Shown in pieces: positions 1 through 50,240 of a stretch of 50,240 nucleotides of DNA. A program made the position numbers and the translations under genes. Source of the stretch: Muribaculaceae bacterium (GTDB lineage: Bacteria; Bacteroidota; Bacteroidia; Bacteroidales; Muribaculaceae); assembly GCA_024400935.1 (NCBI GenBank), contig JAKSLZ010000011.1, positions 1 to 50,240 on the forward strand. The letters are read 5' to 3'. Each line of letters begins with the position of its first letter. The stretch's first letter is position 1. The notes beneath the pieces were generated by a model. It saw only the letters and a program-made list of their open reading frames with translations. It had not been told where the DNA came from and did not search any database.

Positions 1-1358
1 TCCTCCTCAACAGGTTCCTCCTCGATGAGCTCCTCCTCGATGGGTTCCTCCTCGATGGGCTCCTCCTCAACAGGTTCCTCCTCGATGGGTTCTTCCTCGA
101 TGGGCTCCTCCTCAGCAGGCTCCTCTTCGATGGGTTCTTCCTCTGCAGGCTCTTCCTCGACAGGTTCTTCCTCGATGGGTTCTTCCTCGATGGGTTCTTC
201 TACAGGTTCCTCGGCGGGCTCCTCTTCGACAGGTTCTTCTGCAGGTTCTTCCTCGTAGGGCTGCATTGTCCCCGAGCCATACAGCCCGTAATCCAGACCC
301 TCCACAGCAAGCTGTCCGGGCAACTCGTCGTCGTCATCGTCTACGATAATTGCTTCGAGTTCTTCCTCGTCATCAAAATATTCATCATAGTTACCAGCTG
401 CCGCCCCACCAGTCGATGGCGCATAGTAGGCAGCAGATTGCTGCTCGGCTTCGGCACGATAACGGTTCTGTTCTATCCTTTCAAGCACCTCGTCGACACT
501 CTGCGGCCTCATGGTGCGCAAAGGTTCCATCATCCAGACGACAAGGTCACGCATCTCGCGGCTAACACCCTCGGGAAACTTGAGAGCCTCATCCACGTTC
601 TCTATGATATCGCTGGGCGAGGGAATCTTATTGCGAGTCATAATTCTATACAGCGTAGCACCCAGTGAGTAGAGATCGGTCCAAGGGCCAAACTTCTCAG
701 GCTTCTGCTCCATCTGTTCAGTGGGAGCATATCCCATTGTGTAAGCCATGCCCGAAGCCATCGACACAGAGTTGTGAGTGGTGCTGTGCAGCTGCTTGCT
801 GGCACCAAAGTCAATGAGCATGGGCACACCCTCTTTGTTCACCAGGATGTTGCCGGGCTTGACATCCAGATGCCATATTCCCTGCTCGTGCACAGCCTTG
901 AGTGCCTGCAGCATGCCCATGAGCACGTCGGTTGCCTCAGCTTCACTCAGAGGCACTCCCGTGCGTGCGAGTCGAGCCGAGAGACTCTCGCCGTCCACAT
1001 AGTCCATCTCATAGTATGACGTTCCGTTCTCGTCAAAGAGGTCATGCACCTGAACGATGTGCGGATTGTTGAGGCGACGCAGACGGCGCGCCTCCTTGCG
1101 GAACTTGTCGCGGTGGTCCTCAAAGGTGACACGGTTCTCGGTCAACGAGACAGAGACCTCTGAGGTGTCGACCGTGCGGCCGCATATACCCTTTATAAAG
1201 AGCTCTTTAATAACGACAGGCTCGTCAAAGGCGGTGTTAATGGCATAATAAGTATTGCCAAATCCACCCGAGGCGATATAGCGTTCAATGCGATACTTGC
1301 CGCCAGCCAGCAACGTGCCCACTGGCAACAGTCCGGAGTTGTTATTCTTGTCCATCAT
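1..1358 (-). CDS. Ser/Thr protein kinase with acidic Glu-Pro repeat tail (C-terminus cut by window edge)
   Basis: Reading the minus strand from a double ATG at 1358/1355 gives an open frame that runs off the left edge (about 452 codons visible). The Hanks-kinase motifs are present: a Gly-rich loop ASGGFGNTY near residues 29-37, the ATP lysine in VVIKELF (K51), a catalytic loop HLDVKPGN (D165, N170) and DFG at 183-185. The usual HRD arginine is a leucine here. After the kinase domain comes an acidic linker with a run of aspartates. About 85 residues of five-residue repeats of the type EEEP(I/V/A) follow, encoded by near-identical 15-bp units. No membrane segment is visible before the edge, so the sensory or anchoring part, if any, lies outside the window. 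The target is unknown. The -7 box at 1382-1389 supports this start. Confidence 0.88.
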   Translation of the reverse strand, partial: MMDKNNNSGLLPVGTLLAGGKYRIERYIASGGFGNTYYAINTAFDEPVVIKELFIKGICGRTVDTSEVSVSLTENRVTFEDHRDKFRKEARRLRRLNNPHIVQVHDLFDENGTSYYEMDYVDGESLSARLARTGVPLSEAEATDVLMGMLQALKAVHEQGIWHLDVKPGNILVNKEGVPMLIDFGASKQLHSTTHNSVSMASGMAYTMGYAPTEQMEQKPEKFGPWTDLYSLGATLYRIMTRNKIPSPSDIIENVDEALKFPEGVSREMRDLVVWMMEPLRTMRPQSVDEVLERIEQNRYRAEAEQQSAAYYAPSTGGAAAGNYDEYFDDEEELEAIIVDDDDDELPGQLAVEGLDYGLYGSGTMQPYEEEPAEEPVEEEPAEEPVEEPIEEEPIEEEPVEEEPAEEEPIEEEPAEEEPIEEEPIEEEPVEEEPIEEEPIEEELIEEEPVEE

Positions 1359-1381
1359 TTCCGTAAGGTTATAACATCTTG

Positions 1382-1389
1382 CAAAGATA
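1382..1389 (-). promoter_or_regulatory. Bacteroidetes-type -7 promoter box for the kinase
   Basis: On the minus strand the sequence is TATCTTTG, matching TAnnTTTG, 23 bp upstream of the kinase start. A CTTG at 1410-1413, 20 nt upstream, may act as a weak -33 element. Confidence 0.6.
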
Positions 1390-1547
1390 GCATTTTTCTT
1401 AAAAATGAGCAAGATTATTCCGGTCATTAACATCTTATCCCCTTAACTTTTCGCCCAACTTTTTTCATTAGGCATAAAAAAATACAAAAAAGCATGCCTT
1501 CAAGCGGGATTTTAATACAATAATCAGTAGGTTTTAATTTTTTTTAT

Positions 1548-1555
1548 TAATTTTG
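1548..1555 (+). promoter_or_regulatory. -7 promoter box for small secreted protein gene
   Basis: TAATTTTG matches TAnnTTTG and lies about 90 bp upstream of the ATG at 1644, leaving a moderately long 5' leader. No clear -33 TTTG was found. Confidence 0.5.
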
Positions 1556-1643
1556 CAAAACAATACTTTACACAGTGACAAACGTGCCACACAGACATCA
1601 CAATAATAAACATCTTAAACTAACTTAAAAATATCAATTAATT

Positions 1644-1997
1644 ATGCGCAAATTACTCACTGTTATGCTCATGGTGCTGTGCTTCAGCTCATCAGCATTG
1701 GCCTACCAGGTTTTCCACGGAAGACTGGCTTCTAAAAACATCACTCTGTTTCTCGACGGCAACTGCAATGGTTACTACTACTATGACGTTTACCGCAAGA
1801 ACCTGTCGCTCTCTTGCGTGAGCCGCAAGTTCACCAGCAGCACCTCACAGCGTGTATCTATCCAGGAGTATGACCAGGGTTATCCCGGCGGTCGCTTCTT
1901 CGGCACTATCAAGTACACTAACGGCCGCACTGTATTCTCTGGCACATTCACTAACCAGAGAGGCAACAAATACAAGTTCACACTTACTTCGTATTAA
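1644..1997 (+). CDS. Small secreted protein of unknown function
   Basis: 117 residues. The first 20 or so form a clear signal peptide (MRKLLTVMLMVLCFSSSALA, cleavage after ALA). The mature part is about 97 residues, rich in Tyr, Ser and Gly, and looks all-beta: short alternating hydrophobic strands and turns such as YPGGRFFGTI and NQRGNKYKFTLTSY. It has two cysteines, which could form a periplasmic disulfide. I recognise no family. The gene stands alone between its own promoter and a strong terminator at 2023-2063, so it is probably monocistronic. It is transcribed away from the kinase gene, and the two share the intergenic region. Function is unknown. Confidence 0.75.
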   Translation: MRKLLTVMLMVLCFSSSALAYQVFHGRLASKNITLFLDGNCNGYYYYDVYRKNLSLSCVSRKFTSSTSQRVSIQEYDQGYPGGRFFGTIKYTNGRTVFSGTFTNQRGNKYKFTLTSY

Positions 1998-2022
1998 CGC
2001 CACAAAAAGCTAGAATCATCAC

Positions 2023-2063
2023 CGGCGCTGCGTGTCGCATTGGCGACATTCAGCGCCGTTTTT
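2023..2063 (+). terminator. Rho-independent terminator after small secreted protein gene
   Basis: The outer stem CGGCGCTG/CAGCGCCG and inner stem TGTCGC/GCGACA are followed directly by TTTTTG. Confidence 0.85.
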
Positions 2064-2105
2064 GTACCATCAAGAGACGTTTTTTCCAGATAATGGAGCA
2101 TGAAT

Positions 2106-2136
2106 TTTGCAATTGACAATTTTATTACTATCTTTG
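2106..2136 (+). promoter_or_regulatory. Promoter (-33 TTTG, -7 TATCTTTG) for DUF3822-rsmD
   Basis: TTTG at 2106-2109 and TATCTTTG at 2129-2136 are separated by 19 nt, the classical Bacteroidetes sigma-ABfr arrangement. The ATG follows 70 nt downstream. Confidence 0.75.
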
Positions 2137-2205
2137 TTATTTGAAACTAAAAGTGCAATTTTGAACTAGTGACCCAACTAGCAAAACAAATAGCAACAAA
2201 ACCTG

Positions 2206-3024
2206 ATGAGTACTACTAAAATAAACATTCAGCAACCCGAACTGTGGACTCTGCAGATGTCACTGGACAGCAAGACGCTGGACTACATCCTGTACACCGA
2301 CGCGCAAGAGGATTCGCTCATCATGGGCAGCATCGAGCTCGACACCTCGGCAGGCAAATATCTGCGACAAGTGGAGAATGCGGTCTACGACAACCCCTTC
2401 CTGCTCGACGACTACAAGGAGGTGAGAGTCATCTACAACTCACCGCACTTCGTGCTGTTGCCGCAGGAGTATGACGAAATCGAGGCACAGGAGGTATTTG
2501 ACACCCATTTCCCCGACAGCGACGGCGAGATGGCGATGTGCAGCCTCAAGCGCTGCGGCGTGAACATCGCCTTTGAGATCCCCAAGGGCGTGCTGGGATT
2601 TATGCAGCGCACATTCTTCACCCCACCTGTGTTCCACCACCTGCACCCATTGTGCGAGCACTACAAGCGCATCAACGACGGCTCAGAGATAGCACGCATG
2701 TTTATCAACATGAGCGACAGCCACATGGACATGGTAGTGTACCAGAACGGGCGCATGGTGCTGGCCAACAGCTTTGACTACCGCACACCACAGGATGCGG
2801 CGTTCTTTGCGCTGCACACATGGGACAGCATGGGCATGGACCGACTCAACGACGAGGTGCAGCTCACCGGCGACAAGGCTCAACGCGACGCCATAGCACC
2901 CATCCTGCGCAAATACATAGGATATGTGATGCCGGCCATCTACCCCGCTGCGGCACTGAGGCTGGGACAAAACGCCATGAAGGCACCGTTTGACTTAATC
3001 ATGCTTGCACTATGCGAATCATAA
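2206..3024 (+). CDS. DUF3822 family protein
   Basis: 272 residues, the usual length for this Bacteroidetes-specific family, which is typically encoded just before rsmD, as here. No signal peptide or membrane segment is visible, so it should be cytoplasmic. The segment around residues 165-200 (MFINMSDSHMDMVVYQNGRM) has the acidic, beta-rich character of an ASKHA/actin-like fold. I infer that fold from family knowledge; I cannot show it from sequence alone. The gene overlaps rsmD by 13 bp, so the two are translationally coupled and probably functionally linked. The biochemical role is unknown. The ATG at 2206 fits the promoter at 2106-2136. Confidence 0.8.
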   Translation: MSTTKINIQQPELWTLQMSLDSKTLDYILYTDAQEDSLIMGSIELDTSAGKYLRQVENAVYDNPFLLDDYKEVRVIYNSPHFVLLPQEYDEIEAQEVFDTHFPDSDGEMAMCSLKRCGVNIAFEIPKGVLGFMQRTFFTPPVFHHLHPLCEHYKRINDGSEIARMFINMSDSHMDMVVYQNGRMVLANSFDYRTPQDAAFFALHTWDSMGMDRLNDEVQLTGDKAQRDAIAPILRKYIGYVMPAIYPAAALRLGQNAMKAPFDLIMLALCES

Positions 3025-3557
3025 GCGGAAAATATGGCCGTCGACGCTTCGACGTGCCCACTAACATAACAGCGCGCCCCACAACCGACATGGCGCGAGA
3101 GAACATCTTCAACGTGCTGGGCAACCTCGTTGACCTCGAGGGACTCACGGCTCTCGACCTCTTCTCGGGCACAGGAGCCATCAGCTTTGAGTTCCTGTCG
3201 CGCGACTGCGCACACGTCACCAGCGTGGAGAAAGCCAGCACACAGTTCAACTTCATCAAGAAGGTGAGCGGGCTGCTCAAGTGCGACAACCACACCATCA
3301 TCAAGGGCGACGTGTTCAAGTTCATAGGCACCTGCCGCCAGCAGTTTGACATCATCTTTGCCGATCCCCCTTACGACTTGCCACAGCTGCCCGACCTGCC
3401 CCGCATGATACTCGAGAGCAACATGCTCAAGCCCGGCACCATCATCATCGTGGAGCACAGCAAGGCCAACGATTTCACCGCCCTGCCACACTTCGTGCAG
3501 CACCGCAACTACGGTAAAGTGAACTTCACCCTCTTCCAGATTCCCGAAGAAGAATGA
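3012..3557 (+). CDS. rsmD: 16S rRNA (guanine966-N2)-methyltransferase RsmD
   Basis: 181 residues, the normal RsmD size. The N-terminus MRIISGKYGRR and the following ARPTTDMARENIFN are characteristic of the family. The SAM-binding motif I is DLFSGTGAI (49-57). The N2-guanine methyltransferase catalytic motif is ADPPY (117-121). It methylates G966 of 16S rRNA in the assembling small subunit using S-adenosylmethionine. The start overlaps the end of the DUF3822 gene. The next gene, for a secreted protein, begins only 21 bp after the stop and may share the transcript, ending at the terminator at 4287-4321. Confidence 0.95.
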   Translation: MRIISGKYGRRRFDVPTNITARPTTDMARENIFNVLGNLVDLEGLTALDLFSGTGAISFEFLSRDCAHVTSVEKASTQFNFIKKVSGLLKCDNHTIIKGDVFKFIGTCRQQFDIIFADPPYDLPQLPDLPRMILESNMLKPGTIIIVEHSKANDFTALPHFVQHRNYGKVNFTLFQIPEEE

Positions 3558-3578
3558 CAATATAAAACTCTAACTATT

Positions 3579-4235
3579 ATGAAGAAAATTATCTCATTAT
3601 TATTTGTTATGGTTGCAGCATGCATGCTGCACAGTGCATCAGCAGCCAAGGTTTACTATGTTGTAGCAGGAAGCTACAGTTCACAAAGCGGCGCCCAGAT
3701 GTGCAACGTTGAAGGCGCAATTTACCGCACCACCTCCAATGGGAAGACGCTATACCGAGTATGTCCCGCTTGCTTCTACAGTCTCTCTGACGCCAAGGAA
3801 TTTGCCAGCGCCCTGAGGGAGCACGACGATGTAGATGCGTGGGTATGGCCTTCTAACACCCTGCTCAGCCACACCGTCACCACCCGCAACAACTATTGTG
3901 ACGGAAGCGAATGCTACTGCAAGCCTTACAAGAGCATTCCCAGCAGCAAGACATTATATTATGTCATCGAGAAAACCAACAACACCCTATCCGGTGCCAA
4001 GAACGTTCACACCTATGATTGGGATGACTATGACATCATTATTGACGGAGGAAAGTACTATGCATGCTTTGGCCGATACAACACACGCGCTGAAGCCCAA
4101 AACAGCGTTAACAGATGGGCCCGTGACGGCCGCAAGTGTTGGATCTGGGCTCATGCGGGACGTGCCAATTATTACTACGGCAACTACACCGTGTGTCTCG
4201 ACGGCAGCATACATCTCTTGAACGTATACCGATAA
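3579..4235 (+). CDS. Secreted protein with two SPOR-like halves
   Basis: 218 residues with a signal peptide of about 22 residues (MKKIISLLFVMVAAC...SASA). The mature protein has two similar halves. One starts at KVYYVVAGSYSS and contains a run like SDAKEFASALREHDDVDAWVW. The other starts at KTLYYVIEKTNN and contains the run from YYACFGRYNTRAEA to KCWIWAH. The pattern (beta strand, then helix with A.....L, then strand) resembles SPOR peptidoglycan-binding domains, but this is an inference and the match is imperfect. There are eight or more cysteines, several paired at short spacing (CDGSECYC), suggesting disulfides in the periplasm or at the surface. A role in cell-envelope binding is possible but not shown. 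Confidence 0.65.
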   Translation: MKKIISLLFVMVAACMLHSASAAKVYYVVAGSYSSQSGAQMCNVEGAIYRTTSNGKTLYRVCPACFYSLSDAKEFASALREHDDVDAWVWPSNTLLSHTVTTRNNYCDGSECYCKPYKSIPSSKTLYYVIEKTNNTLSGAKNVHTYDWDDYDIIIDGGKYYACFGRYNTRAEAQNSVNRWARDGRKCWIWAHAGRANYYYGNYTVCLDGSIHLLNVYR

Positions 4236-4286
4236 CCCTGCAACAATAGCACACATAACGCGATAACAAGTCTACGCGTCTTCAAC

Positions 4287-4321
4287 ACAATCCCCCGGAG
4301 CGATCCACTCCGGGGGATTGT
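4287..4321. terminator. Strong symmetric hairpin, likely bidirectional terminator
   Basis: A 14-bp stem (4287-4300 with 4308-4321, core CAATCCCCCGGAG) and a 7-nt loop. It ends the rsmD-side transcript and separates it from the REP/transposase region. Confidence 0.75.
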
Positions 4322-4393
4322 TGTCTATTCGTCCATTTGCACTTTGGAACAGCACCGTTTGCACTTTGGGCCGCACAATGAGCAGGAACTAAA

Positions 4394-4470
4394 GGCCGCA
4401 GGCCGATACGCAGAACACAGTTCTGCACATAACCCCCACCGAAAGGAGCGTATGCGACTGCCGGTGGGGG
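4394..4470 (-). repeat. REP-like palindromic element, left flank of transposase
   Basis: It contains, in order, GGCCGCAGGCC (4394-4404), GCAGAACACAGTTCTGC (4410-4426) and a larger imperfect palindrome bounded by CCCCCACCG (4433) and CGGTGGGGG (to 4470). The whole unit is the reverse complement of the one to the right of the transposase gene (about 5040-5121). Confidence 0.8.
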
Positions 4471-4480
4471 TATATCTAAA

Positions 4481-4510
4481 ATAACAAAGGCGGTTGAAGA
4501 CCGCCACCTT
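4481..4510 (-). terminator. Terminator of the REP-associated transposase gene
   Basis: The stem GGCGGT/ACCGCC (4489-4494 and 4500-4505) with a TGAAG loop is followed on the minus strand by a T-rich stretch (TTTGTTATTTT). It lies just after the transposase stop. Confidence 0.7.
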
Positions 4511-4515
4511 GTTTG

Positions 4516-4965
4516 TTAATCATTCAAAAAAAATCTCTCATCAATTTTTATTCCTTGAGACTCAATTAGCCTTCTATATTCATCAGCAAAAGTCTCAGCA
4601 CGATGATGCTCCTTCTGATTGCGAATATAATTCTTGACGGTATCCAAATCACCAAAAGCATAGGTAAAAGACGCATACCCTTCTCCCCAACCTCTAAACA
4701 TAGGAAACTTTGGATTCTGCCTTAACCATTTACTCGTTTCACTTTTCAGTTTGTTCATAAATGAAGACAAAGCAACAGTTGGCGGAATATCAACAAGCAT
4801 GTGAATATGGTCGAGCATTCCCCCTATTCTATAAAGTTTACACTTGCAATTGTTACAAAAGCCTAAAATATAAGCATACAAATCACGCTCACATTCCTCA
4901 AAGATTGTACACTGGCTGTGTTTTGTCCTAAAAACAATATGATATGTATTTCTGTAATAACTCAT
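4516..4965 (-). CDS. REP-associated tyrosine transposase (IS200/IS605 Y1 family)
   Basis: 149 residues from the internal ATG at 4965. A longer in-frame start at 5049 would extend into the REP palindromes and is unlikely. The HUH motif is LDHIHM (H53, H55) and the single catalytic tyrosine sits in VKNYIRNQ (Y113). These are the hallmarks of Y1 single-strand DNA transposases, which cut and rejoin hairpin DNA. No TnpB or accessory gene is present. Flanking inverted REP-like palindromes and an array on one side fit a RAYT ('REPtron') rather than a complete insertion sequence. The frame is intact with both catalytic motifs, so it may be active. Base composition is clearly more AT-rich than in the neighbouring genes. 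Confidence 0.88.
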   Translation of the reverse strand: MSYYRNTYHIVFRTKHSQCTIFEECERDLYAYILGFCNNCKCKLYRIGGMLDHIHMLVDIPPTVALSSFMNKLKSETSKWLRQNPKFPMFRGWGEGYASFTYAFGDLDTVKNYIRNQKEHHRAETFADEYRRLIESQGIKIDERFFLND

Positions 4966-5013
4966 ATTTTCTACAAGGTAGCGGCCTACAGCCGCAACTT
5001 TTTTACACTCCTT

Positions 5014-5124
5014 TCCCCCACCGGCAGTCGCTATGCTCCTTTCCCCCACCGGGAGTCGCTATGCTCCTTTCGGTGGGGGTTATGTGCAGAACTTCGTTCT
5101 GCGTTTCGGCCTACGGCCTTCTTT
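5014..5124 (+). repeat. REP-like palindromic element, right flank of transposase (with internal duplication)
   Basis: The segment beginning CCCCCACCGG and running through AGTCGCTATGCTCC occurs twice in tandem (5014 and 5043). It is followed by CGGTGGGGG, then a GCAGAAC..GTTCTGC hairpin and GGCCTACGGCC. It is the inverted counterpart of the left-flank element. Confidence 0.8.
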
Positions 5125-5413
5125 GGTTACACACTGCCTTTCACGTCGGCTACGCTACCTTCGGTGAGGGGACATGTGCAGAACACAGTTCTGCGTTTCG
5201 GCCTTCTTTGGTTACACACTGCCTTTCACGTCGGCTACACTACCTTCGGTGAGGGGACATGTGCAGAACTCGCTCTGCGTTTCGGCCTACGGCCTTCTTT
5301 GGTTACACACTGCCTTTCACGTCGGCTACGCTACCTTCGGTGAGGGGACATGTGCAGAACACAGTTCTGCGTTTCGGCCTACGGCCTTCTTTGGTTACAC
5401 ACTGCCTTTTACG
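5125..5413 (+). repeat. Tandem array of REP-derived units, period 85-92 bp
   Basis: Units begin GGTTACACACTGCC at 5125, 5210, 5301 and 5393. Each contains CACGTCGGCTAC, TTCGGTGAGGGGAC, GTGCAGAAC..GTTCTGC and GGCC..GGCC. The first full unit lacks one 6-bp block, giving 85 bp, and the fourth is truncated near 5413. The array lies downstream of murF, between it and the transposase. Confidence 0.85.
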
Positions 5414-5432
5414 CTGAGTATGCGGTCAAATA

Positions 5433-6797
5433 TTACCCCTTAAGCATTTCTACGATGGCGGGGAACTGCATGAAGTGCGACGCTTTGACCAGGATGGTGT
5501 CACCGTCATGGAGCAGTGCGGGCAATGCTTCCATGAGCTCATCGCGGGTGGCGAAATGCTTTACCTCGCCTTTGAAACCACCGTCTACGGCAGCCTGGGC
5601 CAGTGCCTCGCACAGGGGGCCAGCGCAGTATATTGCATCGATGTTGAGGCCCGCAACATGGGCTCCTACTCCTGCATGCAGCGCACGCTCGTCGGTGCCA
5701 AGCTCGCCCATGTCGCCCAGGATAGCTACACGGCGGTTAGCGCCGTCCTGCAGCACTTCGAGCGATGCCTTCATCGACACGGGGTTAGCATTGTAGCAGT
5801 CGTCGATGATGGTATAACGCTCAGCGTCAATGATATTGAAACGTCCGCTCAGCGAACCGTTGCTCTCGATGCCGGCCTTGATTTGGTCAAGCGTGAGGCC
5901 GTAGGCCACGCCTGCAGCTGCGCCTGCCAGCGCGTTGTAGACCATGTGCTTGCCGGGCATACCCACCACAGCGTCAAAGTCGCCCACGGGGGTGTGGATG
6001 CGGCACGCTGTACCCTTGAGGCCAAGGCTCTTGAGGTCGCTCGCCCAGAAGTCGTTCTTCTCGTCAAGGCCAAAGGTTACCGGCTTGATGCCACGCACAT
6101 CGCTCACGGTGGCGAGCTTGTCGTCGTCGCCGTTGAGGATGATGTGCGCATCAGGCTCCAGGAAGTCAAATATCTCGCTCTTGGCCTTGAGGATGCCGTC
6201 GCGGTCGATGAGGTTCTCCAGATGACAGCAGCCGATATTGGTCATTATCACAGTGTTAGGACGCGCCACCTTGGCCAGACGGTGCATCTCGCCGAAGTCG
6301 CTGATACCCATCTCCAACACTGCCAGATTCTCATCGCGCAGGCGGAAAATGGTGATGGGCAAGCCCAACTCGTTATTGAAGTTACCCTCAGTCTTGAGGG
6401 CGTTGAATCCTTGACGCAACACACTGTGGGTCATCTCCTTGGTGCTTGTCTTGCCCACGCTGCCTGCAATGCCCACAACGGGGATATCGAGACCCTTGAG
6501 ATAAAACTCGGCAACGTCTTTCATCGCCTGCAGGGACGATTCCACCAGGATGTATGGGTAGGGCTGTTGGCCCAGGTCGTTTTCAACAAGCACACACGCT
6601 GCACCGTTAGCAACCACCTGGTCTACAAACTTGTGACCGTCCACGCGCTCGCCCTTGATGGCAACGAACATTGCGCCCTCGCCCACCTTGCGGCTGTCGG
6701 TTTCTATGGCAGAAACTTCGATGCTGGCTTTCTCGGCCGGACCTACATAGCGGCCGCCACATGCAGCGGCGATATTTGCTAGAGTGAGATTTTTCAT
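5433..6797 (-). CDS. murF: UDP-N-acetylmuramoyl-tripeptide--D-alanyl-D-alanine ligase
   Basis: 454 residues, full length for MurF. It adds the D-Ala-D-Ala dipeptide made by Ddl to the UDP-MurNAc-tripeptide in the cytoplasm, using ATP. The N-terminal substrate domain has TDSRKVGEGAMFVAIKG (33-49). The Mur-ligase P-loop is GSVGKTSTK (112-120), followed by TEGNFNNELGLP. The central-domain TNIGCCHLENL and KAKSEIF hold the metal-binding and carbamylated-lysine positions. The C-terminal motif DDCYNANPVSM and LGDMGELG are intact. It starts 1 bp after the ddl stop, so the two form an operon driven by the -7 box at 7879-7886. A second, more diverged MurF-like domain is fused to alanine racemase at 46715-49126. 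Confidence 0.97.
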   Translation of the reverse strand: MKNLTLANIAAACGGRYVGPAEKASIEVSAIETDSRKVGEGAMFVAIKGERVDGHKFVDQVVANGAACVLVENDLGQQPYPYILVESSLQAMKDVAEFYLKGLDIPVVGIAGSVGKTSTKEMTHSVLRQGFNALKTEGNFNNELGLPITIFRLRDENLAVLEMGISDFGEMHRLAKVARPNTVIMTNIGCCHLENLIDRDGILKAKSEIFDFLEPDAHIILNGDDDKLATVSDVRGIKPVTFGLDEKNDFWASDLKSLGLKGTACRIHTPVGDFDAVVGMPGKHMVYNALAGAAAGVAYGLTLDQIKAGIESNGSLSGRFNIIDAERYTIIDDCYNANPVSMKASLEVLQDGANRRVAILGDMGELGTDERALHAGVGAHVAGLNIDAIYCAGPLCEALAQAAVDGGFKGEVKHFATRDELMEALPALLHDGDTILVKASHFMQFPAIVEMLKG

Positions 6798-6798
6798 C

Positions 6799-7836
6799 TT
6801 ATGCGTTATATTTTTTCATAGAAACATTGATAAGGTGCTCGCACAGTTCCTCATAGCTGTAGCCCACCTGAGCAGCCTCCTGCGGAAGCAGACTCATTGC
6901 AGTCATGCCGGGCAGCGTGTTTGCCTCAAGGGCAATCATGTCGCCGTCGGCATCCATGATGAAGTCGATGCGGCCATAAGCCTCGATGCCCAGGGCGGCA
7001 AATGCCTGCTCGGCGTGGCGCTGCATACGCAATGTCTGCTCCTCGGTAATCTCGGCAGGACATGTCTCGATGGTAGCGCCGGGCTTGTACTTGTTCTCAT
7101 AGTCATACCAGCCTTCCTTGGGAGCGATTTCAATCACGGGCAAAGCCTTGCCGTCAATCACGCCCACCGAGAACTCGCGGCCCTTGAGGAACTCCTCAAC
7201 CACAGCCTTGGGTTCAAGGTCAAAGGCAATCTTTACTGACTGCATGAACTCCTCGTCATCTTTAGCGATGGTGATGCCCACGCTTGAACCGCCACATGCG
7301 GGCTTGATGACAACGGGATACTTTAGGCCCTGCTGGGCAGGAGTCTTGACCTCGGTGCCACGTTCCACAAAGTAAGCCTTAGCGGTGGGTACACCACCGG
7401 CGATAAACATATTCTTAGTGATGGCCTTGTCCATTGCCATGGCGCTACTCAGGTAACCGGCGCCGGTGTAGCGGATGCCCATCAGGTCAAAGGCGGCCTG
7501 CAAACGGCCATCTTCGCCATTAGCGCCATGCAGGGCCATGAACACCATGTCGGCAGCCGAGCACATCTCAATCACATTGGGGCCAAAGAACGAGCGACGT
7601 TCCTTCGCCATGCCTTCTACCTTGTCGTTGAAGCTGCTAATGTAGGCACTAGCAGCATCCACGTCATACTCGGCGGGGAAAAAGTCCTCACTGTTAGCCT
7701 CGCTGTTGCCCGCAAACACGTCGAGAAGCACGGCATTGTGACCCTTAGATCTGAGCGCACGGCACACACCTGTGCCCGAGATGATTGAAATCAGTCGCTC
7801 AGTACTGGTTCCACCTGCTAAAACTACTATATTCAT
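6799..7836 (-). CDS. ddl: D-alanine--D-alanine ligase
   Basis: 345 residues from the ATG at 7836 (MNIVVLAGGTSTER). A longer frame upstream adds 34 residues with no family character and would begin above the promoter, so I reject it. It joins two D-alanines with ATP to make the dipeptide used by MurF. ATP-grasp features are visible: MALHGANGEDGRLQ, MDKAITKNMF, PVVIKPACGGSSVGI, KAVVEEFLKGREFSVGV, YDYENKYKPGA, and the C-terminal metal-binding segment RIDFIMDADGDMIALEANT followed by LPGMT. The substrate-pocket signature reads EANTLPGMT where EVNTLPGMT is more usual. It is the first gene of a ddl-murF operon. Confidence 0.96.
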   Translation of the reverse strand: MNIVVLAGGTSTERLISIISGTGVCRALRSKGHNAVLLDVFAGNSEANSEDFFPAEYDVDAASAYISSFNDKVEGMAKERRSFFGPNVIEMCSAADMVFMALHGANGEDGRLQAAFDLMGIRYTGAGYLSSAMAMDKAITKNMFIAGGVPTAKAYFVERGTEVKTPAQQGLKYPVVIKPACGGSSVGITIAKDDEEFMQSVKIAFDLEPKAVVEEFLKGREFSVGVIDGKALPVIEIAPKEGWYDYENKYKPGATIETCPAEITEEQTLRMQRHAEQAFAALGIEAYGRIDFIMDADGDMIALEANTLPGMTAMSLLPQEAAQVGYSYEELCEHLINVSMKKYNA

Positions 7837-7878
7837 ATCTATTGTCCTTTTGTTTTCGGTTCGTATTATATCAACTTG

Positions 7879-7908
7879 CAAATTTAACCATTTTTCCCGT
7901 GATACAAA
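7879..7908 (-). promoter_or_regulatory. Promoter for ddl-murF
   Basis: On the minus strand TAAATTTG (7879-7886) is preceded by TTTG (7905-7908) with 18 nt between them. The ATG lies 42 nt downstream. Confidence 0.7.
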
Positions 7909-7982
7909 AGAGCAATGCCGTGTTTTTACCCCCCACAAGCAACTTTTAAGAAATCACACCTCACTATTGCAGCAAAACCCAC

Positions 7983-8032
7983 CATTCAGCAATGAGTATA
8001 ATCTCGCGCAGAACTCGCAGATCACGCAGATT
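7983..8032 (+). repeat. Solitary end of the TIR repeat family
   Basis: TTCAGCAATG followed by ATCTCGCGCAGAACTCGCAG matches the left end of the elements at 10850 and 39793. No matching inverted end is visible nearby, so this looks like a decayed or truncated copy. The next 190 bases, to about 8224, hold nothing I can identify. Confidence 0.6.
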
Positions 8033-8224
8033 TTTTTGACGATAGAAGAACATAAGGATTCGCGATAGTAGTAGCGTTTCATTTACAGCACAAATCTTTT
8101 GTTCTGGCAAGAAACAAATACGTTCTTTTAGTCTGAAAAAGAAAATATAGTAGAGTACCACCCCGTGAGGAACGCCAACAGACGAAGTGGCGTGTGGAGG
8201 AGGTAGCATCATCCCAACAACGCA

Positions 8225-8420
8225 TCTGAAAGACGCTACATCTCATCGCCTACCCTCAAACGCTACAAACCGCCTGCGGTGTAGCGTCTTCCAGACGCAT
8301 AGTTTCGCTTTACCATTTCCCCGGCACACCTTCGCTACACTTAGGTGTACCGGGTAATCCAGGTAATGTCCTTCGGACATCGCAGTGTTAGCCCACCAGA
8401 TAGCCCACCACAAAGTGCTA
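8225..8420. other. Palindrome-rich non-coding stretch
   Basis: It contains an inverted repeat (TCTGAAAGACGCTACA near 8225 and TGTAGCGTCTTCCAGA near 8280), small hairpins (ACACCT..AGGTGT, ATGTCCTTCGGACAT) and a direct repeat of TAGCCCACCA. No credible coding frame is present. Its nature is unknown; it could be decayed mobile DNA. Confidence 0.45.
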
Positions 8421-8436
8421 TCAGAAAAATCCGGAT

Positions 8437-8618
8437 CAATGATTTTTTGTATTTTATTAGGCGTAGCCGCATTTTCGTCATAGTGGATAACAGTTGTGGT
8501 TAAGCCACAATGTGGGTCATGGCATGGGTGCAGGCCGAAGCTCGCTTCGAGACGGCATCTCATACCATGGCGCACACTCAGGATCCAGCTGAGCGTTATC
8601 TACTATGATATTTTTCTT
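8437..8618 (+). repeat. Diverged copy of the ~185-nt structured repeat
   Basis: It aligns along its whole length with the copies at 25430, 26179 and 26640. It starts CAATGATTTT, has TTGTGG/CCACAA, GCAGGCCGAAGC/GCTTCGAGAC, CTCAG/CTGAG, and ends ATATTTTTCT. Relative to the others, the central stem TTAAGC/GCTTAA has become CGAAGC/GCTTCG, so pairing is kept through two compensatory changes. Confidence 0.75.
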
Positions 8619-8624
8619 TAAATT

Positions 8625-8779
8625 GGGGCTGTGTCAAAATGCATTTCTTCGAGCTAACAATGCTTTTGCCCTTACAGGGCGAGGCGACTTTATATCCTTT
8701 TACCCAGGGCGTTGCCCTGGGCTGATAGCGGCATTGCACTTACAGCGCGCTGTTGATTCTCGCATTTTGACACGGCCCC
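8625..8779. mobile_element. 155-bp MITE-like element with 18-bp terminal inverted repeats
   Basis: GGGGCTGTGTCAAAATGC (8625-8642) and its inverted partner GCATTTTGACACGGCCCC (8762-8779) bound a non-coding core. The core contains a CCCAGGGCGTTGCCCTGGG palindrome. The ends resemble insertion-sequence termini, but no transposase is present. Confidence 0.65.
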
Positions 8780-8812
8780 TGCTTGTGGTACCTTTTCCCA
8801 GCCATTTCGTCC

Positions 8813-8820
8813 TACATTTG
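8813..8820 (+). promoter_or_regulatory. Orphan -7 box with a 9-codon reading frame
   Basis: TACATTTG matches the promoter consensus. It is followed within 10 nt by an ATG at 8830 whose frame stops after nine codons. No gene follows on this strand, so this may be the remnant of a lost gene's 5' end. Confidence 0.3.
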
Positions 8821-8926
8821 CAGGCCTTCATGGCTGGCCACCGTATTTCGAGGGTGTGACACCAACCGGAGAAATCAGCTGATCCCCAAAAAGCAGATAC
8901 GAGACAACCTCCATTGGCGGAATGGC

Positions 8927-8963
8927 AAAAAAACAAAAAACGCAACGCTGGTGGGGCGTTGCG
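8927..8963 (-). terminator. Terminator of the TonB-domain gene
   Basis: The stem CGCAACGC/GCGTTGCG (8941-8948, 8956-8963) is followed on the minus strand by GTTTTTTGTTTTTTT. Confidence 0.88.
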
Positions 8964-8987
8964 GCAGTTTCTGTAGGCTCTATTTCT

Positions 8988-9434
8988 CTACAGGCGGAAT
9001 GAGATGGGAAGGATGCATCGCACAGCAACGGCATTCCTGCCCACACGGCCAGCCTTCCAGCGCGGCATCTCGCTGATGACGCGCATTGCCTCTCGGTTGA
9101 GCGACTCGTCGCCGGCACCACGTATGACACGGATGTTGCTCACGCGGCCGTCAGTGCCAATGATGAAACTGCACAGCACGCGACCCTGTATCTTGCGGTC
9201 ATAGGCTACACGGGGATACACACGGGTCTCAATGATAAAGTTCATCAACCCATGCTCGCCACCGGGAAACTCGGGCTGAACGTCAACCCAGTCAAACTCA
9301 TACACCTCGACCATGGCCGCCTTAGAACGAGCATAGGGGTCAACAGTGGTCACGTGCCTCACCTGGGCCGATGCTCCGAGCACAGCCATCAGGGTGACAA
9401 TAAACACTAGGTCAAGACGTAAAGATTTAAACAT
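8988..9434 (-). CDS. Exported protein with TonB C-terminal domain
   Basis: 148 residues. A signal peptide or N-terminal anchor (MFKSLRLDLVFIVTLMAVLGASA) is followed by a short linker. From about residue 53 it is a TonB C-terminal domain: QPEFPGGEHGLMNFIIE, then YP.VAYDRKIQGRVLCSFII, TDGRVSNIRVIRG and a final WKAGRVGRNAVAVRCILP. This domain normally contacts TonB-dependent outer-membrane transporters. It lacks the long proline-rich periplasm-spanning region of a full TonB, and ExbB/ExbD are not encoded nearby, so it may be an accessory or stand-alone TonB-domain protein. It has its own promoter (9522-9529) and terminator. Confidence 0.85.
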   Translation of the reverse strand: MFKSLRLDLVFIVTLMAVLGASAQVRHVTTVDPYARSKAAMVEVYEFDWVDVQPEFPGGEHGLMNFIIETRVYPRVAYDRKIQGRVLCSFIIGTDGRVSNIRVIRGAGDESLNREAMRVISEMPRWKAGRVGRNAVAVRCILPISFRL

Positions 9435-9521
9435 TTATATAACTTATTATTAACTAATTAAGTCACTAATTTCAAGCTCACGACACGCGCTTGGGCACAC
9501 ATCGCATCTTTTTTTTCTCTG

Positions 9522-9529
9522 CAAATATA
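9522..9529 (-). promoter_or_regulatory. -7 promoter box for the TonB-domain gene
   Basis: TATATTTG on the minus strand matches the consensus and lies 88 bp upstream of the start. Confidence 0.5.
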
Positions 9530-9691
9530 CTCAAGAAATCACACAAAACAATAGTTTTTTACCTGATTTTGAAAATGATTAATAATGTTTCAATTATTTT
9601 TACAATATGCCGTTAAGATTGAAAAAAAATGTAAATTGATATACTATAACTGCGTCATTTCACGTTATATATGTGTTTTAATGCATTAAAA

Positions 9692-10717
9692 ATGAACATT
9701 CGCACAATAATATCGGCAATTGCACTGGCAGTTGCGGGGTGTGTTGTCGTTAACGCTCAAGACGGCACCACGTCCTATAATTTCCTCAAACTCTCCCCCT
9801 CGGCGCACGCCTATGCGCTGGGTGGCAACAACATCACCGTCATCGACGATGACATCAACCTGGTGGAGCAGAACCCTGCCCTGCTGGGATCGGAGTATGA
9901 CCACCAGCTGGGACTCAACTACATGCACTACCTGGGAGGCAGCAACTTCATGGGAATACGCTATGGACAGGCCATCAACGACCACAGTGCCTGGGCTGCC
10001 GGCATCCAGTATTATGGCTATGGTTCCTTTGAGGGATATGACATCTCGGGAGCTTTCACCGGACAGTTCAGCGCCAACGACATGGCCGCTAACATCACCT
10101 ATACCCACGACATCAGCGAGCACTGGCGCGGCGGTATCACTGCCAAGTTCATCCACAGCAAGTATGAGGACTATAGTGCAGCGGCTCTGGGTGTTGACCT
10201 GGGTGTAAACTATTACAACCCCAACAACGACCTGTCGTTCTCGCTCGTGGCAAAGAACCTGGGTGGACAAGTCAAAAAATTCACCGACACCAGCGACAAG
10301 CTGCCATGGGACATCCAGATGGGTGTTTCAAAGCAGCTGGGCAGCTCACCCTTCCGCCTCTCGCTCACCCTCAACAACCTGCGCAAGTGGAAACTCCCCT
10401 ACTACCAGCCCCAGGACAAGAACTCCACTAACAGCCCCCTGGTGCTCAAGGACTCATTTGGCAGCAACCTCATGCGCCACGTCGTGCTGGGCGTCGAGTT
10501 CCTGCCCAACGATAACCTGTGGGTGGGTGTGGGTTACAACTACAAGACACGCACCGACATGTCTTCTTACCAGCGCAGCATCCTGTCAGGATTCTCGGCC
10601 GGTGCCGGACTCAAGGTCAAGGCATTCGGCGTGGGCGTCGCTCTGGCACAGCCTCACAACGGAGCCACCACATTCATGTTCAACCTCACCACCAGCCTGG
10701 GCGAACTCATGCGCTAA
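9692..10717 (+). CDS. porQ: Type IX secretion system protein PorQ
   Basis: 341 residues from the ATG at 9692, chosen because it begins a normal signal peptide (MNIRTIISAIALAVAG...VNAQ). An earlier in-frame ATG at 9671 adds seven residues. PorQ is an outer-membrane beta-barrel related to PorV. It takes part in surface attachment of T9SS cargo with PorU, PorV and PorZ. Typical features are the opening YNFLKLSPSAHAYALGGNNI, EQNPALLG, and repeated barrel strands such as GVGYNYKTRTDM and SGFSAGAGLKVKAFGVGVAL. Bacteroidales often place porQ just before cmk and ispH, as here, but a 421-bp repeat element has come between. A strong terminator follows at 10741. Confidence 0.88.
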   Translation: MNIRTIISAIALAVAGCVVVNAQDGTTSYNFLKLSPSAHAYALGGNNITVIDDDINLVEQNPALLGSEYDHQLGLNYMHYLGGSNFMGIRYGQAINDHSAWAAGIQYYGYGSFEGYDISGAFTGQFSANDMAANITYTHDISEHWRGGITAKFIHSKYEDYSAAALGVDLGVNYYNPNNDLSFSLVAKNLGGQVKKFTDTSDKLPWDIQMGVSKQLGSSPFRLSLTLNNLRKWKLPYYQPQDKNSTNSPLVLKDSFGSNLMRHVVLGVEFLPNDNLWVGVGYNYKTRTDMSSYQRSILSGFSAGAGLKVKAFGVGVALAQPHNGATTFMFNLTTSLGELMR

Positions 10718-10740
10718 CTCAATGGCTGAAAGACGAAACA

Positions 10741-10782
10741 ACGGGGCCGTGGGCACAATGCTGCACGGCCCCGTATTTTTTT
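10741..10782 (+). terminator. Terminator of porQ
   Basis: The 11-bp perfect stem ACGGGGCCGTG/CACGGCCCCGT (10741-10751, 10764-10774) is followed by ATTTTTTT. Confidence 0.92.
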
Positions 10783-10849
10783 CATCCTGCAAATATTCGT
10801 CAACATTTTCTTCAACTTACGCAAGTAGATAATTTAGTGTGTTGCCGTA

Positions 10850-11270
10850 GTAACTATTCAGCAATGGTAAAATCTCGCGCAGAACTCGCAGAACTCACGG
10901 AATAACTGGAAGAAATTTCTCAAAACAAAAAAACATCGCTTCTCTAAAAAACAAATTTTGTTGTAACCGGTATGGGTTAACACGGTATCGTCAGTTGTGT
11001 TTTTTCTGTTTATCGGCTGTGTGAGAAAAGTTAAGCCCATCAGGGTGATGGCAAGTGTTTGGGATTTTGCTGGGAGCAAAGCTCACAAGTGAAATCACTA
11101 ACACTTGACAGCAATGGCGATAGCCATCCTTTCTTACACAGCGGTTGATTTCGGTTTTTTGTTTTGTGCTATACACATGCGAAAGTTGAGTTATGCAAAT
11201 AAATTATCCCGCTTTTATCTGCGTTGTCTGCGAGTTCTGCGCGAGATTATCCCCATTGATGTATAGTTAC
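10850..11270. mobile_element. 421-bp terminal-inverted-repeat element (MITE-like)
   Basis: The ends are inverted copies of about 43 bp: GTAACTATTCAGCAATGG from 10850, and on the opposite strand GTAACTATACATCAATGG ending at 11270. Both are followed by AATCTCGCGCAGAACTCGCAG. The core has no convincing gene but contains a long nested fold (see 11016-11142). Smaller relatives are at 26485, 39793 and 49131. It sits between porQ and cmk. Confidence 0.8.
11016..11142 (+). ncRNA. Candidate structured RNA or ssDNA fold inside the 421-bp element
   Basis: The pairings are nested. The outer 13-bp stem joins GCTGTGTGAGAAA (11016-11028) to TTTCTTACACAGC (11130-11142), with one G-U. Inside it GATGGC (11047) pairs with GCCATC (11123), AAGTGTT (11053) with AACACTT (11100), and TTTGCT (11066) with AGCAAA (11075). 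Such order is unlikely by chance, but transcription is not shown. Confidence 0.4.
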
Positions 11271-11385
11271 GTTGCAGCAATTTTCCTACAAAAAAACAAA
11301 AAAAAGTTTGTCTCTACGAGCCACTGATGCTTATTGCGGCACAATTACTTTTACAGCACGTCACGTTAAAAAAGTTTTTTCCTCT

Positions 11386-11415
11386 TTTGCCTTTCATTAA
11401 AATATAGTACCTTTG
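11386..11415 (+). promoter_or_regulatory. Promoter for cmk-ispH
   Basis: TTTG (11386-11389) and TACCTTTG (11408-11415) are spaced by 18 nt. The start codon is 22 nt downstream, giving a short leader. Confidence 0.78.
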
Positions 11416-11437
11416 CAATTGATTATACAAAGCTATT

Positions 11438-12133
11438 ATGAAAAGGAAAAAGATAACTATCGCTCTCGACGGTTACTCGTCAACAGGTAAAAGCACCATG
11501 GCCAAGGCTCTGGCCCGCAAGATAGGCTATGCCTACATCGACACCGGCGCCATGTATCGTGCCGTGACTCTTTACAGCCTTGACAACGGACTCATCGACG
11601 GCGACAAGGTCAACGAGCCCGCTCTCGAGGCCGCACTGCCCGGCATCGTCATCACCTTCAAGGCCGATGACCAGGGACGCAGCGAGACCTACCTCAACGG
11701 CGTGAACGTGGAGAAGGAGATACGCTCCATGCGGGTGAGCAACAAGGTGAGCATCATTGCCGCCATAGGCTTCGTGCGCCGCGACATGGTGCGCCAGCAG
11801 CAGGCCATGGGCCGCGACAAAGGCATCGTGATGGACGGCCGCGACATAGGCACTGTGGTCTTTCCCGACGCCGAGATGAAGGTGTTTGTCACTGCCGATG
11901 CTGCCGTGCGTGCACAGCGCCGCTATGACGAGCTGCGCGCCAAGGGCGACACCACCACTACACTTGAGGAAGTGCTGGCCAACGTCACTGAGCGTGACCG
12001 CATCGACACCACACGCGCCGAGAGCCCGCTGCGGCAAGCCCACGACGCACTGGTGCTCGACAACTCACACATGACCATCGAGGAACAGGACCAGTGGCTC
12101 ATGCAACACTTCAACCGCCTCACACAAGAATGA
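11438..12133 (+). CDS. cmk: Cytidylate kinase
   Basis: 231 residues, a normal bacterial CMP kinase. It phosphorylates CMP and dCMP with ATP in pyrimidine nucleotide recycling. The P-loop is GYSSTGKS (12-19). [12 protein letters not shown] is the family NMP-binding signature, and [20 protein letters not shown] with [11 protein letters not shown] follows as expected. The C-terminal region has [14 protein letters not shown]. The stop codon overlaps the ispH start (ATGA), so the two genes are translationally coupled. The cmk-ispH pair is common in Bacteroidales. Confidence 0.97.
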
Positions 12134-12981
12134 TTATCGAGATTGACAACGGGTCAGGCTTCTGCTTCGGGGTAACCACCGCCATCAGCAAGGCCGAGCA
12201 GCAGCTCAAGGTTGCCGGACACTTGTATTGCCTGGGCGACATCGTGCACAACTCTAACGAGGTGGAACGACTGGGCAACGAGGGACTGGAGACCATCACC
12301 CACGAGCAGCTGGAACAACTGCGCGACGTGAAAGTGCTCCTGAGGGCACACGGCGAGCCTCCAGCCACCTACGAGACAGCACAGCGCAACAACATCACCA
12401 TCATCGACGCTACGTGCCCCGTGGTGCTCAAGCTGCAGCAGCGCATCAAGAGAACCTATGACACTGAGCACAACGCGCAGATTGTCATCTATGGCAAGCG
12501 CGGACATGCCGAGGTGCTGGGACTCGTGGGACAGACACAAGGCACGGCGCTGGTCATCGAGAGCATCAACGAGATTGACAAGATCGACTTCAAGCGAGAC
12601 ATCTTCCTCTACTCGCAGACAACCAAGTCGCTGCAAGGCTTCAAGGCCATAGTCGAGGAGATAGGCAAGCGCATAGGCCAGGGGGTGAAGTTCAAGAGCT
12701 ACGACACCATTTGCCGCTCGGTGGCAAACCGCATCCCGCAGATCAGACAGTTTGCACAGCAGCACGAGCTCATCCTCTTTGTGTGCGGGCACAAGAGCAG
12801 CAACGGCCGCATCCTCTTTGAACAATGCCTCGACGCCAACCCCAACTCGCACCTCATCAGCAACGAGACCGAGATTGACCCTTCATGGCTCGTGGGCAAG
12901 GAGAAGATAGGGATATGCGGGGCCACATCCACCCCGCGATGGCTCATGAACCGCGTGCACGACCATCTACAGGACATCTAA
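12130..12981 (+). CDS. ispH: 4-hydroxy-3-methylbut-2-enyl diphosphate reductase (LytB)
   Basis: 283 residues from the ATG at 12130, which overlaps the cmk stop; a longer frame starting at 12094 is unlikely. IspH performs the last step of the MEP isoprenoid pathway, reducing HMBPP to IPP and DMAPP with a [4Fe-4S] cluster. The three cluster cysteines are visible: GFCFGV (C12), ATCPVV (C96) and TICRSV (C195). The conserved histidines occur in VHNSN (H40), RAHGEP (H74) and [10 protein letters not shown] (H126). The C-terminal [12 protein letters not shown] matches the family GAS(T)P motif. Confidence 0.96.
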
Positions 12982-13100
12982 AATGTTTATTAAGGTGGGG
13001 ACTATTAATTATCATTTATCACAATTAAAAGAACACATCTTAAACCTTTTGGCACTGAAGGCAGTCTAAAAAGGCAGAACATAAAAAAAACAACAAGGCT

Positions 13101-13748
13101 ATGAAAAAATTATTACTTGCTTCGACAGCATTTTTAATGATACTGAGCAGCTGCTCATCGGCACAGCAATTATATGGCACAACAGCCGGTGCCAGCCTGG
13201 GTGGTATGTTTGGTTCTACACTAGGCGGCATCATGGGCGGATGGCGAGGCCATGACGCAGGCAAACTTGCCGGCATGGTGATAGGTGGCGTGGTGGGAGC
13301 CGCAGCAACCGCTCCCAAGACCGACAAGAGCAACTACAGCACCAGCCAGTGCGCAAGCAACGACGCCCCCGCTTACTACGAGAACAGCTACGGTAGCCCA
13401 TTTGCCGACCTCACAGTGGACAACATACGCTTCATCGACGACAACAACAGCCGTTCGCTCGAAGCAGGTGAGCACGCTACACTGGTGTTTGAAATACGCA
13501 ACGACGGCACCGAGGCAATCTATGACATCGCCCCCGTCATCACCGTCACAGGCACCAAGCACATCAACCTGTCGCCCACAACCATCATCAACGAACTGAA
13601 GCCCGGAGCTGCAGTGCGCTACAAGGCCGAGGTGATAGCAGGCAAGAAACTGGGCAACGGTGTTGTCGACTTCACCATCAGCTTCAGCGACGGACGCAAC
13701 CTGTACATGGTCACCTCATTCCAGATGAACACCTACAAGAAAAAATAA
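13101..13748 (+). CDS. Glycine-zipper lipoprotein
   Basis: 215 residues. A lipoprotein signal ends in the lipobox LSSC (C18), so the protein is probably attached to the outer membrane. Residues about 28-70 are a glycine zipper (AGASLGGMFGSTLGGIMGG and GKLAGMVIGGVVGAAA), a membrane-associating or oligomerising helix pair. The C-terminal half (from about 105) has the pattern of an immunoglobulin-like beta sandwich: VDNIRFIDDN, GEHATLVFEIRNDGTE, AVRYKAEVIAGKK. Such domains occur in CARDB or DUF-type adhesins, but I cannot name the family. Envelope structural role is inferred. A hairpin at 13775-13812 separates it from the next lipoprotein gene. Confidence 0.75.
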   Translation: MKKLLLASTAFLMILSSCSSAQQLYGTTAGASLGGMFGSTLGGIMGGWRGHDAGKLAGMVIGGVVGAAATAPKTDKSNYSTSQCASNDAPAYYENSYGSPFADLTVDNIRFIDDNNSRSLEAGEHATLVFEIRNDGTEAIYDIAPVITVTGTKHINLSPTTIINELKPGAAVRYKAEVIAGKKLGNGVVDFTISFSDGRNLYMVTSFQMNTYKKK

Positions 13749-13774
13749 GCATCAGCAAGACACAAGCACAAGGA

Positions 13775-13812
13775 GACTATTGCACTTTCAAGGCAATAGT
13801 CACTTTGTTTTT
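13775..13812 (+). terminator. Probable terminator between two lipoprotein genes
   Basis: The stem GACTATTGC/GCAATAGTC with a 9-nt loop is followed by ACTTTGTTTTT. Confidence 0.65.
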
Positions 13813-13856
13813 ACAGATGCACCAAAAGAAAACTAAAACAATTAGCAATGAGACAT

Positions 13857-14405
13857 ATGAGCAAGAAACTACTAACCCTAATGCTGGTCGTCATGGCAGC
13901 CATTGCGATGACATCGTGCGGCAAAGATGACCCCACGCCCCAATACACCTATTACAAACCATGCACCGCATGGGGCGCTACGCCAGCCCAAGTGGACGCT
14001 TTCATGGCAACATCCCCCGGATGGGTCCAGACCACAAGCATGGGCTCCACCGTTTTCTATAAAAACGAAGGAACAAACACCGCAGTCATTTATGCCTTTA
14101 GCGATGGGATTCTTGCAGCATCGGTAGTAACAGTCTCTGGATTTAATACCCAGTATGACAACTACAAAGCACAGATAGCCAGCGATTACGGCATGACATT
14201 TGAGGACAAAACGCTTATGGACCTGGCCATCAACCCCCAGCAGATGATGGGTGTGGCAATGCACCGTTTCAGCACCTACATGACCGCGGCCTACTTCCAC
14301 ATAGGCCTTCTTGACAAATTGAAGATCGACCCCAACGACGTAGCGGCTATCCAAGCCCTCATCGACAAAATCAAAGCAGGCTTGTTGCCACCAGCCCAGA
14401 GCTAA
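13857..14405 (+). CDS. Lipoprotein of unknown function
   Basis: 182 residues from ATG 13857 (an alternative ATG is three codons upstream). The signal peptide ends in the lipobox MTSC, so it is a lipid-anchored envelope protein. The mature part has no motif I recognise. It has a Trp- and Tyr-containing start (YYKPCTAWGATPAQVDAFMA), a central beta-like part (GSTVFYKNEGTNTAVIYAFSDG), and a helical C-terminus ending in DPNDVAAIQALIDKIKAG. The pattern 'ATPAQVDAFM' followed by a beta region is common in small Bacteroidales lipoproteins. A strong terminator at 14437 ends the transcript. Confidence 0.72.
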   Translation: MSKKLLTLMLVVMAAIAMTSCGKDDPTPQYTYYKPCTAWGATPAQVDAFMATSPGWVQTTSMGSTVFYKNEGTNTAVIYAFSDGILAASVVTVSGFNTQYDNYKAQIASDYGMTFEDKTLMDLAINPQQMMGVAMHRFSTYMTAAYFHIGLLDKLKIDPNDVAAIQALIDKIKAGLLPPAQS

Positions 14406-14436
14406 ACACATCCGTTTCAGGCCTATAAATCACACA

Positions 14437-14470
14437 ACTCGCCCCGGTTGCTCGGGGCGAGTCTTTTTTC
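14437..14470 (+). terminator. Terminator after lipoprotein gene
   Basis: The 10-bp stem ACTCGCCCCG/CGGGGCGAGT (14437-14446, 14453-14462) is followed by CTTTTTT. Confidence 0.92.
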
Positions 14471-14502
14471 AGCACAATTGCAAACTCGCACCCCATCACC
14501 CC

Positions 14503-14546
14503 AAAAAGTGTCCTCTGAGGGACAGTCCCTCTGAGGATACTTTTTT
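14503..14546. repeat. Near-perfect inverted repeat followed by T-run
   Basis: Arms of 21 bp (14503-14523 and 14525-14545, two mismatches) contain CTCTGAGG on both sides. It lies 40 bp after another terminator, so it may be a second terminator or a small palindromic repeat. The rest of the gap to the pyrophosphatase promoter (14547-14798) is AT-rich with no other feature seen. Confidence 0.5.
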
Positions 14547-14798
14547 GTTAATCAACTATTTTCCAATGTTTTGCAAAATCAGTCTTTGCACCTGAGCACA
14601 CCGTGTGAGGGATGTGCCTTTACTGATAGTTTTGAGGGCAAATGGGCGAGCACACAATATTAACATTCATTAACAGCGAAAGAAAATAGCACGGAAAAGC
14701 GAAAGCATAAATTTCATTTCAAAAGTTATGAATTTCATTTGAAACCAATTTGATTTTCCCAAAATATGGGTAATATTATTATTTTTTTTATTTAATAT

Positions 14799-14829
14799 TT
14801 TGTGATTTGCACTAAAAGATATAAATTTG
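14799..14829 (+). promoter_or_regulatory. Promoter for membrane pyrophosphatase
   Basis: TTTG (14799-14802) and TAAATTTG (14822-14829) are spaced by 19 nt. The ATG is 70 nt downstream. Confidence 0.75.
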
Positions 14830-14898
14830 CACACCTTTACTGATTGAATCAATTTTAATAACTTATAACAAAACAACCTTATTAAACTTTATTAACAA

Positions 14899-17295
14899 AT
14901 GAAGAAAGCATTTTATGCAATGGCAGCGATGATGCTGCCGGCTGCACTCCATGCGGGTGAAGCCAACCTGAAGATGCCCGATGGCTTTGCAAGCGATGCC
15001 AAGACTTCTATCCTGTACTGGGGTTTCGCTGTAGTGCTACTGGGTGTACTTTTCGGCTATCTGCAATTTTGCCGCGTTAAGAAATTAAAGGTACACAACT
15101 CGATGCTCGAGATGGGCAATGTGATTTTCAAGACATGCTCTACCTACCTCAAGCAGCAAGGCAAGTTCCTGGGAATCCTATTCGCGTTCATCGGTCTGGC
15201 AATTGCCCTGTACTTTGGCGTACTCGAGCACATGGCAATTGGCTCTGTACTGCTGATTCTGGCTTGGACCGTGATAGGTGTTCTGGGCAGCTATGCTGTG
15301 GCATGGTTTGGCGTTCGCATGAACACATTTGCCAACTCTCGCATGGCGTTTGCAGCGCTTCGTCGCAACCCCCTCGATCTGCTCAACATTCCCTTGAGTG
15401 CAGGTATGAGTATCGGTGTGCTCCTCATCTGCGTTGAGCTCGTGCTCATGCTGGTCATCCTGCTGTTCATGCCCGGTGACCTCGCAGGTAGTTGCTTCAT
15501 CGGCTTTGCTATCGGTGAATCGCTCGGCGCAAGTGCGCTGCGCATCGCCGGCGGTATCTTCACTAAGATTGCCGACATCGGTAGCGACCTCATGAAGGTG
15601 GTATTCAAGATTGGTGAGGACGACCCCCGCAACCCTGGTGTGATCGCCGACTGTACCGGTGACAACGCTGGTGACAGCATTGGCCCGACTGCCGACGGTT
15701 TTGAGACCTACGGCGTAACCGGTGTAGCTCTCGTGTCGTTCATCCTCCTGGCTGTACCCGCTCAGTATCAGATTGACCTCCTCGTGTGGATCTTCGTGAT
15801 GCGTATCCTCGGTATCGCCACTTCAATTCTTTCTTATTATATAAATGGTGCAATTGCCAAGGCTAAGTATAGTAATGTCGATGACCTTGACTTTGAGAAA
15901 CCTCTCACCAGTCTGGTATGGATCACTTCTATCTTCTCAATCGTTGCAACATTTGCTACCAGCTACTTCCTGCTTGAGAAATTGGGCGGCAACTACTGGC
16001 TGGGTCTCTCTATCATTATCAGCTGCGGTACACTGGGTGCTGCGCTCATCCCCGAAATTACCAAGTGGTTCACTTCGCCCACATCAACTCATGTCAACGA
16101 TGTTGTAGAGACATCTCGTCAGGGTGGTGCTTCACTCAACATCCTCTCGGGTCTTGTAGCAGGTAACTTCGGTAGCTTCTGGACTGGTGTTGTATTCTTC
16201 GTGCTCATGTTTGGTGCTTACATTGCTTCTACACTCTTCGGCATGGAGACAATCTTCAGCGCTTACCATTCAATCTTCGCATTCGGTCTCGTGGCATTCG
16301 GTATGCTGGGTATGGGTCCTGTGACTATCGCTGTCGACAGCTATGGCCCCGTAACCGACAACGCACAGTCAGTTTACGAGCTCTCTCTCATTGAGGACGA
16401 CACCGAGAAGGCTAAGAAGGAAATCGAAAGCGAGTTTGGCTTCACCCCCGACTTTGAGAAGGCTAAATACTATCTCGAGGCTAACGACGGTGCAGGCAAC
16501 ACATTCAAGGCAACTGCTAAGCCCGTGCTCATCGGTACTGCAGTGGCTGGTGCTACAACCATGATTTTCTCTCTCATCCTCATGATCAAGGAGACTCTGG
16601 GCATTGACCCCGCACAGATTCTCACACTGCTCAACCCCTATTCTATCCTTGGATTCTTGCTAGGTGGCTGTGTAGTATACTGGTTCACAGGTTCTTCAAT
16701 GCAGGCAGTTACAACTGGTGCTAACCGTGCCGTTGAATACATCAAGAACAACATCAAGCTCGACGCTAATGCTCCCAAGAAGGCCGACATCGCTAAGTCG
16801 CAGAAGGTCGTTGAAATCTGTACCGAGTATGCACAGAAGGGTATGATTAACATCTTTATCGCAATCTTCTGCTTCGCACTTGGTTTCGCTTGCCTTTCAT
16901 CACCTGCCAACTTTGGTGGTAACGAGGCAGTGAGTCTCTTCGTGAGCTACCTCATCTCTATTGCAGTCTTCGGTCTGTTCCAGGCAGTGTTCATGGCCAA
17001 TGCCGGTGGCGCATGGGACAATGCTAAGAAAGTTGTAGAGGTTGACCTCAAGGCCAAGGGTACTGAGCTCCATGATGCATCGGTTGTGGGTGATACCGTA
17101 GGCGATCCCTTCAAGGATACAAGCTCGGTAGCATTGAACCCCATCATTAAGTTCACAACACTCTTCGGCGTTCTCGCAATGGAAATCGCCATCAGCGATG
17201 ACTTCAAGGCAATCGCACCCGTTGTGGGCGTTGTATTCGTGCTCATCGCGATATATTTTGTATACCGTTCATTCTACAAGATGACAAGCAAATAA
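14899..17295 (+). CDS. hppA: Membrane-bound ion-translocating pyrophosphatase
   Basis: 798 residues, an integral membrane protein with about 16 hydrophobic segments. It hydrolyses pyrophosphate and pumps H+ and/or Na+ across the inner membrane. The substrate-site motifs are EDDPRNPGVIADCTGDNAGD (about 235-255) with FETYGV after it, and GGAWDNAKK plus ASVVGDTVGDPFKDTSS near the C-terminus. The position that distinguishes K+-dependent from K+-independent enzymes reads GNTFKATAKP, with lysine at 537, which in characterised enzymes marks K+-independence. The protein begins with a signal-peptide-like segment (MKKAFYAMAAMMLPAALHAG). It is monocistronic, with its own promoter and terminator. Codon use looks like that of a highly expressed gene. 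Which ion it pumps cannot be read from the sequence. Confidence 0.95.
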   Translation: MKKAFYAMAAMMLPAALHAGEANLKMPDGFASDAKTSILYWGFAVVLLGVLFGYLQFCRVKKLKVHNSMLEMGNVIFKTCSTYLKQQGKFLGILFAFIGLAIALYFGVLEHMAIGSVLLILAWTVIGVLGSYAVAWFGVRMNTFANSRMAFAALRRNPLDLLNIPLSAGMSIGVLLICVELVLMLVILLFMPGDLAGSCFIGFAIGESLGASALRIAGGIFTKIADIGSDLMKVVFKIGEDDPRNPGVIADCTGDNAGDSIGPTADGFETYGVTGVALVSFILLAVPAQYQIDLLVWIFVMRILGIATSILSYYINGAIAKAKYSNVDDLDFEKPLTSLVWITSIFSIVATFATSYFLLEKLGGNYWLGLSIIISCGTLGAALIPEITKWFTSPTSTHVNDVVETSRQGGASLNILSGLVAGNFGSFWTGVVFFVLMFGAYIASTLFGMETIFSAYHSIFAFGLVAFGMLGMGPVTIAVDSYGPVTDNAQSVYELSLIEDDTEKAKKEIESEFGFTPDFEKAKYYLEANDGAGNTFKATAKPVLIGTAVAGATTMIFSLILMIKETLGIDPAQILTLLNPYSILGFLLGGCVVYWFTGSSMQAVTTGANRAVEYIKNNIKLDANAPKKADIAKSQKVVEICTEYAQKGMINIFIAIFCFALGFACLSSPANFGGNEAVSLFVSYLISIAVFGLFQAVFMANAGGAWDNAKKVVEVDLKAKGTELHDASVVGDTVGDPFKDTSSVALNPIIKFTTLFGVLAMEIAISDDFKAIAPVVGVVFVLIAIYFVYRSFYKMTSK

Positions 17296-17340
17296 CATCA
17301 CCACTTATATTTTTGCACATTGATTTTCAACTTCGAGTTG

Positions 17341-17379
17341 CAGGGCGGAATGTCGTTGAGACACCCCGCCCTGTTTTAT
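17341..17379 (+). terminator. Terminator of the pyrophosphatase gene
   Basis: The outer stem CAGGGCGG/CCGCCCTG and inner stem TGTC/GACA are followed by TTTTATTT. Confidence 0.88.
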
Positions 17380-17517
17380 TTGTTTCCCCGGCGCACAGTC
17401 TTGCACCATGGATATCAGGTGTGTTTGCTTTCATGCCAGGACTTAATCGCTAAGACATAATCATGTTTATTAAGAAAAATTGTATTTCTGCATGAGGCTA
17501 GGTTCATGCTTTTTTAG

Positions 17518-17525
17518 TAACTTTG
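17518..17525 (+). promoter_or_regulatory. -7 box immediately before the rsmI-like gene
   Basis: TAACTTTG ends only 8 nt before the ATG at 17534, so the transcript should be leaderless or almost so. Confidence 0.6.
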
Positions 17526-17533
17526 CAATCAGT

Positions 17534-18244
17534 ATGACGATAGAAAAAGCTCTATATCTCATTCCCGTGCAACTGAGCGACGGCGACCTGGCGACGGTGC
17601 TACCCGCAGCCAACACTGCTATCGTGCGTCAAATCAAACATTTCATCGTCGAAAATCTGCGCTCGGCACGACGCTTTCTCAAGAAGTGTGACCGCGACAT
17701 CAACATCGACGAACTAACCTTCTATGAGCTCAACCGCCACACTGACCCCAAGGATATCTCTTCTTATCTCGCACCGCTCGAGGCCGGAAATGCCATGGGT
17801 GTGATAAGCGAGGCCGGATGCCCGGCTGTTGCCGACCCCGGAGCCGACGTGGTGGCCATAGCACAGCGCAAGGGACTCAAGGTAAAACCCCTCGTGGGAC
17901 CGTCGAGCATCCTGATGGGCCTGATGGGCTCGGGATTCAACGGACAGAGCTTTGCCTTCCTGGGCTACCTGCCCATAGACGGAGCTGCACGCACCCGCAA
18001 GTTCAAGGAGATGGAGCACAACATCATGCACAATGACCAGACACAAATCTTCATCGAAACGCCCTACCGCAACAATGCGCTGGTGGCAACGATGATCAAG
18101 TCGCTGCCCGGTCACCTCAAGCTGTGCATTGCCAGCGACATCACCGGCGAGAAAGAGAACATCGTCACACGCTCCATGCGCGACTGGAGCAAGGCAACCT
18201 ATGACTACGGCAAGACACCCACCATTTTCCTGCTGTATAAGTAA
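17534..18244 (+). CDS. RsmI-like SAM-dependent methyltransferase
   Basis: 236 residues from ATG 17534. An upstream in-frame start at 17480 lies before the promoter and is rejected. The protein belongs to the tetrapyrrole-methylase fold group that includes RsmI, which 2'-O-methylates C1402 of 16S rRNA. Visible features are ALYLIPVQLSDGD at the N-terminus, then GVISEAGCPAVADPGADVVA (the family's EAG.P...DPG motif), LVGPSSILMGLMGSGFNGQ, FLGYLP and QIFIETPYRNN. Bacteroidetes often encode this shorter RsmI-like form besides a canonical RsmI, so its target may differ. The MBL-fold gene follows 20 bp later. Confidence 0.85.
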   Translation: MTIEKALYLIPVQLSDGDLATVLPAANTAIVRQIKHFIVENLRSARRFLKKCDRDINIDELTFYELNRHTDPKDISSYLAPLEAGNAMGVISEAGCPAVADPGADVVAIAQRKGLKVKPLVGPSSILMGLMGSGFNGQSFAFLGYLPIDGAARTRKFKEMEHNIMHNDQTQIFIETPYRNNALVATMIKSLPGHLKLCIASDITGEKENIVTRSMRDWSKATYDYGKTPTIFLLYK

Positions 18245-18264
18245 GGTCGCCTTACACAAACTTG

Positions 18265-19245
18265 ATGAATAATAAATTTATTGATAAAAAACATCCACCA
18301 CGCCGATGCGAAACTGCTAGAGAGCAGGTTATTAACTTCGCATTTGACGACAACGAGGTAGTGGCTGCAAAGCCAGCGACAAAGCCGCAGCGCCGCAACG
18401 AGGGCGCCGTGGCCGGGTTTGTGTTCATCAGTTTGGGTAGTGGCAGCAGCGGCAACTGCGCCTATGTGGGCAACGAACTGGGAGGCATCATCGTGGATGC
18501 CGGCATCAGGGACGACATCGTCTTTGAAACACTGCAGCGCAACGGGGTCACTCCGTCAATGATCAAGGGCATCGTGCTCACCCACGACCACCAGGACCAC
18601 GTGCGCTATGTCTACACGCTGGTGCGCCGCTACAAGCACATCCACATCTACTGCACACCCCGCGTGCTCAACGGACTGTTGCGCCGCCACAACATTTCAC
18701 GTCGCGTCAAGGAGTATCAGGAGAACATCTTCAAGGAGATACCTTTCACCCTGGCAGGCATGAAGATCACCGCATTTGACGCATCACACGACGGCAGCGA
18801 CAACATGGGATTTGACATCGCTCTGGGCGACAAGCACTTTGTGGTAGCAGCCGACATGGGCATCATCACACCACGGGCCCACTACTACATGAGCCGCGCC
18901 AACTATCTCATCATCGAGTGCAACTATGACCTGGAGATGCTCAACAAGGGACACTACCCTGAGTACCTCAAGAACCGCGTGCGTGGAGAGAAAGGCCACC
19001 TCGATAACAAGCAGGCGGCACAGTTTATCGTCGACAACTACCACGAGGGACTGCGCTATGTGTTCATGTGCCACTTGAGCAAGGACAACAATACTCCCGA
19101 AGTAGCCACCAGGACGCTCACACAGGCGTTCAAGGAGCGCGGACTCACCGTGGGTGACGCCACAAATGCCCCCGACCAGCGCGACCGCGACATACAGCTC
19201 TACGCCCTGCCGCGATTTGACCCATCACTGTGGTTTGTGCTATGA
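18265..19245 (+). CDS. MBL-fold metallohydrolase (YycJ/WalJ-like)
   Basis: 326 residues from ATG 18265; a TTG codon just upstream at 18262 is an alternative. Residues 1 to about 50 are a low-complexity basic extension not typical of the family. The metallo-beta-lactamase domain follows: FISLGSGSSGNCAYVG, then the metal-binding LTHDHQDHV (HxHxDH), FDASHDGSDNMGF, VVAADMG, and CHLSKDNN near the C-terminus. YycJ-type enzymes are 5'-3' exonucleases or related nucleases in other bacteria, but substrate is not proven here. The stop overlaps the start of the DUF2400 gene by 4 bp, so they are translationally coupled. Confidence 0.87.
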   Translation: MNNKFIDKKHPPRRCETAREQVINFAFDDNEVVAAKPATKPQRRNEGAVAGFVFISLGSGSSGNCAYVGNELGGIIVDAGIRDDIVFETLQRNGVTPSMIKGIVLTHDHQDHVRYVYTLVRRYKHIHIYCTPRVLNGLLRRHNISRRVKEYQENIFKEIPFTLAGMKITAFDASHDGSDNMGFDIALGDKHFVVAADMGIITPRAHYYMSRANYLIIECNYDLEMLNKGHYPEYLKNRVRGEKGHLDNKQAAQFIVDNYHEGLRYVFMCHLSKDNNTPEVATRTLTQAFKERGLTVGDATNAPDQRDRDIQLYALPRFDPSLWFVL

Positions 19246-20018
19246 CACAGGCCCTCTCCCCCACCGAACTGAAGGCGCTGCTTGACCGTGAGGCGCAGCG
19301 CATTTGCGTACCCGAGTTTGCACAGAGCGACCCGGTGCAGTTTCCACGTCGTTTCAGCAACCTGCAGGACATCGAGATAGTGTCGTTCTTGGCCGCCACC
19401 ATAGCGTGGGGCAACCGCAAGATGATATGCAACAACTGCAACAAGATGCTAGACATCATGCAGCACGACCCGCACCATTATGTGCTTGAGGGAGCCTATG
19501 AGGACCTGGACGACGGCCTCAACATCCACCGCACATTCTTTGCCCGCAACCTCAAGTATGCCTTGCGCGGACTACGTGCTATCTACACCCGTCACGGTTC
19601 GCTCAACGACTTTGCGGCACACCATCACGTGGGCGCCAGCGAGACACCCTCATGGCAGCTTGTAGAGCACATGCAGGGCGAGTTTGCCGCAGCTAATGGC
19701 GGCAACATGGACTCTCGCACACTGCCCACCCATCTCGAGGCAACAGCCCTCAAGCGCATCAACATGGCGCTGCGATGGCTAGTGCGCGACGACGGCATCG
19801 TCGACATGGGCGTGTGGAACGCCATCAAGCCCTCACAGCTGTTTATACCACTCGACGTGCACGTGGGCAACACGGCACGCGCACTGGGCCTAACACAGCG
19901 TCGAGCTAACGACCGCAAGACGGTGGTGGAAATCACCTCGGCACTGCGTGCCATGCGCCCCGAGGACCCCGTCTTCTACGACTATGCCCTCTTCGGCCTG
20001 GGCATAGAGTCCAAGTAA
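19242..20018 (+). CDS. DUF2400 / TIGR02757 family protein
   Basis: 258 residues from ATG 19242 (overlapping the previous stop as ATGA). A GTG at 19230 is also in frame. The sequence matches the family by LQDIEIVSFLAATIAWGNRK, RGLRAIY, ALKRINMALRWLVRDD and PSQLFIPLDVHVGNTARALG. The segment PLDVHVGNTARALG and the surrounding helices resemble the helix-hairpin-helix/GPD DNA glycosylase fold (compare P(V/L)DTHV in EndoIII-type enzymes), so a nucleic-acid role is plausible but unproven. It is the third gene in an rsmI-like/MBL/DUF2400 operon. A small hairpin at 20049-20069 follows. Confidence 0.85.
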   Translation: MTQALSPTELKALLDREAQRICVPEFAQSDPVQFPRRFSNLQDIEIVSFLAATIAWGNRKMICNNCNKMLDIMQHDPHHYVLEGAYEDLDDGLNIHRTFFARNLKYALRGLRAIYTRHGSLNDFAAHHHVGASETPSWQLVEHMQGEFAAANGGNMDSRTLPTHLEATALKRINMALRWLVRDDGIVDMGVWNAIKPSQLFIPLDVHVGNTARALGLTQRRANDRKTVVEITSALRAMRPEDPVFYDYALFGLGIESK

Positions 20019-20048
20019 TCCCATCCTTCATTTTGCAAACAAAACAAA

Positions 20049-20069
20049 CCCCTACCAAATTTGGCAGGG
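20049..20069. terminator. Short palindrome between convergent genes
   Basis: CCCTACCAAATTTGGCAGGG is an almost perfect palindrome located between two converging genes. It lacks a clear T-run and may act weakly in both directions. Confidence 0.45.
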
Positions 20070-20151
20070 ATAAACTTTAGTTATAATAACAGGAATTCAT
20101 GTCCTCGAAGACATTTTTCCCTGGTTTATCGCCTTGTGTATGTGATGGGGA

Positions 20152-21093
20152 TCAGAATGGGCGCTTGAGGGTTGTCCAGTTAGAATTGCCTTCTACCAGT
20201 TCCTTGAAAGACTCTGTGAAGAAGTCTTCCAGCTTGTCATTGCTGACAAATACTGCCAGCTCACGGGGGCTAGAGGGTCCCAGCTCGCCGGGAGCAAACA
20301 CAAACTCTATGCCACCATCCTTAACACGCATTTCTGCCGGCAACTTAGAGACAGAGAAATACTGCGACTCGCTCTTCTCAGAGTTCATCGAGCTTATACA
20401 CTCGTTGATCACTGAGAGTAATTCGCGGTCTTTGCCAGGCATGAGTATATCGCTGCGACTGAGCACACGCTGCACCATGCGGTCATAGTGCACATAAGAG
20501 CTGATTGAGACAGAGGAGTGCTTGCCCTCAGTGGTCCTGTGTACTATTTCCATCACCAGCAAGCGGTCAGAGTTGAACAGTGGATACACCAGCACCTCAG
20601 TACTAGCCGAAAACTCCGAAACTCCGGGAGCAGCATCAATTTCATAATGGCTGAAGGAGTCACCGTCCATAAATACGGGATGCTTCACAAAGTGATGCAT
20701 GGCATCGTCAAAGCGAACGGATGCATGGCCAAAAGCCTTCTCTGTGAGCGCTTCGATGAGCAGGTCGAGACTGTCGCTGCCGTTGACACAGCGGGGAAGA
20801 TTGGCCTTGACGACCATCGAGCTGGTGGGATAACCTCTCTCGCCGTCCACCGAGGCATGCCTCTTGGCCTGGAAAAATCCCTTGTCAGTTACGATGTCAA
20901 ACGTGTCGGGCTGCGACACATCAGCCACAGTGTCGGCCATTGTAGCTGGGATATTAATGTTCTCCTCCAGCCACATGTCATAGCTCTCACCACTGTTTTC
21001 AATGCATAGCGACACATACCACAGTCCTGCGACCACATTGAGTATCACAAGGATTATGATAACCTTAAGCATTCCACGTTTAGTAACTGTCAT
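20152..21093 (-). CDS. Membrane-anchored DUF3298-like protein
   Basis: 313 residues. An N-terminal membrane anchor (MLKVIIILVILNVVAGLWYV) is followed by an extracytoplasmic domain. The C-terminal part, GGIEFVFAPGELGPSS then VFVSNDKLEDFF, fits the DUF3298/RsiV-like pattern ('F.F.pyEigPya......v.i....L...'). The region before it (about 95-240) carries a mixed alpha/beta pattern similar to DUF4163-type companions. It is the last gene of a four-gene minus-strand operon (21836-25005 lie upstream). RsiV homologues bind lysozyme in Firmicutes, but nothing here shows that. Family assignment is moderate. Confidence 0.6.
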   Translation of the reverse strand: MTVTKRGMLKVIIILVILNVVAGLWYVSLCIENSGESYDMWLEENINIPATMADTVADVSQPDTFDIVTDKGFFQAKRHASVDGERGYPTSSMVVKANLPRCVNGSDSLDLLIEALTEKAFGHASVRFDDAMHHFVKHPVFMDGDSFSHYEIDAAPGVSEFSASTEVLVYPLFNSDRLLVMEIVHRTTEGKHSSVSISSYVHYDRMVQRVLSRSDILMPGKDRELLSVINECISSMNSEKSESQYFSVSKLPAEMRVKDGGIEFVFAPGELGPSSPRELAVFVSNDKLEDFFTESFKELVEGNSNWTTLKRPF

Positions 21094-21148
21094 CTCTATC
21101 TGTTTTTATTGCCAAGCCCCTTTAGTCCTGAGGCCTGGCACTATTTTT

Positions 21149-21835
21149 TCATTTTACATACTTGCGCACGGCTGCCACCAGCAGCGGTTCCATCACAAGG
21201 TAACCCTCCACGTTGGGGTGAACGCCATCACCACTGTAGGCGGGATTGAGCGAACGGTCGTCACCATAGACCATGGGGGTGTAGTAGTCTACATAGGGTA
21301 TCTTGTTCTTCTTGGCATACTCCTGGATGCGCTTGTTGAGGCTGGCAACCTTGTTGGCCACATCTTTGGCTCCACTCCAGGGCATCCTGCTGCAAGGAAG
21401 CACGCTAGTGAGGATGACCTTGATTTTATTGGCCTTGGCAAGCTCGCACATCGAGATGATGTTGCCCATAGTGCGGTCCTCGTTATAGGGGCCTGTATTC
21501 TCAGCGATGTCGTTAGTGCCGGTGTTGATTACCACAACCTTGGGCTTGAGGTTGATAACATCCTCGCGGAAGCGCACCAGGAACTGATAGCTCGTCTGTC
21601 CCGAGATGCCACGTCCCAGATAGCCAGTCTGCTTGAAGAAGTCGCTGTGGTCACGCACCCAATGTTCAGTGATGGAGTTGCCCAGCAGCACCACGCGTTT
21701 GCCGTTGTTCTTGTGGCTGTTGAGTTCGATGTTGGCGCCGGCATATTTGCCTATCTGGCCCCAGTCCTTATTGTTTTGTGCCGCAGCACTTATCGACAGA
21801 GCTGCAACTGCAGCGAGTATAAGTAATTTTTTCAT
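21149..21835 (-). CDS. Secreted SGNH/GDSL hydrolase
   Basis: 228 residues with a signal peptide (MKKLLILAAVAALSISAAAQ). The four SGNH blocks are present: LLGNSITEHW (S54), GRGISGQT (Gly), INTGTNDIAE (Asn) and SGDGVHPNVEGY (Asp-x-x-His). This is a periplasmic or surface esterase, probably removing acyl groups from a carbohydrate. It lies directly downstream of the GH125 mannosidase gene and is separated from it by a 91-bp GTTAA-type tandem repeat. An acetyl-mannan or glycan-processing role is inferred from that context only. Confidence 0.9.
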   Translation of the reverse strand: MKKLLILAAVAALSISAAAQNNKDWGQIGKYAGANIELNSHKNNGKRVVLLGNSITEHWVRDHSDFFKQTGYLGRGISGQTSYQFLVRFREDVINLKPKVVVINTGTNDIAENTGPYNEDRTMGNIISMCELAKANKIKVILTSVLPCSRMPWSGAKDVANKVASLNKRIQEYAKKNKIPYVDYYTPMVYGDDRSLNPAYSGDGVHPNVEGYLVMEPLLVAAVRKYVK

Positions 21836-21861
21836 TGTCTATTGATGTTTCGATAACTTGA

Positions 21862-21952
21862 TTAACCTTTTAACCCTTTAACCTTTTAACCTCTTAACCC
21901 ATTAACCCATTAACCTTTTAACCCATTAACCTCTTAACCTTTTAACCCTTTA
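21862..21952. repeat. TTAACC-type tandem repeat starting at the GH125 stop codon
   Basis: About nine to ten degenerate 8-10-bp units of TTAACC(CA/TT/CT)T fill the gap between GH125 and the SGNH hydrolase. The GH125 TAA stop is itself the first TTAA unit. A similar repeat occurs at 40991-41151. Confidence 0.85.
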
Positions 21953-23449
21953 CTCAATCGAGTTGAGCAAGTCGAGCTTACCGTCATTAATGAGTTTCAC
22001 TATCAGTTCACCGAAGAGAGTGTTCTGCCATGCAAACCACGAGCGGGTGTAGTCATTGGGATTGTCCTTGTGGAACGACTCGTGCATGAATCCTGTACCG
22101 GCATCGGTGTGGATGAGTGTAGTGATACACTGCTTGATCTCAGCATCGTCCTGGCTGGTGAATGCGCGCATCATGATGCTCATGGGCCATATCATGTTGT
22201 CGCCTATGTGCGGACCACCAATGCCCTCACCGGCCGATCCCTTGAAGAAATAGGGGTTGTCCTTGCTAAGCACAAAGCGGCGGGTATTCTGATAAATGGG
22301 GTCATTGACGTCCACGTCGCCCAGATAGGGCATCGCCAGCAGGCTGGGCACGTTAGCGTCATCCATGAGGTTGCGGCCACCGTAGCCGTCCACCTCAAAG
22401 GCATATATCTTGCCGTACACAGGGTGCTCGACCACTGCATACTGCTTGAGCGCCTGCTCCACCTCGTCGGCCATAGCCGTGCAGCGAGCAGCCAGCTCGG
22501 GGTTGTTGTTCACCTTAGTGAGTATCTCGGCAGCCTTGCGCAGCGAGCTCACTGCCATGAAGTTGCTGGGCACGAGGAACTGGAACACCGTGGCGTCGTC
22601 GCTGGGACGGAACGCCGAGCAGATGAGTCCCACGGGCTTCACGGGGTTGCCCCAGCCGCGGTTAGTCTGCAGGTCAGTGCCTATGGTTGTCTTGCGGCGG
22701 AAGTAGTAGTGACCCTTGCCGTCCTTCTTCTGCTGGTCGCCCCACACGCGCAGGGTGTTCTCAACGGCATTGATCCACTCGGGACCAAAGACGCTGGTAT
22801 CGCCTGTCACGCGCCAGTACTCATGCGCCAGGCGTATGGGGTAGCAGTTGCTGTCTATCTCATACTTGCGCTCGTGCAGCTCCAGCTTCATCTCGGTCTC
22901 GTCGCTCTGCCAGTAGCCTCCGGTGGGGCCGTCGTTGAACGCGTTGGCATAAGCATCGAGGTTGATGCACTTGAACTGGCGGTTGATGGTGCCGGCAATC
23001 ATGGCCTTGAGCCTGGGGTCACGGTGGGCATACTGGATGTAGGGCCACACCTGTGCTCCCGAGTCGCGCAGCCACATTGCGTTGATGTCACCGGTGACCA
23101 CAAACGAGTCATACTGGCCCGTGCTGTCGGTCTTGAAGTGCACGGTAGTGTCGATAGTGTTGGGGAAACACTGCTCAAACATCTGCGCCAACTTGGGATT
23201 AGTGAGCATAGCCTTGATGCGGGCTATCTCGTCCTCGATGGCGGGACTCTGGAACAAGCGCTTGCCCTCCTCGATGCGACGACCGCGAGGAGCTGCATCG
23301 TCAGTGCCCAGACGTATGTCGCGGCTGGGAGCGAAGGCTGTGGTTTGGGTAGTCTTCACAACCTTTTTCTTGGGACTGCGGGCACTAGCTGTAGTTCCGC
23401 CGCTCATGGCAAGCAACACGGCCAGCGCAAGTAATGTTTTCTTGTTCAT
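21950..23449 (-). CDS. GH125 exo-alpha-1,6-mannosidase
   Basis: 499 residues with a signal peptide (MNKKTLLALAVLLAMSGGTT). It belongs to GH125 (formerly DUF1237), metal-independent inverting exo-alpha-1,6-mannosidases. Family blocks seen are FVVTGDINAMWLRDSGAQVW (about 115-135), GPTGGYWQSDETEMKLELHE, the region around GLICSAFRPSDDA, NLMDDANVPSLLAMPYLG and EGIGGPHIGDNMIWPMSIM. The enzyme should act on N-glycan or mannan fragments in the periplasm. It follows the WG-repeat lipoprotein gene by 32 bp and precedes an SGNH hydrolase, so the operon may handle host or yeast mannose-containing glycans. Confidence 0.94.
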   Translation of the reverse strand: MNKKTLLALAVLLAMSGGTTASARSPKKKVVKTTQTTAFAPSRDIRLGTDDAAPRGRRIEEGKRLFQSPAIEDEIARIKAMLTNPKLAQMFEQCFPNTIDTTVHFKTDSTGQYDSFVVTGDINAMWLRDSGAQVWPYIQYAHRDPRLKAMIAGTINRQFKCINLDAYANAFNDGPTGGYWQSDETEMKLELHERKYEIDSNCYPIRLAHEYWRVTGDTSVFGPEWINAVENTLRVWGDQQKKDGKGHYYFRRKTTIGTDLQTNRGWGNPVKPVGLICSAFRPSDDATVFQFLVPSNFMAVSSLRKAAEILTKVNNNPELAARCTAMADEVEQALKQYAVVEHPVYGKIYAFEVDGYGGRNLMDDANVPSLLAMPYLGDVDVNDPIYQNTRRFVLSKDNPYFFKGSAGEGIGGPHIGDNMIWPMSIMMRAFTSQDDAEIKQCITTLIHTDAGTGFMHESFHKDNPNDYTRSWFAWQNTLFGELIVKLINDGKLDLLNSIE

Positions 23450-23481
23450 TCTCTTGGTTTTAGTAAGTATGCAATAATCTT

Positions 23482-25005
23482 TTATTTCTTGCGAGGCTCG
23501 CGGGGCACAGGCTTAGCGTCGGCTCTGCCGCTGAACACTACCTGCAAGATACCCTGTGAGTAGCCCATTGAGAGGACATTGCCGCCTTCGCTCACAAACA
23601 TGTTGTTGTCTTCCATAACAAAACCACAGCGGCCCATAGCACCCATCATAGTGTTAACAATGGTTTCTTCGGTGCCAAATCCGCAGTGCCTCAGGTCAAC
23701 TGACAGGTTCACCATCTTGACCTTGGCGTTATAATTGAACGATGCAGCCGAGTCGGTTGCCGCCTTGGTGGCGATGGGACCATCAAATGTATAAGAGCAT
23801 CTGATGGGGCCCTGCTGCATTGATATACCGTCCTGTCCCACTCCGGCCTCGGCATCGTCGCCCAGAGCTCCGTTCATGGTCATGAGGTCAGTGCCTATGG
23901 TCACGCCTGCCACGTGGTCGTCGCCTATCATGCTAAGCATCGACATTGCCACCAGGTCGGTGTCGGTGAATCCGCGGTTGGCAAGTGTCACACCGTCGGT
24001 GCCGTGCACGTGCACAAACTTCACGGTGCCCACTGGTGCACCCTTATCGTCGATAATGCTGTACGCACTGTCGTTGCCCACGATGTAACGGTCGGCACGC
24101 AGGTCAGAGATTCGGTCAAACTTAGCAGGAACAAGCACCTTGTTGTCAGGATCAACCACACCCATCTTGTTATCCTTGTTCAGGACAAAGAAGTTGCCGG
24201 TGACGCTGCGGGCAAAGCTCTTGTAACCAGCCTTCTCCACCACCTTGTAGTTTTCGTTGGGGCTGGGCACTTCCTCGCCTTTCTTGTTGAGGCACACGAT
24301 AGAGTCGCCCTTCATGAGAGGCAGCACACCGTCAATGAAGCTGGGCTGAATCATGCCGAACTCCTTAGCATCAACGTTGAACTGCACCTCGCCCTTCATG
24401 TTGATGACACTGTAGCTTGCAGTAGAATCGTTGTCCAGGTCGGGCTCAACGACGATAGCCAGATCCTCGTTGACAAAGGGATTGGCTACATTGTAGCGAG
24501 CCGAGATCACTGTGTCACCCTTAGTGTTGATGTAGCCCCACATGCCCATATCGTTCTGATACATGGCCATGCCGCGACTGAACATAGAACACTGGTTCAC
24601 CTCCTTGGGGAGTTCTTTCACCACCTCACAGTTCTTGTCGATCACACACAAAGCCTCACCGCGCTTGCTAGCCACGGCCAGACCATCCTCGCTGAAGCCA
24701 GTCACGCTGCCATAGACCTCCTTGTTAACAGGAATCTTGGGATTATTAACGTTGTAGTAGTTAAACGTACCGTCGTCGTTCATCACATAGTACATGTCGT
24801 TAACCACCGCTGAGGGTGTCTGCGTGTAAGCGTCCTTCACCACCAGCTTGCCGGTGTTTACGTCCAGGATGCTCCACTTGTTGCTACCCTGCAGTTGCAC
24901 AGGCATATAATTAATCTGGGCAGTATCATTTTTACTGCCACAAGCCACCATTGTGGCCACGATGCACAGCACTGCCGCTGCGCGCATTATCATTGTTTTT
25001 TTCAT
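23482..25005 (-). CDS. WG-repeat lipoprotein
   Basis: 507 residues. The lipobox is MVACG after a short signal peptide, indicating an envelope lipoprotein. The N-terminal two-thirds carries WG-type beta repeats: KWSILDVNTGKLVVKDAY, GMWGYINTKGDTVISARYN, NKMGVVDPDNKVLVPAKFD and YSIIDDKGAPVG, spaced by roughly 40-60 residues. The C-terminal 170 residues are different and rich in Gly, Met and Asp; I do not recognise them. WG repeats usually mediate protein contacts. First gene of the operon with GH125, SGNH hydrolase and DUF3298-like protein, driven by the promoter at 25034-25065. Confidence 0.85.
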   Translation of the reverse strand: MKKTMIMRAAAVLCIVATMVACGSKNDTAQINYMPVQLQGSNKWSILDVNTGKLVVKDAYTQTPSAVVNDMYYVMNDDGTFNYYNVNNPKIPVNKEVYGSVTGFSEDGLAVASKRGEALCVIDKNCEVVKELPKEVNQCSMFSRGMAMYQNDMGMWGYINTKGDTVISARYNVANPFVNEDLAIVVEPDLDNDSTASYSVINMKGEVQFNVDAKEFGMIQPSFIDGVLPLMKGDSIVCLNKKGEEVPSPNENYKVVEKAGYKSFARSVTGNFFVLNKDNKMGVVDPDNKVLVPAKFDRISDLRADRYIVGNDSAYSIIDDKGAPVGTVKFVHVHGTDGVTLANRGFTDTDLVAMSMLSMIGDDHVAGVTIGTDLMTMNGALGDDAEAGVGQDGISMQQGPIRCSYTFDGPIATKAATDSAASFNYNAKVKMVNLSVDLRHCGFGTEETIVNTMMGAMGRCGFVMEDNNMFVSEGGNVLSMGYSQGILQVVFSGRADAKPVPREPRKK

Positions 25006-25033
25006 ATTCCGTTAGTTATAGACAATATTCATG

Positions 25034-25065
25034 CAAAGTTACACATAATTTCCCATCCCTACAAA
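25034..25065 (-). promoter_or_regulatory. Promoter for the WG/GH125/SGNH/DUF3298 operon
   Basis: On the minus strand TAACTTTG (25034-25041) is preceded by TTTG (25062-25065) with a 20-nt spacer. Confidence 0.75.
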
Positions 25066-25172
25066 AATTTGACGATTTCTTATACAGCGCTTTGCTTTCT
25101 TGCTCATCATATTTTAAACATCTCGCTTTTTGTCCTGCATAATTGCGTAGAAATAATTTTAAAAAGAAAAAT

Positions 25173-25310
25173 ATCACAACCGTTTATACACCCACTCCTT
25201 GGCTGTGCATCACAGGAAGAAAGGCCATCTTCAAAAGTAAACTTTCTCAATGTCCCTTCTTCCCATGATACACATGTCGCCGTTGGCTCCATGTAATAAA
25301 CGGTTGTGAT
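25173..25310. mobile_element. 138-bp element with 14-bp terminal inverted repeats
   Basis: ATCACAACCGTTTA (25173-25186) and TAAACGGTTGTGAT (25297-25310) are perfect inverted repeats around a non-coding core. A related sequence, ATAATTTTAAAAAG then GAAAATATCACAAC, also precedes 26485. Confidence 0.5.
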
Positions 25311-25352
25311 AGAAAATGCGCCGAAGCTAATAAAATACACAAAATCATTGCT
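25302..25352 (-). repeat. Inverted partial copy of the structured repeat's 5' end
   Basis: Read on the minus strand it begins GCAATGATTTTGTGTATTTT and continues through CGGCGCATTTTCTATCAC. This matches the first 50 nt of the repeat at 25430, placed head to head with it. Confidence 0.65.
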
Positions 25353-25429
25353 CTCCGGAAAAAGAAACAAATAATGCGATAAAAATCTGAATATAAGCCC
25401 CCCAATACTACCAAAGCGATAGGTCGACA

Positions 25430-25613
25430 ACGATGATTTTGTGTATTTTCTAAGGTCGGAGGCCGCATTTTTCATCACGGGCAATCTTTTTTGTGGGGGA
25501 GCCACAATGTGGGACGCGGCATGAGGGGCAGGATTAAGCCTGCTTAAAGACTGCTCCTCTTGCCGCGGAACACACTCAGAACTCTTCTGAGCAAGATTGC
25601 ACGTGACATTTTT
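25430..25613 (+). repeat. Structured repeat, copy 1
   Basis: About 185 nt with several hairpins: TTGTGG/CCACAA; a long stem GCGGCA..GAGG.GCAG..TTAAGC/GCTTAA..CTGC.CCTC..TGCCGC; CTCAGAA/TTCTGAG; then a tail ending ATTTTTCT. It is nearly identical to the copies at 26179 and 26640. It and a further 65 bp, up to a -7 box, lie upstream of the GxxExxY gene. Confidence 0.88.
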
Positions 25614-25670
25614 CTAATACTAACACATTACTTTTTCCTGAAAAAAGCAATACTCCTAGCGATTTTTATG

Positions 25671-25678
25671 TAAATTTG
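25671..25678 (+). promoter_or_regulatory. -7 box for the GxxExxY gene
   Basis: TAAATTTG matches the consensus, 25 nt before the ATG. The same box within homologous sequence precedes the esterase gene at 26914. Confidence 0.55.
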
Positions 25679-25703
25679 TGCGTGAAACATAAAAGAAATC
25701 ACA

Positions 25704-26141
25704 ATGGATTCAAAAGGCAAAATATCCGACAAATTACATTCTCAACTTAAAGACTATGTGTATCCTGTAATCGCCTGTATGCATGAGGTGCATAATGAAT
25801 TAAAAAATGGCCTGCCGGAATATGTGTACCAAGAAGCACTCGCAATCAGTTTGAGAAAACACGGTTTTAACCCATTAAAAGAGTATCAGCACCATATAGA
25901 GTACATGGGCGAGAAATTAAAAAGTCACATCAGGATGGATATTGTCTTAGAAATGCCAAGAGGGAATGTGATAATTGAATGTAAGTCTATTGCTAGTCTT
26001 GGTGATGCTGAACGTTATCAAACATTCGGCTATTTGCGTGGTACCAAATTCCCAATTGCAATATTAGTTAATTTTGGCACATTTGGAAAAGCACAGATTG
26101 AAAGATACTATTTTCACGAAGGCGATATCACAGCATTTTAA
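25704..26141 (+). CDS. GxxExxY family protein (PDDEXK-like)
   Basis: 145 residues. The signature appears as NGLPEYVYQEALAISLRKHG (GxxExxY, around residues 37-55). It is followed by HIRMDIVLEMPRGNVIIECKSI, which gives the D...ECK core of a PD-(D/E)xK nuclease-like fold. The family is widespread in Bacteroidetes and environmental bacteria. Its function is not established, and nuclease activity is only a fold-based suggestion. The gene is AT-rich compared with its neighbours and sits in the middle of a repeat cluster, with a structured repeat on both sides. This suggests acquired DNA. It seems to be monocistronic. Confidence 0.85.
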   Translation: MDSKGKISDKLHSQLKDYVYPVIACMHEVHNELKNGLPEYVYQEALAISLRKHGFNPLKEYQHHIEYMGEKLKSHIRMDIVLEMPRGNVIIECKSIASLGDAERYQTFGYLRGTKFPIAILVNFGTFGKAQIERYYFHEGDITAF

Positions 26142-26178
26142 GGGCTCCCATATTACCCGCCATAGCTATAGATATACA

Positions 26179-26362
26179 ACAATGATTTTGTGTATTTTCT
26201 AAGGCTCGGGTCGCATTTTTCATCACGGGTAATCTTTGTTGTGGGGAACCACAATGTGGGACGCGGCAAGAGGTGCAGGATTAAGCTTGCTTAAAGACTG
26301 CCCCTCTTGCCACGGAACACACTCAGAACTCTTCTGAGCAAGATTGCACGTGACATTTTTCT
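26179..26362 (+). repeat. Structured repeat, copy 2
   Basis: The same hairpin series as copies 1 and 3. It lies 37 bp after the GxxExxY stop and lacks the promoter-containing tail found after the other two. The stretch from 26363 to 26484 is otherwise featureless AT-rich DNA. Confidence 0.85.
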
Positions 26363-26484
26363 CTAAACCTAAAACTCCCATGCCACTAATCCAACGTCTT
26401 CTCTAAATGAAGTAACACCAGGATTTTATATCCCACAGTTCTCGTGTGAATTCGACAAAAATAATTTTAAAAAGGAAAATATCA

Positions 26485-26619
26485 CAACTATACACCAATA
26501 GAGTTTTTGCGAACTCCCCGCGCGGATCTCACGGATTTCACGGATTAATCATATGATTATTTATTTTCACAGATTAAAATCTGATCTGCGCGAGATAATC
26601 CCCACTGGTGTATAGTCAC
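26485..26619. mobile_element. 135-bp TIR element
   Basis: CAACTATACACCAATAG at the left and the inverted GGTGTATAGTCAC at the right enclose CTCCCCGCGCGGATCTCACG and a matching CTGCGCGAGATAATCCCC. It is a short relative of the elements at 10850, 39793 and 49131. Confidence 0.7.
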
Positions 26620-26639
26620 AAAATATCCAATGGGCATCT

Positions 26640-26822
26640 GCAATGATTTTGTGTATTTTCTAAGGCTCGGGCCGCATTTTTCATCACGGGCAATCTTTGT
26701 TGTGGGGAACCACAATGTGGGACGTGACATGAGGGGCAGGATTAAGCTTGCTTAAAGACTGCCCCTCTTGCCACGGAACACACTCAGAACTCTTCTGAGC
26801 AAGATTGCACGTGACATTTTTC
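26640..26822 (+). repeat. Structured repeat, copy 3
   Basis: Nearly identical to copies 1 and 2. The central stem GAGGGGCAG/CTGCCCCTC with TTAAGC/GCTTAA inside is perfect here. It lies 91 bp upstream of the esterase start. Confidence 0.88.
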
Positions 26823-26878
26823 TTATACTAACACATTACTTTTTCCCCAAAAAAACAACACTCCTTGCATTTTTTATG

Positions 26879-26886
26879 TAAATTTG
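26879..26886 (+). promoter_or_regulatory. -7 box for the esterase gene
   Basis: TAAATTTG, 27 nt before the ATG. It is embedded in about 65 bp that match the region upstream of the GxxExxY gene. Confidence 0.55.
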
Positions 26887-26913
26887 TAAACCAAACAAAA
26901 AACGACTTTATTT

Positions 26914-28269
26914 ATGAAAACAATAGCGACTTTTATTGCACTGATGCTGATGTCTTGCGCACAGGCATGGGCCGGGCATGTGATGGTGGACGGATCGCTC
27001 ACCCAAAACGAGATTGACGACATTTATCCCGGGACCGTGCACACTTATCAAGTGTATGTGCCAGAGCAGTATGACGGCAGCAAGCCGGCTTGCCTATATG
27101 TAGGGCTCGACGGTGTGCTGTGCGATGCTCCGGCGGTGATGGACAGCCTCATCGCAGCAGGCAAGATGCCGGTGACCATAGGCGTGTTCCTGCAGCCCGG
27201 AGTCATCAAGGGCAAGGACGGCAAGGTGTTGCGCTACAACCGCAGCAACGAGTTTGACATGACCGACGGCACGTTTGCATCATTCCTGGAGAAGGACCTA
27301 CTGCCCAAAGTCGAAACAGAAAAGACCCCCGACGGCCGCAAGATAAAGCTGTCAAAGGACGCTAATGACCGCATGATATTCGGCCTGTCGAGCGGTGGCA
27401 TTTGCGCCTTCAATGCCGCATGGCACAGGCCCGACATGTTCTCTCGCGTGTTCAGTGGCGTGGGCACATTCGTATCGATGCGCGGCGGACACGATCTGCA
27501 GGCCATCGTGCGCAAGCATGAGCCTCTGCCCCTGCGCATCTATCTGCAGGACGGCGACCAGGACGTGTGGAACGCCCTGTTCGGCCACTGGTATGAGGGC
27601 AACAAGATGCTGGCCAGCGCGCTCGATTTTGCCGGATACAAGGCCGGCTACGACTGGAGCCACTGCAAGCACGGTGTGAGCCAAGCCGCCAAGATTTTTT
27701 CGCGCGTGATGGAATGGATGTGGCGCGACTACCCTGCCCGCATCGAGCCCGGCCGCACACAGAACGACCTGCTCGCCCCGCTGCTGCCCGAGGACAACAC
27801 ATCGTGGGTCGAAACCACATGCCCCCGCAAGGTGCGTCGCCCCGGAACCACACAATGCCACACCACAATACTTGACACTTATCCCGACGGTTCATTCCAT
27901 GTGTCACGCGAGGAAAACAGCAACTGGCTTCTTCAGACCATCACCAGCCCAAAACCAGGCTCGCAACAGCGCTTCTACTGGCTGCACAGCTACGACAACT
28001 CGTTGTTGCAAGTGCCTTGCGCCGAGTTTGACTCACAGGGCAACCTCTATGTGGTGACAAACGCCGGCATACAGATTTGCGACCAGAACGGCCGTGTGCG
28101 TGGTATCCTCGCATTACCACACGAACTTGATATCCAGGCTGTAAACGGTTTTGTAATTCGCAGCGGCAGCATCACCCTCGAGACCCCCAGCGGGCGTGCC
28201 TGGGTGCGCAAGCTCAACATCGAGCCCGCCACACAAGGCGTCACCCCCAAGTCACAAGGCCAGGGATAA
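26914..28269 (+). CDS. Secreted esterase-like alpha/beta hydrolase with C-terminal propeller-like domain
   Basis: 451 residues with a signal peptide (MKTIATFIALMLMSCAQAWAG). Residues about 25-270 resemble the enterochelin-esterase/CE1 fold. The nucleophile elbow is FGLSSGG (S159), an acid is likely in LQDGDQDVWN, and a histidine is likely in WSHCKHG. The C-terminal 150 residues contain beta-strand pairs such as SWVETTCP, QRFYWLHSYD and NLYVVTNAGIQICDQNGRVR, similar to a partial SMP-30/gluconolactonase propeller. This arrangement is seen in Bacteroidetes carbohydrate esterases, but the substrate is unknown. It converges with the RNase Z gene, 5 bp from its stop. Confidence 0.82.
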   Translation: MKTIATFIALMLMSCAQAWAGHVMVDGSLTQNEIDDIYPGTVHTYQVYVPEQYDGSKPACLYVGLDGVLCDAPAVMDSLIAAGKMPVTIGVFLQPGVIKGKDGKVLRYNRSNEFDMTDGTFASFLEKDLLPKVETEKTPDGRKIKLSKDANDRMIFGLSSGGICAFNAAWHRPDMFSRVFSGVGTFVSMRGGHDLQAIVRKHEPLPLRIYLQDGDQDVWNALFGHWYEGNKMLASALDFAGYKAGYDWSHCKHGVSQAAKIFSRVMEWMWRDYPARIEPGRTQNDLLAPLLPEDNTSWVETTCPRKVRRPGTTQCHTTILDTYPDGSFHVSREENSNWLLQTITSPKPGSQQRFYWLHSYDNSLLQVPCAEFDSQGNLYVVTNAGIQICDQNGRVRGILALPHELDIQAVNGFVIRSGSITLETPSGRAWVRKLNIEPATQGVTPKSQGQG

Positions 28270-28274
28270 CTCCA

Positions 28275-29195
28275 CTAGAATTTATTTAGGTCAATGGTCA
28301 GTCCCTCGTTAGAGAGTAATGTTTGGGGAAACTCTTCTTGTGCCTGTTCGAGCAACGGGGTCTCGTCTAGATAACGTTTAGAATAATGGCCTATGATGAG
28401 GCGCTTGGCACCTGCCTCACGGGCCACAATGCCGGCTTCGCGCGCTGTGCTGTGGAAGCGCTTGCGGGCCTTCACGGCATTCTCATCGCCATAGGTTGCC
28501 TCGTGATAGAGCCAGTCTACGCCCTTGACTGCATTGATGACACGCTTGGAAAAGACCGTGTCACTGCAATAAGCATAAGAGACAGAGCGGTCGGGCGAAG
28601 TGGTGAGGTGAGAATTGGGCACGATGATTCCCTCGGGGGTCACAAAGTCCTCGCCCTGACGCAGCGAGTTGAATGCATAGAGCGGCACGTTGTGATACTT
28701 CGCGGCCTCGGCATCGATGTGACGCAGCTTGGGTTTCTCGCTGAAGATGAAGCCCACGGCAGGCACGCGGTGCCTCAGAGGCACTGTGGTGACAGTGATG
28801 GCATCATCCTCATATATCACAGCCTTGCGCGTGGTGATGATGTTGAACTTGAGCTCATAGGGACGCTCGCGACAAAAGTAGTCCATGGCTTGCTGCAACA
28901 GGCGGGCTCCGTCTTCAAAGACGTGAACCGTCACCGAGCTGGTCTTGCCCTGCAATGCCAGCGTAGACAATAGTCCGGGCAACCCAAAGCAGTGGTCACC
29001 GTGCAAGTGGCTGATGAAGATGTGATTGAGGCGTGAAAACTTCAGTTTCATGCGACGCATCGCCAGCTGGGCTCCCTCGCCACAGTCAATCATAAACAAG
29101 TTGTCGCGCACATTGAGCACCTGGCACGACGGCACATGACGCAGCGTAGTAGTTGCCGAGCCGCATCCCAGTATGTTAAGTTCAAATCTTGTCAT
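28275..29195 (-). CDS. rnz: Ribonuclease Z
   Basis: 306 residues from the ATG at 29195. A longer frame adds 23 residues lying upstream of the promoter box and is rejected. RNase Z trims tRNA 3' ends. The metal site is HLHGDHCFGLPGLLSTL (HxHxDH). The N-terminus FELNILGCGSATTTLRHVPS and LFMIDCGEGAQLAMRRMKL are typical. Later motifs include HEATYGDENA, HSTAREAG and the histidine in RLIIGHYSKRY. It is likely monocistronic and cytoplasmic. Confidence 0.96.
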   Translation of the reverse strand: MTRFELNILGCGSATTTLRHVPSCQVLNVRDNLFMIDCGEGAQLAMRRMKLKFSRLNHIFISHLHGDHCFGLPGLLSTLALQGKTSSVTVHVFEDGARLLQQAMDYFCRERPYELKFNIITTRKAVIYEDDAITVTTVPLRHRVPAVGFIFSEKPKLRHIDAEAAKYHNVPLYAFNSLRQGEDFVTPEGIIVPNSHLTTSPDRSVSYAYCSDTVFSKRVINAVKGVDWLYHEATYGDENAVKARKRFHSTAREAGIVAREAGAKRLIIGHYSKRYLDETPLLEQAQEEFPQTLLSNEGLTIDLNKF

Positions 29196-29215
29196 TATTT
29201 TTATCCTCCCACAGG

Positions 29216-29247
29216 CAAAATTACTAAAAATAACCCAAACACCCAAA
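29216..29247 (-). promoter_or_regulatory. Promoter for rnz
   Basis: On the minus strand TAATTTTG (29216-29223) is preceded by TTTG (29244-29247) with a 20-nt spacer. It lies 20 bp upstream of the start. Confidence 0.7.
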
Positions 29248-29337
29248 CAAAACCCACCAGCCATAATAAATCCACGGCCACTTCACAAGCTTTTTTTGGG
29301 GGACTGGTGAATTGGAACTTACGTCACTAAGCAAATA

Positions 29338-29366
29338 GGCACCCGGTTGAATGCCAACCGAGTGCC
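29338..29366. terminator. Hairpin after the beta-helix protein gene
   Basis: The stem GGCAC-CGGTTG with CAACCG-GTGCC lies just past the stop on the minus strand. The following T-run is weak, so termination is likely but not certain. Confidence 0.55.
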
Positions 29367-29398
29367 CTGCATAATATATATAAATTGGATTTAGTATC

Positions 29399-32311
29399 TT
29401 ACTTGGCGGTGAAGCTGCACACGCTTGTAGTTCCTGTTGCGCTGCTGCCCAGATACACGCCGTGCCATGCCGTGGTGGCATTAGTGGGTGCGCTGGTGCT
29501 GTACTTCACGTTGTAAGAGCTACCGCTTGTCATGCCCTTGGCTGTGAACAGTGCAAGGGTGCTGTTGACGCCAGCCTCAAAGCTGTAAGTAACGAGGTTC
29601 TTACCGCTTGCATCGGCGAGGGTGTAGTAACGGCCTGTGGTGTAGCTGATGCTGCTGGTGTAGAAGTTATAACCCTGCTTTGCTCCGCTGATAGAGCTGC
29701 TGCCTCCGCCGCCACCCTGGGCTCCGCCGGCACTGATGCCGATGCCGTTGCCGGTGATCTGGATGTAGCTGTTGTTGTCGCAGTCAAGGCCTTCCTCGGG
29801 CGAGCCCTTGGTGGTGTAGGCAAACACAGTACCGTTGCCAATGGTGATGGCGCCTGTGCGTCCTGCGTTAGAGTCCACCGCGTCGTTGCCATAGCCGTAG
29901 CACACTGTCACACCGCCGTTGAAGTAGATGTTGCCACTTGAGTTAATGCAGTCGTCATAGCACTTGAAATAGTGCTTGCCGCCCTCGATGTAGATGGCAG
30001 TCTTTGACTCAAGACCCTCGGCACCATCGGTAGTGGTAGTGATTTCGCTTTCACCGCCATATACATAGGCTGTGCCCATTACTTTGATACCCTTAGACGA
30101 AGAGCCGCTTGAACTGCCGCCGCCAGGACCTCCGGGCCAGCCACCGCCGCCACCGCTTGAGCTGCCGCCCAGCTTAGCGCCTGTGGTGGAAACCTTGAGC
30201 GCAGGACCGTTGCCGCTGGTCTTGTCGCCCTGGGTGTACTGTCCGTTCACCTTGATGCCCTTGCCGCCTGTGCCGGTAGCCTTGAGGGTGACGGTGCCAT
30301 CGTTGAGGGCGGTGTTGCCGTCGCTCTTGAGGCACTTGGCAGTGTAAGAAGCGTTGTTAGTGCCGGTCTGGCCTGCGCCAGTGACTGTGACGTCTAGCAC
30401 ACCGCCGTTAGTGGTGATGCCGCCGTTGGCGCTGATGCCCTTGCCTGCCGCACCGCTGTTGTTGATGGTCACGGTGCCGCCATTCTGCACATAGTCCTGT
30501 GCCTTGATGCCGGTGCTGTAAGATGCATCGCTGTTGATCACCTTCATGGCTCCACTGGGAGTGAGGGTCACGGTGCCGCCGTCCACGGTGACGGTAGCCT
30601 TGCTCTTGATGCTCTTGCTCATCTCACCCTTGTTTTTCACGGTCACGGTACCGGCTGCGATGGTGATGTTGCCGTCGGCCTTGATACCGCCAGCATTGTA
30701 GCCGGTGCCGTTGTCCTCGCTGGTGTCGCTGGTACCTCCATAACTTGAAGTGACGTTGCTCAATGTGTAGGTGCGGGTGCTACCGCTGGTGCTGTAGCTG
30801 CTCGAGATTGAGTAGTACACATCGCTGCCGCTGGTGGGCGCGGTGAATGTTGATGACTTGATGGCGTATGTCTGGTTGCGGCTGGTGTAATTGTCGCTGG
30901 CAAAGTAATAAGTGCCGCCATCGGCTGTCTTGAAGTCATATAAATAGAAGGTGATAGTGCTGTAGCCCGATGACTTGCTCACCGTCTGGGTGAGTGTGGT
31001 CACGCGCGTGCCGTCGCTCTTGTAGAGGTAGAGGTTGCCCCAGGCAGAAGAACCACCGAAGCCGCCGCCACCGCTGGTGGGCTTAGAGACATACACCTTA
31101 TATGATTTGGCAGGCTCAGTTGAGCCGCTGCCGGGATTCACGTTCTCGGCAGTGCCGCCGTTGCCGTCGGCTGTGATGTTTACTGTAGTGGTGGCCGAGC
31201 TCTCGTCGATGGTGATGTTACCGTCGGCACTCAGACCCTTACCGCCGTCGGCAGTGTTGTTCACTGTGAGCACACCGCCGGTGATGTTGATATCCTTGTC
31301 GGCCTTGACTGCGGTCACATAGCTCAGGTCATCACTGGATGCGACGAGCGAGCCGGTCTGTGTCACGGTCACGTTGCCACCGGTCTGCACATAGTTGGTT
31401 GCGACCTTGAAGCCCTTGGCAGCATCGCCGGTGGTGGTGAGGTTGAGTGTACCGCCTCCTATGGTCACCTCGCCGGTGTTTTCGGCATCGTCAACCACGT
31501 TGCCTGCGTCGTCGGTCTCCTGGCTCACCTGGATGGCGTCGTCGCCCACACCCTTAATGGTGAGGTTGCCGCCCTTCATCGCAAAGTACTGGTTGATGTT
31601 GAAGCCGTCGCCCACAGCGCCCAGAATATTGATGTTGCCGGTGCTCTTCTTGAGCTCGACATACTCCTTGCCCCAGAAGGCATGGCTCGAGTTACCGGTG
31701 ATATTGAGCGTGCCGGTGCCCTTAATCTCGCTGTGTCCCTTCACGGCAAAGCAGCCCTTTTGAGTGCCATTCTTGCCGTCGACAAGGTTGTTGACCGTGC
31801 CGTCGATTATCTCAATGGCAATGCGCTTGCCGTCGCGTATATTGACGGCCGCACTGTCGGGATTGGTGATGTCAACCCCGTTGAGCAGCAGCGTCATCTT
31901 GTAGCTGCCGTCCTGGTAGAACGAGCCGTTGGTGGTGCTTCCCTGCAATGTATAGATGTACTCGCTTGCCACAGTGGAGTCTTGCAGTACTGCCACATGT
32001 GCGCCATTGACGCGGGCGTCCACATGAGAGGCAATGTTGCCCGACACCTTCACCTCGGCCTTAGCCCCCTTGTAGGTCACCTCAATGTTGTCGTCCTCAA
32101 AATCCTCGGTGTTGACGCATATGCTATCCACCTTGCTGAGGTCATAGGTCTTACCCAGAACAGTAAGTTTGTAGTCGTCATAGGGCATCTCGCCCAGTGT
32201 CACTGTGGGATAGGCATACTTCACGTCGCCCACACACACCCACATCGTCTGCTGGGCGAACATGGCCACGAACGCCACAGCCATCACAATCATTAACAGT
32301 AATCTCTTCAT
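29399..32311 (-). CDS. Large secreted Cthe_2159-type beta-helix carbohydrate-binding protein
   Basis: 970 residues with a signal peptide (MKRLLLMIVMAVAFVAMFAQ). From about residue 100 the sequence consists of repeated coils of the type 'KGI.A.GNI.I.GGT..V...G', for example LSADGNITIDESSATTTVNI, IKADGNITIAAGTVTVKNKG and GISANGGITTNGGVLDVTV. This is the right-handed parallel beta-helix of the Cthe_2159 family, founded on a cell-surface cellulose/pectin-binding protein. Two Gly/Ser-rich linkers are unusual: GGGGFGGSS near 420 and a Pro/Gly stretch near 715-735 (GGGGGWPGGPGGGSSSG). A C-terminal region of about 110 residues is not part of the helix. Likely exported to the surface, with polysaccharide binding inferred from the family. 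Confidence 0.85.
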   Translation of the reverse strand: MKRLLLMIVMAVAFVAMFAQQTMWVCVGDVKYAYPTVTLGEMPYDDYKLTVLGKTYDLSKVDSICVNTEDFEDDNIEVTYKGAKAEVKVSGNIASHVDARVNGAHVAVLQDSTVASEYIYTLQGSTTNGSFYQDGSYKMTLLLNGVDITNPDSAAVNIRDGKRIAIEIIDGTVNNLVDGKNGTQKGCFAVKGHSEIKGTGTLNITGNSSHAFWGKEYVELKKSTGNINILGAVGDGFNINQYFAMKGGNLTIKGVGDDAIQVSQETDDAGNVVDDAENTGEVTIGGGTLNLTTTGDAAKGFKVATNYVQTGGNVTVTQTGSLVASSDDLSYVTAVKADKDINITGGVLTVNNTADGGKGLSADGNITIDESSATTTVNITADGNGGTAENVNPGSGSTEPAKSYKVYVSKPTSGGGGFGGSSAWGNLYLYKSDGTRVTTLTQTVSKSSGYSTITFYLYDFKTADGGTYYFASDNYTSRNQTYAIKSSTFTAPTSGSDVYYSISSSYSTSGSTRTYTLSNVTSSYGGTSDTSEDNGTGYNAGGIKADGNITIAAGTVTVKNKGEMSKSIKSKATVTVDGGTVTLTPSGAMKVINSDASYSTGIKAQDYVQNGGTVTINNSGAAGKGISANGGITTNGGVLDVTVTGAGQTGTNNASYTAKCLKSDGNTALNDGTVTLKATGTGGKGIKVNGQYTQGDKTSGNGPALKVSTTGAKLGGSSSGGGGGWPGGPGGGSSSGSSSKGIKVMGTAYVYGGESEITTTTDGAEGLESKTAIYIEGGKHYFKCYDDCINSSGNIYFNGGVTVCYGYGNDAVDSNAGRTGAITIGNGTVFAYTTKGSPEEGLDCDNNSYIQITGNGIGISAGGAQGGGGGSSSISGAKQGYNFYTSSISYTTGRYYTLADASGKNLVTYSFEAGVNSTLALFTAKGMTSGSSYNVKYSTSAPTNATTAWHGVYLGSSATGTTSVCSFTAK

Positions 32312-32366
32312 ATATCTAATTTATTTTTTTTCGTTCAAATTAATAACAATCAGATTAATTTAACCA

Positions 32367-32374
32367 CAAATTTA
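32367..32374 (-). promoter_or_regulatory. -7 box for the beta-helix protein gene
   Basis: TAAATTTG on the minus strand, 56 bp upstream of the start. Confidence 0.5.
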
Positions 32375-32507
32375 CACATAATTATTAAATAAAACATCAC
32401 AAAATAGATGCTTTAAAAAAACAAACCGACAAACACACGTTTTCTATCTATAAACCACGACGCCCACAATCGCCACATTACATTTTATAATGTACACGCA
32501 CGTGCGC

Positions 32508-32556
32508 ACAAAAAACACATCCCGGGCACCACCTCATGCAGGGAGTGTCCGGGATG
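32508..32556 (-). terminator. Terminator of the CE1-like esterase gene
   Basis: The stem CATCCCGG..CAC with GTG..CCGGGATG (32518-32556) is followed on the minus strand by TGTTTTTTG. Confidence 0.82.
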
Positions 32557-32586
32557 CGGATATCGTATTGTGGATTATAACCTTAT

Positions 32587-33429
32587 TTATTTTGCGCGAT
32601 CAAATGCCTTAGAGAAAAACAGCATGTGATAGTCGAGAGAGTTCACCCAATAGTCCCAAGTGTGGCCACCGGGGCGAATAGTGAAATCATGCTTGATTTT
32701 GCGCTCCAGCAGTGCGTTGTGCAGCGCCATGTTCACCTCATAGAAGAAGTCCTCGCTGCCATCGTCAATGATGATGTTCTGTCCGGGCTGGATCTTATCT
32801 ACAAGGCTCATGACAGCGTGTTGTGCCCACACTTCCTTGTTCTGCTCATATTTGCCCAGGCGCTTGTCGATGTTCCAGCGGTTGGGAAACTTGGTGATGT
32901 CCACACCGCCGCTCATGCTGCCCACCGAGCCAAACACGTCGGGGTGACGCAGTCCCACCCACAGCGCTCCATGGCCGCCCATGCTCAGGCCGGTGATGGC
33001 ACGATAGCCCACCAAGGCAAATGTGCGGTAGTTAGTGTCCATGAACTTAACGAGCTCGCTGCTCACAAATGTCTCAAACTGGAACGAGGGGTCGATGGGA
33101 GAATCAAAGTACCAGCTGTCCTGTCCGTCGGGGCACACGATGATAGCCGAGTGGTCGCTGGCCAGATCGGTGAGACGGGCCTTTGATGGCCAGTCAGTAT
33201 ATCCGCCCGAAGCGCCATGCAGCAGGTACACCACAGGGTAACGGTTGTAGCCCAATTCCTCGTCAAAGTACTGTTCAGGAAGCACAACGGTGCACTTGAT
33301 GGCACGGTTCATCTTCTCAGACATCACTTCAACCACTTCACTCTGAGCCTTAGGCTGGGCCCATGCGCCACTGCACATTGCCGCAACGGCAACGAGTAGC
33401 GCAACAAGTTTAATTCTCAATGTAGACAT
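32587..33429 (-). CDS. Secreted CE1/FrmB-like esterase
   Basis: 280 residues with a signal peptide (MSTLRIKLVALLVAVAAMCSGAWA). The alpha/beta-hydrolase features are VVYLLHGASGGYTDW, PDGQDSWYFDSP, the nucleophile elbow ITGLSMGGHG (S149), the acid in IIDDGSEDFF, and the histidine in RPGGHTWDYW. It resembles S-formylglutathione-hydrolase-like esterases used by gut Bacteroidales to cleave acyl or feruloyl groups from polysaccharides; the exact substrate cannot be told. Its start is preceded by a 9-bp tandem repeat (33430-33486). The tadA gene lies upstream on the same strand. Confidence 0.9.
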   Translation of the reverse strand: MSTLRIKLVALLVAVAAMCSGAWAQPKAQSEVVEVMSEKMNRAIKCTVVLPEQYFDEELGYNRYPVVYLLHGASGGYTDWPSKARLTDLASDHSAIIVCPDGQDSWYFDSPIDPSFQFETFVSSELVKFMDTNYRTFALVGYRAITGLSMGGHGALWVGLRHPDVFGSVGSMSGGVDITKFPNRWNIDKRLGKYEQNKEVWAQHAVMSLVDKIQPGQNIIIDDGSEDFFYEVNMALHNALLERKIKHDFTIRPGGHTWDYWVNSLDYHMLFFSKAFDRAK

Positions 33430-33486
33430 ATCCTAATTTTCCTAAAATTCCTAATTCTCCTAATTCTCCTAATTCTCCTAACTCTC
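33430..33486. repeat. 9-bp tandem repeat before the esterase start codon
   Basis: About six units of CCTAATTCT (minus strand AGAATTAGG) directly abut the start codon of the esterase gene, degenerating towards that gene. On the coding strand the units carry GGAGAA, so they would lie in the 5' leader. Confidence 0.85.
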
Positions 33487-33502
33487 CCACACCTCCGGGA
33501 AG

Positions 33503-33940
33503 TCATCGTTTTTTCTTAAAAAACTCGGTCATGAGCTCACCGCATTCCTTAGCCATGACACCGCTATCCACCACCGTCTTCTTGTGGAAGGGGTGACTGC
33601 AAAACGTGTGAAAGCCACGCTTGTCGTCACCAGTGCCATAGACCACGCGCGAGATCTGGCTCCAGCCCAGAGCCCCCGCACACATGAGACAAGGCTCCAC
33701 GGTCACATACAGGGTGCAACCGGTAAGATATTTGCCACCCAGAGTGTTTGCCGCGGCAGTAATGGCCTGCATCTCGGCATGCGCCGTGACATCGGTGAGG
33801 GTCTCGGTGAGGTTGTGGCCGCGGGCTATCACCTGCCCGCCATGCACTATCACGGCACCTATGGGCACCTCGTCGCGCTCAGCGGCACGATGGGCCTCGT
33901 CCAGGGCCATCTTCATGAAGCGGTGGTCAGCGTCGATCAT
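33503..33940 (-). CDS. tadA: tRNA-specific adenosine deaminase
   Basis: 145 residues. The zinc and catalytic motifs are TAHAEMQAI (H54, E56) and VEPCLMCAGAL (C84, C87). The C-terminal region GFHTFCSHPFHKKTVVDSGV is a TadA-type tail. TadA converts A34 to inosine in tRNA-Arg(ACG). A general guanine/cytosine deaminase is an alternative, but length and motif spacing favour TadA. The ATG overlaps the stop of the upstream LRR gene by 4 bp, so the two are co-translated even though their functions seem unrelated. Confidence 0.93.
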   Translation of the reverse strand: MIDADHRFMKMALDEAHRAAERDEVPIGAVIVHGGQVIARGHNLTETLTDVTAHAEMQAITAAANTLGGKYLTGCTLYVTVEPCLMCAGALGWSQISRVVYGTGDDKRGFHTFCSHPFHKKTVVDSGVMAKECGELMTEFFKKKR

Positions 33941-35091
33941 AAGAATACCTTCTTAACATAGTTGCCCACAATCACAATGTAGACCCTGTTGCGAGTGAGG
34001 TCGCCTATCACGTTGTTGATGGCCGGGCGCTGATAGTACAGGTTGCCATATACGTCATATACTCTGGTCCACTTGCCATAGTTGTCGCCTGTGACATAGA
34101 TGGTGCCGTCGTTGACATAAATCACGGGATGATCCTCCTCGACATCAGTGATGGCCGAGTTCTCACCCACGGTGAAGGTAAACTCATCGTCGCAGTCTCT
34201 GATCAGGTTAGTGGGAACCACCACATAGTTCACCTGATGGTCGGGGATGGGGAAGTAATAGTTGTCGGCAGCTGTGAGCGCCATCTCCTCGCCGTCTTCG
34301 CCATAGATGCGATAAGCCAGGTTGTTGCCCAGTTCCACCTTCATCCAGTTATTGCGGAACGTGTCGCCCTGAAGCGCCATCGACACAGAGATATCTTCGT
34401 TAGTCCACAGCGAGAATGTCTCACTGTCGCCCCACACCTTGTCGGCTGCATAGGCCTCGACAGCAGCGTCGTCGGGCACGATAACATCAATGCCGCTCAG
34501 ACCGATGAAGATGGCCCATCCGGTAGCCTTGGGAGGAAGCGGAGCAGCGCAATATATCTCAAAGAGGTTCTGGCAGTTGTTGAAGCCATAGGCATCAATG
34601 AATGTGAGTGATGCAGGCAACATGACTGTGCGCAGCTGCAGGCATGACTGGAACGCGCCGTAGCCTATAGAAGTCACACCCTCGGGGATGGCGATGTTCT
34701 CGATAGAAGTGCCGGCAAGCATGGTCTTGCTCACCGCCTTGAGATGCAGGGGCAGCGTGATGCTGCGCAGAGACTCGGCATAAGCAAAGGCGCTCTCGCC
34801 TATGGTGGTGACTGTGTTGGGTATCTGCACCTCGGTGACACCCGAGCGGGCAAATGCCTCGTCGTCTATCGATGACACTGTGTAGTTTAAACCGCCATAA
34901 TTGACAGTCTCAGGAATAATGACAACGCCGCCATACAGGCTGGCACCGTTTTCCCAGGCCTTGACCACGGCAGCCTCACTGCCATTGATGATATTGTAAC
35001 GCAATCCTGCTGCGTCAAACTCCTGAGCCACAACGCTTGACGAAACCATAACGGCCGCAAGTGCGATGAATATTCTGTATAAAGCTTTCAT
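33937..35091 (-). CDS. BspA-type leucine-rich repeat protein with T9SS-like C-terminal tail
   Basis: 384 residues with a signal peptide (MKALYRIFIALAAVMVSSSVVAQ). Residues about 75-185 form five or six LRR_5 (BspA) repeats of the type 'IPNTVTTIGESAFAYAESLRSITLP' and 'AIPEGVTSIGYGAFQSCLQL'. A beta-rich middle region follows. The last 60 residues (IYVNDGTIYVTG, then TRVYDVYGNLYYQ, then VYIVIVGNYVKKVFL) closely follow the T9SS type A sorting domain pattern, so the protein is probably secreted through the system that includes PorQ. Surface LRR proteins of this type bind host or bacterial partners. The start is 20 bp downstream of the -7 box at 35112. Confidence 0.88.
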   Translation of the reverse strand: MKALYRIFIALAAVMVSSSVVAQEFDAAGLRYNIINGSEAAVVKAWENGASLYGGVVIIPETVNYGGLNYTVSSIDDEAFARSGVTEVQIPNTVTTIGESAFAYAESLRSITLPLHLKAVSKTMLAGTSIENIAIPEGVTSIGYGAFQSCLQLRTVMLPASLTFIDAYGFNNCQNLFEIYCAAPLPPKATGWAIFIGLSGIDVIVPDDAAVEAYAADKVWGDSETFSLWTNEDISVSMALQGDTFRNNWMKVELGNNLAYRIYGEDGEEMALTAADNYYFPIPDHQVNYVVVPTNLIRDCDDEFTFTVGENSAITDVEEDHPVIYVNDGTIYVTGDNYGKWTRVYDVYGNLYYQRPAINNVIGDLTRNRVYIVIVGNYVKKVFL

Positions 35092-35111
35092 TTTCTTTTT
35101 AAATTAATGTG

Positions 35112-35143
35112 CAAATGTAAGACAAAAAAATGATATAGGCAAA
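35112..35143 (-). promoter_or_regulatory. Promoter for the LRR protein-tadA pair
   Basis: On the minus strand TACATTTG (35112-35119) is preceded by TTTG (35140-35143) with a 20-nt spacer. Confidence 0.72.
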
Positions 35144-35276
35144 AACATTGACACGCGACATTTCAACAAGATGTTAACATGCCCCGTTTTCCAAGCGCCA
35201 CACGACAACTCCACGCAAGAGACTAAACGACAGAGCAGGACTGATAGAATCCTGTGAAACGAGCTACAACATAGTT

Positions 35277-36044
35277 TTATTCTACATTATCGACATAGAT
35301 GAATTTCACATCTTCATTTTGACAGAAAACCGAGTCGGCTTGCTGGCGATTTTTCACACCATAAACAAACTTGCACTTACAGTTAATTTTGTCCTGGTCA
35401 CCCACATGAACGACACATGCCGAGTATCGATTAGATTTACCTCGCAACTTTCTTTCAGCAAAATGCACAAATTGCTTCACAATGTTTTTTCCTCCTCGAT
35501 ACATAGACATCCTATAACCTTGATCCATAAAGTAATAGTAGTCTTCATCCGACATACATTCCACTATAGTGCGTTCTCTGTATTTTTGTATATATTTTTC
35601 AAGAATTGCAGGATTTGACATTTTATCGGTTACAAGAACGACTCCGGGGTTGGCATGTAAAATTGAGTCAACATCCATTATTGAGAGCGTAGTGTACTTG
35701 CCATGTAATTTTGAGCTTTTAAACTGTTTTAGCGTTGGCACAAAATCAAGATCACTGTTACCCGTCATTTTGTTATAGTCATGCCATGAATGGGCAGCCA
35801 CTAAAATGCTATCGGCAGTCAGTATCAGGTCCAGCTCAATATACTTTATTCCGCACCCTATAGAGTGCTCAACAGCTTCTTTGCTGTTAGTATAAGTGAA
35901 TCCGTCAATTTCACCCCCGGCATGAGCAATATAATTGCGTTCTTCGATAGCACTCACATTCTCGTTAACAAACAAAAAAACAAGCCACCCAGTCAAGAAG
36001 GTTATGACTGCCATAACAAGGGCGATATGTCGTTTTTTAAACAT
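35277..36044 (-). CDS. Membrane-anchored glycerophosphodiester phosphodiesterase-like protein
   Basis: 255 residues. An N-terminal membrane segment (IALVMAVITFLTGWLVFLFV) is followed by a GDPD-like domain: YIAHAGGEIDGFTYTNSKEA (H41), YIELDLILTAD (E70, D72) and VAAHSWHDY (H85) correspond to the catalytic His, metal-binding Glu/Asp and second His. The C-terminal half has the barrel segments VVLVTDKMSN, FDY-like and KFIYVDNVE. It is shorter and more diverged than cytosolic GDPDs, and activity is not certain; it may cleave a glycerophosphodiester or a related lipid head group. Codon use is AT-rich relative to the neighbours, suggesting recent acquisition. It has its own promoter. Confidence 0.78.
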   Translation of the reverse strand: MFKKRHIALVMAVITFLTGWLVFLFVNENVSAIEERNYIAHAGGEIDGFTYTNSKEAVEHSIGCGIKYIELDLILTADSILVAAHSWHDYNKMTGNSDLDFVPTLKQFKSSKLHGKYTTLSIMDVDSILHANPGVVLVTDKMSNPAILEKYIQKYRERTIVECMSDEDYYYFMDQGYRMSMYRGGKNIVKQFVHFAERKLRGKSNRYSACVVHVGDQDKINCKCKFVYGVKNRQQADSVFCQNEDVKFIYVDNVE

Positions 36045-36066
36045 TCTAAATCGGGAATTAACAGTG

Positions 36067-36074
36067 CAAAGTTA
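36067..36074 (-). promoter_or_regulatory. -7 box for the GDPD-like gene
   Basis: TAACTTTG on the minus strand, 23 bp upstream of the start. No clear -33 TTTG. Confidence 0.55.
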
Positions 36075-36234
36075 CTTATTTTTTGATTTATGATGAACAT
36101 ATTGACAGCATAATAAAATTGTTAAACTTGTGAAATATTGTTAAATTTATTAACATATCGGGGATAATTCACAAAAAATGTTCAACGAGGCTCAATTTAT
36201 GGAAAAATTTCTTTAATATTTGAATAATAATTAC

Positions 36235-36242
36235 TTCCTTTG
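36235..36242 (+). promoter_or_regulatory. Candidate -7 box for acpP-fabF-rnc
   Basis: TTCCTTTG differs from TAnnTTTG at one position and lies 64 bp upstream of acpP. It is the best candidate in this AT-rich gap. Confidence 0.4.
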
Positions 36243-36305
36243 CAGTCGATTTTGAAGAGAATTAAAAAACAACATTAATTTAATAACAACAAAAATTTTA
36301 CAATT

Positions 36306-36542
36306 ATGTCTGAAATTGCTGAAAAAGTAACATCAATTATCGTTGACAAACTGGGCGTTAGTGAATCAGAAGTAACTCCCGAAGCTACATTTGCACAGGA
36401 CCTCGGTGCTGACTCTCTCGACACTGTAGAGCTCATCATGGAACTCGAGCGTCAGTTCGACATCCAGATCCCCGAAGACAAGGCTGAAGGTATCCAGACT
36501 GTAGGTGACGCTATCAGCTACATCGAAGCAGCTAAGGCTTAA
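36306..36542 (+). CDS. acpP: Acyl carrier protein
   Basis: 78 residues, the usual ACP length. The phosphopantetheine attachment site is [10 protein letters not shown] (S37), and the rest is the acidic four-helix sequence typical of ACP ([36 protein letters not shown]). It carries growing acyl chains in type II fatty-acid synthesis. The fabF gene begins 39 bp downstream, and rnc follows, a gene order conserved widely in bacteria. Codon use suggests high expression. Confidence 0.98.
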
Positions 36543-36580
36543 AAACTTAACATAATCTTTAGATTCCCCACTTTCACTCT

Positions 36581-37864
36581 ATGGAATTAAAGAGAGTAGT
36601 GGTAACAGGTCTTGGTGCAATCACACCGCTGGGAAACGACGTTGAAACCGTATGGAAGAACGCTGTTGACGGTGTGAGCGGAGCAGGACCTATTACTAAT
36701 TTTGATGCATCACTGTTCAAGACACAGTTTGCCTGCGAGGTTAAGGACTTTAACCCCGCCGACTATCTGTTGAACCCTGATGACCGTCGCGAGTTGAAGG
36801 ACTTCAAGAAATACGACAAGTACACACAGTTTGCCCTTGCAGCAAGCAAGCAGGCTGTTGACGACTCTAAGCTGCTCGAGGGCAACACCGACCTTAACGA
36901 GGTTGGCGTTATCGTGGCTTCAGGTATCGGTGGCTTGCACACCTTTGAGGAGCAGGCCGGTTACTATGCTACACACCCCGAGCTGGGTCCCAAGTACAGT
37001 CCCTTCTTCATCCCGACAATGATTGCTGACATTGCAGCAGGTATCATCTCTATCAAGTATGGTTTCCGCGGCCCCAACTACGGTGTAGTTTCGGCTTGTG
37101 CCACTTCAACCACCGCAATGATCGACGCCTTCAACCAGATTCGCATGGGCAAGGCTGTCGCTATGGTCACTGGCGGTAGCGAGGCATCGGTTTATCCTGC
37201 TGGTGTGGGTGGTTTCAACTCTATGCACGCTCTGTCAACACGCAACGATGAGCCTCAGGCTGCATCACGTCCCTTCAGCGCTTCGCGCGACGGTTTCGTG
37301 ATGGGCGAGGGTGCTGTAGTTCTCGTCTTTGAAGAACTCGAGCACGCTCTGGCACGCGGCGCAAAGATCTATGGCGAGGTTATCGGCGGCGGCATGAGCG
37401 CCGACGCTTATCACCTGACAGCAACCCATCCCGAGGGTCTGGGTGCTAAGCTCGTGATGAAACGCGCCATCGAGGATGCCGGCATCAAGCCCGAGGACGT
37501 GGACTATGTAAACGTACACGGCACATCTACCCCCGTGGGCGATGTATCTGAGGCTAAGGCAATTGCCGACCTCTTCGGCGAGCACGCTTACAAACTCAAC
37601 ATCAGTTCTACCAAGTCTATGACAGGTCACATGCTCGGTGCTACCGGCGCTATGGAGGCTCTGTTCTGCGTTAAGGCTTGCCAGGACGATATCGTTCCCC
37701 CCACCATCAACCACAATGAGGACGACAAGGACGAGAAGATTGACTACAACATGAACTTCACCTTCAACAAGGCTCAGAAGCGCACTGTCAACGTTGCCCT
37801 GTCTAACACATTCGGTTTCGGTGGCCACAACGCCAGCATCATCGTTAAGAAGTACAAGGATTAA
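36581..37864 (+). CDS. fabF: 3-oxoacyl-[acyl-carrier-protein] synthase II
   Basis: 427 residues, full length for KASII. It condenses malonyl-ACP with acyl-ACP during fatty-acid elongation. The active-site cysteine is in VVSACATSTTAM (C173), the two histidines are in VNVHGTSTPVGD and SMTGHMLGATG, and the C-terminal loop is NTFGFGGHNAS. The N-terminus VVVTGLGAITPLGNDVETVW is canonical. It sits between acpP and rnc and is probably co-transcribed with both. Confidence 0.98.
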   Translation: MELKRVVVTGLGAITPLGNDVETVWKNAVDGVSGAGPITNFDASLFKTQFACEVKDFNPADYLLNPDDRRELKDFKKYDKYTQFALAASKQAVDDSKLLEGNTDLNEVGVIVASGIGGLHTFEEQAGYYATHPELGPKYSPFFIPTMIADIAAGIISIKYGFRGPNYGVVSACATSTTAMIDAFNQIRMGKAVAMVTGGSEASVYPAGVGGFNSMHALSTRNDEPQAASRPFSASRDGFVMGEGAVVLVFEELEHALARGAKIYGEVIGGGMSADAYHLTATHPEGLGAKLVMKRAIEDAGIKPEDVDYVNVHGTSTPVGDVSEAKAIADLFGEHAYKLNISSTKSMTGHMLGATGAMEALFCVKACQDDIVPPTINHNEDDKDEKIDYNMNFTFNKAQKRTVNVALSNTFGFGGHNASIIVKKYKD

Positions 37865-37872
37865 TACCAGCA

Positions 37873-38649
37873 ATGGTGTTTTCCAATCTCATATCACTCA
37901 TAAAGCTCCTTTTCATCAAGGATAAGGAGCTTTATGTTTTTATACATACCATCAGCGGCATGTATCCCAGCGACATCGACCTCTACAAGCTGGCGCTGAT
38001 ACACCGCAGCAAGCCCGTGCAGCTGCCCGACGGCCGCTGGGCCAACAATGAGCGACTGGAGTTTCTGGGCGATGCAGTCCTGGATCTCGTTGTTGCCGAC
38101 TACCTTTATGAAATCTACCCTGACAAGCACGAAGGTTTCCTCACCTCTACGCGCGCCAAGATTGTGCAGCGCGAGAGTCTCAACCGCATAGGCAAACTGC
38201 TGCATGTAGACTCGCATGTCATCGCTTCGCCCCACTCTTCGTCACACAACAGCTACATCAACGGCAACGCCGTGGAAGCTCTCGTGGGCGCAATGTACCT
38301 CGACAAGGGATACCACCTGACACGTGACTTCATCATCAACCGTCTCATCAAGCAACACTTTGACCTCAACGACCTCATCAAGACCGAGCAGAACTTCAAG
38401 TCGCGCCTCATCGAGTGGACGCAGAAGTATCGTGTATCCATTGAGTTTGAGCTCGTTGACACCTATAATGACGCTGAGAACAACCCCGTATTCCGCACCG
38501 CAGTGATGCTGGGAGGCATCTATGCTGGTGACGCTACGGGATATAGCAAGAAGGAGTCGCACCAGGGCGCCTCCAAGATTGTGCTGGAACGTCTCAAGAC
38601 CGACGCCCGCTTCCGCGAGCAGGTGCTCTCAACCGTCACCTCCAACTAA
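37873..38649 (+). CDS. rnc: Ribonuclease III
   Basis: 258 residues. The RNase III signature NNERLEFLGDAVLDLVVADYL, preceded by YKLALIHRS, and the second metal-site helix GNAVEALVGAMYLDKGY are intact. The double-stranded RNA-binding domain follows from about residue 178 (NFKSRLIEWTQKY...GYSKKESHQGASKIVLERLK). The N-terminal 30-residue extension is normal for Bacteroidetes RNase III, so the start at 37873 is supported. It processes rRNA precursors and structured RNAs. The gene starts 8 bp after the fabF stop. Confidence 0.97.
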   Translation: MVFSNLISLIKLLFIKDKELYVFIHTISGMYPSDIDLYKLALIHRSKPVQLPDGRWANNERLEFLGDAVLDLVVADYLYEIYPDKHEGFLTSTRAKIVQRESLNRIGKLLHVDSHVIASPHSSSHNSYINGNAVEALVGAMYLDKGYHLTRDFIINRLIKQHFDLNDLIKTEQNFKSRLIEWTQKYRVSIEFELVDTYNDAENNPVFRTAVMLGGIYAGDATGYSKKESHQGASKIVLERLKTDARFREQVLSTVTSN

Positions 38650-38726
38650 TTTTTCAGAAAAAAAAGCAACACTCCCCCACAAGCCACTAGAAGCCCCATC
38701 TTCTATCCCGGCTATACCAGGCTGTC

Positions 38727-39692
38727 TCACACAGTAGCAGTAACAAACATTGCCTGGCCATCGAGGTGCAGGCGTGTGAGGCATGCGGGCACAAGAATTG
38801 TCTCACCACGGTGGATGGGCGTCTCGTTGCCGTTGTTGTCAGTGATAATGGCGGTGCCCTTGACGCACATCACGATGAGGAACGAATCGCCCACCTCGAT
38901 GGTATCCACACCATTGAGAATGTGACGGTGCACATCAAAGTAGGGGCATTTCACAAGGGGAGCATCGCCCTGCTTGTCACCAGGATTGGGCAGCACATAG
39001 CTGTCATAGACCTTATAGTCTATGGCATCACGTGCCTGCTCCACATGCAGCTCGCGAGCATTACCGTTGGCGTCGCGGCGGTCATAGTCATAGACGCGAT
39101 AAGTGATGTCGCTGGTTTGCTGCACCTCGGCAATGAGGTTGCCACCGCCTATGCCGTGGATGCGGCCTGAGGGCAGGAAGAACACATCACCCTCGTGCGA
39201 CTCGTGCTGAGCCACCACGTCGAGGATGGTATTGCCGGCCACGCGTTGTTCATATTCCTCGGGGGTTATCTCTTGCGACATACCCGACAATATCTTTGCA
39301 CCCGGCTTGTGGTTGATGAGATACCACATCTCGGTCTTGCCGTAGCAACCATGGCGCTGCTTGGCCAGCTCGTCATTGGGGTGCACCTGCAGCGACAGGT
39401 CCTGAGCGGCATCAATGATCTTGACCAGCAGTGGGAACTGATTGCCGTGCTGGGCATATACAGCCTCGCCCACGAGCAAAGCCTTGTGGCGCTCTATGAG
39501 CTGCGAGAGTGTGAGGCCGTCGTCGTCGCCACCCTTCACAACACTCTCGTTACCCTTGACGCCTGAGAGCTCCCAGCTCTCGCCCACTCGCTCCTGGTCA
39601 CTCTCGATGCCTTTGAAATCAGCAATAAAATCGCCACCCCAGAGCACGCTCTTGAGCAGTCGATGAAATTTATATGGTTTAAGTATGCTCAT
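38727..39692 (-). CDS. manA: Mannose-6-phosphate isomerase, class I
   Basis: 321 residues from the ATG at 39692; a start three codons upstream at 39701 is possible. Cupin-type PMI motifs are visible: ESWELSGVKGNES, LSLQVHPND and KTEMWYL (zinc ligands), FLPSGRIHGIGGGNLIAEVQ and DITYRVYDYDR. It interconverts mannose-6-phosphate and fructose-6-phosphate, linking mannose use (compare GH125 at 21950) or GDP-mannose supply with glycolysis. It is convergent with rnc, with no obvious hairpin in the 77-bp gap. The promoter is at 39715. Confidence 0.95.
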   Translation of the reverse strand: MSILKPYKFHRLLKSVLWGGDFIADFKGIESDQERVGESWELSGVKGNESVVKGGDDDGLTLSQLIERHKALLVGEAVYAQHGNQFPLLVKIIDAAQDLSLQVHPNDELAKQRHGCYGKTEMWYLINHKPGAKILSGMSQEITPEEYEQRVAGNTILDVVAQHESHEGDVFFLPSGRIHGIGGGNLIAEVQQTSDITYRVYDYDRRDANGNARELHVEQARDAIDYKVYDSYVLPNPGDKQGDAPLVKCPYFDVHRHILNGVDTIEVGDSFLIVMCVKGTAIITDNNGNETPIHRGETILVPACLTRLHLDGQAMFVTATV

Positions 39693-39714
39693 CTTTTGCA
39701 TTATTTTTACACTA

Positions 39715-39722
39715 CAAAATTA
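39715..39722 (-). promoter_or_regulatory. -7 box for manA
   Basis: TAATTTTG on the minus strand, 23 bp upstream of the ATG at 39692. Confidence 0.6.
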
Positions 39723-39792
39723 CAGCAAATTAGCTTCACTGCATGTCAAGACCGTAGCAAATAATAATAAAAATGCCCCACACGGTGCACAG

Positions 39793-39961
39793 CGACTCTT
39801 CAGCAATGGTAATATCTCGCGCAGAACTCACAGAACTCGCAGAATTATAGAAAGAAATTTCTCAAAACCAGATGAATTTATTTCATCACCTGTTTATCCT
39901 AATTTAAATCCGCGTCATCAGCGAGTTCTGCGCGAGATCATCCCCATCGGTGTATAGTTAC
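39793..39961. mobile_element. 169-bp TIR element
   Basis: TTCAGCAATGG then ATCTCGCGCAGAACTC at the left and GCGAGTTCTGCGCGAGAT then CGGTGTATAGTTA at the right are inverted copies. It shares AGAAATTTCTCAAAAC with the 421-bp element at 10850, but lacks that element's central fold. Confidence 0.78.
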
Positions 39962-40010
39962 CGGTGCATCGTGCAGGGCATATATTGTGTAAAAACTCAT
40001 TTGCTGAGCC

Positions 40011-40880
40011 TTAGCGTCCTTGCTGTTCCCACAGCCACTTGCGCTCGGCCCACACTTCGGCGGTGGGGCGGATGTGGCACAGCGAGTCGGCATACTGCAG
40101 GATTTCAAACACATTGGCTGTGCTGTAGCTTGTCTCGTCGGGCACGTCGTTTTGCTCTATGTCATAGAAGTGCGAGGCAAAGATCACCCAGTCGCCACGG
40201 TCAATGGCCTCCTTGATGCGGGCCTTGAACGACGACTTAGTGTGGTAGCCGCGTGCCAGCGACTCAAACGACAGTCGCTGCAGGTTGTAGCGGTCGTTGT
40301 CGGCAAGGTGGTTGACGCGGTCATAGGTAGCCCCCACAGCGCAGTCATAGTAACGGCTCACGATGGGATAATTGTCGGGGAACTCGGCCGAGTTGCCGGG
40401 CCACACAAGAATCTTGGGCGCGTTGAAGCCAAAATACTCAAATCCCTTGAAGCAATCAAGAATGGATTCTTCGATCTTGGTAGTGTCGTGAGGGCAATCA
40501 GCGCTATAGTTATACCATCCCATCGAGTGGTTGGGGTGATACAGGAACGTGAAGCCGTCCTGCTGCCACTGCAGGCAGGTGGCAAGCTGCTTGGGCGGAA
40601 TGAGCTTGTCATAAGGATAGCTGAACGTGCCTCGCGCTATGTCGGGCTTGATGTTGTGCTCCATGCAGAAGTCGTGAAGCTCACGGTAAATGGGCCTCAA
40701 CTCGCTATTAGACCAGTCAAATGCTATGAAATCGTCGTCAATCCAGCTGATGCATCCACGCAGCACATTGGCTGGCGGCTCAACTGGGTCATCGACAGGT
40801 GGCACGACAACGGGCTCGTCGGTGCCATTGCATGCAGCGAGCCCCACCAGCAGAAGCATGATTGAGAAAAGCTTTTTCAT
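40011..40880 (-). CDS. Polysaccharide deacetylase-like lipoprotein
   Basis: 289 residues. The lipobox LAAC (C17) is followed by a Pro/Val-rich linker (EPVVVPPVDDPVEPPANV), indicating a surface-exposed lipoprotein on a spacer. The domain contains CISWIDDDFIAFD, then TFLYHPNHSMGWYNYSADC, LVWPGNSAEFPDNYP and VIFASHFYDIEQND. Paired Asp, His-Pro-Asn-His and a late His fit a NodB-like (CE4/DUF2334) metal-dependent deacetylase fold. The similarity is distant, and the enzyme activity is inferred. The -7 box ends 4 nt before the ATG, so the mRNA is probably leaderless. A GTTAA tandem repeat separates it from the upstream gene. Confidence 0.7.
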   Translation of the reverse strand: MKKLFSIMLLLVGLAACNGTDEPVVVPPVDDPVEPPANVLRGCISWIDDDFIAFDWSNSELRPIYRELHDFCMEHNIKPDIARGTFSYPYDKLIPPKQLATCLQWQQDGFTFLYHPNHSMGWYNYSADCPHDTTKIEESILDCFKGFEYFGFNAPKILVWPGNSAEFPDNYPIVSRYYDCAVGATYDRVNHLADNDRYNLQRLSFESLARGYHTKSSFKARIKEAIDRGDWVIFASHFYDIEQNDVPDETSYSTANVFEILQYADSLCHIRPTAEVWAERKWLWEQQGR

Positions 40881-40884
40881 GTTG

Positions 40885-40916
40885 CAAAGTTAGTCATTTC
40901 AATAAAAAGACGCAAA
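40885..40916 (-). promoter_or_regulatory. Promoter for the deacetylase-like gene (leaderless)
   Basis: TAACTTTG (40885-40892) and TTTG (40913-40916), both on the minus strand, are spaced by 20 nt. The box is only 4 nt from the start codon. Confidence 0.75.
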
Positions 40917-40990
40917 AGCGAGAGCACAAAAAATGCCGCCACAGGGACACAACCCCATGGCGACATTACTATATTATTGTCAAATGGTCA

Positions 40991-41151
40991 AATGGTTAAC
41001 CTTTTAACCCATTAACCTTTTAACCTTTTAAACGCTTAAACCTTTTAAACGCTTAAACCTTTAAACAGTTAAACCTTTAAACAGTTAACCCATTAACCTT
41101 TTAACGCTTAAACCTTTTAAACGCTTAAACCTTTAAACGGTTAAACTTTTA
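40991..41151. repeat. GTTAA-type tandem repeat starting at a stop codon
   Basis: About 15 units of the kind TTAACC(TT)TT or TTTAAACGCTTAAACC fill the interval. It begins exactly at the TAA stop of the gene at 41149 (read on the minus strand), as in the 21862 repeat. Confidence 0.85.
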
Positions 41152-42531
41152 CTTAATAGCCTGACCAGCTACGTTGTACTTCTTGTCACCCTTGAGGATA
41201 ACAACCTGGCCGTTCTCGATAGTCTTAACAACCTTAGCGCTGTTAACGTTGATGTCGTTGATACCAGTGGGAGTGTTGTCAATTGTCACGAGGATGCCGT
41301 ATTCCTCAACAAATTCTTCGCCTTGATAGAGTGTTACTGTAACCTTGCGATATTCTTCACTCATTATGGGTTTTACGACCCTGACAGAGACTTCTACACC
41401 AGTGTTCTCATCAGCGTGGAGAACCTCAACTTCTACGTCGGTCTCGTTAATGTCCTCGGTGAGAGTCATATTGTAGTTATATTTGCCTTCTTCAAGTGCT
41501 ACTTCCTGGCCCTTGATAGTGATTTTTGAGATTGAGGGAGTGGTAACGGGTTCGGGATTCAGGTTGATGATAGCAAGTTGACCGAGCTCAGGAGAGTATC
41601 TAAATGAGCACTCGTCGCCCACCTGAGGAGCGCCAATAAGCTCGGGCTCAGCAAACCACTGTGCACCTGCGTCGTTGGCAGCAATATTGATGTTGCAGCC
41701 TGTGCCGCCATAGATGCCTTCATAAGAGTACACTGAGTAGCGCACACCTTCGGTAGTCATCTCACCAACTTTGGTCATTTCCTGCCATGTCCAGTTGCCT
41801 TCGCCAGCCCAGTCGTGCTTGATGAAGTAAGTAGGCTCAAAAACCTCGGGAGTGAAAGAAACAACCTCGCAGCCCACATACTTGCTCTCGGGGTCGAAAG
41901 TGAACTTGAGGACATACTTGCCAGCCTCGGTTACGCTGAATGTAGCGTTGCCACCGTTGTAGCCGTAAGAAACGCCCCAAGAGTGGTCTTCAACCACCTT
42001 GAACTCAATTGTAGAAACTGCAAGAGCGGTCTCAGCCGAAGTCCAAGAGTAAACACCGTCGTCGCCCTTAGTCATGTCGGTAGCAGTGTTGTCGGCATTC
42101 CATGCTTGACCGAAGAGGTCCGCGTTGTTGCCGGCAACTGAATACTCGTGAGTGATCTCACCAGCATTGCCAGTCTTAACAGCTACAGCTGCGACGTCCT
42201 TAGTCTCGGCGTTGAAAGTGTAGTTAACTGTGTAAACAGCGGTCTCGTTAACAGAGAGAATAGCGTTGCTGCCAGGATAAGCCTCGCTCCAAGCGTGGTT
42301 CTTAACCACCTTGTACTCATAGTTCACACCAGCCTCGAGGGTTTTGCTTTCAACTGCGAGAGTGAAGTTAACACCGTCGGTCGATACCATGTCGTTAGCA
42401 GCGTTAGCGGGAGCCCAACTGTCAGTGCCATTGAGGATTGCAGCTGTACCAGCAACGGTCCAAGTGTCCTGAGCCATTGCCACAGCACTTGTTGCCACGA
42501 GAGCAACAAGGAGAAGTAAAAATTTCTTCAT
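41149..42531 (-). CDS. Secreted carbohydrate-binding-like protein with T9SS-like tail
   Basis: 460 residues with a signal peptide (MKKFLLLLVALVATSAVAMAQ). It has at least two similar beta-sandwich modules of about 100 residues. One contains WTVAGTAAILNGTDSWAPAN and YEYKVVKNHAWSEAYPG; the other contains YSVAGNNADLFGQAWNADNT and IEFKVVEDHSWGVSYGY. These resemble the X25/SusE-F starch-binding type found in outer-membrane starch-binding proteins. A third beta region follows (about 230-320), and the final residues (VKTIENGQVVILKGDKKYNV, then AGQAIK) resemble a short T9SS-type sorting tail. Surface binding of alpha-glucan is plausible but not shown. Codon use suggests high expression. Confidence 0.75.
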   Translation of the reverse strand: MKKFLLLLVALVATSAVAMAQDTWTVAGTAAILNGTDSWAPANAANDMVSTDGVNFTLAVESKTLEAGVNYEYKVVKNHAWSEAYPGSNAILSVNETAVYTVNYTFNAETKDVAAVAVKTGNAGEITHEYSVAGNNADLFGQAWNADNTATDMTKGDDGVYSWTSAETALAVSTIEFKVVEDHSWGVSYGYNGGNATFSVTEAGKYVLKFTFDPESKYVGCEVVSFTPEVFEPTYFIKHDWAGEGNWTWQEMTKVGEMTTEGVRYSVYSYEGIYGGTGCNINIAANDAGAQWFAEPELIGAPQVGDECSFRYSPELGQLAIINLNPEPVTTPSISKITIKGQEVALEEGKYNYNMTLTEDINETDVEVEVLHADENTGVEVSVRVVKPIMSEEYRKVTVTLYQGEEFVEEYGILVTIDNTPTGINDINVNSAKVVKTIENGQVVILKGDKKYNVAGQAIK

Positions 42532-42586
42532 AATTGGTTTAGTTTAATAAGATAATTAATAAAATGTAAGTAAATAAATATCACCA

Positions 42587-42594
42587 CAAAGTTA
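42587..42594 (-). promoter_or_regulatory. -7 box for the secreted carbohydrate-binding-like protein
   Basis: TAACTTTG on the minus strand, 56 bp upstream of the start. Confidence 0.55.
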
Positions 42595-42664
42595 AGCATT
42601 TAATTTACAATAAGCAACAAAAAAAGGAAAAATAACAAATTAGAGAGTAGAGATGGGTTATTGT

Positions 42665-42701
42665 CCAGCGCATAAGCGCTGGGTATTGTCCCTTGGGACA
42701 A
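42665..42701. repeat. Two adjacent perfect hairpins
   Basis: CCAGCGC-ATAA-GCGCTGG (42665-42682) is followed after 3 nt by TTGTCCC-TT-GGGACAA (42686-42701). They lie downstream of the restriction enzyme gene and upstream of the next gene. They could be transcription boundary hairpins or a REP-like unit. Confidence 0.6.
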
Positions 42702-42808
42702 GAGATTACCTTAAGTTGCTAGCCCAATTTTATTGTGCGCATATAAAAATCTGGTTTTTAAAGGCTTATCGAGATATTGGAAATTTTTACCGAACACTAA
42801 AAGTTCTT

Positions 42809-45601
42809 TTATGCTTGTGTGAGTTGCTTGTATAATTGTAGCAGGTGTGCCACGCAGTCACTCTCAGTAAAGTCCTTGACGGGGAAACCATAGGCTGCCA
42901 TTACTGCGCGGTCGTTTTGCTGATGTGCTTTGCGCAGTTCTACCGGCATGGTTACCTCGTCATAGAGGTCGGCAAGCGATGAGTCGGGATAAAGAGCGCG
43001 TGCATCAAGAATTGCCTGGGCTGTCTGCTCAATCTTTGCCTTTTGTTCCTCGCTCACCTCAGGCCATGGGAAATTATTATAAACGATATCCTTGCTGTAA
43101 CGATAGTCGCTCTTTAATCGTCCACACACAGCCCTCATCCAAGCCATGTGTACATTACTGGTCAACACCCCAAAGTGATATAAGGTCGCATCAGGAATGA
43201 TTTGAACCAAATTCGTGGGTATTGTGTCCTCTCCCAAAAAACCCAATGGTACATAGCGCCTCTTTTCAGATGAAACCGATGGAACGATGATATAACTTTT
43301 TGGATTAAGCGTTTCTCGGAATAAAGCAGGTGTGTCTGCAAGTTTTTGTCTATCTGGTGCTCCAAGAAGTCTGTCTTCCTTGCAAGCCTCAACCCTTTCA
43401 AATATTAATTTGTTATTTTTTATTATTGTGGGACTGGCATTAACCAGCCAAAGGCAATAGCGTATCTTGTTCTTGATAAACTCTTCTGCTCCTATTAGTC
43501 GTTTTATATATGGTTTGGCGTCAGGACAGTTACTTACAAAAGAATGATAATCGTCTTTCTCAATAATTAAATGACCACCATCAGCAGGTCTGTTGCCTGT
43601 CTGCATTTCGGGAACACTACATAATGTTTTTTTTCTGCTTACTACAAATACATCGTCAGCACCAATTAAATAGGCGTTTATGTTATCAACACTATCACAT
43701 CTTTCATCCGAAATAAATAGCCTGCGTCTACCTCCATTTGGCGCTACCGAGAAACCGACTATTACGCAGTGAACATGGGCTTTTAGGGTGCTTTCACTAT
43801 CCCAACGGAATGTGCGCCATGCAAAGTCAATATGGATATTGAATCGGTCATAGAGGGGCTTCCAAATTGAGGCTACTTGCTCACCTTGTGTAACGCTGTT
43901 GGTTGAAACGAGGGCACTCCTGATGACATGGCCGTTTTGATAAGCGGTAGCCATCATTTCAGATGCTTTCCAGTACCAGCCGGCAACATAGTCTATTTTG
44001 CCCGCAGTTTTATAAGGCTTGCCTTTCTCGTCAATATAGATAGAGAGAATGTCTTCTTTTTGCTCTTTGCTTTGCAATGAATACCCCACAAATGGTGGGT
44101 TGCCGATGATGTAATTGAGTTCTTTGGGGTCTACGACATCTTCCCAAGGCATGCGCAGGGCATTGCCATGGTGGATATTGTGGTAGTCGTTTAGTGGCAG
44201 GTAATCGTTCTTGAACTGGATGATGCGTGCTGTCTCGTTCATCATCTGTGCTTCGGCAATCCACAGGGCCGTTGCTGCAACCGTGACGGCAAAGTCGTTT
44301 ATCTCGATGCCATAGAACTGGTAGATACTTACCTTGATGGGACTTACCTCCTCAAAGCCCAGCAGAGCCTGGCCGCCAGTCAACTGCTCAATAACTTTGT
44401 TTTCAAGACGGCGCAGCGACACGAAACTTTCGGTAAGGAAGTTTCCGCTACCGCAAGCAGGGTCAAGGAAACGCAATGATGCCAAGTGCTGCTGGAAATC
44501 GAGCAGACGTTGCTCGCGCTGCTTGCCTCGTGGCATTGCCTTGATGGTAGCGAACTGCTCGTTGAGCTCGTCCATGAACAGCGGGTCGATAACCTTGTGT
44601 ATATTCTCGATGCTGGTATAGTGCATGCCTCCGGCACGTCGGGTGTCGGGGTTGAGTGTACTCTCAAACACAGCACCGAAAATGGTGGGCGAAATATCAC
44701 TCCAGTCAAAGTCAAGACTCGCCTGCTCAAGCAAGAAATGGGCCGTTTCAGGAGTCAGTGGTGGAATGATTTCACCAGGATGACGATGGAACAACGAGCC
44801 ACTAACGTAGGGGAAAGAATTATATTTCTCCTCAAGGAATGGATCGCGTTGGTCAAGAGGAGTGTCAAGAACTTCAAACAGGTTTTTAAGCCCCATGCGC
44901 ATATTCTCGACATTGAAAGTTTTCATGAAATGATAGAACTGGTCCTTGCCAAAGACGCCAGCATCTTCGGCATAGAGACAGAACACTAACCTCACACACA
45001 ACACATTGAGCCAGTGCAAATCGGTGTCGGTCTCATTGCCATTGTATTGCTTGAGGAATGCTTCATAGATGCGTCCTACCATGGCACCCGCCTTAATGGA
45101 AACCTCCATCTCATGCTTTAAAAGCGGGTCTTTGTCTTCTACCAGGAATTGAAGGCGAGTCCACTCACGAGGCAAGTCCTCAAGTAGTAACTCGTAGGGT
45201 TCGCCTTGCGGCTGTTCCATGTCGTAAATAAGGAAAGAACGGAAATTGCAGGTGATTACCCAGCGAGGTCGCAACGAATAGGGCAACTCGCTTGAGTATC
45301 GCTTAGCCTGCTGGAAGGGGGTAAGCATAGAACCATCGCTCTGCTTGACAGGGGCACGTAGGTCTTTATCAATTGACTTCTGCTCAATCATCACATGGGT
45401 ACTTTCGATATAGGCGTCGATAAAAGATGTGTGAGACAGCTTCACTTGACTCTCAAATGATATAACATGAGATGGTGTGTCAACATCAAGCACTTCTTGA
45501 AGAAGCTCAATCCAGAAAACCTGGCTTTCGCCTTTCTCATAACCCCTGCCTGTCCATCTGTCGACAAATGCCTCTACCTTTTTCTGCCTGCTGATATCCA
45601 T
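42809..45601 (-). CDS. MmeI-like single-chain restriction-modification enzyme (type IIL/IIG)
   Basis: 930 residues. The N-terminus carries a PD-(D/E)xK nuclease core: SFIDAYIESTHVMIEQKSI (D62, E73, K75). A helical spacer follows, then an N6-adenine methyltransferase domain with motif I FLDPACGSGNFLTES (378-392) and the catalytic IIGNPPFVGYS (501-504). The region from about 600 to 830 is the target-recognition domain (RRRLFISDERCDS, LIIEKDDYHSFVSNC, SDYRYSKDIVYNNFPWP). This is the architecture of MmeI-family enzymes, which cut and methylate with one protein and need no separate methylase. All visible catalytic residues are intact, so it is probably active. Recognition sequence cannot be read. 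Base composition is more AT-rich in the target-recognition part, a sign of exchange. Confidence 0.92.
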   Translation of the reverse strand: MDISRQKKVEAFVDRWTGRGYEKGESQVFWIELLQEVLDVDTPSHVISFESQVKLSHTSFIDAYIESTHVMIEQKSIDKDLRAPVKQSDGSMLTPFQQAKRYSSELPYSLRPRWVITCNFRSFLIYDMEQPQGEPYELLLEDLPREWTRLQFLVEDKDPLLKHEMEVSIKAGAMVGRIYEAFLKQYNGNETDTDLHWLNVLCVRLVFCLYAEDAGVFGKDQFYHFMKTFNVENMRMGLKNLFEVLDTPLDQRDPFLEEKYNSFPYVSGSLFHRHPGEIIPPLTPETAHFLLEQASLDFDWSDISPTIFGAVFESTLNPDTRRAGGMHYTSIENIHKVIDPLFMDELNEQFATIKAMPRGKQREQRLLDFQQHLASLRFLDPACGSGNFLTESFVSLRRLENKVIEQLTGGQALLGFEEVSPIKVSIYQFYGIEINDFAVTVAATALWIAEAQMMNETARIIQFKNDYLPLNDYHNIHHGNALRMPWEDVVDPKELNYIIGNPPFVGYSLQSKEQKEDILSIYIDEKGKPYKTAGKIDYVAGWYWKASEMMATAYQNGHVIRSALVSTNSVTQGEQVASIWKPLYDRFNIHIDFAWRTFRWDSESTLKAHVHCVIVGFSVAPNGGRRRLFISDERCDSVDNINAYLIGADDVFVVSRKKTLCSVPEMQTGNRPADGGHLIIEKDDYHSFVSNCPDAKPYIKRLIGAEEFIKNKIRYCLWLVNASPTIIKNNKLIFERVEACKEDRLLGAPDRQKLADTPALFRETLNPKSYIIVPSVSSEKRRYVPLGFLGEDTIPTNLVQIIPDATLYHFGVLTSNVHMAWMRAVCGRLKSDYRYSKDIVYNNFPWPEVSEEQKAKIEQTAQAILDARALYPDSSLADLYDEVTMPVELRKAHQQNDRAVMAAYGFPVKDFTESDCVAHLLQLYKQLTQA

Positions 45602-45629
45602 AATGATGACGTGTTTTTAGAATCAAAGA

Positions 45630-45637
45630 CAAAGGTA
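45630..45637 (-). promoter_or_regulatory. -7 box for the MmeI-like enzyme
   Basis: TACCTTTG on the minus strand, 29 bp upstream of the start. No TTTG at the usual distance. Confidence 0.55.
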
Positions 45638-45670
45638 ATAAAAATCTTAGTATTTTTTTGGTTTTTCGCT

Positions 45671-45700
45671 TTTGTTTTCGTTAAAAAAATATTATCTTTG
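45671..45700 (+). promoter_or_regulatory. Promoter for the GSCFA-murF/alr pair
   Basis: TTTG (45671-45674) and TATCTTTG (45693-45700) are spaced by 18 nt, 33 bp before the ATG. It diverges from the restriction enzyme promoter. Confidence 0.75.
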
Positions 45701-45732
45701 CTCAATTATAGCGACAAGACATTGCAATAACT

Positions 45733-46710
45733 ATGAATTTCAGAACAGCAATAAAAACTCCCGAGGACCGGCAGATGCTACACCACAGCGACGCGGTGAT
45801 GCTGCTGGGGTCGTGCTTCAGCGACAACATAGGCGGCAAGATGCGCGGTGCCATGATGCAGGCCACGGTCAACCCCTTCGGGACCATATACAACCCGCTG
45901 AGCATAGCAGCCAGCGTGAAACGCATCATCACCGGCGAGCGCATTGCCGGCATGACTCTGTTCCAGCAGAGCGGCGTGTGGAACAGCTTTGCCTTCCACT
46001 CGCGTTACTCCATGGCCGACAAGGACGCGGCCCTGGAGCGCATGAACGCGCGCATTGAGGAGGCACACAAGGCTCTCAAGCACTGCAAGATGCTGGTGGT
46101 GACTCTGGGCACTGCGGTGGTCTACCGACTGCTGGCTACCGGCGAGGTGGTGAGCAACTGCCACAAGGTGCCGCAGCACGAGTTCTCGCGCGAGATGGCC
46201 AGCGTGACGCAGATGACCACTGCCATGAACGAGATGGTGGAGGCTCTGCACGACTACAACCCTGAGCTGCACATCGTGTTCACCATAAGCCCAATACGCC
46301 ACATTGCCGACGGACTGGAGACCAACTCGCTGAGCAAGGCGATGCTGCGCGTGGCAGCAAACAATGTCATCAAGGGACACAAGGAGTACACCGAGTACTT
46401 CCCCTCGTATGAGATAGTGATGGACGACCTGCGCGACTACCGCTTCTATGCCACCGACATGGTTCACCCCAGCGACGTGGCAGTGGAATACATATGGCAG
46501 ACGTTCCAGGCCACCTATCTCGACGACCGCGCCGCACAGGCCATTGCTCGCTGCGAACGCGTGATGAAACGCATCAACCACCGCCCCATGAGCAACAACA
46601 GCGAGGTGGTGGACCGCTTCAACAACGACACAGCCACAGTGGTCAAGAACCTGGTGAAGGAGTATCCTTATCTTGAGAATCTATCTGAAATTAAAAACTT
46701 TATTGACTGA
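45733..46710 (+). CDS. GSCFA domain protein
   Basis: 325 residues. The namesake motif is MLLGSCFSDNIGGKM (residues 23-37), followed by NPFGTIYNPLSIA, LVVTLGTAVVYR, FTISPIRHIADGL and the C-terminal DMVHPSDVAVEYIW. The Ser/Cys near the start and the late HPS fit an SGNH-like hydrolase fold. The family's substrate is not known. No signal peptide, so it is probably cytoplasmic. It is next to the murF-alr fusion (4 bp apart) and shares its promoter, which hints at a cell-wall or envelope link, but this is only contextual. Confidence 0.92.
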   Translation: MNFRTAIKTPEDRQMLHHSDAVMLLGSCFSDNIGGKMRGAMMQATVNPFGTIYNPLSIAASVKRIITGERIAGMTLFQQSGVWNSFAFHSRYSMADKDAALERMNARIEEAHKALKHCKMLVVTLGTAVVYRLLATGEVVSNCHKVPQHEFSREMASVTQMTTAMNEMVEALHDYNPELHIVFTISPIRHIADGLETNSLSKAMLRVAANNVIKGHKEYTEYFPSYEIVMDDLRDYRFYATDMVHPSDVAVEYIWQTFQATYLDDRAAQAIARCERVMKRINHRPMSNNSEVVDRFNNDTATVVKNLVKEYPYLENLSEIKNFID

Positions 46711-46714
46711 AACG

Positions 46715-49126
46715 ATGAAATACACAATCAGCGATATAGCCAAGACTCTGGAAGTTGACGCATCGTCACTACACAATCCCGACCTGCAGGTGAGCCTGCT
46801 GCTCACTGACTCGCGCTCGCTGTCGCAACCTGGCGAGTCATTGTTTTTTGCCCTGCGCACCGGCATGGGCGACGGACACCGCTATGTGGGCGACCTCTAC
46901 AACCATGGAGTGCGCAACTTTGTGATTGAGACCGTTGAGAACATCGAGCTGCATGACGATGCTAACTACATCGTCGTGCCCAACACACTGGCAGCGCTGC
47001 AGCTGCTCGCAGCACAGCACCGCAAGCGCTTTGAGTCGCTGCCCGTCATCGCCATCACAGGCAGCCGTGGCAAGACCCGCGTCAAGGAGTGGCTCAACCA
47101 GTTGCTCGCGCCCTACTACCGCATCGTGCGCTCGCCACGCAGTTACAACTCGCAGATAGGCGTGGCCCTGTCGCTGTGGAACATCGACACCGACACGTCG
47201 CTGGCTATTATCGAGGCAGGCATCTCCACCACCGGCGAGATGGCATCACTGCACGCCATGATTGCCCCCACAATGGCTGTGATTACCAATGTGGGAGATG
47301 AACACGACGAGGGATTTGCCTCGATGGAGGAGAAGATCAAGGAGAAAATATTGATAACCACGGGGTGCGATGAGTGCATCTACTGCGGTGATGACGAGCG
47401 CATTAAAGAACAATTAGACCAAAAGAACCGTCCCTTTGATGTAGAAGTGGAGGGATCTACCATACAGTATACCCACAATGGATGCCGTTACCAGGCAACG
47501 GTACCTTTCACCACACCTGTCGACATCGAGAATGCCGTGACTTGCCTGGGTGTGATGCTGGCGCTGGGCATTGCGCCCGATGTTATTGCCGAGCGCATGG
47601 CACTGCTCACCCCGGTGGGCACACGCATCAATGTGATTGAGGGCGTCAACAACTGCACCATCATTGCCGACGGCTACACCAGCGACTACAGTTCGCTTGC
47701 TCCGGCACTCGACTTTGTGGTGCGCCGCACCGGTTCACGTCCCAACACCGTCATCCTGAGCGACCTTGCCGACAAGGACGCTTCGTCATATGCCCTAGTG
47801 GCACAATGCCTGGCACAGCGCAAAGTGTCACGCGTCATCGCGGTGGGGCCAAACATGTGCAGCAACTCGCACTATTTCACCCCGCTAAACACACTCTTCT
47901 TTGACTCAACACAACAGTTGCTCGACGCCATGTCGCAAGGCGACTTTGAGAACGAGACCGTGCTGGTGAAGGGTGCTCCGGGATTTGACTTCGACCTCAT
48001 CCTCGACATGCTGGAGGTGAAACGCCACCAGACCGTAGAGGAGGTAGACCTCAATGCACTGGCCCACAACTTCAAGTTCTTCAAGTCAAAGGTTAAGCCC
48101 ACCACCAAGGCCGTCGCCATGGTCAAGGCAAGCGGCTACGGGGCAGGCTCATACGAGATTGCCAAGACACTGCAGGACCGCGGAGCCGACTATCTCGCCG
48201 TTGCCGTGCAGGACGAAGGCGTGGAGCTGCGCCAGGCAGGCATCACCATGCCCATTATCGTGCTCAACCCCAGCGTGGTCAACTACAAGGCTATGTTCCG
48301 CTACAACCTGGAGCCCGAGGTCTACAGCATGGGCGAGTGCCGCGAGCTCATCAAGGAGGGACAGCGCTGCGGCGTCAAGCACCACGCCGTGCACATCAAG
48401 ATAGACTCAGGCATGCACCGCCTGGGATTCACCCTCGAGCAGCTGCCTGAGCTCATCGAGCTGCTCAAGAGCCAGGACGTGCTGCATCCGGCATCGGTGT
48501 TCTCGCACCTGTGCGTTGCCGACGAGCCCGAGCAGGACGCTTACACCCTGCAGCAGATTGACTACTTCACCCGCTGCTGCGACACGCTGCAGCAGGGATT
48601 TGGCCACCACATCCTGCGTCACATCCTCAACACCAGCGGCATAGTGCGCTTTCCGCAGTACCAGATGGACATGGTGCGCATAGGCATAGGCCTCTATGGC
48701 ATCAAGACGGTGATGGACGGCAGCGAGGATGCCCTGCAGCCAGTGTCGTCGCTCAAGAGCGTCATCATCAGCATCAAGGAGTGGCCGGCAGGCACCACCA
48801 TAGGCTACGGCCGCCGCGGACTGCTCACGCGCGACTCGCGCATAGCCACCGTCACCATCGGTTATGCCGATGGTCTGGACCGTCACTGCGGCGGGGGCAA
48901 CACCTGCATGTGGGCAGGAGGCAAGCGCTGTCCCACCGTGGGCAACGTGTGCATGGACGCCGTGATGATCGACATCACCGACACCGACTGCCAGGTGGGC
49001 GACCGCGTGGAAATCTTCGGCCACAACATCCCCGTGGAGGAACTGAGCGATGCACGAGGCACCATCCCCTACGAGATACTCACAAGCGTGTCGCCGCGCG
49101 TCAAGCGAGTGTATTATCGCGAGTAA
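46715..49126 (+). CDS. alr: Bifunctional MurF-like ligase / alanine racemase fusion
   Basis: 803 residues from ATG 46715; an upstream in-frame start would extend into the GSCFA gene. Residues 1 to about 435 are a Mur-ligase domain with P-loop GSRGKTRVK (116-124) and TNVGDEHDEG, but the MurF C-terminal signature (DDxYNANPxSM) reads IADGYTSDYSSL. From about 439 onward is a complete PLP-dependent alanine racemase: VDLNALAHNFKFF, the PLP lysine in VAMVKASGYGAG (about K470), HIKIDSGMHRLGF, GYGRRGLL, ATVTIGYADGLDR and GNVCMDAVMIDIT. Alr makes D-alanine for Ddl. The fusion is typical of Bacteroidetes. Because a canonical MurF is encoded at 5433, the ligase domain may have a reduced or different role. 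Confidence 0.95.
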   Translation: MKYTISDIAKTLEVDASSLHNPDLQVSLLLTDSRSLSQPGESLFFALRTGMGDGHRYVGDLYNHGVRNFVIETVENIELHDDANYIVVPNTLAALQLLAAQHRKRFESLPVIAITGSRGKTRVKEWLNQLLAPYYRIVRSPRSYNSQIGVALSLWNIDTDTSLAIIEAGISTTGEMASLHAMIAPTMAVITNVGDEHDEGFASMEEKIKEKILITTGCDECIYCGDDERIKEQLDQKNRPFDVEVEGSTIQYTHNGCRYQATVPFTTPVDIENAVTCLGVMLALGIAPDVIAERMALLTPVGTRINVIEGVNNCTIIADGYTSDYSSLAPALDFVVRRTGSRPNTVILSDLADKDASSYALVAQCLAQRKVSRVIAVGPNMCSNSHYFTPLNTLFFDSTQQLLDAMSQGDFENETVLVKGAPGFDFDLILDMLEVKRHQTVEEVDLNALAHNFKFFKSKVKPTTKAVAMVKASGYGAGSYEIAKTLQDRGADYLAVAVQDEGVELRQAGITMPIIVLNPSVVNYKAMFRYNLEPEVYSMGECRELIKEGQRCGVKHHAVHIKIDSGMHRLGFTLEQLPELIELLKSQDVLHPASVFSHLCVADEPEQDAYTLQQIDYFTRCCDTLQQGFGHHILRHILNTSGIVRFPQYQMDMVRIGIGLYGIKTVMDGSEDALQPVSSLKSVIISIKEWPAGTTIGYGRRGLLTRDSRIATVTIGYADGLDRHCGGGNTCMWAGGKRCPTVGNVCMDAVMIDITDTDCQVGDRVEIFGHNIPVEELSDARGTIPYEILTSVSPRVKRVYYRE

Positions 49127-49130
49127 ATTA

Positions 49131-49276
49131 TAACTATTCAGCGATGGGGCTCCCCGCGCAGATCTCACAGATTTCACTGACATTTTTTTAATATATAAAT
49201 TTCTTCAATTATAATATCTTCGAGATCCGTGAAATCCGCGCGGGGAGTTCGCAAAAAACTCTATTGGTGTATAGTT
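49131..49276. mobile_element. 146-bp TIR element
   Basis: TAACTATTCAGCGATGG at the left and CTATTGGTGTATAGTTG at the right are inverted relatives. The inner part has CCCCGCGCAGATCTCACAG and a matching CGCGCGGGGAGTTCGC. It sits between the alr fusion and phoH. Confidence 0.72.
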
Positions 49277-49285
49277 GCGAGTAGA

Positions 49286-49317
49286 TTTGAATAAATGAGT
49301 AAAAAGTATTAATTTTG
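49286..49317 (+). promoter_or_regulatory. Promoter for phoH
   Basis: TTTG (49286-49289) and TAATTTTG (49310-49317) are spaced by 20 nt, 29 bp before the ATG and just after the TIR element. Confidence 0.72.
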
Positions 49318-49345
49318 CAAACTGAAACCTGTATTGATACAAGGA

Positions 49346-50240
49346 ATGATTGAACGGCACATAATTATTGACCAAGTTGACCCTGTAACTTTCTATGGGG
49401 TAAACAACTGCAATATCCAGCTCATACGCAATCTCTTCCCCAAGCTGCGCATGGCAGCGCGCGGCAGCGTCATCACCGTCATGGGCGACGACGACGAGAC
49501 CGCCAAGTTTGAGAAAGACATTAAGTCGCTGGAAGAATACTGCGTCAAATACAACAAACTCACTGAAGAAGTCATCATCGACACCATCAAGGGCCTGCCT
49601 CCCAAGGAGCTCAAGATGGACGATGTGATCATATATGGCGTCAACGGCAAGCCCATTACCGGCCGCACCCCCAACCAGCAGCTGCTGGTCAAGACCTTTG
49701 GCATGAGCGACCTCACCTTTGCCCTGGGCCCCGCCGGTACCGGCAAGACCTACCTGGCAGTGGCACTGGCAGTGCGTGCGCTCAAGAACCGCGAGATACG
49801 CAAGATCATCCTGTCGCGTCCCGCTGTAGAGGCCGGCGAGAAACTAGGATTCCTGCCCGGTGACATGAAGGAGAAGATTGACCCCTATCTGCAGCCTCTC
49901 TATGACGCGCTCGAGGACATGATCCCTGCGCCCAAGCTCAAGGAGTATATGGAGACTAACGTCATCCAGATTGCCCCGCTGGCATTCATGCGCGGCCGCA
50001 CGCTCAACGACGCCATCATCGTGCTCGACGAAGCACAGAACACTACCACCCACCAAATCAAGATGTTCCTCACCCGCCTGGGCATGGGGTCAAAGATGAT
50101 CGTGACCGGCGACACCACGCAGATCGACCTGCCACGCACCGTCACATCGGGCCTCATCCACGCACTGCGTGTGCTCAAGGGCGTCAAGGGAATAGGCAAG
50201 GTGGAATTTGAGAAGAAAGATATCGTGCGTCACCAGTTGG
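49346..50240 (+). CDS. phoH: PhoH family ATPase (C-terminus cut by window edge)
   Basis: About 298 codons are visible from the ATG at 49346, and the frame runs off the right edge; full-length PhoH-like proteins are usually 320-360 residues. The N-terminal region (MIERHIIIDQVDPVTFYG) leads into the ATPase domain: LTFALGPAGTGKTYLA is the Walker A (P-loop about 128-135), ILSRPAVEAGEKLGFLPGDM is the PhoH signature, DAIIVLDEAQNTT is Walker B, and MIVTGDTTQIDLP is the sensor region. PhoH/YbeZ-type ATPases are cytoplasmic and are linked to ribosome or RNA metabolism (often next to YbeY), but the exact task is not settled. The downstream neighbour is outside the window. Confidence 0.93.
   Translation, partial: MIERHIIIDQVDPVTFYGVNNCNIQLIRNLFPKLRMAARGSVITVMGDDDETAKFEKDIKSLEEYCVKYNKLTEEVIIDTIKGLPPKELKMDDVIIYGVNGKPITGRTPNQQLLVKTFGMSDLTFALGPAGTGKTYLAVALAVRALKNREIRKIILSRPAVEAGEKLGFLPGDMKEKIDPYLQPLYDALEDMIPAPKLKEYMETNVIQIAPLAFMRGRTLNDAIIVLDEAQNTTTHQIKMFLTRLGMGSKMIVTGDTTQIDLPRTVTSGLIHALRVLKGVKGIGKVEFEKKDIVRHQL

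Follow-up and report, generated by a model that had tools for sequence, protein, structure and literature searches.

The 50,240-nt stretch of DNA analysed here, referred to as the window, is contig 13 (C13) of a 2.84-Mb MAG (G000) that is 77% complete; judging by the relatives of its esterase, for which Candidatus Sodaliphilus fimicaballi gives the best match at 75% identity, the source genome probably belongs in or near Candidatus Sodaliphilus (Muribaculaceae). A non-coding repeat of ~190 bp, termed A-type, occurs in the window in three plus-strand copies at 25431–25618 (copy 1), 26180–26365 (copy 2) and 26641–26826 (copy 3). The initial annotation had described three near-identical copies, and both their coordinates and their similarity were confirmed, with blastn identities to copy 3 of 94% for copy 1 and 97% for copy 2; all three are supported by blastn, fold and covariance model. 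A further plus-strand copy at 8437–8620, which was not counted among the reported three, is recognised by blastn and the covariance model, belongs to the main lineage, and shows 72% identity with copy 3 along the part that matches in blastn. On the minus strand, a B-type relative at 25150–25351 (cmsearch core 25162–25317, 59.5 bits; leader start 25351) lies head to head with copy 1; as its fold also indicates, it has the leader, architecture and tail of the A type and different stem sequences. Head-to-head A and B elements are found both in the window (25150–25618) and on another contig (C140:7316–7745, L058), where the leaders are ~82 nt and ~60 nt apart, respectively, and the spacers show no obvious similarity.

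Between copies 1 and 2 lies a plus-strand GxxExxY-type PD-(D/E)XK gene at 25704–26141 (PF13366, E 4.9e-26), which belongs to the inserted block described below and has no demonstrated role in the element; a link between the two was dropped because three other listed GxxExxY genes (on C2, C106 and C67) are on contigs without A copies. The GxxExxY family is present in 89 of 101 genus genomes, and by eye its genes often lie within a long inverted repeat closing around the ORF (eleven listed flanks from L157 to L180, Sodaliphilus relatives), an arrangement with some likeness to the intervening sequences that form stem-loops in 23S rRNA. The interval 26459–26640, which lies between copies 2 and 3, holds a hairpin repeat of the cacggatt..cacagatt type; among the matches listed, 11 similar stretches occur elsewhere in the source genome and 12 shorter ones in Ca. 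S. limicaballi (G004). Copies 1 and 3 are also ~90% alike downstream (25619–25694 and 26827–26902), the shared stretch being about 60–75 nt, and this is a duplicated element–promoter segment, in which a TAnnTTTG-like motif precedes the GxxExxY gene after copy 1 and the esterase after copy 3. Elsewhere in the window, a minus-strand IS200/IS605-family Y1 transposase gene at 4516–5049 (motifs DHIH and YIRNQKEHH; NF033573, 79 bits against a cut-off of 55) is enclosed by mirrored hairpin arrays, with an inverted repeat of 79 nt at 91% across the gene; the arrays are not those of the A element, and the gene serves as an example of the candidate mobiliser class. Adjoining the fourth A copy, a palindromic module at 8655–8750 has matches on either side of the tnpA gene of contig C69 (98 nt at 84% and 92 nt at 79%).

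All the ordered hairpins named in the initial annotation are present in the copies, and the compensating pair quoted there (G-C against G-U between copies) is correct. In a dinucleotide-shuffle test, the folds of copies 1, 2 and 3 gave z values of -7.4, -6.1 and -6.9, respectively, with 0 of 200 shuffles as good. A closing stem overlooked in that annotation, TCACG.GCAATCTT/AAGATTGC.CGTGA, unites the three hairpins into a predicted four-way junction; in the fold of copy 1 its 5' side lies at 25475–25488 and its 3' side at 25593–25606 (both plus strand), the latter followed by CATTTTTCT. The predicted order is closing stem P1 (12–17 bp across units), short hairpin P2, long hairpin P3, short hairpin P4 and a T-rich tail, where the two short hairpins face each other and P3 has a 2×3 internal loop beneath a 5-bp tip; upstream of P1, a conserved leader of ~38 nt contains a mini hairpin, which reads GGCGTAGCC in main-lineage copies, and GCATTTTC. 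The earlier wording "subterminal hairpins" understates the structure, since most of the unit is predicted to form one branched palindrome; its extreme ends carry no inverted repeats. When 18 copies are aligned, P2 (TTGTGG..CCACAA) differs from the reverse complement of P4 (CTCAG..CTGAG).

In the source genome, blastn with copy 3 gave 22 matches, two of them leader-only. A covariance model built from 18 copies, R1, found 26 A-type units, namely 24 full ones, a 5' chimera (C68:11682) and a contig-edge fragment (C104); cmsearch added one contig-edge fragment on C110. At the chimera (L076:11650–11830, C68), an A element is joined near GGTTA to a tnpA arm of the C119 type, apparently at a recombination junction. 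The same genome holds a second B-type element on C140 (58 bits), a diverged member of the same architecture on C95 (44.6 bits), and, at C102:77–280 (27.6 bits), an A leader and tail around a different interior, which looks like a nested palindrome. All 20 matches to the leader pattern (up to 3 mismatches) are element copies, and the tail pattern occurs at 19 places, including a lone tail on C63 and the contig edge on C110. The copies are dispersed and intergenic; two units of the source genome overlap a spurious-looking ORF of 90–120 aa.

Outside the source genome the family is sparse in the searches made. Across 101 congener genomes, R1 found matches in three, the source genome included, and none in the other 98 at E ≤ 0.001; diverged members occur in Ca. 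S. limicaballi (two copies, 67.6 and 58.6 bits) and in G042 (one, 32.4 bits). These counts in relatives are lower bounds, because the coarse first search step missed the second Ca. S. limicaballi copy and the C140 B copy, both found by cmsearch. A cmsearch of 605 kb and of 1.34 Mb of relatives' DNA found nothing at E ≤ 1, and 20 further windows of the complete congener G043, whose sampled windows total 800 kb of 3.34 Mb, gave a single chance-level match (17 bits, E 0.84). In collections that may omit the window's own genome, there were 0 matches for the leader pattern in public genome contigs, for a 22-mer from the core in viral contigs, and for one copy in distant blastn against phages and plasmids. 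The stems of the A, B, Ca. S. limicaballi and G042 members have little common sequence and fold alike; no second covariance model was built, because the MAFFT joint alignment of all lineages was structurally unsound.

In the 18-copy alignment, 96.3% of the cells pair, and 17 pairs are doubly changed against a shuffled mean of 9.5 (sd 1.9), with 0 of 500 shuffles as high; doubly changed cells number 54 against 12.5 in shuffles, and a control with slid partners gave 2–4 doubly changed pairs. Covariation beyond chance and the lack of an Rfam match at the element, on which the initial annotation had let its own reading depend, were both found and favour a real structured element. The doubly changed pairs nevertheless represent few independent events, since many stem from one split, that of the three C13 copies and C140 from the rest. 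When the main lineage is compared with the C13 consensus, there are 13 double compensations, and 3 pairs are broken against 17.2 expected. Among 20 main-lineage copies, the 36 private stem substitutions comprise 11 G-T, 9 A-C, 12 other mismatches and 4 Watson–Crick pairs, which is near the neutral mix (G-T 0.25, A-C 0.25, other 0.45, Watson–Crick 0.05), so that pair breakage within the main lineage is about what chance predicts. Private substitutions per column are fewer in stems (0.37) than in loops (0.65); strict neutrality is disfavoured for this reason, and weak selection on resident copies is possible. The strong covariation between lineages, together with the near-chance private breakage, suggests that the fold is selected during propagation and not in each resident copy: it appears to be under selection when new copies are made, and resident copies would decay. 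On the named strand, the common wobble columns are 5 G-T and 0 A-C, while rare ones number 14 and 11, respectively; this bias hints at one folded strand, RNA or DNA.

Strong covariation would also be expected if the repeats were multi-copy small-RNA genes, transcribed from the leader into a four-way-junction RNA that ends at the T-rich tail. The conservation of the leader, the position of the T-rich tail beyond the closing stem, and the five common G-T columns without a common A-C on one strand, a pattern that an RNA would give as well, all agree with such genes. The initial annotation did not recognise the class, and Rfam likewise provided no confident family match at the element copies: there were 0 matches in the window at the gathering score and none at the element in five other loci with copies, where the sole match was a cobalamin riboswitch elsewhere in L064 (L064:1283–1481, Ca. 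S. limicaballi; RF00174, 98 bits), which is unrelated to the element. At E ≤ 10, the interval 25000–27000 gave 11 matches, the best with E 0.22 and every one below the gathering score; three of the 11 fall antisense to the copies and belong to a single miRNA family. TAnnTTTG is the promoter motif of Bacteroidota, and it is missing from all 27 leader windows, where exact matches only were scored. Small-RNA genes are further opposed by the match of private stem changes to the neutral mix, by the lineage-specific copy number (26 in the source genome, with two found in Ca. S. limicaballi and one in G042, the latter as lower bounds), and by the antisense strand, which also fits the covariance model with up to 73 bits, as expected of a palindrome. 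A small-RNA gene family, one of three options in the initial annotation, is thus weakened by the missing motif and the near-neutral private substitutions; it is less likely than mobile DNA, and we regard it as unlikely. It could also be imagined that a retron-like or SINE-like transcript was copied by reverse transcriptase, for conservation is better in fold than in sequence, and one strand is favoured by the common wobbles; the absence of the promoter motif, of target duplication and of any Rfam match at the element makes such RNA-mediated spread very improbable.

The boundaries of the unit were analysed with 27 units and their flanks, for which 269 pairs align across the element. On the left, 206 of the 269 alignments stop 27–61 nt left of the core, while 41 run further and 22 stop inside (63 outside the range); on the right, 170 stop at -3 to +13 nt of the right edge of the core, while 54 run further and 45 stop earlier (99 outside). 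No target-site duplication was found over 26 units, recurrent matches being confined to conserved T-runs. Just before main-lineage leaders, GGATC or GATT is common, which is not the case before C13, C140 or B copies. The C-rich contig strand carries the named strand in 23 of 27 A-type units, which lie on 18 contigs (p 3e-4; 14 of 16 contigs of one sign); by fourfold sites the figure is only 16 of 27, and the sampled windows of G043 show no clear replichore skew, and for these two reasons no conclusion on replication is drawn from the bias.

Comparison with relatives bears on the origin of the copies. In the sister species Ca. S. fimicaballi, the WG-repeat protein gene and the esterase gene are divergent and their start codons lie 156 nt apart, compared with 1908 nt in the window, and R1 gave no match on this pair; in Ca. 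S. limicaballi, the orthologues are adjacent, with the esterase inverted and neither element nor GxxExxY gene between them. The orientation of the esterase relative to the WG-repeat gene in the latter (L215, C374) is reversed compared with both the window and Ca. S. fimicaballi. Because of the 156-nt gap and the element-free pair, the window block (the B element, three A copies, the GxxExxY gene and another hairpin repeat) is read as one or several insertions, unless it was lost in both relatives. As to an orthologous regulatory element at the esterase, none was seen within 420 nt upstream in 15 relatives, and R1 had no match there.

The second option of the initial annotation, a 5' regulatory RNA, finds no support, as the units stand in all orientations relative to neighbouring genes. 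The same variety of orientations speaks against a cis-acting element retained because it influences adjacent genes, such as an insulator, a terminator or a supercoil sink beside promoters, as do the orthologous gene pairs of relatives that lack the element. TAnnTTTG lies 29–120 nt downstream of copies 1 and 3, the window B copy and the C140 A copy, which would suit such an element; within 150 nt downstream, however, it occurs in just 4 of 27 units, all of the C13/C140 group, where a background of 0.066 per unit predicts ~1.8. A terminator scan of 25000–27000, covering simple hairpins with loops of 3–8 only, gave 0 against a shuffled mean of 1.4. A cis-acting function is accordingly held to be quite unlikely.

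Palindromic modules may instead have been copied by recombination, template switching or hairpin repair without a dedicated transposase. Mosaic neighbourhoods, the fusion of a C119-type tnpA arm to the element at C68:11682, the downstream promoter region of ~60–75 nt common to copies 1 and 3, and the lack of target duplication are all compatible with such passive spread. Most alignments nevertheless stop at much the same left and right positions (206 and 170 of 269, respectively), and the long-term conservation of the fold across lineages needs selection during propagation; passive spread is therefore judged improbable.

Transposases that might act on such a fold are numerous. Y1_Tnp was found in 20 of 20 genomes searched, with the most matches, 12, in the source genome. 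Two short Y1 proteins of this genome scored 79 and 76 bits against the IS200 transposase model (cut-off 55); against that of REP-associated transposase (RAYT; cut-off 80), the same two scored 23 and 27 bits. For the flank test, 11 tnpA loci were chosen by the analyst (7 of 12 matches in the source genome, 2 of 5 in Ca. S. limicaballi and 2 of 8 in G042), five source-genome matches with ORFs of 270–331 aa being left out. The Y...Q..HH motif is present in all 11 short genes read, and in 10 of the 11 loci mirrored inverted repeats of 46–122 nt extend across the gene (E ≤ 1e-11); the eleventh has an inverted repeat of 19 nt with E 0.004. A wider test covered 12 loci from 12 genomes, two of which had been counted before; the ORF was recovered in 10, with an inverted repeat at E < 1e-5 in 9 of these 10 (7 of the nine within 100 nt on both sides) and at E < 1e-10 in 5; among control ORFs, 1 of 45 had an inverted repeat at E < 1e-10, namely the C97 tnpA gene. 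When folded without the gene, the arms of six loci were predicted to form mainly one giant hairpin.

Some A copies lie close to modules of these tnpA arrays. Counted as best matches among the 27 units, the 3' arm of the C119 locus (C119_D) is upstream of five, a module of the C69 type (C69_D) is downstream of one (the module at 8655–8750 of the window), and modules of the C97_D or G004_C51_D type are downstream of eight and upstream of one. Matches to C119_U were not relied on, being partly circular, as the upstream flank of the C119 tnpA gene contains the leader of a nearby A copy. In comparisons of the leaders with tnpA flanks, the best p was 0.005 among 44 comparisons per query with 200 shuffles each, so that the similarity is only suggestive. 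Neither a tnpA gene bearing the leader (≤3 mismatches) or tail of the A element nor an autonomous IS200/IS605 element sharing the A ends was found in the 77% complete MAG; since no tnpA gene has the A leader, the link between tnpA and the element is one of company and design and not of shared ends, and the proximity of tnpA modules to A copies may come from shared intergenic insertion sites.

The third option of the initial annotation, an IS200/IS605-like mobile element moved as single-strand DNA, is the best supported of the three, in view of the dispersed intergenic copies, consistent ends, absence of target duplication, the empty site in the sister species and the tnpA hairpin modules nearby. 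We propose, with a probability of about one half, that the family is non-autonomous, REPIN-like palindromic mobile DNA, probably moved in trans as folded single-stranded DNA by a subclass 1.2 Y1 transposase. Copy number, unit ends, lineage-specific presence and the closeness of some copies to tnpA-linked modules are the observations behind this proposal, to which the predicted four-way junction adds the support of covariation. One strand of the unit, or a cruciform, would fold into the four-way junction; the folded single strand would then be cut and joined in trans by an IS200-like Y1 (HuH) transposase, probably one of the many Y---Q--HH "subclass 1.2" enzymes of the source genome; and resident copies would decay, with the fold remaining selected in copies still moving.

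Several known systems resemble this arrangement in part. REPINs have been reported to carry compensatory changes within palindromes, and REPINs/BIMEs with their RAYTs (TnpA_REP), as far as the accounts in PMC3116915 and PMC6006769 go, share with the present case dispersed intergenic palindromes, compensatory changes, single-strand hairpins and Y1 transposases with flanking hairpin arrays. A REPIN, however, consists of two inverted copies of one REP, whereas P2 and P4 of the A element differ; the A element is ~190 bp with a predicted four-way junction; and the scores of the two Y1 proteins lie above the IS200 cut-off and below that of RAYT. Dispersed intergenic hairpins with compensatory change are thus found here, and an inverted REP pair and a repeat-flanked cognate RAYT are not. 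Subclass 1.2 TnpA_Y1 is characterised by the signature Y---Q--HH and is reported mostly from Cyanobacteria and Bacteroidetes; the table of PMC6006769 gives "no" REP for it, and the corresponding text describes it as generally without typical IS200 terminal structures. The signature is common to all 11 tnpA genes read here, whereas large mirrored palindromes were seen in 10 of the 11 loci of a subclass described without REP. TIRYTs, in which a Y1 gene is enclosed by inverted repeats, are similar by description, and 20 of the 26 described in that source belong to subclass 2.1 (PMC6006769).

RU-2, pneumococcal RUP and BOX, a Porphyromonas MITE with minisatellite, and RU-1 are MITE-like repeats (PMC2759123, PMC3049150, PMC4596501). 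Such repeats are likewise short, intergenic and non-autonomous, and differ from the A element, which is predicted to be branched and has neither inverted repeats at its very ends nor target duplication. RU-1 is also called ERIC. The combination of terminal inverted repeats and target duplication typical of DDE-type MITEs is absent, and the absence of target-site duplication over 26 units is as expected of an IS200/IS605 derivative. Within the limited scope of the literature searched, there was no description of the A element or its four-way-junction form.

On covariation alone, this repeat would have been classed with non-coding RNAs, whereas the substitution pattern within the lineage points to mobile DNA, which calls for caution with similar repeats. 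As a tentative and broader possibility, one that we would not yet favour, subclass 1.2 Y1 transposases may form a palindromic-element ecosystem in Bacteroidales, in which genes lie in the loops of giant mirrored hairpins alongside transposase-free four-way-junction elements, and in which the fold, and not the sequence, would be the conserved substrate. If this is true, it would provide partner DNA for a transposase subclass described as having none, would extend the known substrates of HuH transposases from simple hairpins to a branched four-way junction, and would account for some of the structured intergenic repeats that stand unannotated in gut Bacteroidales.
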